The translations under genes were made by a program, and so were the position numbers. 64,000 nucleotides of DNA from the NCBI RefSeq assembly GCF_021129235.1, contig NZ_JAJOMA010000006.1:1-64000 (forward strand), given 5' to 3'. Under the pieces are notes generated by a model that was not told the origin of the DNA, made no database searches, and saw nothing but the letters and a program-made list of their open reading frames with translations. This document shows positions 1-64,000 of this stretch, in pieces; the first letter of the stretch is position 1; each line of letters starts with the position of its first letter. This DNA comes from Kineosporia mesophila. Its GTDB lineage: Bacteria > Actinomycetota > Actinomycetes > Actinomycetales > Kineosporiaceae.

Positions 1-60
1 AGCGAACCAGTCCCGAGCGAACCAGTCCCGAGCGAACCAGTCCCGAGCGAACCGGCCCCG
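1..60. repeat. 15-bp tandem repeat, 4 units, in kinase-like tail
   Basis: The unit agcgaaccagtcccg occurs four times, the last copy diverged, and may continue beyond the left edge. It is in frame with the minus-strand gene and encodes a GTGSL pentapeptide repeat. Confidence 0.9.
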
Positions 61-3008
61 AGCGCCCCTTCTGCATGCGTACCGGCTGCATGCGTACCGG
101 CTGCATGCGTACCGGCTGCATGCGTACCGGCTGCATTCGAGTCAGTTCCCTGAAGCCCGAATCCCTCCGAGCCGGTCGTCTGCCGCCCAGTTGTCTGCGG
201 CCCGGTCTCCTGCAGTGAGGTTCCCCGGGCGGCACGGATTTCCTCGGCCTGGCGCTGGCGCCGCAGTTGGGCCCGCGTCGGGTACGGACGGGATTCCTGG
301 GCCGCCGTCACCGGGTCCGGACGAGCCTCGCCCCGAGGCTCCAGTGCCCGGCCCGCCTCAATCGGCTCCGGCGCGACCGACTTGGAAGAGCCCGGTCCGG
401 AAGCGAATGACCCGCCCTGAACCGTTGGCGTCCAAACCTGCTCCGGCTGAACCGGCTCGACCCGAGCCTCCTGGGCCCAGGCCGCTTCCGTCGGCTCCGG
501 CACACCCGGACCCGATGTGGCCGACCCACCCGGAGCCGCACCACTCTGAGCCTGCTCGGTCCAGACCGGATCGGACAGAACCGATTCGCCTCGCGGTTCC
601 GGGACCCAGGCCCCCTCGGCCGGCTCCGACGCAGTTGGTCCGGAAGAGCTCGGACCGCTCTGAACCGGTGCGGCCCAGCTCTGCTCCGGCTGGACCGACC
701 CGGTCTGCGACCCTGTGTCCCAGGCTGCTCCTATCAGTTCGGGCGCAACCGGTTCGGGTGCGACCCGTCGACCTCGGCCCGGTTTCTGCTGCACCGGTTC
801 CTGCTGAATTGGCTCGGTCCGGGGCTCCTGGGCCCAGGCTGCCTCCGCCGACTCCGGCGAGAGCGGTGCCGACGTGAGGGGGGCCGTCCAGACCGGCGCG
901 GGCGGTCCGGACGTGAGCGGATCAGCCCAGACCGGCTCCGACAGAACCGGCTGGTCCTGAAATCCCTTGTCCTGAAGTGCTCCCACGGCCTCCGCCGCAG
1001 ATGGTCCGGACGCGACCGGATCAGCCCAGACTGGCTCCGACAGAACCGGCTCGTTCTGGAATGCCTCGTCCCAGAATGCTCCCACCGGTTCCGGCGCGAC
1101 CGGTCCAGATGCGGCGCTCCGGCCCTGAACGGGTTCCTGCTGAGCCGGGTCGTCGTGAGCCGTCTCGTACTGGACCGGCTCGACCAGGACCGGCTCGACC
1201 AGGATCGACTCGACCGGAATCGGCTCGCTCCGGTTCGGCCCCTGCTGGTTCGGCCCGAGTTGGTTGGCTTCCGGCTGGGCCGGATCCTGCTGGGCCGAAT
1301 CCGAATAGGTTTGGTTCTGCTGGATTGCTTCGCCCACAGGCAGTCCCGGACCTTCTACCACCGGGACGGAGGCCGTGATCGGGTCGAAGAAGGTTTTCGA
1401 TTCTCCGTCCCGGTGTCCCCGGCGCCGCGGCTCCGGAACTGGTGGCATCTCGAAAGTCTCTGCCCTGACTGGGTACTCGATCGGGGCATTGGCACCGAAC
1501 GGTTCGTCCAGCGACAGCGGGCCGGCCAAGGTCACCGGCTCAGGCAGTTCTTGCACCGGGATCTCCGGACGGGTCTCGCGGTCGTCCTCCAGCGACGCCC
1601 GGTCGGCATATCCCTGCCGCCCTATGTAATCGGGCAGGTCGGTGTGGTCATCGTAGAACGAGTATTCGTCCTGGTCGGGCACCACCACCGAAGGGAGAGG
1701 GGCCTCGTCCGTAATTTTGATCTGTGAAACCGTGCCCGGCACAAAGGTGCCCTCGGGCAGCCCGACCGTGATGAGCACGCCACCGCCGACGGCCTGGGCC
1801 AACTGCACCGTGCAGGGCACCTGCCGGGCGAGCCGGCCGGCCACGAAGAGTCCTAGACCGAGCGAGCCGATCTCGGCGGTCGAAATACTGGGATCGCTCA
1901 GGCTGCGGTTGGCCGTCTCCAGATCGGCGGCGGAGAAGCCGGGGCCGGAGTCTTCGATCAGCACCCGCACCAGGTCGGCGCCGGGCTGGGCCTCCGCCTG
2001 GACCCGCACCTGCACGCCACCGGCCGGGAACGCATAGCCCGTGGCATTATCGAGCAGCTCCGAGAACAGGTGCACGAGGGGCAGAGCGAGGTGGGGGCGC
2101 ACGCCGTGGTCCACCTCCGCCGACACAGTGACGCGGGAGCCGTTCTCGATCTCACTCACCGTCACGGCGAGCACCTCGGAAAGCGTGGTGGCACCGGGAA
2201 TCCGGCGGTCCGGATCCTCGCCGGCCATGACCATGAGAGACTCGCCGTTGCGGCGCAACCGCATGGCCAGCTGTTCCAGCCGCGAAATGGCAGCCACCCG
2301 GTCCGGATCATTGCCGGCATCGCTGACGGCCAGCTGGTCGAGACCGGCCAGCTGACGGGCAACCAGCGTCTGGTTCCGGCGCGCCACCTCGACCAGCAGT
2401 CTGGTGGGCGGACCGGATGTGGCGGTCGCGGAGGAGTTCTCCGGGGCGGGCTCGGGCCTGAGGTCGGCCGAGGGGTCGGGCCTGGCCGGCAGCTCGGAGC
2501 GGGGATCCCACCCGGTGGCGAGGGCAGGTTCGCCGAAGGGCTGGGTGAAGGGTCCGGTGGAAGATTCCGGCAGCGCCGGGTCGGGCAGGGGGTCGTAGCC
2601 GAAGACGGTCGCCGGCGCATCGGGCTCCGGCGTCGTGGCCAGGGGCTCGGCCGGGGGCATGACCGTTCTCGGCAGCCTGGACTCGAAGTACGGCACCTCC
2701 ACCGGCGCCGGACCACGGGTCAGCCCGGGCCCGAGGGTCAGGGTGAGGAGCGTCAGCACCAGGCAGAGGCCGAGGATCGCGAGGAGGACAGTGCGCGCGG
2801 TGCCGTCGTTCGCCATGGCCACGCCCAGGGCACAGACCACGTCGAGTACGAGGACCGGCAGCGCGAGTAGTCCGAGCAGCCGTCGTTCACCGGTGTGGGG
2901 CACCGTGAGAGTTTCGGCGCGGGCGGGCCGGTGATTAAGTCGCAGCGCAATCGCCATTCGATCACGCACCGCGGTGGGACGATCACCCGCCACGCGCAGA
3001 ACGCTCAT
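1..3008 (-). CDS. Sensor-histidine-kinase-like protein with giant repetitive tail (partial, C-terminus beyond left edge)
   Basis: An open frame starts at ATG 3008 and runs off the left edge without a stop, giving at least 1002 residues. Residues about 35-85 hold two hydrophobic segments. A DHp-like helix follows, and its core near residue 245 reads LEQLAMRLRRNGESL. Then comes a HATPase_c domain with an N box (HLFSELLDNATGYAFP), a G1 box (DSGPGF) and a G2 box (LGLGLFVAGRLAR). This is the architecture of the actinobacterial nitrate/nitrite-sensor-like kinases found in conservons. In that family the helix normally contains LDHLATR; here the His position is Gln, so autophosphorylation is doubtful. 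From about residue 440 the protein is low-complexity Pro/Glu/Gln/Val-rich sequence (many 'PEPV' and 'WAxP' units), ending in 15-bp repeats. The divergent neighbour is a quinone oxidoreductase. Kinase-family membership is firm; activity is inference. Confidence 0.85.
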   Translation of the reverse strand, partial: MSVLRVAGDRPTAVRDRMAIALRLNHRPARAETLTVPHTGERRLLGLLALPVLVLDVVCALGVAMANDGTARTVLLAILGLCLVLTLLTLTLGPGLTRGPAPVEVPYFESRLPRTVMPPAEPLATTPEPDAPATVFGYDPLPDPALPESSTGPFTQPFGEPALATGWDPRSELPARPDPSADLRPEPAPENSSATATSGPPTRLLVEVARRNQTLVARQLAGLDQLAVSDAGNDPDRVAAISRLEQLAMRLRRNGESLMVMAGEDPDRRIPGATTLSEVLAVTVSEIENGSRVTVSAEVDHGVRPHLALPLVHLFSELLDNATGYAFPAGGVQVRVQAEAQPGADLVRVLIEDSGPGFSAADLETANRSLSDPSISTAEIGSLGLGLFVAGRLARQVPCTVQLAQAVGGGVLITVGLPEGTFVPGTVSQIKITDEAPLPSVVVPDQDEYSFYDDHTDLPDYIGRQGYADRASLEDDRETRPEIPVQELPEPVTLAGPLSLDEPFGANAPIEYPVRAETFEMPPVPEPRRRGHRDGESKTFFDPITASVPVVEGPGLPVGEAIQQNQTYSDSAQQDPAQPEANQLGPNQQGPNRSEPIPVESILVEPVLVEPVQYETAHDDPAQQEPVQGRSAASGPVAPEPVGAFWDEAFQNEPVLSEPVWADPVASGPSAAEAVGALQDKGFQDQPVLSEPVWADPLTSGPPAPVWTAPLTSAPLSPESAEAAWAQEPRTEPIQQEPVQQKPGRGRRVAPEPVAPELIGAAWDTGSQTGSVQPEQSWAAPVQSGPSSSGPTASEPAEGAWVPEPRGESVLSDPVWTEQAQSGAAPGGSATSGPGVPEPTEAAWAQEARVEPVQPEQVWTPTVQGGSFASGPGSSKSVAPEPIEAGRALEPRGEARPDPVTAAQESRPYPTRAQLRRQRQAEEIRAARGTSLQETGPQTTGRQTTGSEGFGLQGTDSNAAGTHAAGTHAAGTHAAGTHAEGALGAGSLGTGSLGTGSLGTGS
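72..131. repeat. 15-bp tandem repeat, 4 exact units
   Basis: The unit tgcatgcgtaccggc occurs four times without change. On the minus strand it encodes HAAGT pentapeptides, in the same frame as the neighbouring GTGSL repeat. Confidence 0.9.
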
Positions 3009-3055
3009 GCTCAGCTCCACGATCCGGAGCACCTGCGGCCGTATCGTCCTACTTC

Positions 3056-4033
3056 ATGAAGGCCGTGGTCATCACCGAGTTCGGCGAGCCCGACGTGCTC
3101 CGCGTCCAGGACGTCCCCGATCCCACCGTGCGGGCGGGCGAAGTGCTCATCGATGTCGCCGCCGCCGGCGTGAACCGGGCCGATCTTCTGCAGCGGGCCG
3201 GCCATTACCCGCCCCCGGAGGGTTCCCCGGAGTGGCCCGGCATGGAGGTCAGCGGAACGATCAGTGCGGTCGGGGCCGACGTCGACCACTGGACGCCCGG
3301 CGACCAGGTGTGCGCCCTGCTGACCGGCGGTGGCTACGCCGAGCGCGTGGTGGTGCCGCAGGGGCAGGTCCTGCCGGTTCCGAAAGACGTCGACCTGATC
3401 GACGCGGCCGCGCTGCCCGAGGTCACGGCCACGGTGTGGAGCAACGTCTTCATGGCGGCGGGCCTGCGGCCGGGCGAGGTGCTGCTCATCCACGGCGGCA
3501 GCAGCGGCATCGGCACCATGGCGATCCAGCTGGCCACGCAGATCGGCGCGAAGGTGGCGGTGACCTGCGGCACGCAGGAGAAGCTCGATCGCTGCCGGGA
3601 TCTGGGCGCGGAGATCCTCATCAACTACCGCGAGCAGGACTTCGTCGAGGCCGTGGCCGAAGCGACGGGTGGCCACGGCGCCAACGTCGTGCTCGACAAC
3701 ATGGGCGCCTCCTACCTGTCACGCAACCTGCGATCCCTGGCCTACGGTGGCCGCATCGTCGTGATCGGCATGCAGGGCGGGGCGAAGACTGAGCTCAACT
3801 TGAACCACCTGATGTCCCGCCGGGCCGCCCTGATCGCCACCACGCTGCGCGCGCGGCCGGCCGACGAAAAGGAAGCGATCATGGCGAGCGTCGGTCAGCA
3901 CGTGTGGCCCCTGCTCAGTTCGGGTGTGGTGAAGCCGGTGATCCACACCCGGCTGCCGATGACCGAGGCAGCGCAGGCGCACCGGATCATGGCGGGCTCG
4001 CAGCACGTCGGGAAGATCCTGCTGACCACCTGA
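3056..4033 (+). CDS. NAD(P)H-quinone oxidoreductase, PIG3-type zinc-independent MDR
   Basis: This 325-residue protein is a full-length medium-chain dehydrogenase/reductase. The GroES-like N-terminal half begins MKAVVITEFGEPDVL and has the AGVNRADLLQRAGHYPPP stretch typical of the quinone oxidoreductase PIG3 group. The Rossmann half carries IHGGSSGIGTMAIQLA, the cofactor loop, near residue 145. No catalytic-zinc cysteine/histidine set is visible, as expected for quinone reductases that use NADPH. It should act in the cytoplasm on quinones or reactive carbonyls. It is divergent from the kinase-like gene (47 bp between starts). The family call is firm; the physiological substrate is unknown. Confidence 0.92.
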   Translation: MKAVVITEFGEPDVLRVQDVPDPTVRAGEVLIDVAAAGVNRADLLQRAGHYPPPEGSPEWPGMEVSGTISAVGADVDHWTPGDQVCALLTGGGYAERVVVPQGQVLPVPKDVDLIDAAALPEVTATVWSNVFMAAGLRPGEVLLIHGGSSGIGTMAIQLATQIGAKVAVTCGTQEKLDRCRDLGAEILINYREQDFVEAVAEATGGHGANVVLDNMGASYLSRNLRSLAYGGRIVVIGMQGGAKTELNLNHLMSRRAALIATTLRARPADEKEAIMASVGQHVWPLLSSGVVKPVIHTRLPMTEAAQAHRIMAGSQHVGKILLTT

Positions 4034-4272
4034 CAGCGAGTGGTTGCCATAGCGAACTGCGACCACGGGACAATCCTCACCCCTCACTTTCCGTAGCTAA
4101 AGTTGAAGGCTGAACAGTTTCTCTGTGCAGCTATGACCGAGCTCACTTAACAGCGAGTTAGGGCTCTTCATCGGCCGAGCGGACGATCCGGACCAGAACC
4201 GAGCGGTGGAGATCCGGCCCGTCGGAGGCCGAACGCCTCGCGCGGGACCCTCCGGCAGGGCACGATGGAGGA

Positions 4273-4869
4273 ATGACCAGCCAGCCGCACCCGTCTGCCG
4301 ATACAGGGGACGTAACCGACATGTCCGACTCGGACCTGGACGAATCGGCCGGTTTTCCGGACGAGCGGGTCGTCGTGGTCACGGCGGAGGGCATGGCGGT
4401 CACCGGGCCGAGCAACCGCGAGACCAACCCTGCGAACCAGATCGAGCAACCCGCCAAGGTCATGCGGATCGGCAGCATGATCAAGCAGTTGCTGGAGGAG
4501 GTGCGCAGCGCTCCCCTCGACGAGGCCGGCCGCGCGCGCCTCGCCGGCATCCACGAGCGGTCGCTGAAGGAGCTGGAAGACGGCCTGGCCCCCGAGCTCG
4601 TCGAGGAGCTCCGCTCGATCGTTCTGCCGTTCGACAGCAGCACCACCCCGACCGATGCCGAGCTCCGCATCGCCCAGGCCCAGCTCGTCGGCTGGCTGGA
4701 GGGGCTGTTCCACGGCATCCAGACCGTGCTCTTCGCCCAGCAGATGGCGGCCCGTACGCAGCTCGAGCAGATGCGCCGGGCCCTGCCGGGCGGCCCCGGC
4801 CAGGTGGCACCCGAGGGCCTGCCGGGCGCTCAGCAGGCCGGCCCCGGCGGCACCGGTCAGTACCTGTAG
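4273..4869 (+). CDS. bpa: Bacterial proteasome activator Bpa (DUF2587 family)
   Basis: The product is 198 residues. Its core (about 60-160) is the helical DUF2587 region, with stretches such as QPAKVMRIGSMIKQLLEEVR and LVGWLEGLFHGIQTVLFAQQ. The C-terminus is GTGQYL, matching the GQYL motif by which Bpa docks on the 20S proteasome alpha ring and opens the gate without ATP. The N-terminal 45 residues are acidic and disordered. Bpa rings feed unfolded or specific proteins (HspR in mycobacteria) to the proteasome. GGAGG lies only two bases before ATG 4273, so a start at the internal ATG 4321 cannot be excluded. The small gene at 4912 follows on the same strand. Confidence 0.95.
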   Translation: MTSQPHPSADTGDVTDMSDSDLDESAGFPDERVVVVTAEGMAVTGPSNRETNPANQIEQPAKVMRIGSMIKQLLEEVRSAPLDEAGRARLAGIHERSLKELEDGLAPELVEELRSIVLPFDSSTTPTDAELRIAQAQLVGWLEGLFHGIQTVLFAQQMAARTQLEQMRRALPGGPGQVAPEGLPGAQQAGPGGTGQYL

Positions 4870-4911
4870 ACGATCAGGGTCGGCCGGCAGACAGGGAACG
4901 AAGGAATCGCC

Positions 4912-5367
4912 GTGAGGATGCTCGACTGGATCCGGACGCCGGTCATCGGCACGGCCCCCCTCGGTCACGGTGTGTGGCGCCGCGTGCACGATCGGTTCGC
5001 ACGAGGTGTGCGTCGGTACCGGGCGGTCATCGACGTCGTGCCTTCGCGCCCGGTCCGCATGGAACTCGCCGAGATCGGTGAAGACCTCGACGAGATCCTC
5101 GAACTCGTACGGGAGGCCTGTGAGCACGCCCAGGCGGCCGCGCCCAGTGAGGGTCCCGACGTCCCGGTCGGCCCCGGCGACGTCTATCTCGACGTGCACC
5201 GCCGCCTCGCCCGCGCCGCCACGCTGTGCGGCCGGGCATCGGAGTCGGCGATGATGACGCGCGTCGCGGTGCGCATGAAAGACGCGGACGGGGTGCGCGA
5301 CCACATCGACGCCGCGCGCCGCACGGTGAAGCAGGTGCGCGAGATGGTCGAGGGCGCGGTTATCTAG
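4912..5367 (+). CDS. Conserved-looking helical protein downstream of bpa
   Basis: I do not recognise a family. The 151-residue product has a basic N-terminal third (WRRVHDRFARGVRRYRAVID) and then a helical acidic segment (ELAEIGEDLDEILELVREAC). It starts at GTG 4912, with AAGGAA about 8 bases upstream; ATG 4918 is an alternative. It lies 42 bp after bpa on the same strand, so the two may be cotranscribed, and a role near the proteasome activator is only inference from position. Its TAG stop overlaps the stop of the convergent ferredoxin gene in one CTAG tetranucleotide. Confidence 0.75.
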   Translation: MRMLDWIRTPVIGTAPLGHGVWRRVHDRFARGVRRYRAVIDVVPSRPVRMELAEIGEDLDEILELVREACEHAQAAAPSEGPDVPVGPGDVYLDVHRRLARAATLCGRASESAMMTRVAVRMKDADGVRDHIDAARRTVKQVREMVEGAVI

Positions 5368-6074
5368 CGCTTGCTCTGGTTCCGGGCCTCACGCCGGGAG
5401 CGGGGCTGGGCCGGTGGCCGCTCCTGGGCGTCGTAACCGTCGAAGAACGGGTGGTACACCTCTTCGGCGTCCGGTTCCGAGATCAGCGAGGGCTGACCGT
5501 AGGCCGGGGTGGCGTGCCGGGCCATACCGGTCGGCGGGGTGCGGCGCGGCACCGCGTTCGGGCCGGTGACAGCCCGGATGGCCCCGGTGATCGGGTCTTC
5601 CACCGGGAACGGCCGGGACGGTGCGGGCTGGACCGGCTGAACGGGCCGGGACGGCTGAACGGGCCGGGTCGGCTGGACCGGCTGCGGCTGAGCTCGCTGG
5701 ACGGGTTGCGGCCGGGCGCGCTGCACCGGCTGGGTAGCCGGGACGGTACGGATCGGCTGGGAGGGCTGGGTCGGCTGGATCGGTGCGGGCGCCCGGACCG
5801 GATCCGTCCTCGGGAAGCCGGCGATGGCTCCCGTGATCGGGTCAGCCGCCCGCGGCGTGCTGGAGACTTCCTGCTCCTCCAGAACCAGCGCGAGCGTGGG
5901 GCAGGCCGCGACCGCCCGCTTGGCGTTCGACTGCACGCCCCGGGTCACGGCCCGGTCGGCCAGGATCGGGTAACCCCACTCGTCCAGCGTGATCAGCTCA
6001 GGAACGAGCTCGGCGCACAGGCCGTGGCCCTTGCAGGCCGGCCAGTCCACGCTGAGCCGTCGTTCCGCTGCCAT
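5364..6074 (-). CDS. Single-cluster [3Fe-4S] ferredoxin with long Pro/Gln repeat tail
   Basis: The first ~65 residues are a small ferredoxin. C14 and C20 lie in CKGHGLC and C58 in the ACP motif, the three-cysteine pattern of actinobacterial [3Fe-4S] ferredoxins that pass electrons to P450s or oxidoreductases. Normal members end near residue 65-70, but here about 170 more residues follow. Residues 95-155 are PVQ/QPxQ repeats flanked by two copies of DPITGAI (residues 78-84 and 160-166). No P450 or reductase gene is adjacent. The gene lies 10 bp downstream of a HAD phosphatase on the same strand and shares a CTAG stop with the convergent gene. The ferredoxin call is firm; the tail function is unknown. 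Confidence 0.88.
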   Translation of the reverse strand: MAAERRLSVDWPACKGHGLCAELVPELITLDEWGYPILADRAVTRGVQSNAKRAVAACPTLALVLEEQEVSSTPRAADPITGAIAGFPRTDPVRAPAPIQPTQPSQPIRTVPATQPVQRARPQPVQRAQPQPVQPTRPVQPSRPVQPVQPAPSRPFPVEDPITGAIRAVTGPNAVPRRTPPTGMARHATPAYGQPSLISEPDAEEVYHPFFDGYDAQERPPAQPRSRREARNQSKR

Positions 6075-6084
6075 ACCGGGAAAT

Positions 6085-6915
6085 CTACCTGCCGACCTTG
6101 TGGTCCAGGCCGGTCAGCAGGGCCTCGATCACCTGAGCGACCCCGTCCTGATCACACGGCGGTGCCTGGCGTGACGCAGCGGCAATCGCGTCGGGGTGCC
6201 CCCCGGCCATGGCGTATCCGGTTCCGGCCCAGGTCAGCATGGGAATGTCGTTGGGCATGTCGCCGAACGCGATCACCTCGTCGGCCTGCACCCCCAGTTC
6301 ACCGGCGAGCCAGGCCAGGGCCGTTGCCTTGGTCACTCCGGGGGCCGAGATCTCGAGCATGTGGGCGAGGGGGTCGGAGTGCACCACCTCGGCCAGGTCG
6401 CCGAGGGCGCTCCGGGCCAGCACCAGCAGCTCGTCGGAGTCCAGCTCGCCGTAGTGCTCGGCCGCCTGCTTGCACAGCACCTTCACCACGGTCGGGGAAT
6501 CGAGCAGCAACTGGTCCAGCGGAGCCGCCCGGGCCTCCTGGGCCGCCGGGTGCACAGCCACGTAGCCGGGCTCACGGCGGTAGCCGTTCAGGGTCTCCAG
6601 GGCGAACGCCGCACTTGGGATCGCCTCCCGCAGACGCCGGGTCACCTGCACGACCGTGGGCAGGGTCAGGGCCCGGCTGCTGACCACGGTGCCGGTGGCC
6701 AGGTTCAGCACCACCGCGCCGTTACCGCACAGGGCCAGGCCCTGGTGGCCGGTCATTTCGACGATCGGCTCCATCCAGCGCGGCGGCCGGCCGGTCACGA
6801 ACACCACGTGCACACCCAGCCGCTCACAGGCGGTCAGCGCGGCCAGGGTCCGTGACGAGATCCGGCCGTCCTTACGCACGATCGTGCCGTCGAGATCGCA
6901 CGCAACCATTCGCAT
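6085..6915 (-). CDS. HAD-superfamily (Cof-type) phosphatase
   Basis: The protein begins MRMVACDLDGTIVRKDG when started at ATG 6915. That places the nucleophile motif DLDGT at the very N-terminus, as in Cof-like sugar or flavin phosphatases. Upstream in-frame starts exist at 6921 (GTG) and 6969 but would add an atypical extension. The second motif is VTGRP near residue 40, and the C-terminal acidic motif is AFGDMPNDIPML near residue 220. A C2-type cap lies between them. It probably dephosphorylates small phosphometabolites in the cytosol; the substrate cannot be read from sequence. It is transcribed with the tailed ferredoxin 10 bp downstream. A second HAD gene of the same type lies at 17835-18686. 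Confidence 0.9.
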   Translation of the reverse strand: MRMVACDLDGTIVRKDGRISSRTLAALTACERLGVHVVFVTGRPPRWMEPIVEMTGHQGLALCGNGAVVLNLATGTVVSSRALTLPTVVQVTRRLREAIPSAAFALETLNGYRREPGYVAVHPAAQEARAAPLDQLLLDSPTVVKVLCKQAAEHYGELDSDELLVLARSALGDLAEVVHSDPLAHMLEISAPGVTKATALAWLAGELGVQADEVIAFGDMPNDIPMLTWAGTGYAMAGGHPDAIAAASRQAPPCDQDGVAQVIEALLTGLDHKVGR

Positions 6916-7014
6916 GCGCACATCCTGCCTTGCCCGGCCGGGTGCGCGAACGTCGAGGCGGGGCCACATCGTCCGATGGCTGGATCCGGGGACCCATGGC
7001 CTACCGTTCTGGCC

Positions 7015-7443
7015 ATGAACGGCGTGGACGGCGTGACTGGCCCGGAAGACCCCGACGGTTTCGAGGGCTCGGAGATCCTGGAAGGCATGGAAGCCCTGGA
7101 GGCTCTCGAAGGCCTGATGGGTCTGGAGAAGGAACGCGAGGTGACCGTCTGGGCCGAGGGCACGCTCACGGTCACGGCCACCCTGGAAGAGGGCTCGCTG
7201 GTGATCCTGGGGGAGGACACCGACGCGGCCGGCCTCTTCGGGGAAGACGTGTCGCAGTACGAATACGGCATCACCGTGGCGCCGAGCGACGTGCCCGCCG
7301 TACTCGACGCGCTGGACGTGGCCGAGGGCGTCGACGTGCTCGACGCGCTGGTGCTGCGCGGGGAGGACCTGGTGAAGATCGGCGAGGCGGGCTGGCTCGA
7401 AAGCATTGGCGTGCAGGCCGAGTTCTGGTCACGCATCAGCTGA
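7015..7443 (+). CDS. Acidic hypothetical protein
   Basis: The product has 142 residues when started at ATG 7015; an upstream in-frame ATG at 6976 would add 13 residues. I do not recognise a family. It is strongly acidic, with an N-terminal helix rich in Glu/Leu (EALEALEGLMGLEKEREVTV). A beta-rich middle (VWAEGTLTVTATLEEGSLVI) follows, and it ends EFWSRIS. Codon usage is typical of the window, supporting a real gene. It is divergent from the HAD gene and is followed by a strong hairpin. Confidence 0.7.
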   Translation: MNGVDGVTGPEDPDGFEGSEILEGMEALEALEGLMGLEKEREVTVWAEGTLTVTATLEEGSLVILGEDTDAAGLFGEDVSQYEYGITVAPSDVPAVLDALDVAEGVDVLDALVLRGEDLVKIGEAGWLESIGVQAEFWSRIS

Positions 7444-7464
7444 GACCCTTGCGGTCAAGGGGAA

Positions 7465-7506
7465 GCGCCGGGCGGGCACGACATCCTTCGCCACGCCGCC
7501 CGGCGC
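7465..7506. terminator. 11-bp stem hairpin between convergent genes
   Basis: Perfect arms gcgccgggcgg (7465-7475) and ccgcccggcgc (7496-7506) enclose a 20-base loop, just after the acidic-protein gene and before the 3' end of the convergent response-regulator gene. Confidence 0.6.
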
Positions 7507-7636
7507 CGAGGCCACCGGCACCGGGCCGGATCCGCAGGGCCCGGTCCTCGCCTCGCCGGACACCCCCGCGGCGTCCCGGCCGGTACCCAAGCTAGGCGCC
7601 GACCGATCGGCCGGCACGCCCCACCTTCCGGGGACA

Positions 7637-8359
7637 TCAGTCGTCCCGGAAACCCTCACCGTCGTGCAGCAGACCGTCCTCCACCGCGCGCCGGTGCAGG
7701 GCGATCTTCGTCCGGGCCTCACGTCCGGCGTGGGCGTACTTCTCGCGCACCCGGGTGAGGTAGGTCTTGGCCGTTTCAACCGAGATGTCCAGCTGCCGGG
7801 CAACGGTTTTCAGCGGTAGACCGGAGGCGTAGAGCACCAGCGCACGGCGTTCCTGCGGGCTCAGGGCGGGACCGGGCTCACCGCGCTCGTCGGCCACGAG
7901 CATCGCCGCCAGGGCCGGGGTCACATGCCCCTCACCTCGTGCGGCCGCCCGCACCGCATGGGCCATCTCGTCAGCGTTCTCGCTCTTCGGCACGTATCCC
8001 AGGGCCCCGGCCGAGACGCACTCACGCACCCGGCGGGGGTCGGAGAAGGTGCTGACCACCACCACGGCCACACCCGCCGCCGACAGCTCGACGATCTTGG
8101 CGCTGGCCGGCACGTCGTCGCCCAGGTCGATGTCGAGCAGCACCACGTCCACCGGGAACCGGGGATGCCGCACCAGTTCCCGGAACTCGGTGACGGCGAT
8201 GACCACGTCCAGGTCGTCGGCCCGCGTGGTCAGCCAGGTGGTGAGCCCGTCCAGCATCAGCCGGTGGTCGTCCACGATGGCGACGCGGGTGCGCCGCACC
8301 GGGTGCTGCCGTGGGATCGGCGGGAGACCGGCGAGTTCCAGCCGGTCCCGGTGCTTCAC
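7637..8359 (-). CDS. LuxR/NarL-family response regulator
   Basis: Starting from GTG 8359, which has GGAGAG six bases upstream, the product is 240 residues. A receiver domain opens with RVAIVDDHRLML and has the phosphoacceptor Asp in VVLLDIDLGDD, the switch residue in VSTFSD and the conserved Lys in GYVPKSE. It is followed by a LuxR-type helix-turn-helix (LSPQERRALVLYASGLPLKT, then DISVETAKTYLTRVREKY). The frame extends further upstream, but that part has no family resemblance. No histidine kinase is adjacent, so it is an orphan within this window. Family membership is clear; target genes are not. Confidence 0.9.
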   Translation of the reverse strand: MKHRDRLELAGLPPIPRQHPVRRTRVAIVDDHRLMLDGLTTWLTTRADDLDVVIAVTEFRELVRHPRFPVDVVLLDIDLGDDVPASAKIVELSAAGVAVVVVSTFSDPRRVRECVSAGALGYVPKSENADEMAHAVRAAARGEGHVTPALAAMLVADERGEPGPALSPQERRALVLYASGLPLKTVARQLDISVETAKTYLTRVREKYAHAGREARTKIALHRRAVEDGLLHDGEGFRDD

Positions 8360-8816
8360 GTGGAGCTCTCCGCGGCCTGCCGCCTGGCCTTCTCTCAGCC
8401 GTCCCACCTGATCGCGCTCGTCCACCCCGCCCTCACACCCTCCCGTTAATCCCGGCCCGTCCTGCCGAGCTGACCGGTGACCTGAGCCCATCATGCCGAG
8501 TGGGACGCATGGTTCCGGCCGGCCAGATCGGGAGAGTCTGTGCACGACCGGCCGGTTCAACGCTGCGTGGGGATACCGGATCGGGAGCGCCCGGACAGAT
8601 GGGGTCAGATGGCCGACGTGCTCACCCAGCGGTGAACGCCGCTACGCATCTGCCGACGGGAGAGGCCCCCGAACATGCGATGGAGTCACTGTTGGCCGCC
8701 ACGCCTGAGGCGACGACGCCCCGTCCCGGTAGTGTTCCCCTGATCGTCGTCATCGCTGTCGTGCTCGGCCGTGGCCCGAACCGGCCGTCTACCTGCTGGT
8801 CATCACCGGTCAGGAG
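8360..8816. other. 457-bp stretch without a convincing intact gene
   Basis: Several short plus-strand frames exist (for example 8493-8708) but none shows a domain or sustained codon bias. Two hydrophobic snippets in different frames just upstream of the frameshifted gene at 8817 (LIVVIAVVLG, then VYLLVITGQEM) suggest decayed coding sequence. The promoter of the response-regulator gene should also lie here. Confidence 0.4.
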
Positions 8817-9069
8817 ATGTCCGTGGCCGACGTTCCCCCGGTGACCCCCACTCGATCGCCAGGGACCGGGCCGCGAACCGGCTCGTCATCGTGCTGCGCG
8901 GCGACTTCGACCTGCCCACGGCCAAGACCTACGCCAGTGAGCTGAGTGCGGCCTTCCGGGAGAACAAGCCGGGCTGGAAGGCCATCTGCGACATGAGCCG
9001 GCTGGGCGCCACCACGGTTACACCACCACCAAGCCGGAGGCCGTGGCCATCCTGGCCGAACAGCACTGA
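8817..9069 (+). pseudogene. Small cytosolic-type protein gene broken by two apparent 1-bp deletions
   Basis: Reading from ATG 8817 gives MSVADVPP, then the frame is lost. A shift of one base restores a strongly biased segment (SIARDRAANRLVIVLRGDFD and onward to DMSRLGATT). A second one-base shift near 9016 restores YTTTKPEAVAILAEQH and a TGA stop at 9067. Adding back one G at each place (ccccc-gg-tgacc near 8841; cac-gg-ttac near 9016) would give one 84-residue frame. The middle resembles a STAS-like or small signalling fold only loosely. It may be a true pseudogene or two undercalled G runs in the assembly. A 50-bp palindrome follows immediately. Confidence 0.6.
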
Positions 9070-9074
9070 CAGAG

Positions 9075-9124
9075 CCCCAATTGAGGACGACCACGGCAGC
9101 TGCCGTGGTCGTCCTCAATTGGGG
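9075..9124. terminator. Perfect 50-bp palindrome between convergent genes
   Basis: Two 25-base arms (ccccaattgaggacgaccac... and its exact complement) abut with no spacer; the axis lies between 9099 and 9100. It sits between the frameshifted gene and the convergent DUF779 gene, where a bidirectional terminator would be expected, though the stem is unusually long. Confidence 0.75.
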
Positions 9125-9127
9125 GTT

Positions 9128-9547
9128 TCAGTTCAGAGCCGACAGCTCGACGTCGGTGAGCAGACGCGAGCGGATCAGGAAGCGCACACCGTGCGGAGCC
9201 TCCAACGAGAATCCCGCCCCGCGGCCGGGAACCACGTCGATGGTGAGATGGGTGTGCTTCCAGTACTCGAACTGGTGACGGGACATCCAGACCGGGATCT
9301 TCTCCGCGTCGAGGGGAAGCTCCGCCAGCAGTACGTCGCTGTCGCCGGTGATGAAATCGCCCAGTGGGTAACACATCGGGGAACTGCCGTCGCAGCAGCC
9401 GCCGGACTGGTGGAACATCAGCGGGCCGTGCTGCTCGCGCAGGGTGTGCAGCATCTGGACCGCGGCCGGGGTGAAGGCCACCCGAGTGTGCGGGTCGTCT
9501 TTTCCCCCATCGGCCAGTTCGGCCTCTACCGAGGCACTTTCAGTCAT
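9128..9547 (-). CDS. DUF779 family protein
   Basis: The product is 139 residues from ATG 9547, which has AAGGAGG eight bases upstream; a GTG at 9556 overlaps that Shine-Dalgarno and is rejected. The conserved core reads MFHQSGGCCDGSSPMC, followed by GDSDVLLAELPLDAEKIPVW and FEYWKHTHLTIDVVPGRGAG. This is the DUF779 pattern, with a Cys-Cys pair and a distal Cys that could bind metal. DUF779 genes are habitually found beside ExaC/AcoD-type aldehyde dehydrogenases, as here, but their biochemical role is not established. The gene is the last of the regulator-dehydrogenase-DUF779 run on the minus strand. Confidence 0.92.
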   Translation of the reverse strand: MTESASVEAELADGGKDDPHTRVAFTPAAVQMLHTLREQHGPLMFHQSGGCCDGSSPMCYPLGDFITGDSDVLLAELPLDAEKIPVWMSRHQFEYWKHTHLTIDVVPGRGAGFSLEAPHGVRFLIRSRLLTDVELSALN

Positions 9548-9705
9548 GTCCGCCACCTCCTTGAGCCAGTGTCACCCCGGAACCGGCTGCCGACCATCCC
9601 ACGTGGACATGGCCGGCAGCCGTTCCGCCCCGGGCGCGGGTCCGCAGTCCCGCGCCCCAGCACCCCGGTCCGGCCCAGCCCGGTCCGGGGTGCGCGTCTC
9701 GTCGA

Positions 9706-11229
<1,524 letters not shown>

Positions 11230-11296
11230 GGATACCTCCGTCACTTCTTCGGGCCGTCGTTGGACCGAAGCTGGGGCCGACGCTAGGTGGCGGGAG

Positions 11297-11312
11297 GTTG
11301 CAGCAACGTTGC
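11297..11312. promoter_or_regulatory. Overlapping palindromes upstream of aldehyde dehydrogenase
   Basis: The sequence gttgcagcaacgttgc contains gttgc-a-gcaac and the perfect palindrome gcaacgttgc. It lies about 70 bp upstream of ATG 11229, where an activator or repressor site would be expected. Confidence 0.4.
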
Positions 11313-11348
11313 GGACTGACGTTGTCTTCGGGCTTCCGGGAACGGGCC

Positions 11349-12584
11349 CTAGCTCAATCGGCCGAGTCGGGCCCGGGCGAGCACCAGGCGGGGGGATCCG
11401 GCCGGCAGGATCCGGACCAGGGTCTGCCAGGCCGCGGCGTCGTCGCTGCCCTCGGGCAGGTGCACCCAGCGTTCCAGTACCGCGGCGCTGCCCGAGGCGA
11501 GCACGGCCTCTCGCACCTCGCAGACAAATTCGTCGGTCATGGAACGGATTCCGGGGGCGTCCGAGCCAGGGAGGGGGCTGCCGGTGAACTGTTGCAGGGC
11601 CTGCTGCACCCGGCCTTCGGCGAGGGCCTCGCGCACCTGGGCGATATCGGTCTGGATCGGCAGGTTCAGCCGGTAGGGGCGGGACGAGAGCAGGGACGGG
11701 CCGAGAACCCTTCGCAACCGGTTGATCTCGGCCCGCACGGTGATCAGGTGCTCACCCTCGTCGTGCAGGGCGACGTCGATGGCCTGGGCGGAGAGGCCGT
11801 GGGGAGCGCTGGCCAGCAGCCAGACCAGCTCGGTGTGGCGTCGGGAGAGGTCGACGCTGCGGCCGTCGAACTCGAGCGTGCCGGCCTCGGCGCCCAGCAG
11901 TCTCAGGGTGGCGGCGGGTTTTCGGGGCGCCGGCATAACGGCGACCGGGGTGGTACGCAGTTGCAGCCCGGCCTCCACCGCGGCGGCGCAGGCCCGCACC
12001 AGGGCCAGGGTGCGAGGTCCGGCGACGTCCGGGCCGCCGGTCAGGTCGATGACGCCGAGCAGGTCACCGGTCAGCGGGTGGTGCACCGGCGCGGCCACAC
12101 AACTCCACGACTGCACGCCCAGACCGAAGTGCTCGCCCGCGCTGATCTGTACCGGGCGCCCGAGGGCCAGCGCGGTGCCGGGGGCGTTGGTGCCCGCGGC
12201 CCGTTCGCTCCACAGTGATCCCTCGACGAACTGCATGTTCTCGGCCCGGCTGCGCAGGCGGTGGTGACCTTCCACCCACAGCAGCCGGCCGAGGGCATCA
12301 CCCACGGCCACGATGTGACCGGCCTCGTCCGCGTCCTCGGTGAGCAGCCGCCGGATCAGCGGCATCATCGCGGCGAGCGGATGGTTGGCGCGGTAGTCGG
12401 CGAGCTCGTTCTCGGGCATGTCGACAGGCGCGGCCTCGGTCTGCGGATCGACACCGAGGGCGAGCGAACGACGCCAGCTGTCGGCGACGACCGGCCGGAT
12501 CAGGTCCGGCAGCGGTGAGGTGGGGGCGGCGAGGAAGTTCTCGTGGACCGCCGCCAGCGCTCCGATCCGCTTCATCGAGGACAT
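11349..12584 (-). CDS. GAF-domain transcriptional regulator with winged-helix-like C-terminus (AcoR-like N-terminal half)
   Basis: This 411-residue protein resembles the sensory half of AcoR-type activators. An N-terminal stretch has [18 protein letters not shown], followed by a GAF domain (about 75-205; [20 protein letters not shown] and [20 protein letters not shown]). It lacks an AAA+ sigma-54 domain. Instead, residues about 225-330 look like a winged-helix module (LDFxG-type start, [20 protein letters not shown], then [20 protein letters not shown]), as in many actinobacterial aldehyde-dehydrogenase regulators. It is immediately upstream of the dehydrogenase on the same strand and is the obvious candidate to control it. 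The start at 12584 has an in-frame alternative ATG at 12575; neither shows a strong Shine-Dalgarno. Confidence 0.85.
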
Positions 12585-12662
12585 GTCGCCGATAGTAAGT
12601 GAGCTATCTCACCAGCGCATCAGCCTGGTCAGGACATTTTCCCGTAGCGCGCCGACCGGTGC

Positions 12663-13250
12663 TCAGGTCTCTTGGGTCCGGGGGATCTCGGCCCGGGTGA
12701 GCACCCGGTCGACGAGGCCGTAGTCGGCCGCCTCGGAGGCCGTGAACCAGCGGTCGCGGTCGGCGTCGGCCTCGATCCGCTCCAGCGGCTGGCCGGAGTG
12801 CTCGGCGGTGAGCCGGGCGAGCTGCTGCTTCATCTTGATCATCTGCTCGGCCTGAATCCGGATGTCGGTGGCCGAACCCCCGACGCCTCCGTGCGGCTGA
12901 TGCATCATCACCCGGGAGTGCGGCAGGGCGAACCGCTTGCCCTTGGCCCCCGACGTGAGCAGGAACTGCCCCATCGACGCGGCCATCCCCATCACCGTGG
13001 TGGAGACGTCGCAGCTGATGAACTGCATGGTGTCGTAGATGGCCATGCCGGCGTCGACGGATCCGCCGGGAGAGTTGATGTAGAGCGAGATGTCGCGATC
13101 GGGGTCCTGGGCCGCGAGCAGCAGCAGGGACGAGCAGATCTGGTTGGCGTTCTCGTCGCGCACCTCGGATCCGAGCAGGACGATCCGCTCGCTGAGCAGG
13201 CGGGTGAGTACCTGGGCGGTGCCGGGCACGGTGGCGGTTTCATCGGTCAT
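12663..13250 (-). CDS. clpP: ATP-dependent Clp protease proteolytic subunit
   Basis: The 195-residue product from ATG 13250 is a full-length ClpP without a long propeptide. The triad is visible: S92 in GMAASMG, H117 in MMHQPHGG and D166 in [26 protein letters not shown] is the usual handle and substrate-channel region. It forms the barrel peptidase that works with ClpX/ClpC ATPases. Only one clpP is present here and no clpX or tig follows. Together with the divergent XRE regulator at 13390 this resembles the clpP3/popR arrangement of Streptomyces rather than the main clpP1P2 operon. The frame is open upstream to 13451, but that part has no ClpP similarity. Confidence 0.95.
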
Positions 13251-13389
13251 GCCATCACCGTCGGCCCATCCGGTGCCCGGCTTCCAGCGATTCGGCCGCG
13301 GGGAGATCTGCTGCGGGCAGACGGGCCGGAACTCAATCCGGGAGCCGTTGCGCCGTAGGCTTGGGGGCAACCGCCTGAGGAGGGGTGCC

Positions 13390-13752
13390 ATGCTGTTGCG
13401 AGGCCTGATCGGGACCGTTCTGCGCCGGATCCGGCTCGGCCAGGAGCGCACCCTGCGCGACGTCGCCGAGGCCGCCCGGGTGTCCGTGCCCTACCTGTCC
13501 GAGGTGGAACGCGGCCGCAAGGAGGCCTCGTCCGAGTTGCTCGCGTCGATCTGCGGGGCGCTGGGCCTGGACCTGATGGATCTGCTGGCCGAGGTCCGGT
13601 TCGAGCTGGAGACCGAGCGTCTCGCCGAGCTGGCGTCGCAGCCGCGCGCCATCGGGTTCTCCGCGCTCTCCCAGACCGAGCTGGCCCCGCGTCCTTCGTT
13701 GTCGGGGTCGGGTGGGGCAGTTCTGCATTCGGTCTCGATGGTGGCTGCCTGA
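13390..13752 (+). CDS. XRE-family regulator of the ClgR/PopR type
   Basis: The product is 120 residues from ATG 13390; the long upstream frame is antisense to clpP and is not used. An XRE helix-turn-helix occupies about residues 8-70 ([20 protein letters not shown], then [20 protein letters not shown]), which is the ClgR/PopR signature. These activators switch on clpP and clpC genes and are themselves Clp substrates. The C-terminus ends SMVAA, and the two terminal alanines of PopR are known to be needed for its degradation. It is divergent from clpP (139 bp between starts). A weak CGC-N5-GCT sequence at 13351-13361 is the only ClgR-box-like site I could find. Confidence 0.88.
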
Positions 13753-13770
13753 CATATTGAAGACGCGTGG

Positions 13771-14739
13771 TCACGGTGTGGCGGCGCGGTCCAGATCGTC
13801 GAACTGTCGCCGTAGCTGGTGGTACCAGGCCCGGCGGCGGGGGTTCTCGCCGTCGACCGGGGGCAGGCCCAGGGCCAGGATGGGATCGGTCACCGCGTAG
13901 GTGGCACGGTAGGCCAGCAGGCTGGTCGCCACGTCCATCCAGGCCCGGGTGTCCTGGGCCGCGGGCATCGGGCCGAGCACCGACGTGAACCAGCTGGGCA
14001 GCAGGGCCCCGCCGCCCACGGCGTCGGCGATCCGCACGCGTAACCGGTTCTGCAACGCCGACCAGGCCTGTTCCCCCTCGGTCACCACGTCGGCCACCGC
14101 CACCTGGTTCTCCTCGTCGGCGGCGAGCAGCTCGGCGGCCTCCAGCGCCGGGGCGGCCAGGTCACGCATGCGGGTGCGGGTCTCGGTCATCCCCGTCACC
14201 GCGATCTCGAACTCCTCCGCGGCCGCGACGTGCTGCGGCGCCTCGCGGTGGGAGTCGGCCAGCACCTCCGAGGTCGCGAGCACCACGTCGCGGTGATGAG
14301 CGTGCTGCCGCAGGGCCGCGGCGTGGGCGGCGACGGCGGCCTCCAGTGAGGAACGGCCGGCCGCTTGCAGCAGCCCGGCCTTGGCCAGGTGACCCTCCTC
14401 GGCGATCAGGGCCAGTTCCAGCTCGCGCCGGTCCAGGGCGTCCAGCTCGACCTCGGGAACCTCGGCCTGCAGGCGGATGTTGCGCTCCAGCCATTCCACC
14501 CGGGCGTTCAGCCGTTTCACCAGCGCAGCCAGGTCTTGCGCCGCGAGTTGTGCCTCCAGCGAGCGCCTTTCGACCCGCTGCAGGGTGCTGTTCACCTCGT
14601 CCAGCGACGAGGTGAGGGTGCCGAGGCGGTGGGGCAGGCCGGAGATCGCCTCACCCAGGTCTTCGACGTCGTGGCGCAGCTGCACCACCGCGTGATGGAG
14701 CTCGGTGTCGGGTGCGGAGCGGGGCTTGATCACGGCCAT
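13771..14739 (-). CDS. Coiled-coil protein, last gene of PRC-barrel operon
   Basis: I do not recognise a named family. The 322-residue product has a long N-terminal coiled coil (about 10-100; heptad-like LRHDVEDLGEAISGLPHRLG and LEAQLAAQDLAALVKRLNAR). A second helical section rich in Ala/His follows, then a more globular C-terminal part (ADAVGGGALLPSWFTSVLGP and YAVTDPILALGLPPVDG). No membrane segment or signal peptide is seen, so it is probably cytosolic. It starts 4 bp after the stop of the upstream membrane-protein gene, so the two are surely cotranscribed. It is convergent with the XRE regulator, 18 bp away. Confidence 0.8.
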   Translation of the reverse strand: MAVIKPRSAPDTELHHAVVQLRHDVEDLGEAISGLPHRLGTLTSSLDEVNSTLQRVERRSLEAQLAAQDLAALVKRLNARVEWLERNIRLQAEVPEVELDALDRRELELALIAEEGHLAKAGLLQAAGRSSLEAAVAAHAAALRQHAHHRDVVLATSEVLADSHREAPQHVAAAEEFEIAVTGMTETRTRMRDLAAPALEAAELLAADEENQVAVADVVTEGEQAWSALQNRLRVRIADAVGGGALLPSWFTSVLGPMPAAQDTRAWMDVATSLLAYRATYAVTDPILALGLPPVDGENPRRRAWYHQLRRQFDDLDRAATP

Positions 14740-14743
14740 GATG

Positions 14744-15622
14744 TCAGCGAAACCTCCTGGGCAGGGCCCCGATCCGGACCGGTGTCTGCTGGGCGTGCCA
14801 GATTCCCGCGGCCATGGCGACCATGCCGAGGAACACGACGAACGCCGGTAGGTGGGCCGCCGCGCAGAACGCCGTCAGCAGGGCTCCGGCCGCGACCACC
14901 ACCGCGCCGGGCCGCAATGTCTGGTGCCGGTCGCCCGGCGGGTGCACGGGCATCCGCAGCAGCAGCCAGGCCGCTCCGGCGCCGGCGATGCCGGGTAGTA
15001 CCCACCAGCGCGGCAACTCGGTCACCAGGGGGCCGGCCAGCAGCGACAGGGCGACGGCCGCGACCACCAGGCCCGACCAGCGCACGATCAGCAGGCTCTG
15101 GCGGCGGGGCCCGGCGTCGAGCAGCAACGGCAGGCGGCGCTCGTAGCTGATCAGCTCGCGGGTGGCCTCGATGACGGCATCCGTCGCGTCCTGGAGGCTG
15201 GGTCTGGGGTCGGGGGTTTCTTCTCCGGCCCGGTCGTGCAGCAGCCGGGGGCCGCTGTCCCCGCTCACGCCGTGCCGGGGGCGGCGGTGGTGGCGGGAGC
15301 CGCCTTCCAGCAGGTCACCGGACTCGGCGTGGCGCAGATCGTCGTCCTGCGCGGGGTTGTCCTCGTACGCGCCGTCGCCGTCCGGCCAGTCGTCCTCGTC
15401 CCCCACGCCCGCCTCGACGAGGCGGGCGTCGGTGAGGTCGATGCCGTCGGTGAGGTCGATCTCGTGGACCTCGTCGGCCGGGTCCTCGGCGTCCGGTTCC
15501 AGCTGCTCTTCCTGCGGGTCCGGCCCGACCCGCACGCCCTGGCTGATCGCGCGCAGATCGGCGAGCCGATCGTGGATGCGCGCCTGCAGGACCGCGACCT
15601 GCTCCTCCGGGTCAACCCCCAT
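14744..15622 (-). CDS. Membrane protein with acidic coiled N-terminus
   Basis: The product is 292 residues from ATG 15622; the longer frame up to 16222 overlaps the PRC gene and is rejected. Residues 1-150 are charged, with an acidic low-complexity stretch (DEDDWPDGDGAYEDNPAQDD). Residues about 170-285 hold four hydrophobic segments (for example SGLVVAAVALSLLAGPLVT, WWVLPGIAGAGAAWLLL, PGAVVVAAGALLTAFCAAA, AFVVFLGMVAMAAGIW). I do not recognise the family. It sits between a PRC-barrel gene (33 bp upstream) and the coiled-coil gene (4 bp downstream), suggesting that these proteins form one membrane-associated unit. Confidence 0.8.
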   Translation of the reverse strand: MGVDPEEQVAVLQARIHDRLADLRAISQGVRVGPDPQEEQLEPDAEDPADEVHEIDLTDGIDLTDARLVEAGVGDEDDWPDGDGAYEDNPAQDDDLRHAESGDLLEGGSRHHRRPRHGVSGDSGPRLLHDRAGEETPDPRPSLQDATDAVIEATRELISYERRLPLLLDAGPRRQSLLIVRWSGLVVAAVALSLLAGPLVTELPRWWVLPGIAGAGAAWLLLRMPVHPPGDRHQTLRPGAVVVAAGALLTAFCAAAHLPAFVVFLGMVAMAAGIWHAQQTPVRIGALPRRFR

Positions 15623-15654
15623 GACACCGACGGTAGCCACCGCGAAGCGCAAAG

Positions 15655-16089
15655 TCAGCCAGTGACCACCACGGCGTACTGACCGATTCCAAGAAGTCGT
15701 CCACCGTCGACGAAGCTGTCCTTGAGCATCAGGCTCGTCACCCGGCCGTCGGCCGGGTCGAACTCGATGTCTTTCACCTTGCCCAGCGGATGACCGTGCT
15801 CGGTCAGCACCCGCCGCTTCAGCACGTCGAGCTTCTTGCCCGAGCGGGTTTTCAGCTCTTCCGGCGGCTCGGCCAGACGCTCCGCCGAGTTCACGGTGAG
15901 CGCGTCGGGGCCCAGGCCGGCCAGTGCGCCCCACAGCAGCACGCTGCCCGGACCCGCGCTCTTGCGGATCCGGAAACCCACCACCGTGCGCGAGACCGGA
16001 TCGATGATCGGGGCCTCGACCCGGCCCACCGTGGTGGCGGTGGAGGTGTCCATCACCGGGTTTCCCGAGATGTCGCTGAACCTGATCAC
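15655..16089 (-). CDS. PRC-barrel domain protein
   Basis: This 144-residue protein consists of a PRC-barrel-like fold repeated twice. One half is around TTVGRVEAPIIDPVSRTVVG, the other around HGHPLGKVKDIEFDPADGRV. PRC barrels are small beta domains found in RimM, the photosynthetic reaction-centre H subunit and many actinobacterial surface or stress proteins, where they mediate protein contacts. Its ATG overlaps the stop of the upstream PRC gene by four bases (ATGA), implying translational coupling and perhaps fixed stoichiometry. The specific role is unknown. Confidence 0.85.
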   Translation of the reverse strand: MIRFSDISGNPVMDTSTATTVGRVEAPIIDPVSRTVVGFRIRKSAGPGSVLLWGALAGLGPDALTVNSAERLAEPPEELKTRSGKKLDVLKRRVLTEHGHPLGKVKDIEFDPADGRVTSLMLKDSFVDGGRLLGIGQYAVVVTG

Positions 16090-16742
16090 TGCGGCGGCTC
16101 CCCGGTGGTCTGTGCTTCGGTACGTCCCTCGACCGGCCCCTCAGCCGGTGCTTCGGCCGGTACTTCGGCCGGGCGGACGGCGTGCGGGCCCAGGCGGGCC
16201 CGGAACTCCTCCACCGCCGCACCGAAGCCGGCCAGGTCGTCCCGGATGAAGTCGATGGCGGTGTCGGGCAGGATCAGCGCCTCGCCCGAGACCGAGAGCG
16301 CGTCGGGCAGCGGTACGAACTGCCGGCGCGGCGCTGTCTTGTCGCTCGGCTGGATCTCGTAACCGACCGCGTCCGTGCTCTTCTCGTTGACCGAAAGCAC
16401 CACGTCGGTGACCGTGCCGAGGCTGCGGCCGCCCTGCGTGAGCACGACCGAGCCGAGCACGACGCCGCCTGCTCCCTCCAGTTCGCCGTCGAAGGCGCGC
16501 TGGTCGGCGAGGTGGCTCTCGTCCACGATCATCACCGCGGCCGGGCCCAGACCGTGCACGTTGGCCCAGGGCAGCGTCTTCTTCAACGGCCCGGCGAACA
16601 TGCCCCGGCCGTTCAGGGTGAAGCCCGCCAGCTCACCGGACAGCGACGAGTAGACAACGTCTTTGATCTGAGCGATGTCGTCACCGGCCAGCGTGACCAC
16701 GGGTCGCTTCACCAGGTCGGCGGCGCGCAGCAATACGCTCAC
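16086..16742 (-). CDS. PRC-barrel domain protein with Pro/Ala/Glu tail
   Basis: The 218-residue product has an N-terminal PRC-barrel (VKRPVVTLAGDDIAQIKDVV, residues about 12-75). A second barrel-like repeat follows (VVLTQGGRSLGTVTDVVLSV, about 97-165). After residue 185 there is a disordered tail of PAEVPAEAPAEGPVEG type. It overlaps the upstream 51-residue membrane protein by four bases and the downstream PRC gene by four bases. The pair may form a heteromeric PRC assembly at the membrane; that is inference from domain type and coupling. Confidence 0.85.
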   Translation of the reverse strand: MSVLLRAADLVKRPVVTLAGDDIAQIKDVVYSSLSGELAGFTLNGRGMFAGPLKKTLPWANVHGLGPAAVMIVDESHLADQRAFDGELEGAGGVVLGSVVLTQGGRSLGTVTDVVLSVNEKSTDAVGYEIQPSDKTAPRRQFVPLPDALSVSGEALILPDTAIDFIRDDLAGFGAAVEEFRARLGPHAVRPAEVPAEAPAEGPVEGRTEAQTTGEPPQ

Positions 16743-16894
16743 GACCGGCCTCCCGGCGGGTTCCCGGGCCGGGTGCCGCGCGAACGCTGCGCCAGCACGC
16801 TTCCCTTACGCCTTCTGGCTTGGATGCCGTAGAAGACCGCCGTCAGCAGCACCAGCACCCCCAGAACCAGCACGAGCCACTGCCATACGTCCAC
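16739..16894 (-). CDS. 51-residue single-pass membrane protein, first gene of PRC operon
   Basis: GTG 16894 is preceded by AGGAG six to seven bases upstream. It opens a 51-residue frame that begins VDVWQWLVLVLGVLVLLTAV, a single transmembrane helix. A basic segment follows (QARRRKGSVLAQRSRG), predicting an N-out/C-in orientation, and the frame ends PPGGRS. The stop overlaps the ATG of the PRC-barrel gene as ATGA. Overlap on the coding side, a good Shine-Dalgarno and typical third-position GC support a real gene. It may anchor the PRC proteins to the membrane. Confidence 0.75.
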   Translation of the reverse strand: MDVWQWLVLVLGVLVLLTAVFYGIQARRRKGSVLAQRSRGTRPGNPPGGRS

Positions 16895-16978
16895 GGCGAA
16901 CTCCTATCTCACCGGCGCAAACACGCCATGGACCCATGCTGGCGTGATCCGTTCGTCCCGGCATCCCGAAGAGCCGGC

Positions 16979-17782
16979 TCAGCTGTTGATCCCGCCGTCG
17001 GAACAGAGCAGCTGCCCGTTGATCCACTCACCGCCGGGCGAGCAGAGGAACGAGACCAGCGAGGCCGTGTCCCCGGGCTGCCCGAGGCGCCCCGCCGGCG
17101 TCTTGGCCGTCAGGTCGTGCCGCAGCTCGTGGCTCATCCAGCCGGTGTCGATCGGCCCCGGATTGATCACGTTCGCGGTGAGCCGCAGGTGAGCCAGCTC
17201 GCGAGCCGCGGCCAGCACGATGCGGTCCAGCGCACCTTTACTCGCCCCGTAAGGCAGGTTGAACGTGGTGTGATCGCTCGTCAGGGCAATGATGCGGGCG
17301 CTGCCGTCGGGCCGTTCCATCCGCTGGGCGAATTCGCGCACCAGCAGCCACGACGACCGGGTGTTCACCGCGAAGTGCCGGTCGAAGCTCTCCACGCTCG
17401 TGCTCAGCAGATCGGAGTCCACCGATTCGGCATGGCACATCATCAGGACCGTGACCGGGCCCATCCGCTCGTTCACGGCATCGAAGACGTCTCCCGGAGT
17501 GCCGGGCAGGCTGAGGTCCGCCTCCACCGCCAGCGTGCGCGCCCCCGCCGCCCGCAGTTTCTCCCCGAGACGCTCGACGTCCGCGGTTTGCCTTCCCCAG
17601 GGCATCCGCTCGTCGTAGGGCGACCAGTGGGTGGTCGCCACGTCGAAGCCGTCCGTGGCCAGCCGCACCGCGATGCCCGCCGCGATCCCGGCGAGCCGTC
17701 CCGCCCCGGTGACCAGGGCAACCGGCCGCTCGTGCGCGTCGCCGGACCCTGCGTCCCCGGGCGTTCCCTCGTCCTCCGTCAC
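16979..17782 (-). CDS. SDR-family oxidoreductase
   Basis: The product is 267 residues from GTG 17782, which has GGAGG well placed upstream; the frame continues to 17902 without family resemblance. The Rossmann motif is VALVTGAGRLAGIAAGIAVR (TGxxxGIA), the catalytic Ser is in IIALTSDHTT and the Tyr-Lys pair in PYGASKGALD. The C-terminus INGQLLCSDGGINS is the usual SDR end. It resembles 3-oxoacyl-reductase-like dehydrogenases; substrate and cofactor preference cannot be assigned. Neighbours are a HAD gene upstream and the PRC operon downstream, with no clear pathway link. Confidence 0.9.
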   Translation of the reverse strand: MTEDEGTPGDAGSGDAHERPVALVTGAGRLAGIAAGIAVRLATDGFDVATTHWSPYDERMPWGRQTADVERLGEKLRAAGARTLAVEADLSLPGTPGDVFDAVNERMGPVTVLMMCHAESVDSDLLSTSVESFDRHFAVNTRSSWLLVREFAQRMERPDGSARIIALTSDHTTFNLPYGASKGALDRIVLAAARELAHLRLTANVINPGPIDTGWMSHELRHDLTAKTPAGRLGQPGDTASLVSFLCSPGGEWINGQLLCSDGGINS

Positions 17783-17834
17783 GAAACCACCTCCACCACG
17801 ATCCTGTCCGTGGTCGCGGGAGGTGGCGAGCGAA

Positions 17835-18686
17835 TTAACGCTCGAGCAGCTTCTCCAGCACGTCGGCCAGCCCGTCCTCTTCCACCGTGCCGGTGACCAC
17901 ATCGGCGTGCGGCTTCACGTCGTCCGTCGCATTACCCATGGCCACCGCCTTGCCGGCCCAGCCGAACATCTCGATGTCGTTGCGGCCGTCGCCCACTGCG
18001 AGCGTGGCGTCGGCGTCCACCGCCAGGCGACCGCGGATCACCTCCAGGGCACTGGCCTTGCTGACACTGTTCGGGGCCAGGTCGAGCCAGGCCGACCAGC
18101 CCACGGCGTAATTCACGCCGTTCAGCCCGATCGAGCGGGTCAGCTCCAGGAAGTCGTCGGACGTGTGCTCGGGACTGCGCACCACCACCCGGCACGCGTT
18201 CTCTGCGCAGAGTTCCTCGAACGTGGCCACCCGCGTGTACGGGCCCTCCAGCTCACCGGGCGGGAAAGGAGCCGTGAGCAGGAACTCCCCGGAGCCGTTC
18301 TCCAGGGCGTAGAGAGCCGTGGGCAGGTGCTCGCGCAGCAGGGTGAGCACGCTGGACGGGTCGAAGGTCACCGTGTCGGACACCTCGTAACCACCGGGTG
18401 CCATCGGGTCGAGGCGAAGGGTCACGGAGCCGTTGCTGCAGACCGCCCAGCCGTTGACCAGACCCAGTCGATCGAGCACGGGAACGGTCTCGTACAGCGA
18501 ACGCCCCGTCGCGATCACCACGTGCACACCCAGGTCGGCGACCGCGCGCACGCTCTCCCGGACGCGGTCGGTCAGACGCTGGTCGTGGTCCAGGATCGTG
18601 CCGTCGATATCCAGCGCCACCAGCTTCGGAGCCCAGATGTCGGCTGGATCGGTTCGGGGACGGTTCTCAATAACGTGGTCTGTCAT
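17835..18686 (-). CDS. HAD-superfamily (Cof-type) phosphatase
   Basis: This 283-residue enzyme has the nucleophile motif ALDIDGTILDHDQ at residues about 23-35, and motif II VIATGRSLYET. The C-terminal acidic motif is LAVGDGRNDIEMFGWAGKAV. A 15-20 residue N-terminal extension (MTDHVIENRPRTDPAD) precedes the catalytic motif. The C2 cap places it with sugar-phosphate or nucleotide phosphatases of the Cof group. It is a distant paralogue of the gene at 6085-6915, sharing the overall layout (for example LGVHVV before motif II). It is divergent from the lipid-kinase-like gene. Confidence 0.9.
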   Translation of the reverse strand: MTDHVIENRPRTDPADIWAPKLVALDIDGTILDHDQRLTDRVRESVRAVADLGVHVVIATGRSLYETVPVLDRLGLVNGWAVCSNGSVTLRLDPMAPGGYEVSDTVTFDPSSVLTLLREHLPTALYALENGSGEFLLTAPFPPGELEGPYTRVATFEELCAENACRVVVRSPEHTSDDFLELTRSIGLNGVNYAVGWSAWLDLAPNSVSKASALEVIRGRLAVDADATLAVGDGRNDIEMFGWAGKAVAMGNATDDVKPHADVVTGTVEEDGLADVLEKLLER

Positions 18687-18823
18687 CCGCAGAGTTTACG
18701 CGCCCTCAGGTTACGGTCCGGGGTCGATTGATGACCATGCCAGACAAGCGCAACGTAAACAGCGTGTCTCGTCACCCCGCGTCTGGGCGGGCCCACGCTC
18801 GATCCCCGGCTAACGTGCACATC

Positions 18824-19879
18824 ATGTCGATCAGCAGCGATGTCCTCAGGGACGTCGTTCTCATCGCCGTTCTCGTGATCGCCGTGGTGGTTCTCATCAC
18901 GCTGGTCCTGACCCGGCGGCGTCTGCTCTTCCGGAGCCGTCCCACCGAGAACCTGGACGGTGCCAGCGAAGCCCCCCGGGCGGCCGTGGTCGTGCACGGC
19001 AAGAAGGTGGACGACCACGATGCCCGCCGGAGGCAGATCGAGGTGCTCTCCGGGCGTCTGGGCTGGCGGGCGCCGGTCTGGCTGGAGACCACCATCGAGG
19101 ATCCGGGGCGGGGCCAGACCCGCAAGGCCGTGGCCGACGGGGCCTCGGTCGTCATCGCCTTCGGTGGCGACGGCACCACCCGCGTCGTCGCCGGATCGCT
19201 CGCCGGTACCAACGTCCCGATGGGTCTGCTCCCCGCCGGCACCGGCAACCTGCTGGCCCGCAACCTGGGCGTCCCGCCGAACCGACTGGAGTCGTCCCTC
19301 CACATCGCGCTCACCGGACGGAACCGCACCATCGACATCGGCCACGTCGAGATGGCTGATGCCCCCGGCGCCCCGCCCCGCGAGGAGAGCTTCCTGGTGA
19401 TGTCCGGCCTCGGCTTCGACGCCGAGGTCATGGCCACCACCGCCCCCGAGCTGAAGAAGAAGATCGGCTGGGGTGCCTACGTGATCGCCGGCGCCGGGCG
19501 CCTGCGAGGCCGCCGCACCCCCGTCACCATGCGGGTCGACGACGGCCCCGTCCAGCAGCGCAAGATCCGCGCCGTGGTGGTCGGCAACGTCGGCATGCTC
19601 CAGGGCGGCATCCAGCTCATGCCCGGAGCGCTCCCCGACGACGGCTGGCTCGACGTCGTGGTCGTCTCCCCCCGCGGCATGACCGGCTGGCTGCCCGTGG
19701 TCGGCGCCGTACTGACCCGCCGCAACCACGCCACGGTCGAGCACTTCCGCTGCCGCACGATCGAGATCCACGCCGACAAACCCATGTTCGCCCAGCTCGA
19801 CGGCGACCCGGCCGGCAAGGCCCAGTCTCTCAAGGCCTGGGTGGACCCACTGGCCCTGATCGTGCGGGTCCCGGGTTAG
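18824..19879 (+). CDS. Diacylglycerol/lipid kinase family protein
   Basis: From ATG 18824 the product is 351 residues; the frame extends to 18728 without similarity. Residues about 10-30 form one transmembrane helix (LIAVLVIAVVVLITLVLTRR), an N-terminal anchor not present in DgkB itself. The catalytic domain follows, with VVIAFGGDGTTRVVAGSLAG (the GGDGT nucleotide-binding motif), LPAGTGNLLARNLG, and MSGLGFDAEVMA later on. Such proteins phosphorylate diacylglycerol, sphingoid or isoprenoid lipids at the membrane; which one is unknown. Downstream there is a hairpin. Confidence 0.92.
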   Translation: MSISSDVLRDVVLIAVLVIAVVVLITLVLTRRRLLFRSRPTENLDGASEAPRAAVVVHGKKVDDHDARRRQIEVLSGRLGWRAPVWLETTIEDPGRGQTRKAVADGASVVIAFGGDGTTRVVAGSLAGTNVPMGLLPAGTGNLLARNLGVPPNRLESSLHIALTGRNRTIDIGHVEMADAPGAPPREESFLVMSGLGFDAEVMATTAPELKKKIGWGAYVIAGAGRLRGRRTPVTMRVDDGPVQQRKIRAVVVGNVGMLQGGIQLMPGALPDDGWLDVVVVSPRGMTGWLPVVGAVLTRRNHATVEHFRCRTIEIHADKPMFAQLDGDPAGKAQSLKAWVDPLALIVRVPG

Positions 19880-19903
19880 AAGCAGCCCATTGAGGACGCG
19901 CGT

Positions 19904-19938
19904 CCCCCACTCCCAGCGCAACCCGGGGTCAGTGGGGG
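19904..19938. terminator. Hairpin after lipid kinase gene
   Basis: Arms cccccact (19904-19911) and agtggggg (19931-19938) flank a 19-base loop, 24 bp after the stop of the lipid-kinase gene. Confidence 0.45.
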
Positions 19939-20000
19939 TGGCCAATGAGGGACGCCCGCCCCTCACCTCCCAGCCTCCCAGCCTCCCAGCGCGTGATCGT

Positions 20001-20035
20001 GTGCACTTGTTGCGGGCAGGCCGCAAAGAGTGCAC
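20001..20035. repeat. Imperfect 15-bp inverted repeat
   Basis: gtgcacttgttgcgg (20001-20015) and ccgcaaagagtgcac (20021-20035) pair with two mismatches around a 5-base loop. Function unknown; a terminator or protein site are both possible. Confidence 0.5.
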
Positions 20036-20121
20036 GCGTTGACGAGGTAGCCGGCGGGACCAGTCGCTGTCGGCCGGCGCAGTGGCCATGAACGTTTCAC
20101 CGGCTGCCCCCTTCACCCCTT

Positions 20122-20136
20122 CGTTCGTGATCATGC
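20122..20136 (+). repeat. Single arm of the CGTTCGTGATCATGC palindromic element
   Basis: The 15-mer cgttcgtgatcatgc matches the arms of hairpins at 24414-24489 and 53077-53159. No second arm is visible here. Confidence 0.6.
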
Positions 20137-20319
20137 AATCCCCCAGCCCTCACTGAGCCCAGCCTCATGCGGGTTTCGGCTGTCGACTGCGCGCAAGATC
20201 CAGCCCCGCTCACGCCGAGGAGCCGCCCCCGCCCATGCGCAGGTAAGCCACGCCCGGGGCCGAGCCATAGGCCCCCACCTGCGTGTGGAAGTGCGCTGCG
20301 CGCTGGGTCAGGCGCTGGG

Positions 20320-21612
20320 TCAGCTGCGCGCGGAGCTCAGTTCTCCCTCTGAGGTCGGCTCGCTGCCCTCGGCCGGCAACTGCTGTTTTCGGGCGACGAG
20401 GAGCCACAGGGCCAGGAGGCTCAGGACGGCCCACCAGCTGTACGAGTTCTGGACGATGCGGGCGACGGCGTTGGGGACCTCGTTGCCGGCCAGCAGGTTC
20501 GCGCCCCACCAGGGCATGCGGATCCACAGCAGGACGGCACCGACGAAGGCCACTGCGGCGCGACGCAGGTCACGGCCGTCGCCCAGCAGGGCCCCGATGA
20601 CCACGACACCCCAGTGCATGTGGTGCACCCAGGAGACCGGCGAGATCAGGTAGGCCGCCATCCCGACGACCGCGACCACGGCCACGGGCTCACCGAGCCG
20701 ATCGAAGCGGCGGGCGAGGGGTAACGCCGCGACCAGTACCGCGACCACGAGCAGCAGGTTGACCGCCGTGAAGGCCAGGCTGCCTTCGGGCGGGCCGATG
20801 CGCAGCAGCACACCGCGCAGCGACTGGTTGGACGTGCCGCCGTTCGGGCCGAGCCGCCCGGGGTCGAGCAGGGCGTCGGTCCAGTAGGTGGCCGAGGCCG
20901 GGGGCAGCAGGAACCAGGACACGATGGTGACCAGGGCAGCCGTACCGACCGAAGTGGCGAGCACCTTCCAGCGCCGGGCCACGGCCCAGTACAGCCAGAA
21001 CACCCCGGGTGTCAGCTTCACCGCGGCGGCGAGCGCCACGCCCACGCCGCTGCCCCCGGCCCAGGAGCCGTCGACCCGCGACCGACGGGTGACGTCCCAC
21101 AGGCAGAGGGCCACGATCACCGCGTTGACCTGGCCGAACCGCACCCCGTCGGAGACCGGCAGGAGCCACACGCCGCCAGCGGCCAGCACGCCCTGCGCCA
21201 GACCGGCGCGGTGGCCGAAGCGGCTCAGGAAGAGCCGGAAGGCGATACCCACCGTCCACCACAGCAGCGCGCACTGCAGCACCGTCCAGATCCAGCCCAC
21301 CACCGAGAACGGGGCGATGAGCAGGGGCAGGGCGGTGAAGGCCGCGAACGGCGGGTAGGTGAAGGGCAGGAACTGCGGCTGCACCGTGCGCACGTCGTAG
21401 AGGGGGAAACCGGTGACGATCGCCCGGGCACCCTCGCGGTACACCTCAAGGTCGACCTGCCAGTTCTCCCGGGGGTAACTGACCAGGTAGTGCCAGGCCA
21501 GGGGGAGGGCCGAGGCAGCCAGCACCAGGAGCCCCAGCACCAGCCAGGGCCCTTGTCTGCGCAGCGATCCAGCCGTGTTCACGGAAGAGATTGTGACCTG
21601 CCCCTCCGACAT
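20320..21612 (-). CDS. GT87-like (DUF2029) polytopic mannosyltransferase
   Basis: The product is 430 residues from ATG 21612. About ten hydrophobic helices are visible, starting with WLVLGLLVLAASALPLAWHY. The first extracytoplasmic loop has VDLEVYREGARAIVTGFPLY, the conserved Asp/Tyr region of the DUF2029 family, followed by FTYPPFAAFTALPLL. This is the GT-C fold of actinobacterial alpha-mannosyltransferases that use polyprenyl-phosphomannose outside the membrane to build lipoglycans. The longer frame up to 22149 overlaps the divergent gene and is rejected. It is divergent from the large membrane protein at 21686, a common pairing for envelope genes. Acceptor unknown. Confidence 0.88.
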   Translation of the reverse strand: MSEGQVTISSVNTAGSLRRQGPWLVLGLLVLAASALPLAWHYLVSYPRENWQVDLEVYREGARAIVTGFPLYDVRTVQPQFLPFTYPPFAAFTALPLLIAPFSVVGWIWTVLQCALLWWTVGIAFRLFLSRFGHRAGLAQGVLAAGGVWLLPVSDGVRFGQVNAVIVALCLWDVTRRSRVDGSWAGGSGVGVALAAAVKLTPGVFWLYWAVARRWKVLATSVGTAALVTIVSWFLLPPASATYWTDALLDPGRLGPNGGTSNQSLRGVLLRIGPPEGSLAFTAVNLLLVVAVLVAALPLARRFDRLGEPVAVVAVVGMAAYLISPVSWVHHMHWGVVVIGALLGDGRDLRRAAVAFVGAVLLWIRMPWWGANLLAGNEVPNAVARIVQNSYSWWAVLSLLALWLLVARKQQLPAEGSEPTSEGELSSARS

Positions 21613-21685
21613 TCTCCGCACCCGCCTGTTCAGAGGCCTTTCCCGACCGTTCCATCCAAGATCATCTTTCCGGGAGGGTGCGGGG

Positions 21686-24043
21686 GTGATCCGGACAAGC
21701 CTGTCGGTGGGGGCCCATACAGTTGCCCGGGTGAGATTCGGACTGCGGACACGGTGGGCTGCCCTCGGCGTACTCGGAACGGTGATCGCCGGGGCGGCGT
21801 CCACCGGCACCATGGCGTCGGCGACAGCGGCCGTCGCGACCGACCCCGCCTCGACCAGCACTGCCACCACCGACACGGCCGTGACCGGCCCCGTCGTCCT
21901 GCTCGGCACCGGCGGCCTGCGCTGGAACGATGTCACCGCCGAGCAGCCCGCTCTGCAGAACCTTCTCGACACCGGCTCCAGCGGCTGGCTGGCCGTCCGC
22001 AGCATCCGTTCCACCACCTGCCCCACCGACGGCTGGCTGGCCGTCTCGGCCGGGGCCCGGGCCGGTGACGCCGACGTCGCCAGGAACCAGCCGCTCTGCC
22101 GCGACCCCGAGCTGACGGTCACCGATCCGGGTGAGGCCGCCGGCGTCACCGGGTGGCGCCGGTACGTGCAGCAGGCGGCGAACGACGACTACGACGCGCA
22201 GCTCGGCCTTCTCGGCGACACCCTGGCCGCGGCCGGCAAGAAAACCGCCGCGGTCGGTGCCGGGGCGGCGATCGCCCTGGCCGGCCAGGACGGCCAGGCT
22301 CCGCACGTGTGGGCAGGCGGTGCGGGCAATGCTTCCGGCACCGGCGATCCGAAGGCCCTGGCCTCGGACGTCGACTCGGCGCTCGCGACCGGTCCGGACC
22401 TGCTGGCCGTCGACCTCGGCACGATCGTCGACCCGGCCCAGCAGAATGACAAGTGGCCCGCGCTGACGGGTAGTTACGGCGCCTCCCGCGCCGATCAGGT
22501 CGCCGCGCTGGAACTGCGGCTCGAAGCGGTGCTGGCCGAACTGCCCACTGCGGCAACGGTCTACGTCGCCTCGCTGGCCGACTCCGGCACCAAGTCGGAG
22601 CTGCGGCTGCTCGCCGCCAGCGGCTCGGTGCCGGGTGGGGGCACCTACGCCGACTCGCTGCTCGGCAGTTCCTCGACGCGGCAGGACGGCCTGGCCCAGA
22701 CCACCGACCTGTTCCCGACGCTGGTCTCCGCGCTCGGGGTGACCGCCCCCGACTCGGTGGTCGGCTCGGTGGTGCGCCCCGCCGCAACGGGAATGAGCGA
22801 CGGCGACCGCAACCGCAAACTGCTCGACCTCGACGAGGCCGGCACCGCGGTGAACCCGATCGTGCCCTACTTCTTCATGGGCCTGATCATCGCCCAGGTG
22901 CTGCTCTACCTGGTGGTCACGCTCGTGCTCCGCAGAAGGTCGCGGAGCCCGGAAGAGGCCCTCGTCGCCTCCCGCCGGGTGCTGCTGCTGCGCTGGTTGC
23001 GCCGGGTCGCCGTGGTGTTCTCGTGCGTGCCCGCGGCCACCTTTCTGGCCAACCTGGTGCCGTGGTGGCGCTACGAGCACGCGGGCCTGGCGCTGACCGG
23101 CGCGGTCGTCCTGTTCGTCGTCCCGATGGCACTGATCGCCAATCTCGGTCCGTGGCGGCACACCCTGCTCGGCCCGATGGGCGCGGTCGGCGGCATGACG
23201 ATGCTGGTGCTCGGCGCCGACGTGATGACCGGCTCGCACCTGCAACTGTCCAGCATGATGGGCCTGCGGGCCGTGGTGGCCGGCCGCTTCTACGGCTTCG
23301 GCAACCCGGCGTTCTCGGTGTTCGCCACCGGCGCCCTGCTGCTCGCCGTCGCCGTCGCCGACACCCTGGTGCGCCGGGGCCGGTCCCTGGCGGCCGCCGC
23401 GGCCATCGCCGTCGTCGGGAGCGCCGCCACGATCATCGACGGTATGCCGGGCTGGGGCAGCGACTTCGGCGGGCCACCCGCGATCATCCCGGCCTTCGCC
23501 GTGCTGGCTCTGCTGGCCTACGGCATCAAGGTCAACTGGCGCCGCGCCCTGATCATCACCGGCGGCACCGTCGCGGTGATCATTCTGCTCTGCGTGCTCG
23601 ACTGGCTGCGGGGCCCGGACGACCGCACCCACCTCGGCCGTTTCGTGCAGACCGTGATCGACGGCGACGCGTGGCCGGTGCTCCGGCGCAAGGCCACCCA
23701 GAACCTGCGCATCCTGTTCGGCTCGTACCTGAGCGCCCTGCTGCCGGTCGCGGTGGCCTTCGTGGTACTGGTGCTGGCCCGGCCGGTCTCCTGGGGCGTG
23801 CGGCCGCTGCAGGTGGCTTACGATCGCTCGCCGGTCCTGCGCTCAGGCATCATCGCCTTCGGCGTGATGATGCTGATCGGGTTCGCGATGAACGACTCCG
23901 GATCCTCGATCCCGGCCGTCGCCGCCACCGTGGCCCTCCCCTTGCTCATCGCCGCCAGCGTGCGAGCCCTCGAGCTGGCCGACACCGACCCTCCGGTCCA
24001 GCCCACCGAGACCACATCGGAGCCGGAGCCCAGCAGAGGTTAG
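21686..24043 (+). CDS. Large secreted/membrane protein, phosphatase-like N-terminal half and polytopic C-terminal half
   Basis: GTG 21686 has GGAGG seven bases upstream and gives 785 residues; GTG 21731 is an alternative. An N-terminal signal or anchor (RWAALGVLGTVIAGAASTGT) leads into an extracytoplasmic domain (about 60-380). That domain has GPVVLLGTGGLRWNDVTAEQ and CPTDGWLAVSAGARAGD, a pattern of the alkaline-phosphatase superfamily seen in conserved actinobacterial envelope proteins. From about residue 390 there are 9-10 transmembrane helices (for example VPYFFMGLIIAQVLLYLVV), with a conserved GSHLQLSSMMGLRAVVAGRF loop. It probably acts in cell-envelope biogenesis next to the divergent GT87-like enzyme. 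Catalytic residues cannot be assigned with certainty. Confidence 0.8.
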   Translation: MIRTSLSVGAHTVARVRFGLRTRWAALGVLGTVIAGAASTGTMASATAAVATDPASTSTATTDTAVTGPVVLLGTGGLRWNDVTAEQPALQNLLDTGSSGWLAVRSIRSTTCPTDGWLAVSAGARAGDADVARNQPLCRDPELTVTDPGEAAGVTGWRRYVQQAANDDYDAQLGLLGDTLAAAGKKTAAVGAGAAIALAGQDGQAPHVWAGGAGNASGTGDPKALASDVDSALATGPDLLAVDLGTIVDPAQQNDKWPALTGSYGASRADQVAALELRLEAVLAELPTAATVYVASLADSGTKSELRLLAASGSVPGGGTYADSLLGSSSTRQDGLAQTTDLFPTLVSALGVTAPDSVVGSVVRPAATGMSDGDRNRKLLDLDEAGTAVNPIVPYFFMGLIIAQVLLYLVVTLVLRRRSRSPEEALVASRRVLLLRWLRRVAVVFSCVPAATFLANLVPWWRYEHAGLALTGAVVLFVVPMALIANLGPWRHTLLGPMGAVGGMTMLVLGADVMTGSHLQLSSMMGLRAVVAGRFYGFGNPAFSVFATGALLLAVAVADTLVRRGRSLAAAAAIAVVGSAATIIDGMPGWGSDFGGPPAIIPAFAVLALLAYGIKVNWRRALIITGGTVAVIILLCVLDWLRGPDDRTHLGRFVQTVIDGDAWPVLRRKATQNLRILFGSYLSALLPVAVAFVVLVLARPVSWGVRPLQVAYDRSPVLRSGIIAFGVMMLIGFAMNDSGSSIPAVAATVALPLLIAASVRALELADTDPPVQPTETTSEPEPSRG

Positions 24044-24090
24044 TCGGCCACGGTCGGCCACGGTCGGCCACGGTCGGCCACGGTCGGGTG
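24043..24090. repeat. 10-bp tandem repeat, about 4-5 units
   Basis: The unit cggtcggcca is repeated immediately after the stop codon of the membrane-protein gene and runs into the terminator stem. Confidence 0.85.
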
Positions 24091-24125
24091 ACTTCCGTGC
24101 GCCCCGATCGCACGGAAGTCACCCG
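24085..24125. terminator. 17-bp perfect-stem hairpin
   Basis: Arms cgggtgacttccgtgcg (24085-24101) and its exact complement (24109-24125) enclose a 7-base loop, 42 bp after the membrane-protein gene. Confidence 0.75.
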
Positions 24126-24503
24126 ATCATGGATGTGGGCCCGGGCGGGCGCCGGTCCGGTTCAGGTCAGGTCACCGCGCCATGGCGTGTCGCGGCGCCG
24201 CTACCGTGATGAGGTGCCCGGCCACGGCCTGGGAGGGTGCCGGGTGGGCCCGTTCTCTGGACCGTCCCCAGGTCGGATGCCGTCGGACGCGGCCAGATGT
24301 GGTCAGCCGAAAGCTGGATGCCCCGCGGCGGCATGGGACAAACGCGCAGCGGGTAAGCATCGGTCCGCCGTACCGACCTGGGTGCGATGGCGCCGGGATC
24401 AGACAAGCGTCATCGTTCATGATCATGCAGCCCCCGACCCGGCCGGGAAGGAACCCATCCCGCCGGGACACTTGGCATGATCACGAACGGACGAAGAGGA
24501 AGG
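24126..24503. other. 378-bp intergenic region between convergent genes
   Basis: No supported gene is present. The only clear structure is the nested palindromic element at 24414-24489; short frames on both strands lack domains. Confidence 0.5.
24414..24489. repeat. Nested palindromic element with CGTGATCATGC-type ends
   Basis: Arms cgttcatgatcatgc (24414-24428) and gcatgatcacgaacg (24475-24489) pair with one mismatch. Inside lies a second hairpin with arms cccggc and gccggg. The ends match copies at 20122 and 53077. Confidence 0.7.
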
Positions 24504-25952
24504 TCAGGGCTGGCCGTTCTTGGTTGCCCGCCGCTTCCTGGGGAGCGGGGCGGGCACCGCTTTCTGAACGTTCGATCTCTGGGCAGCCGTGGTCTGGGTC
24601 GTCTTCCTGGCTGCCACGGTCTTCCTGGCGCCCACGGTCTTCTTCGCGGTCACAGCCTTCTCGGCCGTCGTAGCCTTTTCGGCCTTGCCAGCAGCCGGAG
24701 CCTTGCGAGCCGCCGGAGCCTTGCGAGCGACCGGAGCCTTGCGAGCGACCGGCGCCTTGGCCGCCGTCTTCTCCGCGGGCGCCTTACGCGGGGCCGGAGC
24801 CTTCGCTGCCGCCTTCTCCGCGGGCGCCTTACGCGGGGCCGGAGCCTTCGCTGCCGCCTTCTCCGCGGGCGCCTTACGCGGGGCCGGAGCCTTCGCCGTC
24901 TTCCTGGCCGCCGGCGCCTTACGCGGTGTGGGAGGCGCGACCACCTGCTCGGCCGGCTTCTTCGCCGCGGACGCCTTGCGCGGGGCAGGGGCCTTGGCCG
25001 TCTTCTTCGCCGCTGAGGCCTTGCGCTGGGCCGGGGCCCTCACGGCCCTCTTTGCCGTGGAAGCCTTGGTGACCTCGGTGGCTGCGGGTACCGCCTCGTC
25101 CTCAATTCGGTTTCCGCCCCGCCAGAACGTCAGAGTCGCCCCGCTGGCCTGCTCGACGAACAGGCCACCGTTCGCGGCCTGGGAGTTCAGCAGCTCACGC
25201 AGTTCCGCCTCGAACTCGGTGAACCGGTCACCGAAGAGGTGCGGCGCGGAGTACGAGAGCGAGAACACCGACGCGATCACCTCGTTCACTGTGCGTACCC
25301 GCGTCATTGCGTAGGGCACCTCGACGACCGTGGGCGAGCCGAAACCGGCCGCGGCGAAAATCTCCCGCTCGGTGCCGAACGCCTCGGTGGGACGCACGCC
25401 CTGCCCTGCCCTCAGGTCCTCGCCCAGGTAGCGTGCCACGAGCGAGCGCACCTCTTCCCACGGCGGCTGCGGAAAACGCAGGGAGGTACGCGGGGCGGCA
25501 CCGGTGCCCCTGTCGGTGATGGCGCCGAGATGTACCACCGCGCCGCCGGGTTCGAGCATCCCGGCGACCGCCCGGGCCACCGTCTCCTGATCGAGCCAGT
25601 GGAACGACAGGGCGAAAGTAATGGCCCGGAACCGGCCGAGGTCGGCGGGCAGCTCTTCCGCACGCATTTCACGCCATGAAACCGACTGCATCCGCGAAGA
25701 TTTGGAAGCGAGGCGACCGGCCTCGATCATCCCGGGATCCGCGTCCACACCGATGACCTCGCCGAAATACCTGGCCAGAGGCAGGGTCAGCGAGCCCGGA
25801 CCGCAACCGACGTCGAGCAGGCGCCCGGTGCCGTCCAGAGCAAGGTTTTCCCGGATCGCCTGCACCACACCCGGCGGGTACGGCATACGCCCCGCCGAGT
25901 AGTAGTCGGCACTGCCGGAGTAGAGCGACGGATCCCATTGCCACACGGTCAT
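24504..25952 (-). CDS. Class I SAM methyltransferase fused to a histone-H1-like Lys/Ala/Pro tail
   Basis: The product is 482 residues. Residues 1-265 are a SAM-dependent methyltransferase: YYSAGRMPYPPGVVQAI, motif I LLDVGCGPGSLTLPLA, acidic motif EVIGVDADPGMIEAG, and FALSFHWLDQETVARA. It belongs to the methyltransferase-11/25 type, with small-molecule or lipid substrates. From about residue 285 to the end (some 195 residues) the sequence becomes AKKTAKAPAPRKASAAKK and KAPAEKAAAKAPAPR repeats. This composition matches eukaryotic histone H1 tails and the actinobacterial HupS/HupB tails that bind DNA. Three exact-frame 45-bp repeats encode part of it. The gene lies 13 bp downstream of a GT-C transferase, so it is in a cell-envelope operon. 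Catalytic-domain call firm; tail role inferred as nucleic-acid or polyanion binding. Confidence 0.9.
   Translation of the reverse strand: MTVWQWDPSLYSGSADYYSAGRMPYPPGVVQAIRENLALDGTGRLLDVGCGPGSLTLPLARYFGEVIGVDADPGMIEAGRLASKSSRMQSVSWREMRAEELPADLGRFRAITFALSFHWLDQETVARAVAGMLEPGGAVVHLGAITDRGTGAAPRTSLRFPQPPWEEVRSLVARYLGEDLRAGQGVRPTEAFGTEREIFAAAGFGSPTVVEVPYAMTRVRTVNEVIASVFSLSYSAPHLFGDRFTEFEAELRELLNSQAANGGLFVEQASGATLTFWRGGNRIEDEAVPAATEVTKASTAKRAVRAPAQRKASAAKKTAKAPAPRKASAAKKPAEQVVAPPTPRKAPAARKTAKAPAPRKAPAEKAAAKAPAPRKAPAEKAAAKAPAPRKAPAEKTAAKAPVARKAPVARKAPAARKAPAAGKAEKATTAEKAVTAKKTVGARKTVAARKTTQTTAAQRSNVQKAVPAPLPRKRRATKNGQP
24766..24900. repeat. 45-bp tandem repeat, 3 units, in methyltransferase tail
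   Basis: Units at 24766-24810, 24811-24855 and 24856-24900 are nearly identical (core ctccgcgggcgccttacgcg). On the minus strand they encode a 15-residue KAPAEKAAAKAPAPR repeat without breaking the frame. Confidence 0.9.
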
Positions 25953-25965
25953 TCCTGCAATCTCA

Positions 25966-27570
25966 TCATTCAGCTGAACCGACGTCGAATTTGCCCACTG
26001 GTGACGCAGAGCGGCCGTGCTCGACGTCGTCCATCGTTGACTGCCCTTCTGAACGCCGGAATTCTTTCCAGCGCAAGCAGGTCCAGGCCAACACCGTCAC
26101 TACGACGGCAAGTTCCAGCCAGGGCGCCACGGACCGGCGGAAGCCCAGGGTGATCGCTTCCACCGGTTCGGACATCCCGACGACCCGGCCCGGAACATAG
26201 GCCACTACCAGCACGAACAACCGGGCGAGCAGGGCCCCGTCGAGCAGGGTCGGTGTGAGCAGCGCCAGTGGTGCCCACACCATGCTGTCGTACCACGGCA
26301 ACGAATAAGGCGTCGTCAACAGCCAGCCGACGCCGAGTGCCAGGGCCGCTCGCGCCATCGAGGCAGTCTCCGCGCCACCCGAAGCGCCACCCGAAGCGCC
26401 ACCCGAAGCGCCGGCCGGGTAATCAGCCGGGATTCCGGTCGGCACCTCCCGCATCCGACGCAGCAGGAGCAGCACGAGAACAGCCCCCAGGCCCATCGCG
26501 ACCGGCCCGATCACGTCCCGCAGACCGCTCCCGAACACCGGGTCGAGCTCGTTGGTGAGCAACCTCCAGGGCGAGGCCAGCGAGACCTGACGACTGGCCT
26601 CGTGCAGCCGGTCGTAGGTGTGAGGGCCACTCCACAGGTGGGCCGGTACCAGCACGGCCAGACCGGCGAGCGCCATCACCCCCAGGTGCCGGGCGAGCTG
26701 GGGCAACGGCCGGTGCCGCAGGCCCCAGAGGATGGCCAGGGCGAACAGCCCGATCGTGACCTTGCTGCCGACCGCCGCCCCGATGAGCAGCCCGGCCCAG
26801 ACCGGACGGGTGGACGCCAGGGCGAGGGCCCCGATCGCGAAGGCGACGGCGATCACGTCGAGATGGCCGCCGAGCACGACCTGACCCAGCAGCAGCGGGT
26901 TGAGGGTCCAGAGGACCCAGGTGCGGGCCCGGGCCTGCGGGTTCCCACGGGTCAGCCGGTCGAGGGTGAGGGCGACGGCGAGGAAGGCCAGACCGCAGAT
27001 GATCTGCCAGAACCAGACGGTGAGCCGCAGAGAGCCGTCCCCGGCCCAGGCGGCCAGAACCTGGGCGGCGGTCGAGACCGGCCCGTAGACGCTGGGGGTG
27101 TGCTGCCAGGGCGGCTGGATCGCCCCGGCGACCGGGTCGGTGCCACCGCGCCAGGTGCCCGGGTCGACCACGTAGGGATCGTCACCGGCGGCGGCGATGC
27201 GGCCGTAGGCCAGGTAGGAGAGGTGGTCGGCGGAGCCGAGCGGCGGCAGCACGGTGAGCAGGAGCACGGCGGCGCCGGCCGCGACCAGGACCGCGCGGGG
27301 TGACAGCCAGGTCAGGCCGGAGCGGACCGCGAGCAGCCCGGCCCGGATCGCGACCGCGCCGAGCCCGGCGGCGATCGCCAGGACCACGCTGACGAGGCCG
27401 GAGCCCGGGTGCAGTCCGAGGTCCCAGGACGGGTACCAGGTGGCCGGGCCCAGGCCCGGGACGGCGGCCGAGTCGCCGGCCACGGCGACTCCGGCCGGCA
27501 GCAGTACGGACAGAACACCCGCACAGCAGAAGACCAGCCCCGGGGGCGGCCGTCGCCGCGTGGATGACAC
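25966..27570 (-). CDS. Polyprenol-phosphomannose-dependent mannosyltransferase-like GT-C protein (MptB-like)
   Basis: The frame from GTG 27570 gives 534 residues with roughly 12 hydrophobic helices. Loop motifs include GSADHLSYLAYGRIAAAGDD followed by DPYVVDPGTWRGGTDPV. These resemble MptB-type alpha-1,6-mannosyltransferases, which add mannose to lipomannan outside the membrane. A short cytosolic loop near residue 390 contains three GASG repeats. No clear Shine-Dalgarno precedes the GTG, so the exact start is uncertain. It is followed 13 bp later by the tailed methyltransferase and preceded by GT2 and SEC-C genes on the same strand, consistent with an envelope glycan cluster. Confidence 0.82.
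   Translation of the reverse strand: MSSTRRRPPPGLVFCCAGVLSVLLPAGVAVAGDSAAVPGLGPATWYPSWDLGLHPGSGLVSVVLAIAAGLGAVAIRAGLLAVRSGLTWLSPRAVLVAAGAAVLLLTVLPPLGSADHLSYLAYGRIAAAGDDPYVVDPGTWRGGTDPVAGAIQPPWQHTPSVYGPVSTAAQVLAAWAGDGSLRLTVWFWQIICGLAFLAVALTLDRLTRGNPQARARTWVLWTLNPLLLGQVVLGGHLDVIAVAFAIGALALASTRPVWAGLLIGAAVGSKVTIGLFALAILWGLRHRPLPQLARHLGVMALAGLAVLVPAHLWSGPHTYDRLHEASRQVSLASPWRLLTNELDPVFGSGLRDVIGPVAMGLGAVLVLLLLRRMREVPTGIPADYPAGASGGASGGASGGAETASMARAALALGVGWLLTTPYSLPWYDSMVWAPLALLTPTLLDGALLARLFVLVVAYVPGRVVGMSEPVEAITLGFRRSVAPWLELAVVVTVLAWTCLRWKEFRRSEGQSTMDDVEHGRSASPVGKFDVGSAE
26374..26409. repeat. 12-bp in-frame tandem repeat, 3 units
   Basis: The unit gccacccgaagc occurs three times and encodes GASG repeats in a loop of the GT-C protein on the minus strand. 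Confidence 0.85.
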
Positions 27571-27686
27571 GAGGCAATCGAATCAAACCCGGCCGCGCAA
27601 AACTGCCTTTGGGCCGGTCCAGGTCGAAGCCGACCGGAGGAATTGACGGAAAGTTCAGCTCGGCGTGGCGGAACGCACACGCCCGA

Positions 27687-28472
27687 TCACCCGCCGAGAG
27701 CTTTGCGGGCCAATCGGGATGCCGGGCGGAAGATCTTGTTGATCACCGGTATCCGGCGGGTGCGGCGTTCCAGCAGGGCCAGGCCGACATCGCGGTACTG
27801 ACCGGCGCGGTGCAACTGACCGCGGAGGTCAGATCCCGTGACCCGGTGGTGTAGTTCGCAGGGCACCTCGATCACCCGGTAGCCCGCCCGGAGCACGTCG
27901 ATGGTCAGGCCGGTCTCGACCCCCCAGCCGATCGCCAGGGGCAGGGCGGAGTCGAAGGCCGCGCGGTTGATGCAGCGCGTGCCGGAGAGCGGCTGGGTCG
28001 GCGTCCACCCGGTGGCCTGCCGGATGCCCTTGCGGGCCAGGCGCACGACCTTGCCACTGCCCCCGCCCGACGTGGCCTGGGGCGGGATCAGGGAGATGGT
28101 CATGTCGGCCTCACCGGCGAGCACCGGCTCGACGATGGTCGACGTCGCGGCCGCGCTGGCCCCGAGGTCGGCGTCGATGAACAGCAGGGCACGTGGCTCG
28201 TTACTGGGAACGGCGGCGTCGAGCACCGCGGCCCGGGCCGCACCGGTCTCCATGGCCGCGGCCTTGCCCTGATTGACCTCGTGGCTGACCACCTGCGCCC
28301 CGGCTCTGACCGCGATCGCCGCGGTTCTGTCGACCGAGCCGTCGTCCACCACAATGACCAGATCGGCGCCGGGGAGCGCGAGCGCTGCCTCCACGGTCGC
28401 GGCGATCCGGTCGGCCTCATCCTTGGCCGGAATGATGACGGCGAGGCCACCAGGCACTGTCACGTCTGCCAC
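27687..28472 (-). CDS. Family 2 glycosyltransferase
   Basis: The catalytic domain opens AVIIPAKDEADRIAATVEAA. It has VIVVDDGSVDRTA (the sugar-nucleotide DDGS motif), LLFIDADLG (the metal-binding DxD) and PLSGTRCINRAAF. This is the GT-A fold of family 2 and resembles glucosyl-3-phosphoglycerate synthase or polyprenyl-phosphate transferases, using a nucleotide sugar in the cytoplasm. Possible starts are GTG 28472, 28463 or 28529; GGAGG lies closest to the two inner ones, so 28472 is a compromise. It is in the same orientation as the GT-C and SEC-C genes, and may supply the lipid-linked donor for the GT-C enzyme. That link is inference. Confidence 0.87.
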   Translation of the reverse strand: MADVTVPGGLAVIIPAKDEADRIAATVEAALALPGADLVIVVDDGSVDRTAAIAVRAGAQVVSHEVNQGKAAAMETGAARAAVLDAAVPSNEPRALLFIDADLGASAAATSTIVEPVLAGEADMTISLIPPQATSGGGSGKVVRLARKGIRQATGWTPTQPLSGTRCINRAAFDSALPLAIGWGVETGLTIDVLRAGYRVIEVPCELHHRVTGSDLRGQLHRAGQYRDVGLALLERRTRRIPVINKIFRPASRLARKALGG

Positions 28473-28560
28473 GCCTCCAGAGGCTATGGGGTGCACCAGG
28501 CCGGAGGGAATCCGGACGATGAAGCTCACACCGTCCGGATTCCCTCGCGATCAGCTGGGA

Positions 28561-29520
28561 TCAGCGCAGGGTGACCTGGCGGGACACCACGCCCGCCCGG
28601 GCACGGCGCTCGTCGGCGGTCAGCGGCTCGGTGCGGGCCATGGCCTCACGCAGCCGCTCGGAGAAGGCCACGATCGGCTTCTCCAGCTCTTCCGGCTCGG
28701 TGTCGTCGGCGAGGTCCCAGACCGGCACGATCAGGCCGCAGGCCCGGAACGAGCCGACGTACTTGGTCTCCGGCAGCAGCGCCGACTCACCCGCGGCGTG
28801 CAGGCGGGCGATGCCGTCGAGCACCTGGGTCTCGTCGTCCGGCAGCACCCAGCGCAGGTGGCGGCGAGCACCCATCTGCACCCAGTAGGCGGCCTCGACC
28901 GAGGTCAGGCGCCTGGTCGGCACGGCGGCACCGTTGGCCTGCTCCAGCGACTCGCGGACCTCCGGGGTGAGCTCGTTGTCCTGGGCGAACCAGAAGTCGA
29001 AACCCTCGTGCACCGTGACGTCGAAGCCGCCGGAGAGGTCGAGCACGTCCTGCAGACGCGGGCCCGGGCCGGGCAGGTCGCTCTCGGCGACCGGGTTGCC
29101 GGCCTCCAGCTCCCGCGCCTTCAGCAGGGCGGCGGCCAGGTCACGGCTGGCGTCGCCGGAGCCTCCGCCGGTCTGCAGCCCGAGCAGCACCGTGCCGTCG
29201 GCGCGGTGCAGTGCCGGCCAGGCCATCGGCAGGATCGAGGCGACGGTGACGGTGCCACCGCCGAACTCCTCCTGCACCGGCACGACCGCGGTCGCCGCCG
29301 GCACGATCTCACGCAGGGCGACCCAGTCACATTCCCCGGCCAGGCCCTCGAAGGGGCGCACGGCCACTTTCATCGCTTCGATCCGGGCTGCGCGCCCGTG
29401 ACACGCCTTGTACCGCTTGCCCGACCCGCACGGGCAGTCCTCGCGACCACCGACGACCGGAATGTCACCGTCGATGACGGTGGTGGCGGCGGATCCGGTT
29501 CGGCGCTGCTTCTTTCCCAT
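28561..29520 (-). CDS. DUF5926 family protein with N-terminal SEC-C zinc motif
   Basis: From ATG 29520 the product is 319 residues beginning MGKKQRRTGSAATTV. A SEC-C motif (CPCGSGKRYKACHG, residues about 29-42) binds one zinc, as in SecA tails. The remaining ~270 residues are the DUF5926 region, a family I know only as conserved and uncharacterised in actinobacteria. It has GECDWVALREIVPAATAVVP near the start and WVQMGARRHLRWVLPDDET later. The in-frame extension to 29568 has no family similarity. It is first in the minus-strand run with the glycosyltransferases. Confidence 0.88.
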   Translation of the reverse strand: MGKKQRRTGSAATTVIDGDIPVVGGREDCPCGSGKRYKACHGRAARIEAMKVAVRPFEGLAGECDWVALREIVPAATAVVPVQEEFGGGTVTVASILPMAWPALHRADGTVLLGLQTGGGSGDASRDLAAALLKARELEAGNPVAESDLPGPGPRLQDVLDLSGGFDVTVHEGFDFWFAQDNELTPEVRESLEQANGAAVPTRRLTSVEAAYWVQMGARRHLRWVLPDDETQVLDGIARLHAAGESALLPETKYVGSFRACGLIVPVWDLADDTEPEELEKPIVAFSERLREAMARTEPLTADERRARAGVVSRQVTLR

Positions 29521-29729
29521 GACCGGCGAGCCTAGCGATCCGTGGTGGCGATCAGGTCGTCTAAGCAAAGCTAGCTATGAAACTAGACAGCCGTAGACAC
29601 GTTCATCGACCACCAACTGAATGATGGACGCCAACCCGCTCACCTCGTCCGGACGCCCGGTGCACCGCCCCCGTCCGGATGCGCGAAGATGCTCCGCCGG
29701 CTCAAGCGCAAGATCACTGGGAGAAGATC

Positions 29730-30377
29730 GTGAACGGCTTGCACGACCACTGGGTCGAGATGCCGGAATGGACACCGGGACGCGAACTCTGGGCGTTCTA
29801 CCTGACCTTCGCCGAAGCGACCGACCTGCACGCGCGGATCGCCCACGACCAGGCCGCCCTGGCCCGGGTGCCCGGGCTGGACATGATCCCGCGGGCCCGG
29901 CTGCACCTGAGCGTTCAGGGCATCGCCTTCCGCGACCTGGTGCACGACGCCGAGATCGAGCGGCTGTCCCGGACCGTGGCCGCGGCGGTGGCCGGACGCC
30001 GGCTGCCCCGCCTGTACGCAGGTCCCGCGATGAACGACTACGACGCCGTCGGGCTCCCGGTCCACCCGGCGCAAGACCTGGTGGCCCTGCGCGACCTGAT
30101 TCGCCTGACCGCAGCCGACCTGATCGGTGCCGAGCGGATCTACCAGCTGCCGGAGTCCGAGGGCGGGTTCATCCCGCACATCAGCATCGCCTATGCCGAC
30201 CAGGAGATCTCCGGCGCCGATCTGGCCGCCGGGCTGGAGCGGACCAGCCCGGAGATGACCGCGATCGACGCCGGCCACCTCTCGCTGGTCGCCCTGCGCC
30301 GGGCGAACAAAGCCTGGTCGTGGGAGCGCGAGGCCCGTCTGCCGTTCGCCCAGCCCAGTCCGGTGCCGGTGAGCTAG
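29730..30377 (+). CDS. 2H-phosphoesterase (2'-5' RNA ligase-like) family protein
   Basis: GTG 29730 is preceded by GGGAG at good spacing and gives 215 residues; an upstream ATG at 29679 is possible. Two H-x-S/T motifs define the fold: RLHLSVQG near residue 75 and IPHISIAYAD near residue 150. Proteins with paired HxT/HxS motifs are 2H phosphoesterases acting on cyclic phosphates or 2'-5' linkages in RNA or nucleotides. The exact substrate is unknown. It is convergent with the GDPD gene and the two share a CTAG for their stop codons. Confidence 0.85.
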   Translation: MNGLHDHWVEMPEWTPGRELWAFYLTFAEATDLHARIAHDQAALARVPGLDMIPRARLHLSVQGIAFRDLVHDAEIERLSRTVAAAVAGRRLPRLYAGPAMNDYDAVGLPVHPAQDLVALRDLIRLTAADLIGAERIYQLPESEGGFIPHISIAYADQEISGADLAAGLERTSPEMTAIDAGHLSLVALRRANKAWSWEREARLPFAQPSPVPVS

Positions 30378-31204
30378 GCCGGGACCAGCATCGAGGCGAG
30401 GGTCTTCCTGGTCTCGGCGGGCTTGTTGGTGATCAGCACCGAGGCCCCCGCGTCCAGGCAGACCCGGATCTGCTCGGGGGTGTCGACCGTCCACACGTGC
30501 AGCTCACGCCCCCGGGCCCGGATCCGCTCACCGAAGCGCGGGTTGAGCGCCAGCATCTCCACGTCGGGCGCGATGGCCACCCCGGCGGGCACCTGGCCGT
30601 CGATCATCGCCACCGGCATCCGGCGTTCCACCAGGTAGACCAGCGGAAGAGTCGGGGCCAGCGCGTGCATGCGGCGCACGGCGAGAGCGCTGAAGCTCAT
30701 CATCCGCACCGGGGAGGGCTTCTCCGGCGTGTGCCGGTCCCAGCCGAACTCCTGCAGCAACCGGGCCAGCTTGCGCTCGACCAGGCCGCCGTAGCGGGTG
30801 GGGTGCTTGGTCTCGACCGCGATCTGGACCGGCCGGTCGAGGTCGGCGACCACCGAGAACAGCTTGCGCAGGGTCAGGAGGTGCGACCGGTCCGAGGTGT
30901 CCACCACGTCCGGGACCTCGGTGCCGTAGTCACCGTGCTCCTGCGAGAGCTTCTTCCAGGATCCCCAGTCCAGGCCCTCGAGCTGCGCGAGCTCGAGGGT
31001 GGAGACGATCCCGGTGCCATTGGAGGTCCGGTTCACGGTGCGGTCGTGCACACACACGAGGTGGCCGTCGGCGGTGAGCCGAATATCGCATTCGAGCGCG
31101 TCGGCACCTGCCTCGATGGCCTGGAGATAGGCCGCGAGCGTGTGCTCGGGCTCTCGATCACTCGCGCCACGATGTGCGACGACCTGGGGCCGTAGCGAAG
31201 TCAC
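30374..31204 (-). CDS. Glycerophosphodiester phosphodiesterase
   Basis: From GTG 31204 the product is 276 residues. The family signature starts at once: VVAHRGASDREPEHTLAAYL, then ADALECDIRLTADGHLVCVH with the catalytic His/Glu/Asp set, and VQIAVETKHPTRYGG. It hydrolyses glycerophosphodiesters to glycerol-3-phosphate and an alcohol. No signal peptide is seen, so it is probably cytosolic. The frame upstream to 31354 is not family-like. It overlaps the convergent 2H phosphoesterase gene by four bases. Confidence 0.94.
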   Translation of the reverse strand: MTSLRPQVVAHRGASDREPEHTLAAYLQAIEAGADALECDIRLTADGHLVCVHDRTVNRTSNGTGIVSTLELAQLEGLDWGSWKKLSQEHGDYGTEVPDVVDTSDRSHLLTLRKLFSVVADLDRPVQIAVETKHPTRYGGLVERKLARLLQEFGWDRHTPEKPSPVRMMSFSALAVRRMHALAPTLPLVYLVERRMPVAMIDGQVPAGVAIAPDVEMLALNPRFGERIRARGRELHVWTVDTPEQIRVCLDAGASVLITNKPAETRKTLASMLVPA

Positions 31205-31319
31205 GCAACAAATTTGCCACAAGATCGGGCTTTGCGGGGGGCGGAACCGGGCGGGTTCCCAGATGCACAGGAACTGATCGCCGCCCGTTTGCCGGATGGT
31301 CGAACTCTGTAACACCGGC

Positions 31320-31351
31320 GTTCCCGGCCGGTCTCGCGACCGGCCGGGAAC
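31320..31351. terminator. 13-bp stem hairpin downstream of YceI gene
   Basis: Arms gttcccggccggt (31320-31332) and its complement (31339-31351) surround a 6-base loop, 33 bp after the stop of the minus-strand YceI gene. Confidence 0.7.
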
Positions 31352-31383
31352 CACCGACGTGGTGAGGTGCTACCGCAAGAAGA

Positions 31384-31932
31384 TCAGGCCTTCTTGTTGG
31401 CCTCGATCTCGAGGACGAGCTTGACCTTGTCCGAGATCAGGAAGCCGCCGGTCTCCAGGGCGGTGTTCCAGCTGATGCCCCAGTCGCTGCGGTTGATCGT
31501 CGCGGTGCCGTCGAAGCCGGCCTTCTGCGTGCCCCACGGGTCGGCGGCGAGGCCGTTGAACTCCCACTTGATCTCGACGGGCTTGGCCACGCCCTTGATC
31601 GTCAGGTCGCCGACCAGGACCAGGTCGTCGCCGTCCAGCTTGGCCGAGGTGCTCTTGAACGTGATCTTCGGGTTGTTGTCCGCGTCCCAGAAGTCGGCCG
31701 AGCGCAGGTGGCCGTCACGCTGCTCGTTGCCGGTCACGATGCTGGTCGCGTCGATCTCCAGGTCGGCGCTGGAGGCCTCCGGGTTGGCGGCGTCGATGGT
31801 CGCGGTGCCGGAGAAGGTGGCGAAGTGGCCACGGGTCGTGGAGACCATGGCGTGCTTCACGGCGAAGCCGATGGTGCTGTGGCCCGGGTCGATCTCCCAG
31901 GTGCCGGTCAGCTCAGCGGGGAAGTTGCTCAT
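31384..31932 (-). CDS. YceI family lipid/isoprenoid-binding protein
   Basis: The 182-residue product from ATG 31932 has GAGGT seven bases upstream. It opens GTWEIDPGHSTIGFAVKHAM, has STTRGHFATFSGTATIDAAN, and ends with GFLISDKVKLVLEIEANKK. This is the complete YceI beta-barrel, a lipocalin-like fold that binds polyprenoid or amide lipids. There is no signal peptide, as in most actinobacterial members, which are cytosolic. It is divergent from the DUF445 gene; the 180-bp gap should hold both promoters. Confidence 0.93.
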   Translation of the reverse strand: MSNFPAELTGTWEIDPGHSTIGFAVKHAMVSTTRGHFATFSGTATIDAANPEASSADLEIDATSIVTGNEQRDGHLRSADFWDADNNPKITFKSTSAKLDGDDLVLVGDLTIKGVAKPVEIKWEFNGLAADPWGTQKAGFDGTATINRSDWGISWNTALETGGFLISDKVKLVLEIEANKKA

Positions 31933-32112
31933 CGGAAATACCTCACAGGTCGTCGGTTCGATCGGAGTGGAGCGGCGGTGCTGGTTGAACCCTAGATGAT
32001 TCAACGTTCATCTAACTACTCCACCACGGAGAAATTCCCGCACTTGGCCGAACGGTCAGGTGAAGGACACGTCGCGGACGCGCCGGAACCGATCACGCGC
32101 AAGGATCTACCC

Positions 32113-33396
32113 ATGACCGTCGCTCCTGTGCGTCCGCCGTCCTCCCCCCGGCTGGCCGGCTCGGCCGAGGCCGATGAGCGCCGCCGGGTAGCCCTGCGCC
32201 GGATGAAGACCGTCGCCACCACGTTGCTGGTGATCGCCGCGGTGATCTACGTGGCCACGCTCAAGCAGGACGGGGTGCTCGGCTTCGTCAATGCCGCGGC
32301 GGAAGCAGCCATGGTCGGCGCTCTGGCCGACTGGTTCGCGGTCACGGCTCTGTTCCGGCACCCCCTGGGCCTGCCGATCCCCCACACCGCGCTGATCCCG
32401 ACACGCAAGGATCAGATCGGCGAGAGCCTGCAGGAATTCGTGGCCGACAATTTTCTCTCCGAAGAGATCGTTCGGGAGAAAGTCGGCCAGGCTGAAGTCA
32501 CCCGGCGGATCGGGGCCTGGCTCGCCGAGCGGGAACACGCCGAGCGGGTGGGCGCTGAGCTGGCGACGGCCGGGCACGGCGTGCTCAGCGTGCTGCGCGA
32601 CGACGACGTGGCGGCGATGCTCGAGCAGGTCGTGGTGCCGCGCGCCGCCGACATCCCGGTGAGCCCGCTGGCCGGTGGCCTGCTCGACGGGATCCTCGAC
32701 GACGGCGCCCACCGCCGGCTGGTCGACCTGCTGGTGGACGAGGGCCGCTCCTGGCTGGAGATCAACCAGGAACGAATCATGCTGCTGGTCACCGAACAGG
32801 CGCCGGGCTGGACCCCGCAGTGGGTGGACAACCGCATCGCCCGCCGCGTCTACGACGAGATGTACCGCTGGCTCAGCGAGATCTCCGCCGACCAGCAGCA
32901 CCCGGCCCGCCAGGCTCTGGACGACCTGCTGCGCCGGCTGGCCCGCGACCTGCGCTCCGACCCCGGGACCCAGGCCCGGTTCGAGGCGATCAAGATCCGC
33001 CTGCTCGAGCACCCGGAGCTACGCAAGGCCACGATCGCGCTCTGGTCGACCGTGCGCCGCATGCTGCTCGAGGCCCTCGCCGACCCGGTCGGTGAGCTGC
33101 GCCGCCGCATCGTCGACGCGCTGGCCGACCTCGGCGTGCGCCTCTCCACCGACCGGGAGCTCCAGGCCCGCCTCGACACCTACGCGCAGGACGTCGTCGG
33201 CTACGTCGTCCGCAATTACGCGGACGAACTGGCCACGGTGATCAGCGAGACCGTGAAGCGGTGGGACGCGGTCGACGCCTCACGGCGCATCGAACTCCAC
33301 GTGGGCCGCGACCTCCAGTTCATCCGGATCAACGGCACGGTGGTCGGTGCCCTGGCCGGCGTGGCGATTCACACCTTCACCATCCTGATCTCGTAA
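32113..33396 (+). CDS. DUF445 family membrane-anchored protein
   Basis: ATG 32113 has AAGGA seven bases upstream and gives 427 residues. One helix near residues 38-56 (TTLLVIAAVIYVATL) is followed by VNAAAEAAMVGALADWFAVT and ALFRHPLGLPIPHTALIPTR, the DUF445 (YheB/YjiN-like) signature. A long helical body and a C-terminal hydrophobic hairpin (INGTVVGALAGVAIHTFTI) complete the family pattern. Function in the family is unknown beyond membrane association. The TAA stop is the first unit of a tandem repeat. Confidence 0.92.
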   Translation: MTVAPVRPPSSPRLAGSAEADERRRVALRRMKTVATTLLVIAAVIYVATLKQDGVLGFVNAAAEAAMVGALADWFAVTALFRHPLGLPIPHTALIPTRKDQIGESLQEFVADNFLSEEIVREKVGQAEVTRRIGAWLAEREHAERVGAELATAGHGVLSVLRDDDVAAMLEQVVVPRAADIPVSPLAGGLLDGILDDGAHRRLVDLLVDEGRSWLEINQERIMLLVTEQAPGWTPQWVDNRIARRVYDEMYRWLSEISADQQHPARQALDDLLRRLARDLRSDPGTQARFEAIKIRLLEHPELRKATIALWSTVRRMLLEALADPVGELRRRIVDALADLGVRLSTDRELQARLDTYAQDVVGYVVRNYADELATVISETVKRWDAVDASRRIELHVGRDLQFIRINGTVVGALAGVAIHTFTILIS

Positions 33397-33438
33397 AGCA
33401 GCTAAAGCAGCTAAAGCAGCTAAAGCAGCTAAAGCAGC
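33394..33438. repeat. 9-bp tandem repeat, 5 units, spanning two stop codons
   Basis: The unit taaagcagc is repeated five times between convergent genes. The first unit supplies the TAA of DUF445; a CTA within the array supplies the TAG of the minus-strand oxidoreductase. Confidence 0.9.
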
Positions 33439-34499
33439 TGCACCACACCACTCCCGATCGACGCATAACCCGCAGCCACCACCCGGGAGGTCTGGACCGC
33501 GTCCTCTGCTGTGGTGGGAGCCGTTGCCTCACCGGCTATCTCACGCAACAAGGCACGCATCGGCCCGGCGAAGGCGTGCGGCGTCCAGCGGGTGCTCACC
33601 GGATAGGGCAGCCAGCCGTCGGTGGGCAGCACGCGACTGCTGAACTCCAGGGTGACGGGCTCGGCCCGCAGGTCGACGCGGATCGAGCCTTGTGCACCGT
33701 CGATGCGCATCCGGGCCCACCGGTCGCCGGTGGTGTTCTCGTGGTCGACGGCCACCAGGGCCCGGGCTCCGGAGGCGAAGGTCATGGTGGTGGTCGTGCG
33801 AGTCTCTCCGGTCACGCTCTGGCCCGGGCGGCGGCCGGCCACGCAGTACACCGTGGACGGGCTCCCGAGCAGCGCGCGCACGGTGTCGAAGTAGTGGACC
33901 GAGTGGTACATCAGGTCGAGCTGAGGGGACTGCGCCAGCCCCGGCCGGTCCGGCCAGTCGGTCCTGCCGCTCACGTCGACCGTGACGGCCGTGACCTCTC
34001 CGATCCAGCCCGCCTCGGCGATCGCCCGGGCCGCGGCCATGCCCTCGCTGTACCGCATCTGGTGATTGACCACGAGCGACCGGCCGGCGACGCGCGCGGC
34101 AGCGGCCAGGTCGACGGCCTCGGCGTGCACCAGCGCCAGGGGATTCTGGGCCAGCACGTGCTTGCCCGCGGCCAGGGCGGCCCGCACGATCGGCGGCTGC
34201 TCAGTCGGCAGGACGGCGACATCCACCACCTCGATGGTGTCGTCGGCGAGAACATCCTCGAGCGTGAGGACGCGCCTCAGCCCGAACGCTGCCCGCGCGG
34301 CATCCGCGCGGGCCGGGTCCCGATCGCAGATACCCACCACCGGCAGCCCGGCCGCGGCATAGGCGGGCAGATGCCCCGCCCGGACCACGGCCCCGGCGCC
34401 GATCACGGCGATGCGCCGGTGCAGACGCCCGGGGATGGAGAGGTCACAGGCCTGGGCGATCGGCTGGAGCAGGTCGATCAACGCGGATCTCCACTTCAC
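33429..34499 (-). CDS. Gfo/Idh/MocA family oxidoreductase
   Basis: This 356-residue protein has the N-terminal Rossmann start RIAVIGAGAVVRAGHLPAYA after a ~28-residue extension. It also has VLADDTIEVVDVAVLPTEQP and AALAAGKHVLAQNPLAL, where the usual EKP motif is QNP. The C-terminal beta-sheet domain covers about 130-356. Such enzymes oxidise or reduce sugars and inositols with NAD(P). The altered QNP motif (Lys missing) may change cofactor geometry or substrate. It starts at GTG 34499, 7 bp after the AAA ATPase stop, so the two may be cotranscribed. Confidence 0.88.
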   Translation of the reverse strand: MKWRSALIDLLQPIAQACDLSIPGRLHRRIAVIGAGAVVRAGHLPAYAAAGLPVVGICDRDPARADAARAAFGLRRVLTLEDVLADDTIEVVDVAVLPTEQPPIVRAALAAGKHVLAQNPLALVHAEAVDLAAAARVAGRSLVVNHQMRYSEGMAAARAIAEAGWIGEVTAVTVDVSGRTDWPDRPGLAQSPQLDLMYHSVHYFDTVRALLGSPSTVYCVAGRRPGQSVTGETRTTTTMTFASGARALVAVDHENTTGDRWARMRIDGAQGSIRVDLRAEPVTLEFSSRVLPTDGWLPYPVSTRWTPHAFAGPMRALLREIAGEATAPTTAEDAVQTSRVVAAGYASIGSGVVQLL

Positions 34500-34505
34500 T
34501 GAGTG

Positions 34506-35729
34506 CTACTCGGCTGCCTGCCTGCGCAGGTACCGACCGAAATGTGGCACAGTGAAGGAGATTCGGCCACGTTCTCCGGAATAGATGAGGCCCTTCTTGA
34601 TCAGTGAATCACGAGCGGGTGACAGGGACTGGGGTTTTCGGCCCAGCAGCAGGGCGATCTCGGAGGTCGCCACCCCCGCGTCACCCATCGACAGACTGGA
34701 CGGCAGGTCGGCGGAGACCTCGGCCATGGCCCGCAGGTACTCCCGCTCGGACGGGGTGGCGCGCTCGTAGCGGGAGCCGAAGAAGCCCACCGCCAGCTCG
34801 GCCTCCGCCTCCGGGGCCGCCACCTTCACGTCGTCGACGGTGATCGGGGTGCGCGGGGCGACGTCCCAGGTCACCTTGCCGTAGGCCTGGATGAAGTACG
34901 GGTACCCGGCGGTGACCTCGTACATCTGGGCCAGGGCCTCTTCGGTGAAGTCGGCGCCCTCTTCCTGGGCGGGTGGACGAAGCGCCTGGGCGGCCGCCTG
35001 CGGGTCGAGTCGGTCGATCCGCACGTATTTGAAGAGCCTCTCGGAATAAGACTTGCTGGCCGAGAGCACGGCGGGAATGTGCGGCAGACCGGCGCCCACC
35101 ACGACCAGCGGCAGACCCTGCTGACCGAGCTCGTGGCAGGCGGCGCACAGGGCGGAGACGTCTTCGGGCAGCAGATCCTGCATCTCGTCGATGAACACCG
35201 CGATCCCACGACCGGCCCCGGCGGCCACCCCGGCAATATCGGAAAACAGTTCCACCAGGTCGATCTCGATATCGCCGGAATCAGCCCGACCGGTGACGGC
35301 GGGCACGTCGATGCCGGGCTGCCAGCGATCCCGCAATGCCGTGCGACCCTTGGCCGGCGGGGCCGGTTCTTTCATGGCGAAGGATTTCAGAATGCCCAGC
35401 ACGTGGTTCGTATCGTCTTTGTTGGCGGGCGAGAGCTCCCGCACGGCCTGGTGCAGGGCGGCGGCCAGGGGGCGGCGCAGCGGGGTGTCGGGCCGGGCCT
35501 CCAGCTTGCCGGTGCCCCAGCGCCGTCGCACCGCCGCCGAGCGCAGGGCGTTGAGCAGCACGGTCTTACCCACCCCGCGCAGGCCGAGCAGCACCAGGCT
35601 GCGCTCGGGCCGGCCTCGGCTGATCCGTTCCAGCACCACGTCGAAGCTTTCCAGCTCGGCGTCACGACCGGCCAGCTCGGGAGGACGCTGACCCGCGCCA
35701 GGGGCATAGGGATTACGCACCGGATCCAC
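34506..35729 (-). CDS. AAA ATPase (STAND-like) with C-terminal winged helix
   Basis: The 407-residue product has Walker A VLLGLRGVGKTVLLNALRS near residue 47, Walker B GIAVFIDEMQDLLPEDV near residue 175, and sensor VVVGAGLPHIPAVL. A C-terminal winged helix (TSEIALLLGRKPQSLSPARD, then LIKKGLIYSGERGRISFTVP) follows. This is the ORC/Cdc6-like or KAP-type ATP-binding family common in actinobacteria and often annotated only as ATP-binding protein. Its 92-bp divergent intergenic region with the giant NTPase fusion gene suggests a shared control or shared function. Mechanism unknown. Confidence 0.85.
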   Translation of the reverse strand: MDPVRNPYAPGAGQRPPELAGRDAELESFDVVLERISRGRPERSLVLLGLRGVGKTVLLNALRSAAVRRRWGTGKLEARPDTPLRRPLAAALHQAVRELSPANKDDTNHVLGILKSFAMKEPAPPAKGRTALRDRWQPGIDVPAVTGRADSGDIEIDLVELFSDIAGVAAGAGRGIAVFIDEMQDLLPEDVSALCAACHELGQQGLPLVVVGAGLPHIPAVLSASKSYSERLFKYVRIDRLDPQAAAQALRPPAQEEGADFTEEALAQMYEVTAGYPYFIQAYGKVTWDVAPRTPITVDDVKVAAPEAEAELAVGFFGSRYERATPSEREYLRAMAEVSADLPSSLSMGDAGVATSEIALLLGRKPQSLSPARDSLIKKGLIYSGERGRISFTVPHFGRYLRRQAAE

Positions 35730-35749
35730 GATCCGAGCGTATCCAGCTG

Positions 35750-35767
35750 TCTAGGTCAATTCCTAGA
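35750..35767. promoter_or_regulatory. Inverted repeat in divergent promoter region
   Basis: tctagg (35750-35755) and cctaga (35762-35767) flank 6 bases. The surrounding 90 bp are much more AT-rich than the window and separate the starts of two divergent NTPase genes. Confidence 0.45.
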
Positions 35768-35821
35768 ACAAGCAATAGCGTTTTATGGGTATTTTGAAAG
35801 GAGATGCCGTAATCTCGGGCG

Positions 35822-38800
35822 ATGGGGCGGGGACAGGGCACCATTTCCGACGGCGTGCGGGGCGCGATCCTGGCCCTGATCATCGGCATTCTTCTATTTG
35901 CCGGCAACGACACGCTTCTCGCGCTCGTCGCCGGGCTCGCGCCGCTGGCCTTCACCGGCCGGGAGAACCGCCAGAACCGCACCGGCACCGACGAACTCGA
36001 GGAATTTCGCGAGCGGCTCCACGTGATCCAGTCCGATGCCTGGCGCCGTCGGCGCCCCGGCCGCCGGGTGGCCGCCGACGACTGGTGGGGCATCGCCGAC
36101 GTGCCGGTGCCCCTGCTGAAGGAACGCACCGACACCCTGCCCCCGGAACCCCCGGCGGCGCGGGACCGCAAGAACCCGGTGCGGCTGCCGAAGTTCTTCC
36201 GCTCGATCCCGAAAATCGTTCCGGGACAACCGAAGATTCTGGAAGACGCCGAACCGTACGACTTCGAGGAGTTCGAGCCGGAGAGCGTGCGACCGGTGCT
36301 GGAGGCCCTGGCCGGGGGCCGGTACAACCTCGTGCTCCGCGGGCCCCAGAACTCGGCCAAGACGGGAACGCTGCTCGGTTTCGTGCTCGCCGCGCAGCAG
36401 ATGCGCAACGAGGACCGCAGTTTTCCGCTGGCGATCCGGGTGAGCCTGGCCGGCTGGGAAGACCACTGGCGCGAGCACCCGACCGGGCCGGACTCCCAGC
36501 CCGGCCTCATCGACTGGATCAAGGTGCGGTTCCGCGACGACTACCCCGGTCTCCTGGAGCACGGCGCACCGGCCGACGACCTGCTCGATGCCCTCTGGCG
36601 GGACGACAGCCGGGCGGGCGGCAACACCGTCGTCCTGTTCGTCGACGACATCGACCGGATCCGGAACAGCTCCGTGCGCGACCGGATCATCGCGGAACTC
36701 GGCACCCGCACGGCGCTGCTCACGCACGCGGAGGATGCCGATCCGGACTTCTGGCCCGGCCGCTGGGTGACGCTCGACCTGACCCGGCCGACCCTGGCGT
36801 ACGCCCGGGCGGTGCTCCCGGGAGAGGTGTCCCAGGTACCCCGGCGTATCTACGAGAGTCCCCGGCTGCTGCGTACTCTCCGGAGTGCCTACCCGAAGTC
36901 CGAGGACCTCGGGCAACGCCTGGAGACCCTGAACGAGAAAGACCAGGAGAGACCCGCGAGAAGCCGGTACAACGGCGGGGCCGTGGACGAGTTCTGGAAG
37001 GGACTGATCCACGAGGGCTGGGAGGCCCGCCCCCAGCCGGCCGGCCCCCGGGACCAGACCTGGCACGCCCGCCTCGGGCACGGCCTGGCCGCCGTCGGCC
37101 GCCCGGTGATCCACTGGTTCACCATCCGGTGGTTCATCACCTCACCGCCCCCACCGGCCCGCCGGAGCGCCGAGTCACCGGCCGTCCGCACGCTGAAGTG
37201 GGTCGCCCGGGCCGGCCTGTTCGAGAACACCCGGTTCGCCTGGTGGGAGGTTCCCCGCCGGGCGGCCCAGGAGCCCGGGACGGCCACGCCCCAGCGCCTC
37301 TGGACCGCGAGCATCGACAAGGGCCGGCCGTTCCGGGGCGGCCTGCGGATCCAGGCCTGGCGGGCGGGGTCCGGCCGGCCGCTGATCACCGCCGCCTACC
37401 GGCGACTGCTGTGGCGACGCGCGCTGTCGGCGACGGCCTGGGCGATCGGCACCTTCCTGGCCGGTCTGCTCGTCATCGCTGCCTGCCTGTGGCTCGGGCT
37501 GGTGCAGGGCTACGACCGGGCCAGCCACGGACTCCAGGGAGCCGGCGTCCTGACCTGGTCCGACGTCGCGCAGTGGGACTGGCACTCACGCCATGCGCCA
37601 CTCACCAATCCCCTCTACCTCTCCGCGTCCGTGCTGTTCGTCGTGGTCCTGACCGTGTTCGGGCTGGCCCGGTTCGGCGACGAGTTCGAGCACAGCGACG
37701 GCGGCCGGCCGCAGATCATCCGGCCGCGCCTGCCCGGGGGCCGGCAACTGCGCGAGATCGCCCGGCTGATCCCCCGGCCCAGCGCCGTTCTCCTGGTTCT
37801 CGGGATCGTCTCGGCCGTGGTGCTCCAGGTGATGAACTCCGGCCTCAGCGAACAACTCTGGACCGGAACGACCTTCTCGGCGCTGTTCGTCTCCCTGCTC
37901 GCCTGGCTGCACTGGTGCTCGCAGGAGGGCGACAACCTAACCCCCACAGATACTTTCGCCAGCGACCGGAGATCCACCCGAGTGGTGGCCAGCACCCTGG
38001 GGATCGCCATGGTCGCGAGCTCCACCACGCTGGCCTGGTGGTTCACCTCGCCCGGCCACGTGCCCACGCTCGGCCAGTGCCTGTGGATCAGTGGCGCCGC
38101 CGCCGTGTCCGTCGGCCTGGCCCGCGGCTTCCACCTCGGCGCGGGCATGATCGCGCCCATCCTCTTCCCCCTGCGCGAGGGATTCGGCATCGGCTACGCG
38201 CACCGGATGCGGATGCTGGAGATCAGCCTGCGGCGCATCGACGACCGGCGGGCCGCGTACGACGCCGCACTGGCCCGGCGGGCCCAGGACCCCGACCCCT
38301 CGGAGGCGGCGGACGCCGCCCGGCGGGAGCTGGCGCCCCTGACCGTCATCTCCGCGTTCGACCTGAACCAGCGGGCCTCGTGGGACGACGAACGCCACCG
38401 CGGCCTGGTCCTGCGGCACGTGGGCTCACTGATCCGGCTGCGCGACGTGACCCTGGAGCGGTACCTGGCCCCGGAGGGGAAGGCCCCGGAAACCACGCGT
38501 CCCCGCACCTCCCGGTGGCGGCAGGCGATCATCTTCGTCTCCCTCCTGACGGCCGTTCTCAGCCTGACCGGGACCGCGGCGGTGGTGGTTCCGCGAGCCC
38601 TCTGCGCACCCTTCCAAGACACCTTCCAGAACCCGGTGCGGTCACTGAACACCGTGCCCACCGCACAGACCTGGCTGGAGAACGGCCAGTGCGTCGGCTT
38701 CGACACCCTGGTCGGAGACGGCAACCAGTTCGACAGCACGATCGAGCCCAACGGCGCCCCGGAGGCCGAGCGCGACGAGATCCTGGCCCGCATCCAGAAG

Positions 38801-40057
38801 CAGAACGCCGCGATCCCGTCCTCCCAGCGGGCGGTGAACGTGCTGTTCCTCGCGCCCCTGAGTCGCACCCCGGAGAGCAAGTCCATCAATGCGCTCTACC
38901 AGTTGCGCGGGGCCCAGGCCGCCCAGTCCGACATCAATGCGGCCGGGTCGGTGTACGTCCGGCTCACGATCGCCAACGTCGGTGAGGACTTCACCTCCGG
39001 CCCCGCGGTCGTGCAGATGATCGACCGCCAGTTCCCGTCCGATCCCCGTGACCCCAACTCGATCAAGGCCGTGATCGGGATCGCCCAGAGCCGGGCCGCG
39101 GCCCGGGAGGCCCTTGCCCAGTTCGACGACGTCACGATCGTCGCCAGCAGCGTGAACGGCAACGGCATGCGGCACGGGCTGGTCAAGGGTCAGGACGTGG
39201 ACCTGGGGCAGTACTTCGTCAGTGTCGCCCCCAGCAATCTCGACGTGGCCCGGGCCCTGCTGTCGGCACCGGCCCTGGACTGGGCCGGGAAGGCTCTCGG
39301 GCCGAAGGGTTCCGGCCCGGCCCAGCGGCCGCTGAAAATCATTCTCGACGACCGGGACACCTTCTTCAGCAACGATCTGGCCAGCTCCCTCGAGTACGTG
39401 GGCGAGACCCAGGACACCGCGGGCTTCGCCCGGCCGATCCGGGTACCCCTGCGGGAGACCGCCTCCGACCGCCAGTACGACGATCTGGCCCAGGACCTGT
39501 GTTCTCCCGAGAATGCCCAGACGGTCTGGCTCTTCGCCGGGCGCGGCAACCAGCTGGCGCGGCTCGGTGAGTCGATCGGGAAAGGCTGTACGAACACCCC
39601 GACGATCCTCGCGGGCCCGGGATCGCTCAGCGCCATTCAGGCCACCACCCCGAAAACCATCGGCTACCTGGCCAAGACACGCTTCTACTCCCTCGTCGCC
39701 CAGGTGTCGGGCAAGATCGAGCAGGGGACGACGTGGTCGGCCGGGGTGGCCCGCCGCGGCGACGAGGCCACCGGCTGGGCGGCTCTGGTCGAGGCCTACC
39801 GCCGGGTGGCCCCCTCCGACATTTCCGGGTGCCCGGATCCGGTGAGTGAGGTACCCCAGATCAGCGTCAGCATTCCCGGCGATCCGGACCGGGACGGGCA
39901 CAACACCCTGCAAGCCAGCCCCTGCACCCCGGAGCCCACACCGATCTACCTGTGCCCGGTGCTGGCCAAGGCACCGGTCGCCACCTTGTCCGGGGGGAAG
40001 AACGACTGCCTGGAAGCCCCTACGGCAAAGCCTGACGCAGCGTCCCCGGCCCCATGA
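35822..40057 (+). CDS. Giant NTPase / multi-TM / type-1 periplasmic-binding fusion protein
   Basis: This 1411-residue protein has four parts. Residues 13-45: two hydrophobic helices (GAILALIIGILLFAGNDTLL). Residues about 145-420: an NTPase with P-loop LVLRGPQNSAKTGTLLG (about 172) and Walker B TVVLFVDDIDRI (about 270), NACHT/STAND-like. Residues about 530-790 and 902-924: seven or more transmembrane helices. Residues 930-1380: an extracytoplasmic domain with VNVLFLAPLSRTPES and FVSVAPSNLDVARALLSAPA. That domain is organised like a type-1 periplasmic-binding (branched-chain-amino-acid receptor) fold. The tail is Pro-rich. A signal-sensing outside domain linked to an inside NTPase suggests a one-protein receptor. 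AAAGGAG lies 17 bases before ATG 35822 and directly abuts a two-codon frame (ATG CCG TAA). Family call is by motif only. Confidence 0.8.
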   Translation: MGRGQGTISDGVRGAILALIIGILLFAGNDTLLALVAGLAPLAFTGRENRQNRTGTDELEEFRERLHVIQSDAWRRRRPGRRVAADDWWGIADVPVPLLKERTDTLPPEPPAARDRKNPVRLPKFFRSIPKIVPGQPKILEDAEPYDFEEFEPESVRPVLEALAGGRYNLVLRGPQNSAKTGTLLGFVLAAQQMRNEDRSFPLAIRVSLAGWEDHWREHPTGPDSQPGLIDWIKVRFRDDYPGLLEHGAPADDLLDALWRDDSRAGGNTVVLFVDDIDRIRNSSVRDRIIAELGTRTALLTHAEDADPDFWPGRWVTLDLTRPTLAYARAVLPGEVSQVPRRIYESPRLLRTLRSAYPKSEDLGQRLETLNEKDQERPARSRYNGGAVDEFWKGLIHEGWEARPQPAGPRDQTWHARLGHGLAAVGRPVIHWFTIRWFITSPPPPARRSAESPAVRTLKWVARAGLFENTRFAWWEVPRRAAQEPGTATPQRLWTASIDKGRPFRGGLRIQAWRAGSGRPLITAAYRRLLWRRALSATAWAIGTFLAGLLVIAACLWLGLVQGYDRASHGLQGAGVLTWSDVAQWDWHSRHAPLTNPLYLSASVLFVVVLTVFGLARFGDEFEHSDGGRPQIIRPRLPGGRQLREIARLIPRPSAVLLVLGIVSAVVLQVMNSGLSEQLWTGTTFSALFVSLLAWLHWCSQEGDNLTPTDTFASDRRSTRVVASTLGIAMVASSTTLAWWFTSPGHVPTLGQCLWISGAAAVSVGLARGFHLGAGMIAPILFPLREGFGIGYAHRMRMLEISLRRIDDRRAAYDAALARRAQDPDPSEAADAARRELAPLTVISAFDLNQRASWDDERHRGLVLRHVGSLIRLRDVTLERYLAPEGKAPETTRPRTSRWRQAIIFVSLLTAVLSLTGTAAVVVPRALCAPFQDTFQNPVRSLNTVPTAQTWLENGQCVGFDTLVGDGNQFDSTIEPNGAPEAERDEILARIQKQNAAIPSSQRAVNVLFLAPLSRTPESKSINALYQLRGAQAAQSDINAAGSVYVRLTIANVGEDFTSGPAVVQMIDRQFPSDPRDPNSIKAVIGIAQSRAAAREALAQFDDVTIVASSVNGNGMRHGLVKGQDVDLGQYFVSVAPSNLDVARALLSAPALDWAGKALGPKGSGPAQRPLKIILDDRDTFFSNDLASSLEYVGETQDTAGFARPIRVPLRETASDRQYDDLAQDLCSPENAQTVWLFAGRGNQLARLGESIGKGCTNTPTILAGPGSLSAIQATTPKTIGYLAKTRFYSLVAQVSGKIEQGTTWSAGVARRGDEATGWAALVEAYRRVAPSDISGCPDPVSEVPQISVSIPGDPDRDGHNTLQASPCTPEPTPIYLCPVLAKAPVATLSGGKNDCLEAPTAKPDAASPAP

Positions 40058-40409
40058 CCAGCGCTTCTTCGGGCAACCGGGCCCGCAGGCCCCGGTCGGC
40101 GGTGGCCACCAGCGGGATCCCGCCCTCGGCGACAATCTGCTCGGCCACCACGACGATCGTGCTGTCCCCGTCGGCAGTGGCCCGGATCACCTCGACCGGC
40201 TCCGGACCGGTCGCCCCCTTGGCCTTGCCCTCGACGACGGCGAGAATGCGCCTGACCGAAACGCTTTCGCCCTGCACGGAGAGGTCGGTCACCGAGGCCA
40301 GCTCGCCCAGCAGCCGGGTGGCCGCGCCGAGCCGGTCGCGCCACCAGCCGTCCGGCCGGCTCCCCATCACGTTGGCCACGTCGACGAGGAGCACCACCTC
40401 GTCAGTCAT
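40020..40409 (-). CDS. PIN/NYN-like nuclease-fold protein
   Basis: The 129-residue product from ATG 40409 begins MTDEVVLLVDVANVMGSRPD and has WWRDRLGAATRLL, GDSTIVVVAEQIVAEGG and PLVATADRGLRARLPEE. The N-terminal DxANV and distal ATADRGLR acidic positions fit the PIN-like/NYN RNase superfamily. It is short and may lack some catalytic acids. It overlaps the upstream E1 gene by eight bases (ATGACTGA), so translation is coupled. Its 3' end overlaps the convergent fusion gene by 38 bp. Confidence 0.75.
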   Translation of the reverse strand: MTDEVVLLVDVANVMGSRPDGWWRDRLGAATRLLGELASVTDLSVQGESVSVRRILAVVEGKAKGATGPEPVEVIRATADGDSTIVVVAEQIVAEGGIPLVATADRGLRARLPEEALVMGPGTLRQALP

Positions 40410-42747
40410 CACACAGCGCCCGGGCGGTGGAGAGGATGCGCAGTTGCGTCAGTTCCACGAACTGTGCCGCCGGGCCGGACGGGAGCGGACTGTCTTTCGC
40501 CGTCACCCGGGCCAGCCGGCCGTCGAACCCGGCCTCCAGCACGCCGGTCACCAGGGCCTCGGAAACTCCTCCGCTGCGTCTGGTCTCGTCCACGATCAAC
40601 AGATTCCCGGTGGCCGAAGCGGCGGCGATCACATCGTCCATCGGTAGAGGAGCCAGCCACCGCAGATCGACCACCCGGCAACCGATGCCCTCACCCTCCA
40701 GCTCGGCCGCCGCGCGCAGCGCCAGGCGCAGGCCGTTTCCGTAGGCCGCGATGGTGAGGTCGTTGCCGGAGCCGTGCACCACGGCCCGGCCGATCGGGGC
40801 GTGCAGCGAACCCCACTCCGACGGCGGCGCGTACGGCGCCAGCCAGGCGTCGTCGCCCTCGACGGTCAGATGCCGCAGGTGGTACAGCGCAACCGGTTCC
40901 AGCATCACGCTGACCGTGCCGTCGGCCTCGGCCGCCGCCAGGCAGGTGCGCAGCAGGGCCGGGGCCTGGGCCGGATGGGCCGGGCAGGCGATGACCAGAC
41001 CGGGGATGTCGCGCAGACCGCCCAGGGCGTTGTCCACGGCGACCGCTCCACCGAACCCGTCCTGGAAGCCGAGACCGGGCGCGCGCAGCACCATCGGGTT
41101 GCGGTAGGCACCGTTGGAACTGAAGGCCAGCGTGGCCACCTCGGCCCGCAGCAGTTCCTGCGCGGCGTGCAGGTCGTCGAGGCCGAGCTCGACGATCGGC
41201 AGCTGACCACTGACCGCGGCACCCATCGCCAGCCCGAGGATCGACGCACCGTGCGGTGCGGTGTCGGTGACCTGCGCCGGGCCCAGTCGTGTCTGCAGCC
41301 CCCGGGTCACCCCGTGCACGCCGCCGGCCCGGGCCACGTCACGACCCATCACCACCACCCCGGGATGCGCGATCGCGGCATCGAGCAGGGTGCGGTTGAT
41401 CGACTCGGCCAGGGTGAGCGGGCCCTCCTTCTCGGGCAGCCGGTTCTCGAAGGCGGCGGCCCGCCGGTCGGCCGCGGGCTCACGGGCCGCGGCCATCCCG
41501 ACCACGGCCGGGCGCCGCGGGGAGAGCGGTGCCATCACCTCGGCCGAGCTCCCGGGCCGGGCCCGGTGCGTGGCGTCTTCCAGCGCGGAGGCCACCCGGT
41601 CACGCAGGATCAGCAGCCGGTCGGCGACCTGTTCCCCGGTCATCACGCCGTGACGCACCAGCGCGGTCATCGTGGCCACGAGCGGGTCGCGCTGCCGGTC
41701 TTCGGCAATGCGCTCGTCACGGCGGTAGAGCTTCTCGTCGTCGGCCCCGCTGTGCCCACCGATCCGGACACACGACAGATGCAGCAACACGGGACGCCGG
41801 TGCGCACGGGCCGTCTCGACCGCGCGGCGCGCGGTCGAGAACAGGGTGGCGGCGTCGCCCGCGGTGTCGGCGTGGAAGTACCGCAGCCCTTCGCGGTTAC
41901 TCAAGGACGCGTGGATCCAGCCGGGTGGGCCGGAGGTGGAGTAGCCCAGTGAGTTGTCTTCGCAGACCAGCAGCAGCGGCAGCGGCACACCCTGTTTCGA
42001 GGCCCAGCAGGCGGTGTTGATCACACCTAGGGCCGTGCCGTGCCCGGCGGTGCCGTCACCGAAACTGGCCACCGCCACGGCGTCGCTGGGCCAGTTCAGC
42101 CGGCCCCCGACGATGCGCGCCCGGTCTCGGGGCTGGCGGCCGATCGCCCAGGCCAGGCCGAGGGCCCGGGGCAGGTGGCCGGCGGTCGTCGTGGGAGACG
42201 GCAGCACGGCGACGTCCGGGTGCGCGGGGGTCGGGCGGCGTCCACCGCCCGCGGGCTGGTCGACACTGCCGGCCAGGCCCCGCGCGACCGCGGCGATGCC
42301 GTCGTCCAGACCGGCCGACGCCAGCCGGGCCAGGTAGAACGCGGTCGAACGGTAGTGCGGGAGCACCGGGTCGTTGCTGCGCAACGCCATGGCCACGGCG
42401 GCGTTGCCCTCGTGCCCGGCCGAGGCCACGGTGAAACTGCCGAGCCCGGCGGCGGCCATCCGGCGGGCGGCCACGTCGAGCCATCGACTCGCGGCCTGGG
42501 CCTCGAACAGGTCGGCCAGGTCGGCGCGCAGGGCCTCGACCGGCGCCTCGTCATCGGTGCCGTCGACGGGAACGATCACGTCGTCGTCCGCCGGCTCGAC
42601 CGGCTTCACCTCGTCGAGGGGGATCAGCGACGAGAGACCTTCCAGCACCGCTCCCAGGTGGTCCACGAGTTCAGCCCCCGGCCCGGGTTCCCCCAGGTCG
42701 GTGACCGTCCTCAGTGGACCTTCCTCAGCGGACCGTGGGTGCTTCAC
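40402..42747 (-). CDS. Fused alpha/beta 2-oxoacid dehydrogenase E1 (thiamine-diphosphate enzyme)
   Basis: The 781-residue protein joins an E1-alpha half (about 70-395) and an E1-beta half (about 440-781). The alpha half has the thiamine-diphosphate motif ASFGDGTAGHGTALGVINTA ending in CEDNSLGYS, and the phosphorylation-loop-like RIGGHSGADDEKLYRR. The beta half has LDAAIAHPGVVVMGRDVARA and VVDLRWLAPLPMDDVIAAAS. This is the layout of branched-chain or acetoin-type E1 enzymes. No E2/E3 genes are nearby. The GTG start at 42747 lies inside the 3' end of the rhodanese gene (23-bp overlap), and it is coupled to the PIN-like gene downstream. The extended, acidic first 60 residues are unusual. Confidence 0.9.
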   Translation of the reverse strand: MKHPRSAEEGPLRTVTDLGEPGPGAELVDHLGAVLEGLSSLIPLDEVKPVEPADDDVIVPVDGTDDEAPVEALRADLADLFEAQAASRWLDVAARRMAAAGLGSFTVASAGHEGNAAVAMALRSNDPVLPHYRSTAFYLARLASAGLDDGIAAVARGLAGSVDQPAGGGRRPTPAHPDVAVLPSPTTTAGHLPRALGLAWAIGRQPRDRARIVGGRLNWPSDAVAVASFGDGTAGHGTALGVINTACWASKQGVPLPLLLVCEDNSLGYSTSGPPGWIHASLSNREGLRYFHADTAGDAATLFSTARRAVETARAHRRPVLLHLSCVRIGGHSGADDEKLYRRDERIAEDRQRDPLVATMTALVRHGVMTGEQVADRLLILRDRVASALEDATHRARPGSSAEVMAPLSPRRPAVVGMAAAREPAADRRAAAFENRLPEKEGPLTLAESINRTLLDAAIAHPGVVVMGRDVARAGGVHGVTRGLQTRLGPAQVTDTAPHGASILGLAMGAAVSGQLPIVELGLDDLHAAQELLRAEVATLAFSSNGAYRNPMVLRAPGLGFQDGFGGAVAVDNALGGLRDIPGLVIACPAHPAQAPALLRTCLAAAEADGTVSVMLEPVALYHLRHLTVEGDDAWLAPYAPPSEWGSLHAPIGRAVVHGSGNDLTIAAYGNGLRLALRAAAELEGEGIGCRVVDLRWLAPLPMDDVIAAASATGNLLIVDETRRSGGVSEALVTGVLEAGFDGRLARVTAKDSPLPSGPAAQFVELTQLRILSTARALCDD

Positions 42748-43054
42748 CGGTGTCGCTCACCATCTCGCGGCCCGCCGCCTGCCAGGCCCCCATACCGCCG
42801 CTGACGTTGACCGCCTCGAAACCGTTCTGCTCGAGCCAGGCGACGGCGCGCGCGGAGCGGCCGCCGGACCGGCAGATCACGTACACATCGCCCTCGGGCA
42901 GGTCGCCCGTACGGGCGGGGAGCTCCATCAGCGGGATGTGCACAGCCCCGCTGATGTGCCCGGCCTGCCATTCGTCGGGCTCACGCACATCGACGATCGC
43001 GGCTTCGGCGGGTACCTGGGTGGCGTCCACCGAGGGGACCTGCGACGGGAACAT
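42725..43054 (-). CDS. Rhodanese-like domain protein
   Basis: The 109-residue product from ATG 43054 has AGGAGG seven bases upstream. It is a single rhodanese domain: VDVREPDEWQAGHISGAVHI, and the active-site loop VICRSGGRSARA with the nucleophilic Cys. It should carry persulfide sulfur in the cytosol. It is the first gene of the rhodanese-E1-PIN run, coupled by overlap; a functional link to the dehydrogenase (for example lipoate or sulfur supply) is speculative. Confidence 0.93.
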   Translation of the reverse strand: MFPSQVPSVDATQVPAEAAIVDVREPDEWQAGHISGAVHIPLMELPARTGDLPEGDVYVICRSGGRSARAVAWLEQNGFEAVNVSGGMGAWQAAGREMVSDTGEAPTVR

Positions 43055-43333
43055 CGGTTACCTCCTGAGGGCACCGGAGGAAGTGCCCGGCATCGATCGG
43101 GTCCGTTCATCCTCTCAGGTGGGAAGCACCGATCGGCACGCCACCGGCGGCCTGTCGGCGGGGCGTCGGAGCCGGTTCCCGGCAGAACGGCCTTGATATC
43201 CGGGCAAACCCGGAATCCGGAAACCCGGGGAACCCCACCGTCACCAACCGCGTCCAAAAGCAGACGTACAGCTGACACGCCACCGAACCTTTCCGGCAGA
43301 CCGCGCGAGGCTCACGCACGAAAGGATGCGACC

Positions 43334-43819
43334 GTGGACCACCAGCGAACCGCCCGCCCGAACATCACCGACCGGCGCCGACCCCGGCCCGGCCCCCTTC
43401 TCCTGGCCGCTCTGCTCGCCCTGGTCGCCGTTCTGGCGACCGGGTGCGCCTCCGACTCCGACAGCGGCACCGTGACCCCGCAGGATGCGCCCGGTCCGGC
43501 CACCGACCTCACGATCAAGGTGACGGACGGCAAGACCACGACCTGGAGCCTGACCTGCGACCCCGCCGGTGGCGACCACCCGGACGCGTCGGCGGCCTGC
43601 GCGACCCTGGAGAAGAGCGGTACCCAGGCCCTGGGCACCCCCGCGACCGACCAGATGTGCACGCAGATCTTCGGTGGCGAGCAGACCGCCACGATCACGG
43701 GTACCTGGAAGGGCAAGGCCGTCAACGCGTCGCTGAGCCGGAAGGACGGCTGCGAGGTGGCCCGCTGGGACCAGCTCGATCCGCTGCTCCCGAAAACCTC
43801 CGGCGCACAGGCCCGATAA
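43334..43819 (+). CDS. Subtilisin-inhibitor-like (SSI) lipoprotein
   Basis: GTG 43334 has AAGGA seven bases upstream and gives 161 residues. A signal peptide (PGPLLLAALLALVAVLATGC) ends in a lipobox with C38. The mature part has SSI features: LTCDPAGGDHPDASAACATL and a second cysteine pair MCTQIF...GC, matching the two disulfides of Streptomyces subtilisin inhibitor. Aligned on the Cys before the reactive loop, the P1 position is Gln (C-T-Q-I-F instead of C-P-M-V-Y). The inhibitor would be tethered to the membrane rather than secreted. Two S55-type secreted proteins follow directly. Family call is good; inhibition target is inferred. Confidence 0.85.
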   Translation: MDHQRTARPNITDRRRPRPGPLLLAALLALVAVLATGCASDSDSGTVTPQDAPGPATDLTIKVTDGKTTTWSLTCDPAGGDHPDASAACATLEKSGTQALGTPATDQMCTQIFGGEQTATITGTWKGKAVNASLSRKDGCEVARWDQLDPLLPKTSGAQAR

Positions 43820-43854
43820 GCAACCCTTAGCCCCTTCCACCCCTTGACCAACTT

Positions 43855-43894
43855 CCGAACCTGTTCGAAAAGGGGCGTTTTCGAACAGGTTCGG
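43855..43894. terminator. 17-bp perfect-stem hairpin after SSI gene
   Basis: Arms ccgaacctgttcgaaaa (43855-43871) and its exact complement (43878-43894) enclose ggggcg. It separates the inhibitor gene from the first S55-type gene. Confidence 0.75.
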
Positions 43895-43960
43895 AGGGCA
43901 TATGGTTTCCACACCATGGGGTCGTCGGCGACCGTCAAGCCGCGACGATTCACCAGGGGC

Positions 43961-43982
43961 GGCCGGCACACACGTGCCGGCC
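43961..43982 (+). promoter_or_regulatory. Leader hairpin of first S55-type gene
   Basis: ggccggcac and gtgccggcc pair around a 4-base loop, ending 24 bases before ATG 44007. A matching hairpin at the same distance precedes the paralogue at 45947. Confidence 0.55.
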
Positions 43983-44006
43983 GTACACCAGCTCAGTGGG
44001 GGCACC

Positions 44007-45737
44007 ATGTCCAGGTCTCGTGCGGCCTGCGGGCTTGTCGCGGCCGCAGCGGTTTCCGGTCTTCTCGTAGCGGTTCCGGCGTCCTCGTCGGTCGCCGCGG
44101 CGACCGACTGCCCGACGGCGTTCCCCACCGCCGACGCGGTCGACGGCGTGACCGGCACCGGGTACACGGTCGAACGAGGCACTGATACCGACGAGTTCAC
44201 GGCCACGGTCCTGGGCCGGGTCAGCAACGGCATCGCCCCCGGCGTCGACATGATCATGGCTGAGGTCGACTCCCCGGCCCTCGAACGGGCCGGCGGGGTC
44301 TGGGCGGGCATGTCCGGCTCACCCGTCTACGCCTCCGACGGCCGGCTGATCGGATCGGTCTCCTACGGCCTGGCCGCATCGTCGAAGATCGCGGGTATCA
44401 CCCCGGCAGAAGACCTGCTCGCCCTGAACGCCACCGGCGGAGCCGCGAAGGTCAAGGTCTCCGGCTTCCGGGCCGCGCGCCTCGCCCAGACCGGCAAGGT
44501 GTCGAAGGCCCTGGCGAGCGAGGGTTTCGAACGCCTTCCGGTGCCGGTGAGCGGTTCCGGCCTGGCCCGGAAGAACACCGGCCGGTTCCTCAGGAGCATC
44601 AGCCGCACCAGCGGTATGGCCGTGCAGCCGGGCGGCGCCTCGATCAGTGTGAAGGCCACGTCGTCGCCGAGTGAGATCTTCGCCGGGTCGAATTACGTGG
44701 CGGCCCTGTCGTACGGCGACGTCTCCCTCTCCGGCCTGGGCACCACCACCTACGTCTGCGACGGCACCGCGATCGCGTTCGGCCATCCCTTCCTCAACGC
44801 GGGCCGGGCGGAGTACGGCGTGCACCCGGCGACCGCTGTCTACGTGCAGGCCGATCCGGTGAACGGCCCGTTCAAGGTGGGCAATCCGGGAGGCGTGGTG
44901 GGCACGGTCACCCGCGACGGCACGATCGGCCTGCGCAGCACGCTCGGGCAGGCTCCCCAGCACCAGTTCCCGATCACCACGTCACTGAAGAACGAGGACG
45001 GCAAGACCGTCACCGGCCAGACCGTGGGCGTGTACCAGCCCTACGCCGCCGACATCGCGGCCCTGCACCTGCAGAGCGCGATCGTGAAGGCCAACGGCTC
45101 GCAGGGTGCGGGCTCGGCCGCGGTCAGGATCACCGTGAAGGGCACCCGGGCCGGCGGAAAACCCTTCACCCTGAGCCACAGTGACCACTTCGCCGACACT
45201 CTCGATGTCAGTTTCACCGCGGCCGACAGCATCTACTACATGCTCACGCAGTTGCTCGGGCAGTCGTACGAAGACGTCAGCATCACCAGCATCTCGGTGA
45301 CGGGGTCGGTCGCGACCACCGTGAAGCAGTACCGCGTCACCCAGCTCGAGGTGAAGAAGCACGGCACGTGGCAGATGCTGAAGGGCATGCAGAAGGTGAC
45401 CGCCGGCGGCACGATTCCGCTGCGCGCCACGCTCACCGCCTATCGCAGCACCCAGACCGTGACGGTACCGCTCACCGTCGCCGTACCGAAGAACAGCCGC
45501 GGCTATGTCGGCACTCTCACCCTCTCCGACGGTCTGTCCGCCACCACGCCGGACCAGGAACCGAATTCCCTCACCTCCCTGATGGAGCAGATCAACGCCA
45601 CACCCCCGAACGATGCCGTGGTGAGCCGGATCGATCTGGACACCCCGACCGGTGGACTGGTGAGCAGCGTGCGCAGGACGACACTGCCGGGAGCCGTGAG
45701 CACCTACCTCAAGATGGTGCCGGTAACCATCAAATGA
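44007..45737 (+). CDS. Secreted SpoIVB/S55-type peptidase-like protein (paralogue 1)
   Basis: From ATG 44007 (GTGGGGGC just upstream) the product is 576 residues with a signal peptide (RAACGLVAAAAVSGLLVAVP, cleavage near ASSSVAA). Residues 99-120 hold GMSGSPVYASDGRLIGSVSY; S103 is the likely nucleophile of the S55 peptidase motif. The motif TTTYVCDGTAIAFGHPFLNA near residue 250 brings the His. In SpoIVB the His precedes the Ser; here the order is reversed, as in a broad bacterial family annotated as SpoIVB-S55 domain. The C-terminal ~200 residues are beta-rich. It is 60-70 percent alike by eye to the next gene. It may be cell-surface and is next to an SSI-like inhibitor. Confidence 0.85.
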   Translation: MSRSRAACGLVAAAAVSGLLVAVPASSSVAAATDCPTAFPTADAVDGVTGTGYTVERGTDTDEFTATVLGRVSNGIAPGVDMIMAEVDSPALERAGGVWAGMSGSPVYASDGRLIGSVSYGLAASSKIAGITPAEDLLALNATGGAAKVKVSGFRAARLAQTGKVSKALASEGFERLPVPVSGSGLARKNTGRFLRSISRTSGMAVQPGGASISVKATSSPSEIFAGSNYVAALSYGDVSLSGLGTTTYVCDGTAIAFGHPFLNAGRAEYGVHPATAVYVQADPVNGPFKVGNPGGVVGTVTRDGTIGLRSTLGQAPQHQFPITTSLKNEDGKTVTGQTVGVYQPYAADIAALHLQSAIVKANGSQGAGSAAVRITVKGTRAGGKPFTLSHSDHFADTLDVSFTAADSIYYMLTQLLGQSYEDVSITSISVTGSVATTVKQYRVTQLEVKKHGTWQMLKGMQKVTAGGTIPLRATLTAYRSTQTVTVPLTVAVPKNSRGYVGTLTLSDGLSATTPDQEPNSLTSLMEQINATPPNDAVVSRIDLDTPTGGLVSSVRRTTLPGAVSTYLKMVPVTIK

Positions 45738-45756
45738 CCGAATAGTTGATGACGAA

Positions 45757-45788
45757 GGGCCCCGTTCTTTTCGGACGGGGCCCTTTTT
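45757..45788 (+). terminator. Rho-independent terminator between S55 paralogues
   Basis: Arms gggccccg (45757-45764) and cggggccc (45776-45783) are followed by ttttt, a rare true U-tract in this GC-rich window. Confidence 0.85.
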
Positions 45789-45899
45789 CATCGAGACATG
45801 ACCGAAAGGAGTGTTCCCTTGCCGCTTTCTGGGGCCTTAGAGTTATCGACGCAACTGGGGGGTTGCAGCACCGCGCTTGCGCGGGCGGCCCTTCAGGCC

Positions 45900-45923
45900 T
45901 GCCCGGCACAGTGGTGCCGGGCA
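45900..45923 (+). promoter_or_regulatory. Leader hairpin of second S55-type gene
   Basis: tgcccggcac and gtgccgggca pair around agtg, ending 23 bases before ATG 45947. Core CCGGCAC/GTGCCGG and downstream GTGGGGGC are shared with the leader of the first paralogue. Confidence 0.55.
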
Positions 45924-45946
45924 GCTCTCGGACAAGTGGGGGCTCC

Positions 45947-47725
45947 ATGTCCATTCCTCGCATCAACTCCCGGGCGGCCTGCGGTGTCATCACGACCGCG
46001 GCCGTCTCCGCTCTCCTGGTAGCGCTTCCGGCCGGAACCTCTTCGGCCGCGCCGACGTTGCCGGACAACTGCCCGACGGCACTGCCCACCGACCAGGCGG
46101 TCGACGGGGTCGCCGGTACCGGCTATACGGTCGAGAAGGGCACCAAGGCAGACGCGTTCACCGCCAAGGTGCTGGGCCGGGTGACCGACGGCATCGCGCC
46201 CGGCATCGACATGATCATGGCCGACCTCGACTCGCCCGCCCTGGAGCGTGCGGGCGGCGTGTGGGCCGGCATGTCCGGGTCGCCGGTGTACACCGCGGAC
46301 GGCAAGCTGATCGGGTCGGTCTCGTACGGCCTGGTGACGCCCTCGAACATCGCGGGCATCACGCCGGCCGAAGACCTGCTCGCCCTGCGCAACGACCCCT
46401 CGAACGCCCGGCGGGCAGCGACCCGGGCGAACGCGAAGATCGCCGTGCCGGGCCCGGTGGCCGAGCGGATCGCCAAGACCGGTGAGGCCACGAAGGTCAC
46501 GGCCGGTAAGGGCTTCCAGCGCCTGGCGGTGCCGATCAGCGCCTCCGGCCTGGCCCCGAAGAACACCCAGAACTTCCTCAAGGACGTCACCAAGGACAGC
46601 GGCATGGCTGTCCGGGCGAGTGCGGGCAAGTCGAAGTCCGGGGTGAAGTCGTCGCCCAGTGAGATCACCGCCGGCTCGAACTACGCGGCGGCCTTCTCGT
46701 ACGGCGACGTCTCGCTCTTCGCCCTGGGCACCACCACCTACGTCTGCGACGACACCGCTGTCGCGTTCGGCCACCCGTTCCTCTCGGTCGGCCCGTCGGA
46801 CTACAGCGCGCACCCGGCCGAGGCCGTCTACGTGCAGCCCGACCCGGTCTGGGGCCCGTTCAAGGTGGGTAACCCCGGCGGCCCGGTCGGCACGGTCACC
46901 TGGGACGGCACCAGCGGCATCCGCAGTACCCTCGGCCAGAACCCGGAACACGAGTACCCGGTGACCACTTCACTGGTCAACGACCAGGGCAAGACCGTCA
47001 CCGGCAGCACCACGGGCGTCTACCAGCCGTGGGCCGCCGACGTCGCGGCGCTGCACCTGCAGGCCGCGGTGGTGAAGGCGCTCGGCGCGCAGTCGCAGGG
47101 CTCGTCCGAGGTGAAGATCACCGTGAAGGGTACCCGCGGCGACGGCAAGAAGTTCAAGATCACCCACGACGACTACTTCTCCGACAACTACGACATCAGC
47201 TACGCGACCGCCGACAGCCTGTACTACCTTCTGTACCCGCTGGTTTCGCAGCCGTTCGAAGAAGTGAACATCACCGGCGTGAAGGTCACCGGCAAGGTGT
47301 CGACGGCCGTCAAGCAGTACCGGGTGAGTAGCGTTCAGACCAAGGAGAAGGGCAAGTGGATCCCGCTGAAGGACGTGACCGGCGTCGCGCCCAACGGCAG
47401 CATCCCGGTGCGGGCCACGCTCAGCGGCTACCGCAACGGTGACACCGTCACGATTCCGCTCACGGTCTCCGTGCCGAACGGAACCAGTGGCTACACCGGC
47501 ACTCTCACCGTCTCGGACGGTCGCAGCGTCTCCAGCGAGTACAAGGAGCCGAACTCGCTCGACGAGCTGCTGACCCAGCTGAACCAGACCCCCTCGGGCA
47601 ACCAGCTGGTGAGCCAGGTCGATCTGGACTCGCCGGAGGGTACGAAGGTGACCAGTAAGCGCGACGCCGAGGTCAACGGCGCCATCGCCTACTACTCCAC
47701 CCAGGTGGCCGTCACCGTGAAGTAG
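45947..47725 (+). CDS. Secreted SpoIVB/S55-type peptidase-like protein (paralogue 2)
   Basis: The 592-residue product from ATG 45947 has a signal peptide (ACGVITTAAVSALLVALPAG) and the same order of motifs as its neighbour. GGVWAGMSGSPVYTADGKLI holds the candidate Ser, ITPAEDLLALRND follows, and TTTYVCDDTAVAFGHPFLSV holds the His. It differs by a longer insertion after the first domain (residues about 145-175, Arg/Ala-rich) and by an acidic DDYFSDNYDISYATADSLYY segment. Each paralogue has its own terminator, so they are separate transcription units despite being adjacent. Likely a tandem duplication that has since diverged. Confidence 0.85.
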   Translation: MSIPRINSRAACGVITTAAVSALLVALPAGTSSAAPTLPDNCPTALPTDQAVDGVAGTGYTVEKGTKADAFTAKVLGRVTDGIAPGIDMIMADLDSPALERAGGVWAGMSGSPVYTADGKLIGSVSYGLVTPSNIAGITPAEDLLALRNDPSNARRAATRANAKIAVPGPVAERIAKTGEATKVTAGKGFQRLAVPISASGLAPKNTQNFLKDVTKDSGMAVRASAGKSKSGVKSSPSEITAGSNYAAAFSYGDVSLFALGTTTYVCDDTAVAFGHPFLSVGPSDYSAHPAEAVYVQPDPVWGPFKVGNPGGPVGTVTWDGTSGIRSTLGQNPEHEYPVTTSLVNDQGKTVTGSTTGVYQPWAADVAALHLQAAVVKALGAQSQGSSEVKITVKGTRGDGKKFKITHDDYFSDNYDISYATADSLYYLLYPLVSQPFEEVNITGVKVTGKVSTAVKQYRVSSVQTKEKGKWIPLKDVTGVAPNGSIPVRATLSGYRNGDTVTIPLTVSVPNGTSGYTGTLTVSDGRSVSSEYKEPNSLDELLTQLNQTPSGNQLVSQVDLDSPEGTKVTSKRDAEVNGAIAYYSTQVAVTVK

Positions 47726-47736
47726 AACCCCGCAGG

Positions 47737-47767
47737 GAGGCCCCGTTCCGGACCGGAGCGGGGCCTC
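47737..47767. terminator. Hairpin between convergent S55 and Fpg genes
   Basis: gaggccccg and cggggcctc form the outer stem, with an inner tccgg-a-ccgga. It probably serves both converging genes. Confidence 0.75.
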
Positions 47768-47770
47768 TCG

Positions 47771-48655
47771 CTATTTCAGCAGGCGGGACATCCGGCGGTC
47801 GGCGAGGATCTTGCCGCCGGTCTGGCAGGTGGCGCAGTACTGCAGGGACGAGTCGGCGAACGACACCTCGCGCACCACGTCACCGCAAACCGGGCACTTC
47901 TCCCCGGTCCGCGCATGCACGGCCAGGCCTGCGCGCTTGGCATCTTTCAGTTCCTTGGCGGGCTTGCCCGCCGCGGCGGCGATCGCCGTGCGCAGCGTGT
48001 TCTGCAGTGCCTCGTACAGCGCGGTGACCTGATCGTCGCTCAGCTTGGCGGCCATCGCGAAGGGCGACATCTTCGCGGCGTGCAGCACCTCGTCGCTGTA
48101 GGCGTTGCCCACCCCGGCGATCACGCTCTGATCCCGCAGCAGCCCCTTGACCTGCTGGTTGCGGCCGAGGATCAGGGCGAACACGTCACGGGTGAAGGCC
48201 TCGTCGAGCGGATCGGGCCCGAGGGTGTGAATGCCGGGCACCTCGTCCGGCGTGCGCACCACGTAGATGGCCAGCCGTTTGCGGGTACCGGCCTCGCTCA
48301 GGTCGAAGCCGGGTGTGGACTCGTCGTCCGGATCGTCGAGGTTCGGCGTGAAGCGCACCCGCAGGGCCAGCGGGCTCTTGCCGGGCTTCAGCATCGCCTT
48401 GGGCGCGGTGTCGCTCCAGCGCAGCCATCCGGCCCGGGCCAGGTGAAAGATCAGGTGCAGCCCGTCGACGTCGAGATCGAGAAACTTGCCGTGCCGGTTC
48501 ACCCCGGTCACGGTGAGCCCACCCAGCGCGGTGGGTGGCGGGTCGTAGGTCTTCAGGGCGCTGATCGCACCGATCTCCACACCGTTCACGGCACGCCCCA
48601 CCAGCCGTTCCCGCAGGAATCCGGCGAGGGCCTCGACCTCCGGCAGCTCAGGCAC
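47771..48655 (-). CDS. Fpg/Nei family DNA glycosylase
   Basis: From GTG 48655 the product is 294 residues and, after initiator removal, starts PELPEVEALAGFLRERLVGR, so the catalytic Pro and Glu are at the extreme N-terminus as required. Later landmarks are RHGKFLDLDVDGLHLIFHLA, a helix-two-turn-helix RDQSVIAGVGNAYSDEVLH and a zinc finger CPVCGDVVREVSF...CATC. It excises oxidised bases and nicks the strand. It is an actinobacterial Fpg/Nei paralogue rather than the canonical mutM (the segment before the finger is Lys/Ala-rich). The frame upstream to 48697 is not used. Confidence 0.93.
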   Translation of the reverse strand: MPELPEVEALAGFLRERLVGRAVNGVEIGAISALKTYDPPPTALGGLTVTGVNRHGKFLDLDVDGLHLIFHLARAGWLRWSDTAPKAMLKPGKSPLALRVRFTPNLDDPDDESTPGFDLSEAGTRKRLAIYVVRTPDEVPGIHTLGPDPLDEAFTRDVFALILGRNQQVKGLLRDQSVIAGVGNAYSDEVLHAAKMSPFAMAAKLSDDQVTALYEALQNTLRTAIAAAAGKPAKELKDAKRAGLAVHARTGEKCPVCGDVVREVSFADSSLQYCATCQTGGKILADRRMSRLLK

Positions 48656-48754
48656 GTGATCCAGTCTGCATCGACGCACCCCCCGCTGTCGCCCCAACCC
48701 TCTCCGTGATCAGGCAAAGTGCCCCCGGCTCAGGACGGCAGCCGGCCTGGGCAG

Positions 48755-48783
48755 ATGAGAACTCTCTCATCCGGCTCTCATCT
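48755..48783 (+). promoter_or_regulatory. Candidate response-regulator site 1 (CTCATCCGGCTCTCATC)
   Basis: The stretch beginning atgagaactctctcatccgg and continuing ctctcatctg is repeated in altered form at 52608-52635, upstream of the other secreted low-complexity protein. TCTCAT half-sites recur about 10-11 bp apart, which suits an OmpR-type regulator. Confidence 0.6.
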
Positions 48784-48815
48784 GCTCTCCCCCTCGCGCC
48801 GCGAGGGTGGCTGTC

Positions 48816-49238
48816 ATGCGCCCACGTCACTTGCTCCTGCCCGTCGGCCTGCTGGGCGCGGGAGGTCTGGCCGTGGTCGCGTTCGCAGCTTCGGCATCCG
48901 CCTCCGGTGACACCGACGGCCTGAACACCGACCTGGGCCCGGCCGTGGTCGCGAGCCTCGACGCCTCCGCCGACCCGACCCCGGCCAACGGCAACGTCAC
49001 GCCGGTCAGCACGCCCTCGGCCACCTCTTCCCCGGATGACGACGACTCCGACGACGGCGACGATCACGCCGACAAGGTGGGGGTGGCGGAGCCCCAGAGC
49101 GTGGCGGACGATGACGGTGAGAACGAACCCGACGAGAACGAGCCGGACGAGGACGACCCCGATGAGGACGAGCCGGACGACGACGAACCCGACGAGGACG
49201 AAGACGGCCCGGACGACGGCGACGATGATGGACGATGA
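48816..49238 (+). CDS. Secreted protein with Asp/Glu-rich tail, first gene of two-component operon
   Basis: The 140-residue product from ATG 48816 has a signal peptide (PVGLLGAGGLAVVAFAASAS). A short linker follows, then a tail of about 65 residues that is almost entirely Asp, Glu and Pro (ENEPDENEPDEDDPDEDEPD). I do not recognise a family. The acidic tail could bind Ca2+ or other cations outside the cell. It overlaps the histidine-kinase gene by ATGA and lies behind the candidate operator at 48755. Confidence 0.8.
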   Translation: MRPRHLLLPVGLLGAGGLAVVAFAASASASGDTDGLNTDLGPAVVASLDASADPTPANGNVTPVSTPSATSSPDDDDSDDGDDHADKVGVAEPQSVADDDGENEPDENEPDEDDPDEDEPDDDEPDEDEDGPDDGDDDGR

Positions 49239-50749
49239 CCGCTGTGACCTCGCTGTTTCCCGACCCGCGCCGCGGTTCGGCCTGGCGTCCCACGATCGGG
49301 GTACGCACCCGCATCCTGGCCACCGTGCTCGTGCTGACGGCGCTGGGCATGCTCGGGGCGGGCATCACGATCGTGCTCATGCAGCGCGCCTCCCTGAATG
49401 AACGGGTGAACGAGGCGCTGAGCACCGAGGTGCAGGAGTTCCGCGACATCGCCGAGCCGGGCAGCGGCGTCCCCACCGACCCGTCCACGGGCAAGCCGTT
49501 CACGTCCGTCGGGGCCCTTCTGCAGTCGGCTCTTCAGAAACAGGCTCCCGACCGGGACGAGACGTTCCTGACCATGGTGGGAGGTCGTCCTCAATTCGTG
49601 CCCTCCAGCGAGCGCTTCGTGAACCTGGAGGAAGAGCCGGCGCTGGTGGCCGCCGTGGCGGCCCTGCCGGTGGACGCACCGGTGCGGTTGCGGGAGATCG
49701 ACACCCGGGCCGGGCGGATCCGTTACGCGGCCGTGCAGGTGTCGGTGGGTGGCGAGAGCACGGTGGGCAGCTACGTGATCGCCCAGTCGCTGGAACGCAA
49801 TCGCCAGGAGGTCACCCAGATGGCGCAGCGTTTCGCTGTGGTGTCGCTGGTCTCGCTGATCGTGGTCGGAGTGGTGGGCTGGCTGGTCGCCGGGCGGTTG
49901 CTGCGGCCCCTGCGTCATCTGCGCACCACCGCCGAGCGGATCTCGCACAACGACCTCACGGAGCGCATCGAGGTCACCGGCACGGATGACATCAGCGAGA
50001 TCGCGGTGACGTTCAACCGCATGCTCGACCGTCTGGAGCACGCGTTCCGGACCCAGCAGGAGTTCCTGGACGATGCCGGGCACGAGCTGAAGACGCCGAT
50101 CACGATCATCCGGGGGCATCTGGAGCTGATGGCCGCGAACGACCCGGCCGACGTCGAGGAGACCCGTGCGCTGGTACTGGACGAGCTCGACCGGATGGCC
50201 CGGCTGGTGCAGGACCTGATCCTGCTGGCCCAGACGAAACGTCCCGACTTCGTCCGCCGGGAACCGGTCGCCGTGGACGAGCTGATGACCGATGTGCTGG
50301 AGAAGGCCGTGGGGCTGGCCGAGCGGGAGTGGCGGCTGGACGAGCAGACGCCGGCCTGGATCGACGCCGACCCCCAGCGCATCACCCAGGGACTGCTCCA
50401 ACTGGCTCACAACGCGGTGAAGTACACGACCCCTGGTCAGGTGATCGCCTTCGGCAGCCGGGCCGAGGGCCGGACGGTGCATCTGTGGGTGCGCGACAGC
50501 GGGCCCGGGGTTTCAGCAAAGGACGCGGAACGCATCTTCGAGCGGTTCGGTCGCGGTGGTGACGCGCGCCGGATGGAGGGCTCCGGACTGGGTCTGTCCA
50601 TCGTCGGCGCGATCGCCGCGGCTCACGAGGGCTCGGTGGCGCTGACCTCGCCGCCGGGTGAACCCGGCGCGGTGTTCACCCTGACCGTCCCCCGGGCGCC
50701 GGTTCCGGCGTCCGCCCAGACCATTCCCCTCGTACAGGAGGTGCCGTGA
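49235..50749 (+). CDS. Sensor histidine kinase (HAMP, HisKA, HATPase_c)
   Basis: The 504-residue protein starts at ATG 49235 inside the preceding gene's stop. Two membrane helices (RILATVLVLTALGMLGAGIT; VVSLVSLIVVGVVGWLVAG) bracket an extracytoplasmic sensor domain of about 150 residues. HAMP (RLLRPLRHLRTTAERISHND) comes next, then the H box DDAGHELKTPITIIRGHLEL with the phosphoacceptor His. The ATPase N box is LLQLAHNAVKYTTPG and the G boxes include SGLGLSIVGAIAAAHEG. It should autophosphorylate and pass phosphate to the regulator encoded next (4-bp GTGA overlap). The signal is unknown; the acidic and NTP-repeat secreted partners hint at envelope or ion sensing. Confidence 0.95.
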   Translation: MTAVTSLFPDPRRGSAWRPTIGVRTRILATVLVLTALGMLGAGITIVLMQRASLNERVNEALSTEVQEFRDIAEPGSGVPTDPSTGKPFTSVGALLQSALQKQAPDRDETFLTMVGGRPQFVPSSERFVNLEEEPALVAAVAALPVDAPVRLREIDTRAGRIRYAAVQVSVGGESTVGSYVIAQSLERNRQEVTQMAQRFAVVSLVSLIVVGVVGWLVAGRLLRPLRHLRTTAERISHNDLTERIEVTGTDDISEIAVTFNRMLDRLEHAFRTQQEFLDDAGHELKTPITIIRGHLELMAANDPADVEETRALVLDELDRMARLVQDLILLAQTKRPDFVRREPVAVDELMTDVLEKAVGLAEREWRLDEQTPAWIDADPQRITQGLLQLAHNAVKYTTPGQVIAFGSRAEGRTVHLWVRDSGPGVSAKDAERIFERFGRGGDARRMEGSGLGLSIVGAIAAAHEGSVALTSPPGEPGAVFTLTVPRAPVPASAQTIPLVQEVP

Positions 50750-51414
50750 ACCGGATCCTGGTGGCGGAGGACGAGGACCGCATCGCCTCGTTCGTCTCGA
50801 AAGGCCTGCGTGCGGCCGGCTTCACCCCGACGGTGGTCGATGACGGCGTCAGCGCGCTGGATTATGCGAGCAGTGGTGAATTCGACCTGCTGGTGCTGGA
50901 CATCGGCCTGCCCGGTCTGGACGGGTTCGAGGTGCTCAAGCGCCTGCGGGCGAATCGGAGCACGCTGCCGGTGATCATTCTGACCGCGCGGCAGTCGATC
51001 ACCGACACCGTGGCCGGCCTGGAGGGAGGGGCGGACGACTACATGTCCAAGCCGTTCCGGTTCGAGGAACTACTGGCCCGCATCCGGTTGCGCCTGCGGG
51101 AGGATCCGCGCGAGCCCGAGCTCACCGTGCTCACGCACGGCGCGCTGGCGCTCGACCTGCGCAGCCGCCGGGCCGCGGTCGAGGGTAGGACAGTTGAATT
51201 GTCCGCACGTGAGTTCGCGCTGGCCGAGACCTTTGTCCGACATCCTGGACAAGTACTCAGCCGGGAACAGCTACTCAGTCACGTATGGGGTTACGACTTC
51301 GACCCGGGCTCGAACGTGGTCGATGTCTATGTGCGTTACCTGCGCAAGAAGCTCGGCGTGCAGTGGTTCGAGACCGTGCGGGGCATGGGATACCGACTCG
51401 TCGAGGTGGCCTGA
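50746..51414 (+). CDS. OmpR/PhoB-family response regulator
   Basis: The product is 222 residues from GTG 50746, overlapping the kinase stop. The receiver has RILVAEDEDRIASFVSKGLR, the phosphoacceptor Asp in LLVLDIGLPGLDGFEVLKRL, Thr in IILTARQS and Lys in DDYMSKPFRFEE. The winged-helix C-terminus includes ELSAREFALAETFVRHPGQV and VDVYVRYLRKKLG, then GMGYRLVEVA. It is the likely binder of the CTCATCCGG-type elements at 48755 and 52608. Confidence 0.95.
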   Translation: MNRILVAEDEDRIASFVSKGLRAAGFTPTVVDDGVSALDYASSGEFDLLVLDIGLPGLDGFEVLKRLRANRSTLPVIILTARQSITDTVAGLEGGADDYMSKPFRFEELLARIRLRLREDPREPELTVLTHGALALDLRSRRAAVEGRTVELSAREFALAETFVRHPGQVLSREQLLSHVWGYDFDPGSNVVDVYVRYLRKKLGVQWFETVRGMGYRLVEVA

Positions 51415-51416
51415 TC

Positions 51417-52604
51417 ATGGCGCTGGACATGCTGACCGGACCGGATGCGGGCGAGCTGCTGGAAGCGGCCCTCTCCACCGCGGGCGGGCACCTGGAAGAC
51501 TGGCGGGTCACCCAGGTCGATCATCGAGGTGAGGTCACCACGGTCGCCTATCAGGCGACGGTCCAGTGGCCGTCGGGGCGTACGGACGACGTGCTCGGCG
51601 CATCTTCTCTCGCACCGGAGGACGAACCGCCTCAGGTACCGGGAGCCCTCACCCTCTCGGACGGCGAGAACCGGGTCTGCGTGTGGCGTCTGCCCGACGA
51701 TCCGGGCCTGCCCGGCCTGACCACGGCGATGCAGGCTCCCGCCCTGACCGAACTGCTGCGCTCGTTCGGGATCAACCCCGGCGGCCTGCGCACCGATCTG
51801 GTCTCCTACCGCCCGAAACGCCGCGCGGTGATCCGGATCAGCGCGGCCGGCGGGGTGATCTACGCCAAAGTGCTGCCGCCCGGCGACGTCGAGGCCCTCC
51901 ACCGGCGTCACGAAATGCTCTACAGAGCCGGAGTTCCCGTACCCCACAGCCTGGGCTGGACCGGTGACGGGCTGCTGGTGCTGGAGAACCTGCCGGGCAC
52001 CCCGCTGCGCCGCCGCCTGACGTCGGCCGAGGCTGCCCTGCCCGACCCGCACGACGTGCTGTCGGTGCTGGACCGCCTGCCCACAGCGGTGCTCGGCCTG
52101 AACCGGCGCCGGCCCTGGAGCCGTCGAGCCCCGCAGTACGCCGAACTGATCGGCCACGCCCTGCCCACCGAGGCCGAGCGGGCCCGGCAACTGGCCCTCG
52201 TCGTCGCCGCCGGCCTGAAAGACACTGACCTGGGCTCTGATCCGACGCACGGCGACTTCTACGAGGCCCAGCTGACGGTCGATCACGCGGGCCGCATCGT
52301 CGGCCTGCTCGACGTGGACACGGTCGGGCCCGGCTGCCGTGCCGACGACCTGGCCACCGCCCTGGCCCACTGCGAGGCCCTGGCCCTGAGCTCCCCCCGC
52401 CACGCCGACCGCTCGTACGCCATGTCCCGGCTCTGGGGGCCGGTCTTCGAGCAGCGGGTCGACGCCGACCAGCTCCGGCTGCGCACGGCCGGTGTCCTGA
52501 TGAGCCTGGCCACCGGCCCGCACCGGGTACAGCGCCCGCAATGGCAGTCCGCCACCACCCGCCTGCTCGACCGGATGGAAGGCATCCTCCAGAACCGCTC
52601 CTGA
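51417..52604 (+). CDS. APH-like phosphotransferase family protein
   Basis: The 395-residue product starts at ATG 51417, two bases after the response-regulator stop. It belongs to the aminoglycoside-phosphotransferase/choline-kinase fold. AVIRISAAGGVIYAKVLPPG holds the ATP-site Lys, SDPTHGDFYEAQLTVDHAGR the catalytic HGD, and GLLDVDTVGPGCRADDLATA the metal-binding Asp. The position normally Asn in HGDxxxxN is Gln here. An N-terminal domain of about 110 residues (unknown) precedes the kinase fold. The substrate is not predictable. Its stop is 3 bp before the second operator-like element. Confidence 0.85.
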   Translation: MALDMLTGPDAGELLEAALSTAGGHLEDWRVTQVDHRGEVTTVAYQATVQWPSGRTDDVLGASSLAPEDEPPQVPGALTLSDGENRVCVWRLPDDPGLPGLTTAMQAPALTELLRSFGINPGGLRTDLVSYRPKRRAVIRISAAGGVIYAKVLPPGDVEALHRRHEMLYRAGVPVPHSLGWTGDGLLVLENLPGTPLRRRLTSAEAALPDPHDVLSVLDRLPTAVLGLNRRRPWSRRAPQYAELIGHALPTEAERARQLALVVAAGLKDTDLGSDPTHGDFYEAQLTVDHAGRIVGLLDVDTVGPGCRADDLATALAHCEALALSSPRHADRSYAMSRLWGPVFEQRVDADQLRLRTAGVLMSLATGPHRVQRPQWQSATTRLLDRMEGILQNRS

Positions 52605-52607
52605 AAC

Positions 52608-52635
52608 ATGAGAGCCCTTTCACCCGGCTCTCCTG
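52608..52635 (+). promoter_or_regulatory. Candidate response-regulator site 2
   Basis: atgagagccctttcacccgg followed by ctctcctg aligns base by base with site 1 (48755-48783), with substitutions. It lies about 68 bp upstream of the NTP-repeat secreted protein. Confidence 0.6.
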
Positions 52636-52702
52636 AAGGCCTCACCTGCACTCGGGAAAGTAGTTCTCACAAGGACATCCGAGAGCAGCGGAGGGAAACA
52701 TC

Positions 52703-53059
52703 ATGAAGGTCCGGAAGAACTGGGTCATCGTCGGAACCGCGGCCGTGCTGGGCGTGAGCGCCGCCACCGCGGGCGCCGCGATGGCCGAGAGCACCCCCGA
52801 CCTGAAGGACCGCGCCCAGGTGACCACCAGCGCGACCCAGCCGGCCACGGCCGACCCGAGCACGACGTCCTCCAACCAGGATGCCGACGCTCTCGACACG
52901 GCCAACACCAGCAACACCGCCGACACCCCGAACGACCAGGACAACACCCCGAACACCCCCAACGACGTTGACACCTCGAACGACACCAACACGGCCAACG
53001 ACGTCAACACCCCGAACACCCCGAACACCCCGAACACCCCGAACACCCCGAACGACTGA
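52703..53059 (+). CDS. Secreted Asn/Thr/Pro/Asp repeat protein
   Basis: ATG 52703 follows GGAGG and opens a 118-residue frame. The signal peptide is VRKNWVIVGTAAVLGVSAAT, and the mature part is of very low complexity, ending in NTP-NTP-NTP-NTP-ND. No family is recognised. A second copy of the putative operator precedes it, so it is likely part of the same regulon as the acidic secreted protein and the two-component pair. Confidence 0.75.
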   Translation: MKVRKNWVIVGTAAVLGVSAATAGAAMAESTPDLKDRAQVTTSATQPATADPSTTSSNQDADALDTANTSNTADTPNDQDNTPNTPNDVDTSNDTNTANDVNTPNTPNTPNTPNTPND

Positions 53060-53076
53060 CACCCCCCAAACCCCGC

Positions 53077-53159
53077 CGTGATCATGCAAAACCTCCCCGG
53101 AGTTCTAGAACTGTAAGGCTAAGAGTTCTAGAACTCCGGGGAGGTTTTGCATGATCACG
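53077..53159. repeat. Perfect 36-bp inverted repeat, CGTGATCATGC family
   Basis: Two exact 36-base arms (53077-53112 and 53124-53159) surround an 11-base loop. The outer ends are cgtgatcatgc; the inner 12 bases agttctagaact are themselves a palindrome. It is placed where a terminator for the NTP-repeat gene would be, but is far longer than needed. Confidence 0.85.
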
Positions 53160-53261
53160 AAGGAGTGGGCGGGGAGATAGCGGTGGGTGGACGGTTCCGG
53201 CGACTGGTCATCGACTAGCCTCACGGGCGAGGAAACGCGTCCCGCGCTGTCAGGAGGAGTC

Positions 53262-54905
53262 ATGCCACACGACCGGGCCGGATCGCCGGCTCTGCCGGAA
53301 GATCTGATCGACGTCGCACACGTCGTGACCAGCTACTACACGATTACGCCCGACCCGTCCGAGGCCGGGCAGAAGGTCTCCTTCGGCACTTCCGGGCACC
53401 GCGGCAGCAGTCTGAGCGGCTCGTTCAACGAAGCGCACATCGTGGCCACCACGCAGGCCATCTGCGATTACCGCACCGGGCAGAACATCGCCGGGCCGCT
53501 GTTCATCGGCCGCGACACGCACGCTCTCTCCGAGCCGGCCTGGGCGAGTGCGCTGGAGGTGCTGGCCGCCAACGGCGTCCGCACGCTCATCGACGACCGC
53601 AACGGCTACACGCCCACCCCGGCCGTGTCGCACGCGATCCTCACCTACAACCGGGGCCGGGCCACCGACGACTCCGGCCGGGCCGACGGCATTGTCGTCA
53701 CGCCGTCCCACAACCCGCCCGCCGACGGTGGTTTCAAGTACAACCCGCCGCACGGCGGCCCCGCCGACACCGACGCCACCGGCTGGATCGCGAACCGCGC
53801 CAATGAGCTTCTGGTTGCGAAACTATCCGGGGTGAAGCGCATTCCGTTCGACCGGGCGGTGAAGGCGGAGACCACCGGCACGTACGACTTCCTCGGCACC
53901 TACGTCGACGACCTGCCGAACATCCTCGACCTGGATGCGATCCGCGAGCACGGGCTGCACATCGGCGCCGACCCGCTGGGCGGTGCGGCGGTGGCCTACT
54001 GGGGCGAGATCGCACAGCGGCACGGGCTCCACCTCGACGTGGTGAACCCGCTGGTCGACTCCACCTTCCGGTTCATGACGCTGGACTGGGACGGCAAGAT
54101 CCGGATGGACTGCTCGTCACCGTCGGCGATGGCCTCGCTGATCGGCGCGAAAGACCAGTACGACCTGGCCACGGGCAACGACGCGGACTCCGACCGGCAC
54201 GGCATCGTCACGCCGGACGGCGGGCTGATGAACCCGAACCACTACCTCGCGGTGGCGATCAGCTACCTGTTCGGATCGCGCACGGGATGGTCCACTGACG
54301 CCGGCATCGGCAAGACCCTGGTGTCGTCGTCGATGATCGACCGGGTGGCCGCCGACCTGGGCCGCAAGCTCGTCGAGGTGCCGGTCGGCTTCAAGTGGTT
54401 CGTGCCGGGCCTGCTCGACGGATCCGTCGGGTTCGGCGGCGAGGAATCGGCGGGCGCGTCGTTCCTGCGCAAGGACGGCACCGCCTGGACCACCGACAAG
54501 GACGGCATTCTGCTCGCCCTGCTGGCCAGCGAGATCACCGTGAAGACCGGTAAGACGCCGAGCCAGTTGTACGCGGAGCTGGTGGAGAAGCACGGTGACC
54601 CGGTGTACGCGCGCATCGACGCCCCTGCGAGCCGGGAACAGAAAGCCGTTCTGGCCAAGTTGTCGCCGGAGCAGGTCACCGCCACCGAGCTGGCCGGCGA
54701 ACCGATCACGGCGACGCTCACCGCGGCGCCGGGCAATGGCGCGGCGATCGGCGGCCTCAAGGTCACCACCGAGAGCGCCTGGTTCGCCGCGCGCCCCTCC
54801 GGTACCGAGGACGTGTACAAGATCTACGCCGAGTCCTACCGAGGCCCCGAGCACCTCGCTCAGGTGCAGCAGGCAGCGAAGGACCTGGTGTCAGAGGTCC
54901 TTTAG
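53262..54905 (+). CDS. pgm: Phosphoglucomutase (alpha-D-glucose phosphate-specific)
   Basis: From ATG 53262 (AGGAGG directly upstream) the product is 547 residues. It has [20 protein letters not shown], the phosphoserine loop [20 protein letters not shown], the metal site [17 protein letters not shown], the sugar loop [11 protein letters not shown] and the phosphate loop [15 protein letters not shown]. This is the full single-chain bacterial Pgm that interconverts glucose-1-P and glucose-6-P for glycogen, trehalose and envelope sugars. The frame back to 53187 adds nothing family-like. It lies 25 bp before the TmsA-like gene on the same strand. Confidence 0.97.
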
Positions 54906-54930
54906 AGAACTAGCGAGAACCAGGCAGAAG

Positions 54931-56394
54931 ATGACGTCGATCCAGACCACGGTCACCCCCGTCCTGTCCACCTCCGCCGTTGCCCCGGTGATCTCCCTGG
55001 TCCGGGGCGCTCAGGCGCACCGGATCGCGGTGGACAGACTGCTGGCCTCGTACCGGGCGATCCCGGCCGGGCAGCGCGTGCGGCTGGCCAAACGCACGTC
55101 CAACCTGTTCCGCGACCGAGCCGTGGGCACCACCACGGGGCTGGACGTGTCGGGTCTGGACGGCGTCATCTCCGTCGACACCAAAGCGCGCACCGCCGAC
55201 GTCCAGGCGATGTGCACCTACGAGACGCTGGTGGCGGCCACGTTGCCGTACGGCCTGATGCCCACGGTCGTGCCCCAGCTCAAGACGATCACCCTGGGCG
55301 GGGCGGTGACCGGGCTGGGCATCGAGTCGGCCTCGTTCCGCAACGGCCTGCCGCACGAGGCGGTGGTGGAGCTGGACATCCTCACCGGCGACGGCAGCCT
55401 GGTCACGGCCCGGCCCGAGGGTGAGCACTCCGACCTCTACTTCGGTTTCCCCAACTCCTACGGCACGCTCGGCTACGCCACCCGGCTGCGCATCGAGCTG
55501 GAGCCGGTGAAGCCGGCCGTCGCCCTGCGCCACGTGCGCTTCGGTGACCTGGACGAACTGGCGGCGGCGATCGGCACGGTCAGCACCTCGCGGGAGTGGG
55601 AGGGCACCGAGGTCGATTTCCTCGACGGCGTGGTCTTCTCGGCCACCGAGGCCTACCTCACACTGGGCACCTGGACCGACGACCTGACCGACCTCAGCGA
55701 CTACACCGGTCAGCACACCTTCTACCGCTCGATCCAGTACCGCTCGATCGACAAGCTGACGATCCACGACTACCTGTGGCGCTGGGACAGCGACTGGTTC
55801 TGGTGCTCGGCGGCGTTCGGCGCGCAGAACCCGAAGGTGCGCAAGTACTGGCCGGCCAAGTACCGGCGCAGCGATGTCTTCCACAAACTGGTCGGGCTGG
55901 AGACGAAGTACGGTTTTGTCGCCAAACTGGACTCCTGGCGCGGTAAGCCTGCCCGCGAACGGGTGATCCAGGACGTTGAACTGCCCGTGACGCGCACCGC
56001 GGATTTCCTGCGCTGGTACCTCGATCACGTTCCGATGACCCCGGTGTGGCTGTGCCCGCTGCGTCTGCGGGTATCCGGCCCGGCCGGCACCCCCGAACCG
56101 GGCTCGCAGCCCTGGACGCTCTACCCGCTCCGGGCCGGCGAGACCTACGTCAACGCCGGCTTCTGGGGCACCGTGGCGATCGAGCCGGGCCGGGCCGACG
56201 GCGACAAGAACCGTGAGATCGAGGCCGCGGTGGCCCAATTCGATGGACACAAGTCGCTGTACTCGGACGCCTTCTATGACGAGGCGACCTTCTGGGCGGC
56301 CTACGGCGGCGAGAACTACCCCGCTCTCAAGCAGCGGTACGACGGTGACGGACGGCTGCTCGACCTTTACGCAAAGGTCGTCGGACGGCGCTAG
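54931..56394 (+). CDS. FAD-binding oxidoreductase, TmsA/BfaA-like (10-methylene fatty acid reductase)
   Basis: The 487-residue product from ATG 54931 has an N-terminal FAD-binding-4 domain. Key stretches are DVSGLDGVISVDTKARTADV, TLPYGLMPTVVPQLKTITLG and GGAVTGLGIESASFRNGLPH. A long C-terminal region has YWPAKYRRSDVFHKLVGLET and WLCPLRLRVSG. This matches the flavoprotein that, with a partner methyltransferase, makes 10-methyl fatty acids (tuberculostearic acid type) in actinobacteria by reducing the 10-methylene intermediate. The partner gene follows, separated by an AT-rich promoter-like gap. Function inferred from family and pairing. Confidence 0.88.
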   Translation: MTSIQTTVTPVLSTSAVAPVISLVRGAQAHRIAVDRLLASYRAIPAGQRVRLAKRTSNLFRDRAVGTTTGLDVSGLDGVISVDTKARTADVQAMCTYETLVAATLPYGLMPTVVPQLKTITLGGAVTGLGIESASFRNGLPHEAVVELDILTGDGSLVTARPEGEHSDLYFGFPNSYGTLGYATRLRIELEPVKPAVALRHVRFGDLDELAAAIGTVSTSREWEGTEVDFLDGVVFSATEAYLTLGTWTDDLTDLSDYTGQHTFYRSIQYRSIDKLTIHDYLWRWDSDWFWCSAAFGAQNPKVRKYWPAKYRRSDVFHKLVGLETKYGFVAKLDSWRGKPARERVIQDVELPVTRTADFLRWYLDHVPMTPVWLCPLRLRVSGPAGTPEPGSQPWTLYPLRAGETYVNAGFWGTVAIEPGRADGDKNREIEAAVAQFDGHKSLYSDAFYDEATFWAAYGGENYPALKQRYDGDGRLLDLYAKVVGRR

Positions 56395-56621
56395 AGGTGT
56401 AATACCCGTCCGCGACGCTCAGCACATTCACATCACAGCCAGTGCATAAAACGGTCAAAGTAGTTGCATGCGGGATCATTACTACTTGTGCTTGAGGCAA
56501 CTAGTACCTCAATCTAAGAGAGCTCGATGTAACTAAAAGTGATTCGAGCTCCGTCTCGCCATGATCGTTAGGACGACTTACGATTCGATCGTCGCGGGAG
56601 ATTAGTCACGAGGAGATCCAG
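56395..56621 (+). promoter_or_regulatory. AT-rich region with inverted repeats before TmsB-like gene
   Basis: This 227-bp gap is markedly AT-richer than its surroundings. It contains ttgagg/cctcaa (56492-56512) and gagctcga/tcgagctc (56520-56551) inverted repeats. AGGAG at 56611 precedes a TTG start, which makes it the probable promoter and operator of the methyltransferase gene. Confidence 0.55.
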
Positions 56622-57938
56622 TTGAGCTTCTTACCGATCCTGGGCCGAATGGACGACGACGCCCAGCCCCTTCTTCTGGCGGACATCTTCGACGTGCTCC
56701 TCATGGAGCCCTCACCAGTGCGCTTCGTCGCTTACGACGGTAGCGCGACCGGTCCGGCCAACGCCGAGATCACCGTCTCGATCAACACCCCGCGCGCCGT
56801 GGCCTACATGGCCACCGCCCCCGGATCGCTCGGCATGGCCCGTGCGTACATCACCGGTGACGCTCAGATCACCGGTATCCACCCGGGAAATCCTTACCCT
56901 CTGTTAGCTGCCATGGATCAGCTCCAGTGGCGACGGCCCGACGTCCGCACCGCTCTGCGGATCGCCCGCAGCCTGGGCATGAAGCGGCTCGTTCCGCCGC
57001 CGCCCCCGCCGCAGGAGGCCCTGCCGGACTGGCGTCGCGCGCTGGAAGGCCTGCGCCACTCCAAACACCGTGACGCCGAGGCCATCCACCACCACTACGA
57101 CGTCTCCAACACGTTCTACGAGATGCTGCTCGGCGAGTCGATGACGTACACGTGCGCCTGCTACCCGCACGAGAACGCGACGCTCGAAGAGGCCCAGGAC
57201 AACAAGTACGACCTGGTCGCCCGCAAGCTCGGCCTGAAGCCGGGCATGCGCCTGCTGGACGTCGGCTGTGGCTGGGGCGGCATGGTGCGTCACGCGGCCA
57301 AGCACTACGGCGTGCAGGTGCTGGGTGTGACCCTCTCCGCCGAGCAGGCCGAGTGGGCGCAGCAGGAGATCAAGCGACAGGGCCTGGAAGACCTGGCCGA
57401 GGTGCGGTTCAGCGACTACCGCGACGTGATCGAGGGCGACTTCGACGCGATCAGCTCGATCGGCCTCACCGAGCACATCGGCGTGGGCAACTACCCGGCT
57501 TACTTCGACTTCCTGGGCAGCAAGCTGCGGCCGGGCGGACGGTTGCTGAACCACAGCATCACGCGGCCCGACAACATCCACGTGCCCCGCGTCCGGGGTG
57601 GCTTCATCGACCGCTACATCTTCCCGGACGGTGAGCTGACCGGCGCCGGCGGCCTGATCGTCGCGCTGCAGAATTCCGGCCTGGAGATGCGGCACGAGGA
57701 GAGCCTGCGCGAGCACTACGCGCGTACCTGCGCAGCCTGGTGCGAGAACCTGGTCGCGAACTGGGACGCCGCGGTCGCCGAGGTGGGCGAGGCGACGGCC
57801 AAGATCTGGGGCCTGTACCTGGCCGGTTCCAGCCTGGGCTTCGACAAGCGTCAGATCGAGTTGCACCAGGTGCTCGCCGTGAAGCCGGACGAGCGGGGCC
57901 GCTCGACCATGCCGCTGCGGCCCGACTGGGGCGTCTGA
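56622..57938 (+). CDS. Cyclopropane-fatty-acid-synthase-family methyltransferase, TmsB/BfaB-like
   Basis: With a TTG start at 56622 (AGGAG seven bases upstream; ATG 56649 is the alternative) the product is 438 residues. The family core has IHHHYDVSNTFYEMLLGESM, TYTCACYPHENATLEEAQDN and the SAM motif MRLLDVGCGWGGMVRHAAKH. SSIGLTEHIGVGNYPAYFDF and YIFPDGELTGAGGLIVALQN follow. In the TmsA/TmsB pair this enzyme methylenates C10 of oleoyl chains on phospholipids. Its distance from the flavoprotein gene (227 bp with its own promoter) is larger than the usual tight operon, so expression may be uncoupled. Confidence 0.9.
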   Translation: MSFLPILGRMDDDAQPLLLADIFDVLLMEPSPVRFVAYDGSATGPANAEITVSINTPRAVAYMATAPGSLGMARAYITGDAQITGIHPGNPYPLLAAMDQLQWRRPDVRTALRIARSLGMKRLVPPPPPPQEALPDWRRALEGLRHSKHRDAEAIHHHYDVSNTFYEMLLGESMTYTCACYPHENATLEEAQDNKYDLVARKLGLKPGMRLLDVGCGWGGMVRHAAKHYGVQVLGVTLSAEQAEWAQQEIKRQGLEDLAEVRFSDYRDVIEGDFDAISSIGLTEHIGVGNYPAYFDFLGSKLRPGGRLLNHSITRPDNIHVPRVRGGFIDRYIFPDGELTGAGGLIVALQNSGLEMRHEESLREHYARTCAAWCENLVANWDAAVAEVGEATAKIWGLYLAGSSLGFDKRQIELHQVLAVKPDERGRSTMPLRPDWGV

Positions 57939-58029
57939 CCCTTCCGGGGCCCTCTGGGACCACGGTCCGTGGGGTGCGACCGCACCCCACGGACGACTCC
58001 GGACGGGGCGGAGAGTGGTCACGAAAGAC

Positions 58030-58200
58030 GTTGCGTATCTTGAGGTTCGGCCGAAAGGGTGAAGTCCGGATACGCACTGGTGGTGGGGATGGCCCGATCG
58101 GGGCAGCCAGTTCTCAACTGTTGGCCACACCCGGCCGATAGGAAACGACGGAGCCGCAAGCCCAGCGGTCGAGCAGCAATCTGGATGGCCGCAGCCCCGG
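58030..58200 (+). ncRNA. Possible structured leader upstream of EAL-HDOD gene
   Basis: The leader contains ccgaaagggtgaagtccgga, several short hairpins (for example cagtt-ctc-aactg) and, 3', gatagg followed by gacggagccgcaag, ending about 50 bases before GTG 58222. Boxes of this kind recall c-di-GMP riboswitches, and the downstream gene carries an EAL domain. However, I cannot fit the GEMM consensus, so this is only a candidate. Confidence 0.3.
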
Positions 58201-58221
58201 CCCCCCGGAAACGGAGCGATC

Positions 58222-59445
58222 GTGCATGTGGCCCGCCAGGCGATCAATGACGCCAACGGCCACCTCTACGGTTATGAGCTGCTGTTCCGCAGCACAGCCG
58301 GGGCAACCTTCGCGGATCTGGACACCGACCGGGCGACCACCCAGACGATCCTGGCCGCCTTCGCCGAGTTCGGGGCGGACGAGCTGCTCGGTGGCAAGCC
58401 CGGTTTCATCAATCTGACCCGGAGCTTCCTGGTCGGTGATCTTCCGCTGCCGTTCGCCCCCGAGGCCGCCGTGCTGGAGATCGTGGAGACCATCCACATC
58501 GACCGTGAGGTCGTGATCGGCGCGCTCAAGCTCGCGACCCAGGGCTACCGTCTGGCCCTGGACGACTTCGTCTGGAGCGAGGAGGCCGAGCCGCTGCTCG
58601 CGGTGGCCGACATCGTCAAGGTCGACGTCCTGGCGATGACCTGGGACGAAGTGCTCTTCACGGTGGAGAAGTGCCGCAAGCACGACGTCCGTCTCCTGGC
58701 CGAGAAGGTCGAGGACGCGCAGATGTACGAGCGCTGTCTCGCCGAGGGCTTCGAGCTGTTCCAGGGCTATTACCTGGGCCGGCCGGAGACCATGTCGATC
58801 GAGACGCTCTCCCCCGGCCAGCAACTGGCCCTTCAGCTGATCGGGCGGCTGAGCGACCCGAACGCCACCACCGAGGAGATCGAGCGGGCCGTCCGGCGTG
58901 ACCCCGCCATGGTCTACCGGTTGCTGCGGATCGCGAACTCCGCCGCGGCCGGTTCCACCCGGCAGGTCTCCTCGATCCGCGACGCCCTGGTGATGGTCGG
59001 CCTGAGCCGGCTGCGGGCTTGGCTGATCCTGATCGCGCTGGCTCCCGACCAGGCCAGTCAGACCGCGATGGTCGTGGCGCTGACCCGGGCCCGCACCTGC
59101 GAGCGGGTGGCTGAGATAGGCCATGTCATCGCCCCGGACACCGCTTTCACCGCCGGTCTGCTCGACGGTATCGCCGAGGGGCTGGGCCTGCCCTCGTCCG
59201 ACCTGCTGGACCGGATGCCGATGCTGACCCCGGAGCTCTCCGCGGCGCTCACCGGCGACGCGAAAAATCCCCTGCGCCGGGTGCTGGCATCGGTGCGGGC
59301 TTACGAGCACAAGGATCTCGTGGGGGCCCGGCGTGGTCCGGTGCCGCTGCAGACCATGGCCGAGGCCTACCTTCAGGCGCTGGCCTGGACCACCGAGACC
59401 ACGCGCTACACGAACATCCGGGAACGCACGCCCCGGCCTGTCTGA
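58222..59445 (+). CDS. EAL and HDOD domain signalling protein
   Basis: From GTG 58222 (CGGAG five bases upstream) the product is 407 residues. Residues 1-190 are an EAL-type domain. YGYELLFR carries the first Glu, FINLTRSF the Asn, LEIVETIH the Glu, ALDDF the Asp pair, VKVDVL the Lys, LLAEKVED a Glu and FQGYYLGRP the Gln. The loop normally DDFGxG is DDFVWSEE, so catalysis or dimer control may be altered. Residues about 200-390 are HDOD (VYRLLRIANSAAAGSTRQVS and ALVMVGLSRLRAWLILIALA). Such YuxH-type proteins usually read or modulate second-messenger or stress signals rather than simply degrade c-di-GMP. Confidence 0.9.
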   Translation: MHVARQAINDANGHLYGYELLFRSTAGATFADLDTDRATTQTILAAFAEFGADELLGGKPGFINLTRSFLVGDLPLPFAPEAAVLEIVETIHIDREVVIGALKLATQGYRLALDDFVWSEEAEPLLAVADIVKVDVLAMTWDEVLFTVEKCRKHDVRLLAEKVEDAQMYERCLAEGFELFQGYYLGRPETMSIETLSPGQQLALQLIGRLSDPNATTEEIERAVRRDPAMVYRLLRIANSAAAGSTRQVSSIRDALVMVGLSRLRAWLILIALAPDQASQTAMVVALTRARTCERVAEIGHVIAPDTAFTAGLLDGIAEGLGLPSSDLLDRMPMLTPELSAALTGDAKNPLRRVLASVRAYEHKDLVGARRGPVPLQTMAEAYLQALAWTTETTRYTNIRERTPRPV

Positions 59446-59878
59446 CATCCGAGGTCGGGCAGACCGGCACGGACGGCGATGTCGGTCCCGGATCAGGCGG
59501 CGTACTCATCAGCTCGGAGTGGTCGAGCGCGGCCCGGGTGAGAGCAGCGTTCTGCTTCAGTTCCACATCGCAGCCGGCGGCCGAGCGCTTATGGTTCACC
59601 AGCTTGATGACGTCGTTGGCGAGAGTGGTGTCGCCACTCGCCTCTCCGTTGCCATCAGAGGACGACGTGGTCGCCTCAGCGAGGTCAGTCGGCGCGGTGA
59701 GGTCAGTCGGCACGGTGAGGTCAGTCGGCACGGTGAGGTCCGGTTCCGGCGGCTCGGTGGTCAGGTCGGCCGAGGACGTGGTGGTCCCGTCCGGTTCGGG
59801 GCGACAGTTGGTGCGTCCACCGTTGGTGCTTCCATCCTTGAGGCGAAAGCAAACTGGAGCCGGGCGCCCCGCCCGTCT
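59446..59878 (-). pseudogene. Truncated CAP-domain (SCP/PR-1) secreted-protein remnant
   Basis: The minus-strand frame contains a Thr/Pro linker (PDLTVPTDLTVPTDLTAPTD). It then has NDVIKLVNHKRSAAGCDVEL and NAALTRAALDHSELMS, the first ~35 residues of a CAP domain. The rest of the domain (HxxxM, GENxx) is absent; downstream the frame runs antisense through the EAL-HDOD gene's 3' end. Upstream there is no signal peptide before the in-frame stop at 59879. It is most likely a decayed gene cut at both ends. Confidence 0.65.
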
Positions 59879-59916
59879 TCACGACGGAGCGGGATCGCCC
59901 GGAGCTTCAGTACCGG

Positions 59917-60348
59917 TCAGGCGGGGTTCGTGGTGACCACGAGCTCGACCGGGATGTTGTTACGCGTGGCGTTCGAGTACGGGCACACCTGGTGCGCGGT
60001 CTCGACGATGGACTCGGCCGTGGCCTGGTCCAGCGCGGGGAAGTTGACCTTCAGGGTGACCTCGAGCGCGAAGCCGCCCTGGCCGTTGGAGCCGATGCCG
60101 ACCTCGGCCGTCACCGAGGAACCGGTGGTGTCGGCCTTCTGCTTGCCGGCGACCAGGCGAGCCGCGCCGTGGAAGCAGGCCGCGTAGCCGGCTGCGAAGA
60201 GCTGCTCGGGGTTGGTCTTCTCGCCACCCGGGCCACCCATCTCCTTCGGCACGGCCAGGTCGAGGTCGATGACCCCGTCGGTCGAGGTGGTGTGCCCGCC
60301 ACGCCCGTCACCAGTAGCGGTAGCAACAGCGGTGTACACAGCGGCCAT
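59917..60348 (-). CDS. ohr: Organic hydroperoxide resistance protein (Ohr/OsmC family)
   Basis: The 143-residue product from ATG 60348 (GGAGG upstream) starts MAAVYTAVATATGDGRGGHT. It has GVIDLDLAVPKEMGGPGGEK and NPEQLFAAGYAACFHGA, with the peroxidatic Cys, and AHQVCPYSNATRNNIPVEL with the resolving Cys. Ohr reduces organic hydroperoxides with lipoylated proteins as electron donors. It is divergent from a TetR regulator with a strong shared inverted repeat, so it is probably repressed by that protein rather than by the usual MarR-type OhrR. The longer frame to 60456 overlaps the operator and is rejected. Confidence 0.96.
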   Translation of the reverse strand: MAAVYTAVATATGDGRGGHTTSTDGVIDLDLAVPKEMGGPGGEKTNPEQLFAAGYAACFHGAARLVAGKQKADTTGSSVTAEVGIGSNGQGGFALEVTLKVNFPALDQATAESIVETAHQVCPYSNATRNNIPVELVVTTNPA

Positions 60349-60366
60349 GGCAGGTGCCTCCAAGAA

Positions 60367-60443
60367 ATCGGACCGATCGTTCTGTCGTGTTGAACTCTCT
60401 CGCGGGACCCGCTGATCTGTCAAGACGGAACGATCGGTCCGAT
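60367..60443. promoter_or_regulatory. Divergent TetR operator pair
   Basis: atcggaccgatcgttc (60367-60382) and its exact complement gaacgatcggtccgat (60428-60443) flank the divergent promoters of ohr and tetR. Each arm contains a CGATCG-centred quasi-palindrome, giving two TetR-type boxes 45 bp apart. Confidence 0.8.
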
Positions 60444-60454
60444 AGACTGATGTC

Positions 60455-61033
60455 ATGGCAACGACCGAGACGGACTCCGTCAGACCCTCTAAGGCACGCG
60501 AGCGCCTGCTGCGGACCGCCTCGGCGCTCTTTTACACCGAAGGCATCCATGAGGTAGGTGTCGACCGCATCCTCAACGAGGCTGAGGTCACCCGTTCGAC
60601 CTTCTACCGGCATTTCCCCGGCAAAGAAGATCTGGTGGTCAACTACATCCACTCGGTCGACAACTCCATCCGCTCTCACGTCGATGGCACCGCGCCGGAA
60701 TCTCTGCTCGCGGCCCTGATCGACGAGCACGCCGAGCAGATCTGCAAACCGGGGTTCCGCGGCTGCGCCTTCATCAACGCCGCGGCCGAGTATCCCGACC
60801 AGGCCAGTCCCGTGCGCGTGGCGATCGAGGAGCACCGGTCGTGGATGCTGGGGGCGGCCACCGAGGCGTTCCGACGGGCCGGTCACCATGCGCCCGACCG
60901 GGCCGGGCGCCGGTTCATGCTGTTGCGTGACGGTGCGATGGTGTCCGGGTACCTGCACGACCCGGAATCCGCCCGCACCACGCTGCGCGAGGGCATTGAC
61001 GATCTGCTGGAAGACGGCCGGTCGAGTTCCTGA
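60455..61033 (+). CDS. TetR/AcrR-family transcriptional regulator
   Basis: The 192-residue product from ATG 60455 has the N-terminal helix-turn-helix ARERLLRTASALFYTEGIHE, then VGVDRILNEAEVTRSTFYRH and FPGKEDLVV. The ligand domain contains the FRGCAFINAAAEYPD segment with a Cys that could sense oxidants. It is divergent from ohr and almost certainly binds the two GGACCGATCGTTC-type boxes between them, controlling itself and ohr. Inducer unknown; an organic hydroperoxide acting through the Cys is a reasonable guess. Confidence 0.93.
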   Translation: MATTETDSVRPSKARERLLRTASALFYTEGIHEVGVDRILNEAEVTRSTFYRHFPGKEDLVVNYIHSVDNSIRSHVDGTAPESLLAALIDEHAEQICKPGFRGCAFINAAAEYPDQASPVRVAIEEHRSWMLGAATEAFRRAGHHAPDRAGRRFMLLRDGAMVSGYLHDPESARTTLREGIDDLLEDGRSSS

Positions 61034-61085
61034 CAGCCCCCGGGCTTGTCACAATGCAGGTTGGCACACAGACCTAGGGAGCCAG

Positions 61086-64000
61086 GTGGGCGAGCGGAGC
61101 GAGGTGGTCCTCGACCGCACCCGGCGGCTGCTCACGTTCCTGGCCGCCGCCGCGCGTGAACTGACCGTGCGACCGGTGCGTGACGTGTTCAGGCACGACG
61201 GCCCGGTGCCCCTCCTTCCCTCGGACATTCCGCGGCACCCCCTGGTGCGACTGGGCCCGGCCAAGCACCGCGCCCACTGGCTCGAGGTGCGCAAAGTGCC
61301 CCAGCCGGCCGAGGCTCCCACGCCTCCGGCCCACCTGATCCACTATTTCGGCACCAGCCGTGCCGAGCTGCCCACCCGTGAGAAGTGGGACAGCCCGAGC
61401 ACAGGTGAAAACCCGCTCGAAAATGGCGCTTCCGGCCGGTCCGCACCACAGTCGAGCCAGGGCAGGCAACAGTCGGGCCAGGGCAGGCACAAGTCCGGCG
61501 AGCCCGCACAGTTCACCGGCCCCGACCTGTTCGACGCGCCCACCCGGCCGCTGTCCCCCGACTCGTTCACCGATGCCGGCCCGAGCACCCAGCCCGCTAC
61601 ATCCACACGACCCGACGCGTCCACCCGACTCTTTGCGCCCGGCCCGTCCGCAGACTATGGCCCGGCCAACCCGCCCAACGCGTCCACCGAACCCGGCCTG
61701 ACCAACCTGCCCGACGCGTCGTCCACCAAGCCCCTCTCACCCACCGACCCCGGCCGGCACGACCCGCCCACCCCGGTCGGTGAGCCGAAGACCCTCGTCG
61801 TGGCAGACGTCCCCCATCTGGGTCCGGCGGCCCCGCCCGAGGCGCACGCCTGGCTAGAGAACACCTGGCGACCCTGGGCCGAGGCCACGGCGGCCACCCG
61901 TCAGGCCCGTGAGCTGTACGAACGCCTCTTCACCCTGCAGCTTGAGGCCGAACGCGCCCAGAGCACCCACGAACTGGTGTGGGGTCACTCGGTGCTGTCG
62001 TGGGACGTGCAGGGCGAGAAGATTCGGCATCCGTTGCTGCTGACCGGCGCCCTGATCGAGCTCGACGCCGCCAGCGGCGCGCTGCGGGTGCTGCCCGACG
62101 GCCCTCCTGAGCTACAGCTCTCCCCGCTGGAAGGGCTCGATCTGCCGGCACTCGGCGAGCTGAACAAGCTCACCCAGCAGGTGGCGGCCGAGCCGTTCGA
62201 CGCCTGGGATCCGGCGGTGCGTCGTCAGCTACACGAAAGCCTGCTGGCGCCAATGCCTTTGGATGCTTCAACGGTAGACGGGCCCAGGATTGCCGACCCT
62301 GTAACAGTTCCCGTCGTCACTGATACCTGGGTACTGTTCCTGCGCCGACGTCCCACCCGGCACGAACGGTTCTACCTGCAACTGGCCGAACGACTGCGCG
62401 ACGACTCGGTGCTACCGCAGGCCCTGGCGGCCGTGGTGGCAGACGACGAGGAGCTACAGTCGGCCCAGGCCGAGCTGGGCCAGTCGCCCGACGACGAGAC
62501 CTGGCGGCCGATCGGCGAGCGCCTGCTCATGCCGTTGCCGGCCAACGCGGAGCAGGAGCGCATCGCCCGGCAGCTGGCCCGCGAGCGCGGTGTCACGGTG
62601 CAGGGGCCGCCCGGTACGGGTAAGAGCCACACCATCGCCAACTTGGTGAGTCATCTTCTGGCGCATGGCAAACGGGTGCTGGTGACGGCGCAGAACGAGC
62701 AGGCGCTGACGGTGCTGCGCGACAAGATTCCCGAAGAGCTGCGGGATCTGTCGATTGCGGTGCTGGGCTCGTCGAGTGAGTCGATGGAGCAGTTGCGGGG
62801 TTCGGCGCAGGCGGTGCAGGACATTGCGTCGCAGATCGATGTGGATTTCGAGGCGGCGGCGATCGTCCGGCTGGAGGCCGAGCTCGACCGGGTGCGCGAG
62901 CAGCTGCGGGGCATCGAGCTGGCGGTGCTCGAGGCTCTGAGCACAGAAGATGCCGAGTGGGAGCTGCCGTCGGGGCCGGCGAAGGCGCCCGAGGTGGCGC
63001 GCTGGCTCACCGAGCACGAACCCGGACTGGGCCTGATTCCCGACGAGCTGCCGGTCGACGCGATCTCGCCGCTGTCACCGGCCGATCTGGCCCGGCTCTT
63101 CGACCTGAGCGAGCGGCTCACGCCCACCGACTCCCATGCGCTGCGCACGGCCCGGCCGCGCGGCGATCTGCCCACGCCCACCCAGCTCGTGTCGCTGACC
63201 AGCCGCCTCGACCAGCTGCGGCAGGACGTGGCCGATCTGGAGCAGTCGGGGGTCGACGTGGAGGCTCTCGATCGCGTGGCGCCTGAGCAGTTGATGCAGT
63301 TGCGGTCAATGGTAGACGCATCAACTGCGCGGTTGGGTGCGCTGGAAAGTCCCTGGCTGGTGAAGATCCGCGCTGATGTGCGGCATTCGGCCGAGACCGC
63401 GCGGACCTGGGCCGGTCAGGCCGAGCAGCTGCGCCGGCGCACCGGTACGGCCGCGCAGTTGCAGCGTGGGCTGTTCGGTCACGAGATCGAGCTGCCGGCC
63501 GGCGATACCCACGAGCAACGCCGCCTGCTGCCCGAGCTCGGTCAGAGATTCGCTGCGGGCAAGGGACTTCCGCGCTTCGGCGGGGGTGACCTGAAGGAGT
63601 TGCACGGGCAGGCCCGGATCGACGGGCGGGCTCTGCGCACGCCGGAAGACACCCAGCTGGCCCTGACCCAGCTGGAGCTGACCGACGAGCGCGCCGCGAT
63701 CCGTCGCATGCTCGCCCAGCTGGCGCAGCAGGCCCCGGTGGAGACGCCCCCGGACGACCACGACTTCGTCCATCGTTCGACTATTCTCGCCGAGCAGCTG
63801 ACACAGGCTCTGACCTGGGAGACCTCGGAACTGCCCGCTCTGCTCGACCGCTTGCGCCCGGTGGTGCCGCAGGTCGGACCGGCCCTGACCTCGGCGGATC
63901 TGCAGGCGCTGGGCCGGTTGCTGGCTGCGGCCGGGGCCCGGCAGGAAGAGCGCAAGGCGACGGCCGAGCTGGAGACGCTGGCCGTGGAACTACGTCGGGG
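61086..64000 (+). CDS. ATPase/helicase-like protein with disordered N-terminal linker (partial, right edge)
   Basis: GTG 61086 is preceded by GGGAG and opens a frame that runs through the right edge (at least 971 residues). The N-terminal ~95 residues are globular (VLDRTRRLLTFLAAAARELT). Residues about 100-230 are a Ser/Thr/Pro/Asp-rich linker. A further domain (HELVWGHSVLSWDVQGEKIR) leads to the P-loop TVQGPPGTGKSHTIANLVSH near residue 508, the Walker A of superfamily-1 UvrD/Upf1-like helicases. Coiled-coil segments follow (AELDRVREQLRGIELAVLEA). Motifs II-VI must lie beyond the window. Such large AAA-domain helicases are common in actinobacteria and sometimes sit in defence islands, but no such neighbours are seen here. 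Confidence 0.85.
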   Translation, partial: MGERSEVVLDRTRRLLTFLAAAARELTVRPVRDVFRHDGPVPLLPSDIPRHPLVRLGPAKHRAHWLEVRKVPQPAEAPTPPAHLIHYFGTSRAELPTREKWDSPSTGENPLENGASGRSAPQSSQGRQQSGQGRHKSGEPAQFTGPDLFDAPTRPLSPDSFTDAGPSTQPATSTRPDASTRLFAPGPSADYGPANPPNASTEPGLTNLPDASSTKPLSPTDPGRHDPPTPVGEPKTLVVADVPHLGPAAPPEAHAWLENTWRPWAEATAATRQARELYERLFTLQLEAERAQSTHELVWGHSVLSWDVQGEKIRHPLLLTGALIELDAASGALRVLPDGPPELQLSPLEGLDLPALGELNKLTQQVAAEPFDAWDPAVRRQLHESLLAPMPLDASTVDGPRIADPVTVPVVTDTWVLFLRRRPTRHERFYLQLAERLRDDSVLPQALAAVVADDEELQSAQAELGQSPDDETWRPIGERLLMPLPANAEQERIARQLARERGVTVQGPPGTGKSHTIANLVSHLLAHGKRVLVTAQNEQALTVLRDKIPEELRDLSIAVLGSSSESMEQLRGSAQAVQDIASQIDVDFEAAAIVRLEAELDRVREQLRGIELAVLEALSTEDAEWELPSGPAKAPEVARWLTEHEPGLGLIPDELPVDAISPLSPADLARLFDLSERLTPTDSHALRTARPRGDLPTPTQLVSLTSRLDQLRQDVADLEQSGVDVEALDRVAPEQLMQLRSMVDASTARLGALESPWLVKIRADVRHSAETARTWAGQAEQLRRRTGTAAQLQRGLFGHEIELPAGDTHEQRRLLPELGQRFAAGKGLPRFGGGDLKELHGQARIDGRALRTPEDTQLALTQLELTDERAAIRRMLAQLAQQAPVETPPDDHDFVHRSTILAEQLTQALTWETSELPALLDRLRPVVPQVGPALTSADLQALGRLLAAAGARQEERKATAELETLAVELRR

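Follow-up and report, generated by a model that had tools for sequence, protein, structure and literature searches.

One open reading frame in the 64,000-nucleotide stretch of Kineosporia mesophila DNA analyzed here (the window) encodes what is probably a one-protein transmembrane receptor that is gated by a ligand and carries an ATP-dependent switch on its cytosolic side. From N- to C-terminus, the predicted layout comprises a hydrophobic N-terminus, a cytosolic NTPase, a bundle of six transmembrane (TM) helices, a cytosolic linker, a seventh helix (TM7), and an extracellular type-1 periplasmic-binding protein (PBP) domain. We read it as a receptor because of the outer domain (its fold as well as its sequence), the membrane topology and the distribution of cysteines, the swappable cytosolic partners of its relatives, a two-gene form of the family, the relative L154, and the position of the target in the PBP tree. 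The family, defined in this analysis as actinobacterial TM-PBP receptors, is widespread and was previously almost undescribed, and it merits attention more than the single target gene.

The receptor gene and its genomic setting

The gene occupies 35822..40057 on the + strand and encodes 1411 amino acids, exactly where a one-protein receptor had originally been predicted. A second species of the genus (G005) has an ortholog of the same length with 90% amino acid identity over the full length. Comparison of the two gives a dN/dS of 0.26 overall, which indicates purifying selection, with a minimum of 0.155 in the TM bundle and a maximum of 0.73 in the last 70 residues. The whole protein had no match in Pfam, NCBIfam, PADLOC, or PDB, a plasmid tblastn with the target as query likewise found nothing, and two exact-peptide scans of genome contigs recovered no relative. 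One borderline match, in G091, lies inside an unrelated secreted protein and was rejected as a chance hit.

The receptor is an accessory gene of two genomes of the genus (G005 and the target's own, G000), inserted in both between the same two core genes. On one side is an AAA_16 ATPase gene (34506..35729, − strand; PF13191, 1.5e-21), found in 13 of 18 relatives and, across genus members with and without the receptor alike, 91–98% identical. On the other is a small conserved gene (40020..40412, − strand), NYN-like by eye and with no Pfam hit, that overlaps the 3′ end of the receptor by 38 bp. Four further members of the genus were examined; in these, the AAA_16, NYN-like, E1, and rhodanese genes are contiguous with no receptor among them, and the gap between the AAA and NYN-like genes is 60–534 bp. 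The original prediction had drawn attention to the divergent ATPase gene 92 bp away; the gene is there, but as a core gene that also occurs without the receptor we rejected it as a partner, and homologs of the receptor do not neighbor it. No downstream partner gene was found at the receptor locus.

Outer domain, membrane topology, and NTPase segment

The C-terminal ~450 residues are established as a type-1 PBP (Venus-flytrap) fold, as judged from sequence profiles and a structural model, and the predicted extracellular ligand-binding domain spans residues 946–1397 (38657..40012, + strand). This assignment follows from family profile and Pfam matches taken together with fold comparison. The target domain matches the PBP family profile at E~1e-134, a value to which the inclusion of its own sequence in the profile contributes; an independent phmmer search links it to relatives at 3e-17. 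Against PDB, the family profile built from alignment A6 matches Leu/Ile/Val-type binding proteins (4gnr, 1.5e-17) and mGluR5 (4e-7). Among family members, ANF_receptor was matched in 15 of 58 and Peripla_BP_6 in 12 of 58; the target alone matched neither Pfam model. An AF2 model of the domain is of moderate confidence (pLDDT 52), with the last ~130 residues lacking a resolved fold, and its best Foldseek matches are mGluR, CaSR, and Leu-binding protein (E about 1e-9 to 1e-8). Both the PDB profile hits and the model comparison thus bear out the earlier suggestion, made from the letters of the sequence, of a ~450-residue domain resembling type-1 amino-acid receptors.

The same prediction had placed this domain outside the cell, the NTPase inside, and seven or more helices between, and the topology predicted here agrees. 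Six membrane helices are predicted in residues 542–783 (37445..38170, + strand) from hydropathy, positive-inside loops, and low dN/dS, some of them weak by hydropathy; TM7 (residues 903–922; 38528..38587, + strand) leads outside and stands before the PBP domain, as a TM helix commonly does in family members. A further hydrophobic stretch at residues 13–45 (35858..35956, + strand) is a probable re-entrant hairpin with both ends inside, judging by its hydropathy and the Arg-rich loop that follows. Loop charges obey the positive-inside rule, which predicts residues 46–541 and 784–902 to be inside and 923–1411 outside. Eight of the 11 cysteines fall in the outer part of the receptor, and three of those in the outer domain are invariant or near-invariant across the PBP family; the charge rule and this cysteine distribution together support an outside location for the PBP domain.

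Inside, a P-loop NTPase core can be recognized at residues ~160–345 (36299..36856, + strand) by its motif order, with no HMM or fold match: a strand, Walker A, a helix, a strand, Walker B, and a strand bearing a sensor-1-like TALLTH. The Walker A (GPQNSAKT, residues 174–181; 36341..36364, + strand) and Walker B (VVLFVDD, residues 270–276; 36629..36649, + strand) named in the original prediction are both present and conserved in G005. With patterns picked post hoc, the two motifs occurred at this spacing in 1 of 20,000 shuffles of residues 46–535. The Walker A is non-canonical, reading AKT rather than GKT.

In their order the motifs agree with a STAND/AAA-like core, but the proposed membership in NACHT/STAND remains unproven. 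NACHT, NB-ARC, and STAND profiles from Pfam (including permissive searches), NCBIfam, and PADLOC gave no match to the segment, nor did profiles of the relatives' own NTPases. Neither a GxP motif nor a winged helix is evident after the core, the only string at the expected place being YESPRLL. An AF2 model from a two-sequence alignment was too poor for use (pLDDT 36.5) and had no Foldseek match, and an NTPase-only profile run across 297 genomes produced only chance matches, for example to AfsR/SARP-type regulators. Given the missing profile match, the lack of a clear GxP, and the unusable model, we do not call the target a STAND or NACHT protein; at most, its NTPase may work like one. A helical segment at residues ~349–398 (36866..37015, + strand) resembles EAD1 weakly in permissive Pfam (E=0.08) and in hhalign (E=0.19, not significant), and hmmsearch found no EAD1 in the target. 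An EAD1 domain here, significant in none of these searches, is kept as a lead only.

The TM-PBP receptor family

A class-wide search with a two-sequence profile of residues 927–1411 gave distant matches, the best of which lie within long open frames, and the fetched matches formed an alignable family (alignments A3 and A6). Three features mark its PBP domains: the motifs Cys-VG and YAGR and a Ser region, GxxQSR, that is conserved. Members have a TM helix directly before the PBP domain, the Cys-VG motif, and a variable cytosolic N-terminus, and the target shows all three. At E<=1e-8, the profile finds the PBP module in 57 of 297 class genomes (21 of 115 genera). Replicons of Streptantibioticus, Embleya, and Nonomuraea also encode the domain, in regions for which the plasmid gene table has no entry. 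The target's own genome holds a second member, L080 (G000:C60), which belongs with the fused degenerate receptors described below.

We read 65 relatives at full length, with start codons assigned heuristically. Nearly all have a TM helix ahead of the PBP domain, and their cytosolic halves vary: Pfam searches of 61 N-terminal parts identified TIR (6), kinase (5), DUF4062 (5), EAD1 (4), and NB-ARC (1). L143 and L145 are TIR-kinase-TM-PBP proteins; L154 is TIR-NB-ARC-DUF7779-TM-PBP, and FxsT proteins are the closest matches to its front half. The commonest cytosolic half is a degenerate STAND-like NTPase, a P-loop-less domain present in about half of the relatives (a label given by eye to members outside the profiled sets). 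The target, in contrast to nearly all fused relatives, has both Walker motifs intact.

In a two-gene form of the family, a ~690-aa P-loop NTPase gene, in which a GGxP motif can be seen by eye, is followed at 5 bp or with a short overlap by a short TM-PBP gene. This arrangement occurs at eleven places: nine sampled loci, of which two belong to the target's genus (G002), and two plasmids (Embleya, Streptantibioticus). A 17-member profile of the P-loop-less domains matches these separate NTPases (hhalign 98.7%, 1.8e-16; fused against separate by hmmsearch, 1.3e-15), so the fused domains are homologs, and degenerate versions, of the separate P-loop enzyme. Even with the target set aside, fusion, fission, and adjacency link the PBP receptor to an NTPase.

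A tree of the PBP domains places the target on a long branch as sister (97/93) to the fused degenerate-NTPase receptors L055, L118, and L140. Partner labels change 11 times on this tree vs. a minimum of 6, showing that the cytosolic partner was exchanged several times. Residues 1–925 of the target match no relative, and its six extra TM helices occur in none of those examined. Since its NTPase is not recognizably homologous to theirs, it is position, motifs, and the PBP domain that carry the functional parallel with the relatives. The target is an unusual form of the family, with an intact but unclassifiable NTPase and six additional helices.

Mechanism, alternatives, and known systems

The analysis demonstrates the flytrap, the P-loop, and a predicted topology; ligand binding, coupling, and output are the parts of the receptor reading that we infer. 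The flytrap would bind a small molecule outside the cell and close; the closed flytrap, acting through the membrane helices, would alter how the NTPase assembles or which nucleotide state it adopts; and the NTPase might then switch a response in an ATP-dependent manner, via a cytosolic partner or the six-helix bundle itself. The original claim of a single chain that has a P-loop inside and a type-1 PBP outside, and neither a histidine kinase nor a cyclase, is upheld. Counted against the receptor reading are the lack of recognizable homology between its NTPase and those of the relatives, the moderate confidence of the PBP model, the non-canonical Walker A, the six helices not shared with relatives, the fast-evolving C-terminus, and the missing downstream partner.

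What such a receptor would serve is a separate matter. It is possible, if rather doubtful, that the family including the target consists of bacterial cell-surface receptors of an immune type, counterparts of NLRs and TLRs that sense outside the cell; in them the flytrap would gate a STAND/NTPase, TIR, kinase, or EAD1 module across the membrane, and the target would add its own multi-helix membrane effector. If true, actinobacteria would watch small molecules outside the cell with immune-type machinery, much as animals do with cell-surface receptors. The same mechanism could instead make a nutrient or envelope-stress sensor, its switch controlling metabolism or development rather than immunity; this reading, which overlaps our purpose-neutral explanation, we consider unlikely. 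The PBP class binds amino acids, some relatives have Ser/Thr kinase partners, and f35 members lie in conserved synteny between serC and citrate-synthase/pdxH, from which they look vertically inherited; TIR, EAD1, and NB-ARC partners elsewhere, however, point to conflict systems, and the target itself is accessory.

Those conflict modules, together with the accessory nature of the gene, which two genomes carry inserted in a core block, would also suit a membrane-killing or ion-flux conflict protein, in which the six-helix bundle is a gated pore that opens upon flytrap engagement and NTPase assembly. The bundle is unique to the target variant and its most constrained part, but it resembles no known pore domain, the neighbors are not a defense island, and many relatives lie in conserved chromosomal synteny better suited to housekeeping sensing than to defense, so we regard a pore as improbable. 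A single-chain ATP-driven importer, in which the PBP captures a solute that the 6–7 TM bundle moves and the NTPase powers, would place three importer components in one chain, and type-1 PBPs usually serve ABC importers, but an ABC signature is missing from the NTPase (LSGGK at 1389, the one string resembling LSGG, belongs to the C-terminal tail outside the cell), no ABC HMM (ABC_tran) matches, and most relatives carry the same PBP on one or a few helices with TIR, kinase, or DUF4062 and no transport parts, which makes an importer very unlikely.

The preferred receptor reading has partial parallels among known proteins. The STAND proteins described so far detect their signals intracellularly, by means of repeats, and bacterial STAND and TIR proteins are known as sensors of intracellular events. 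The target shares with STAND NTPases (NB-ARC/NACHT, FxsT-like) a P-loop, a Walker B, and a sensor C-terminal to the NTPase, as L154 also does with its TIR-NB-ARC-TM-PBP order, but departs from them in the profile and GxP features discussed above. In KAP P-loop NTPases, membrane helices interrupt the NTPase domain, whereas in the target, which has no KAP HMM match, they come after it. The BvgS and EvgS sensor kinases and the Venus kinase receptors of invertebrates likewise combine a flytrap outside and an enzyme inside in one chain, the enzyme being a histidine or tyrosine kinase rather than a P-loop NTPase.

The closest published counterparts are the actinobacterial, membrane-associated EACC1-caspase systems, two-gene conflict systems with a variable C-terminal region, some members of which end in TM helices and an extracellular PBP; the relevant passage of Kaur et al. 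(2020; PMC7159879) gives TM-PBP one sentence, as one of ~50 variable domains. The target has no caspase, no peptidase domain by Pfam, and core-gene flanks, with an NTPase and a 6-TM bundle instead. Beyond that paper, a literature search whose scope left out subscription papers and bioRxiv found no description of an NTPase-TM-PBP, TIR-TM-PBP, or TIR-NB-ARC-TM-PBP receptor. The layout is not unique, as the original prediction might suggest, but one form of a family that occurs in about a fifth of the class genomes sampled and includes a clear TIR-NB-ARC-TM-PBP protein (L154).

The outer domain is nearest in fold and profile to LivJ-type binding proteins and the mGluR/CaSR flytraps, and its conserved binding-cleft Ser region aligns with theirs, although the target is neither a lipoprotein nor a free solute-binding protein and has no ABC permease or heptahelical GPCR portion. 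Flytraps of this class point to amino-acid-like solutes as ligands, which lend themselves to screening and make the idea directly testable.

Relatives sharing the flytrap domain

The clearest predicted outside-sensing STAND among the sampled loci is the TIR-NB-ARC-DUF7779-TM-PBP protein of locus L154 (4644-8294, minus strand), which is FxsT-like but carries, in place of the usual C-terminal repeat region, a TM helix followed by a flytrap outside the cell. Single chains of TIR, Ser/Thr kinase, TM and PBP are encoded at loci L143 (5338-8835, plus strand) and L145 (4962-7898, minus strand). DUF4062-TM-PBP genes occur at L056, L116, L117, L119 and L120, and at each of these loci a conserved gene for an MFS transporter lies 20-76 bp downstream.

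The two-gene form, a P-loop NTPase gene with a GGxP motif and a TM-PBP gene directly after it, was found at L058, L084, L085, L122, L125, L129, L133, L141 and L142, and also at L199 and L201; a single genome of the window's own genus (G002) carries two copies.

Genomic setting

The PBP receptors of f35, one actinobacterial family, have as neighbors serC, citrate synthase, pdxH and a DtxR-type regulator (names assigned by eye), and this conserved synteny (L059, L121, L123, L126, L128, L130, L132, L134-L139, L144 and L146) looks like vertical inheritance.

Within the window, the GFO/IDH/MocA oxidoreductase gene (33429-34499) is a second accessory insertion, beside the receptor: like the receptor, it occupies its position only in the window's genome and G005, and it is absent between DUF445 and the AAA_16 ATPase gene in genomes G001-G003.

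Tandem secreted proteins

Two similar secreted proteins, encoded in tandem (43902-45737 and 45746-47725), both carry a SpoIVB-like motif (MSGSPVY); relatives likewise carry the gene in duplicated form.
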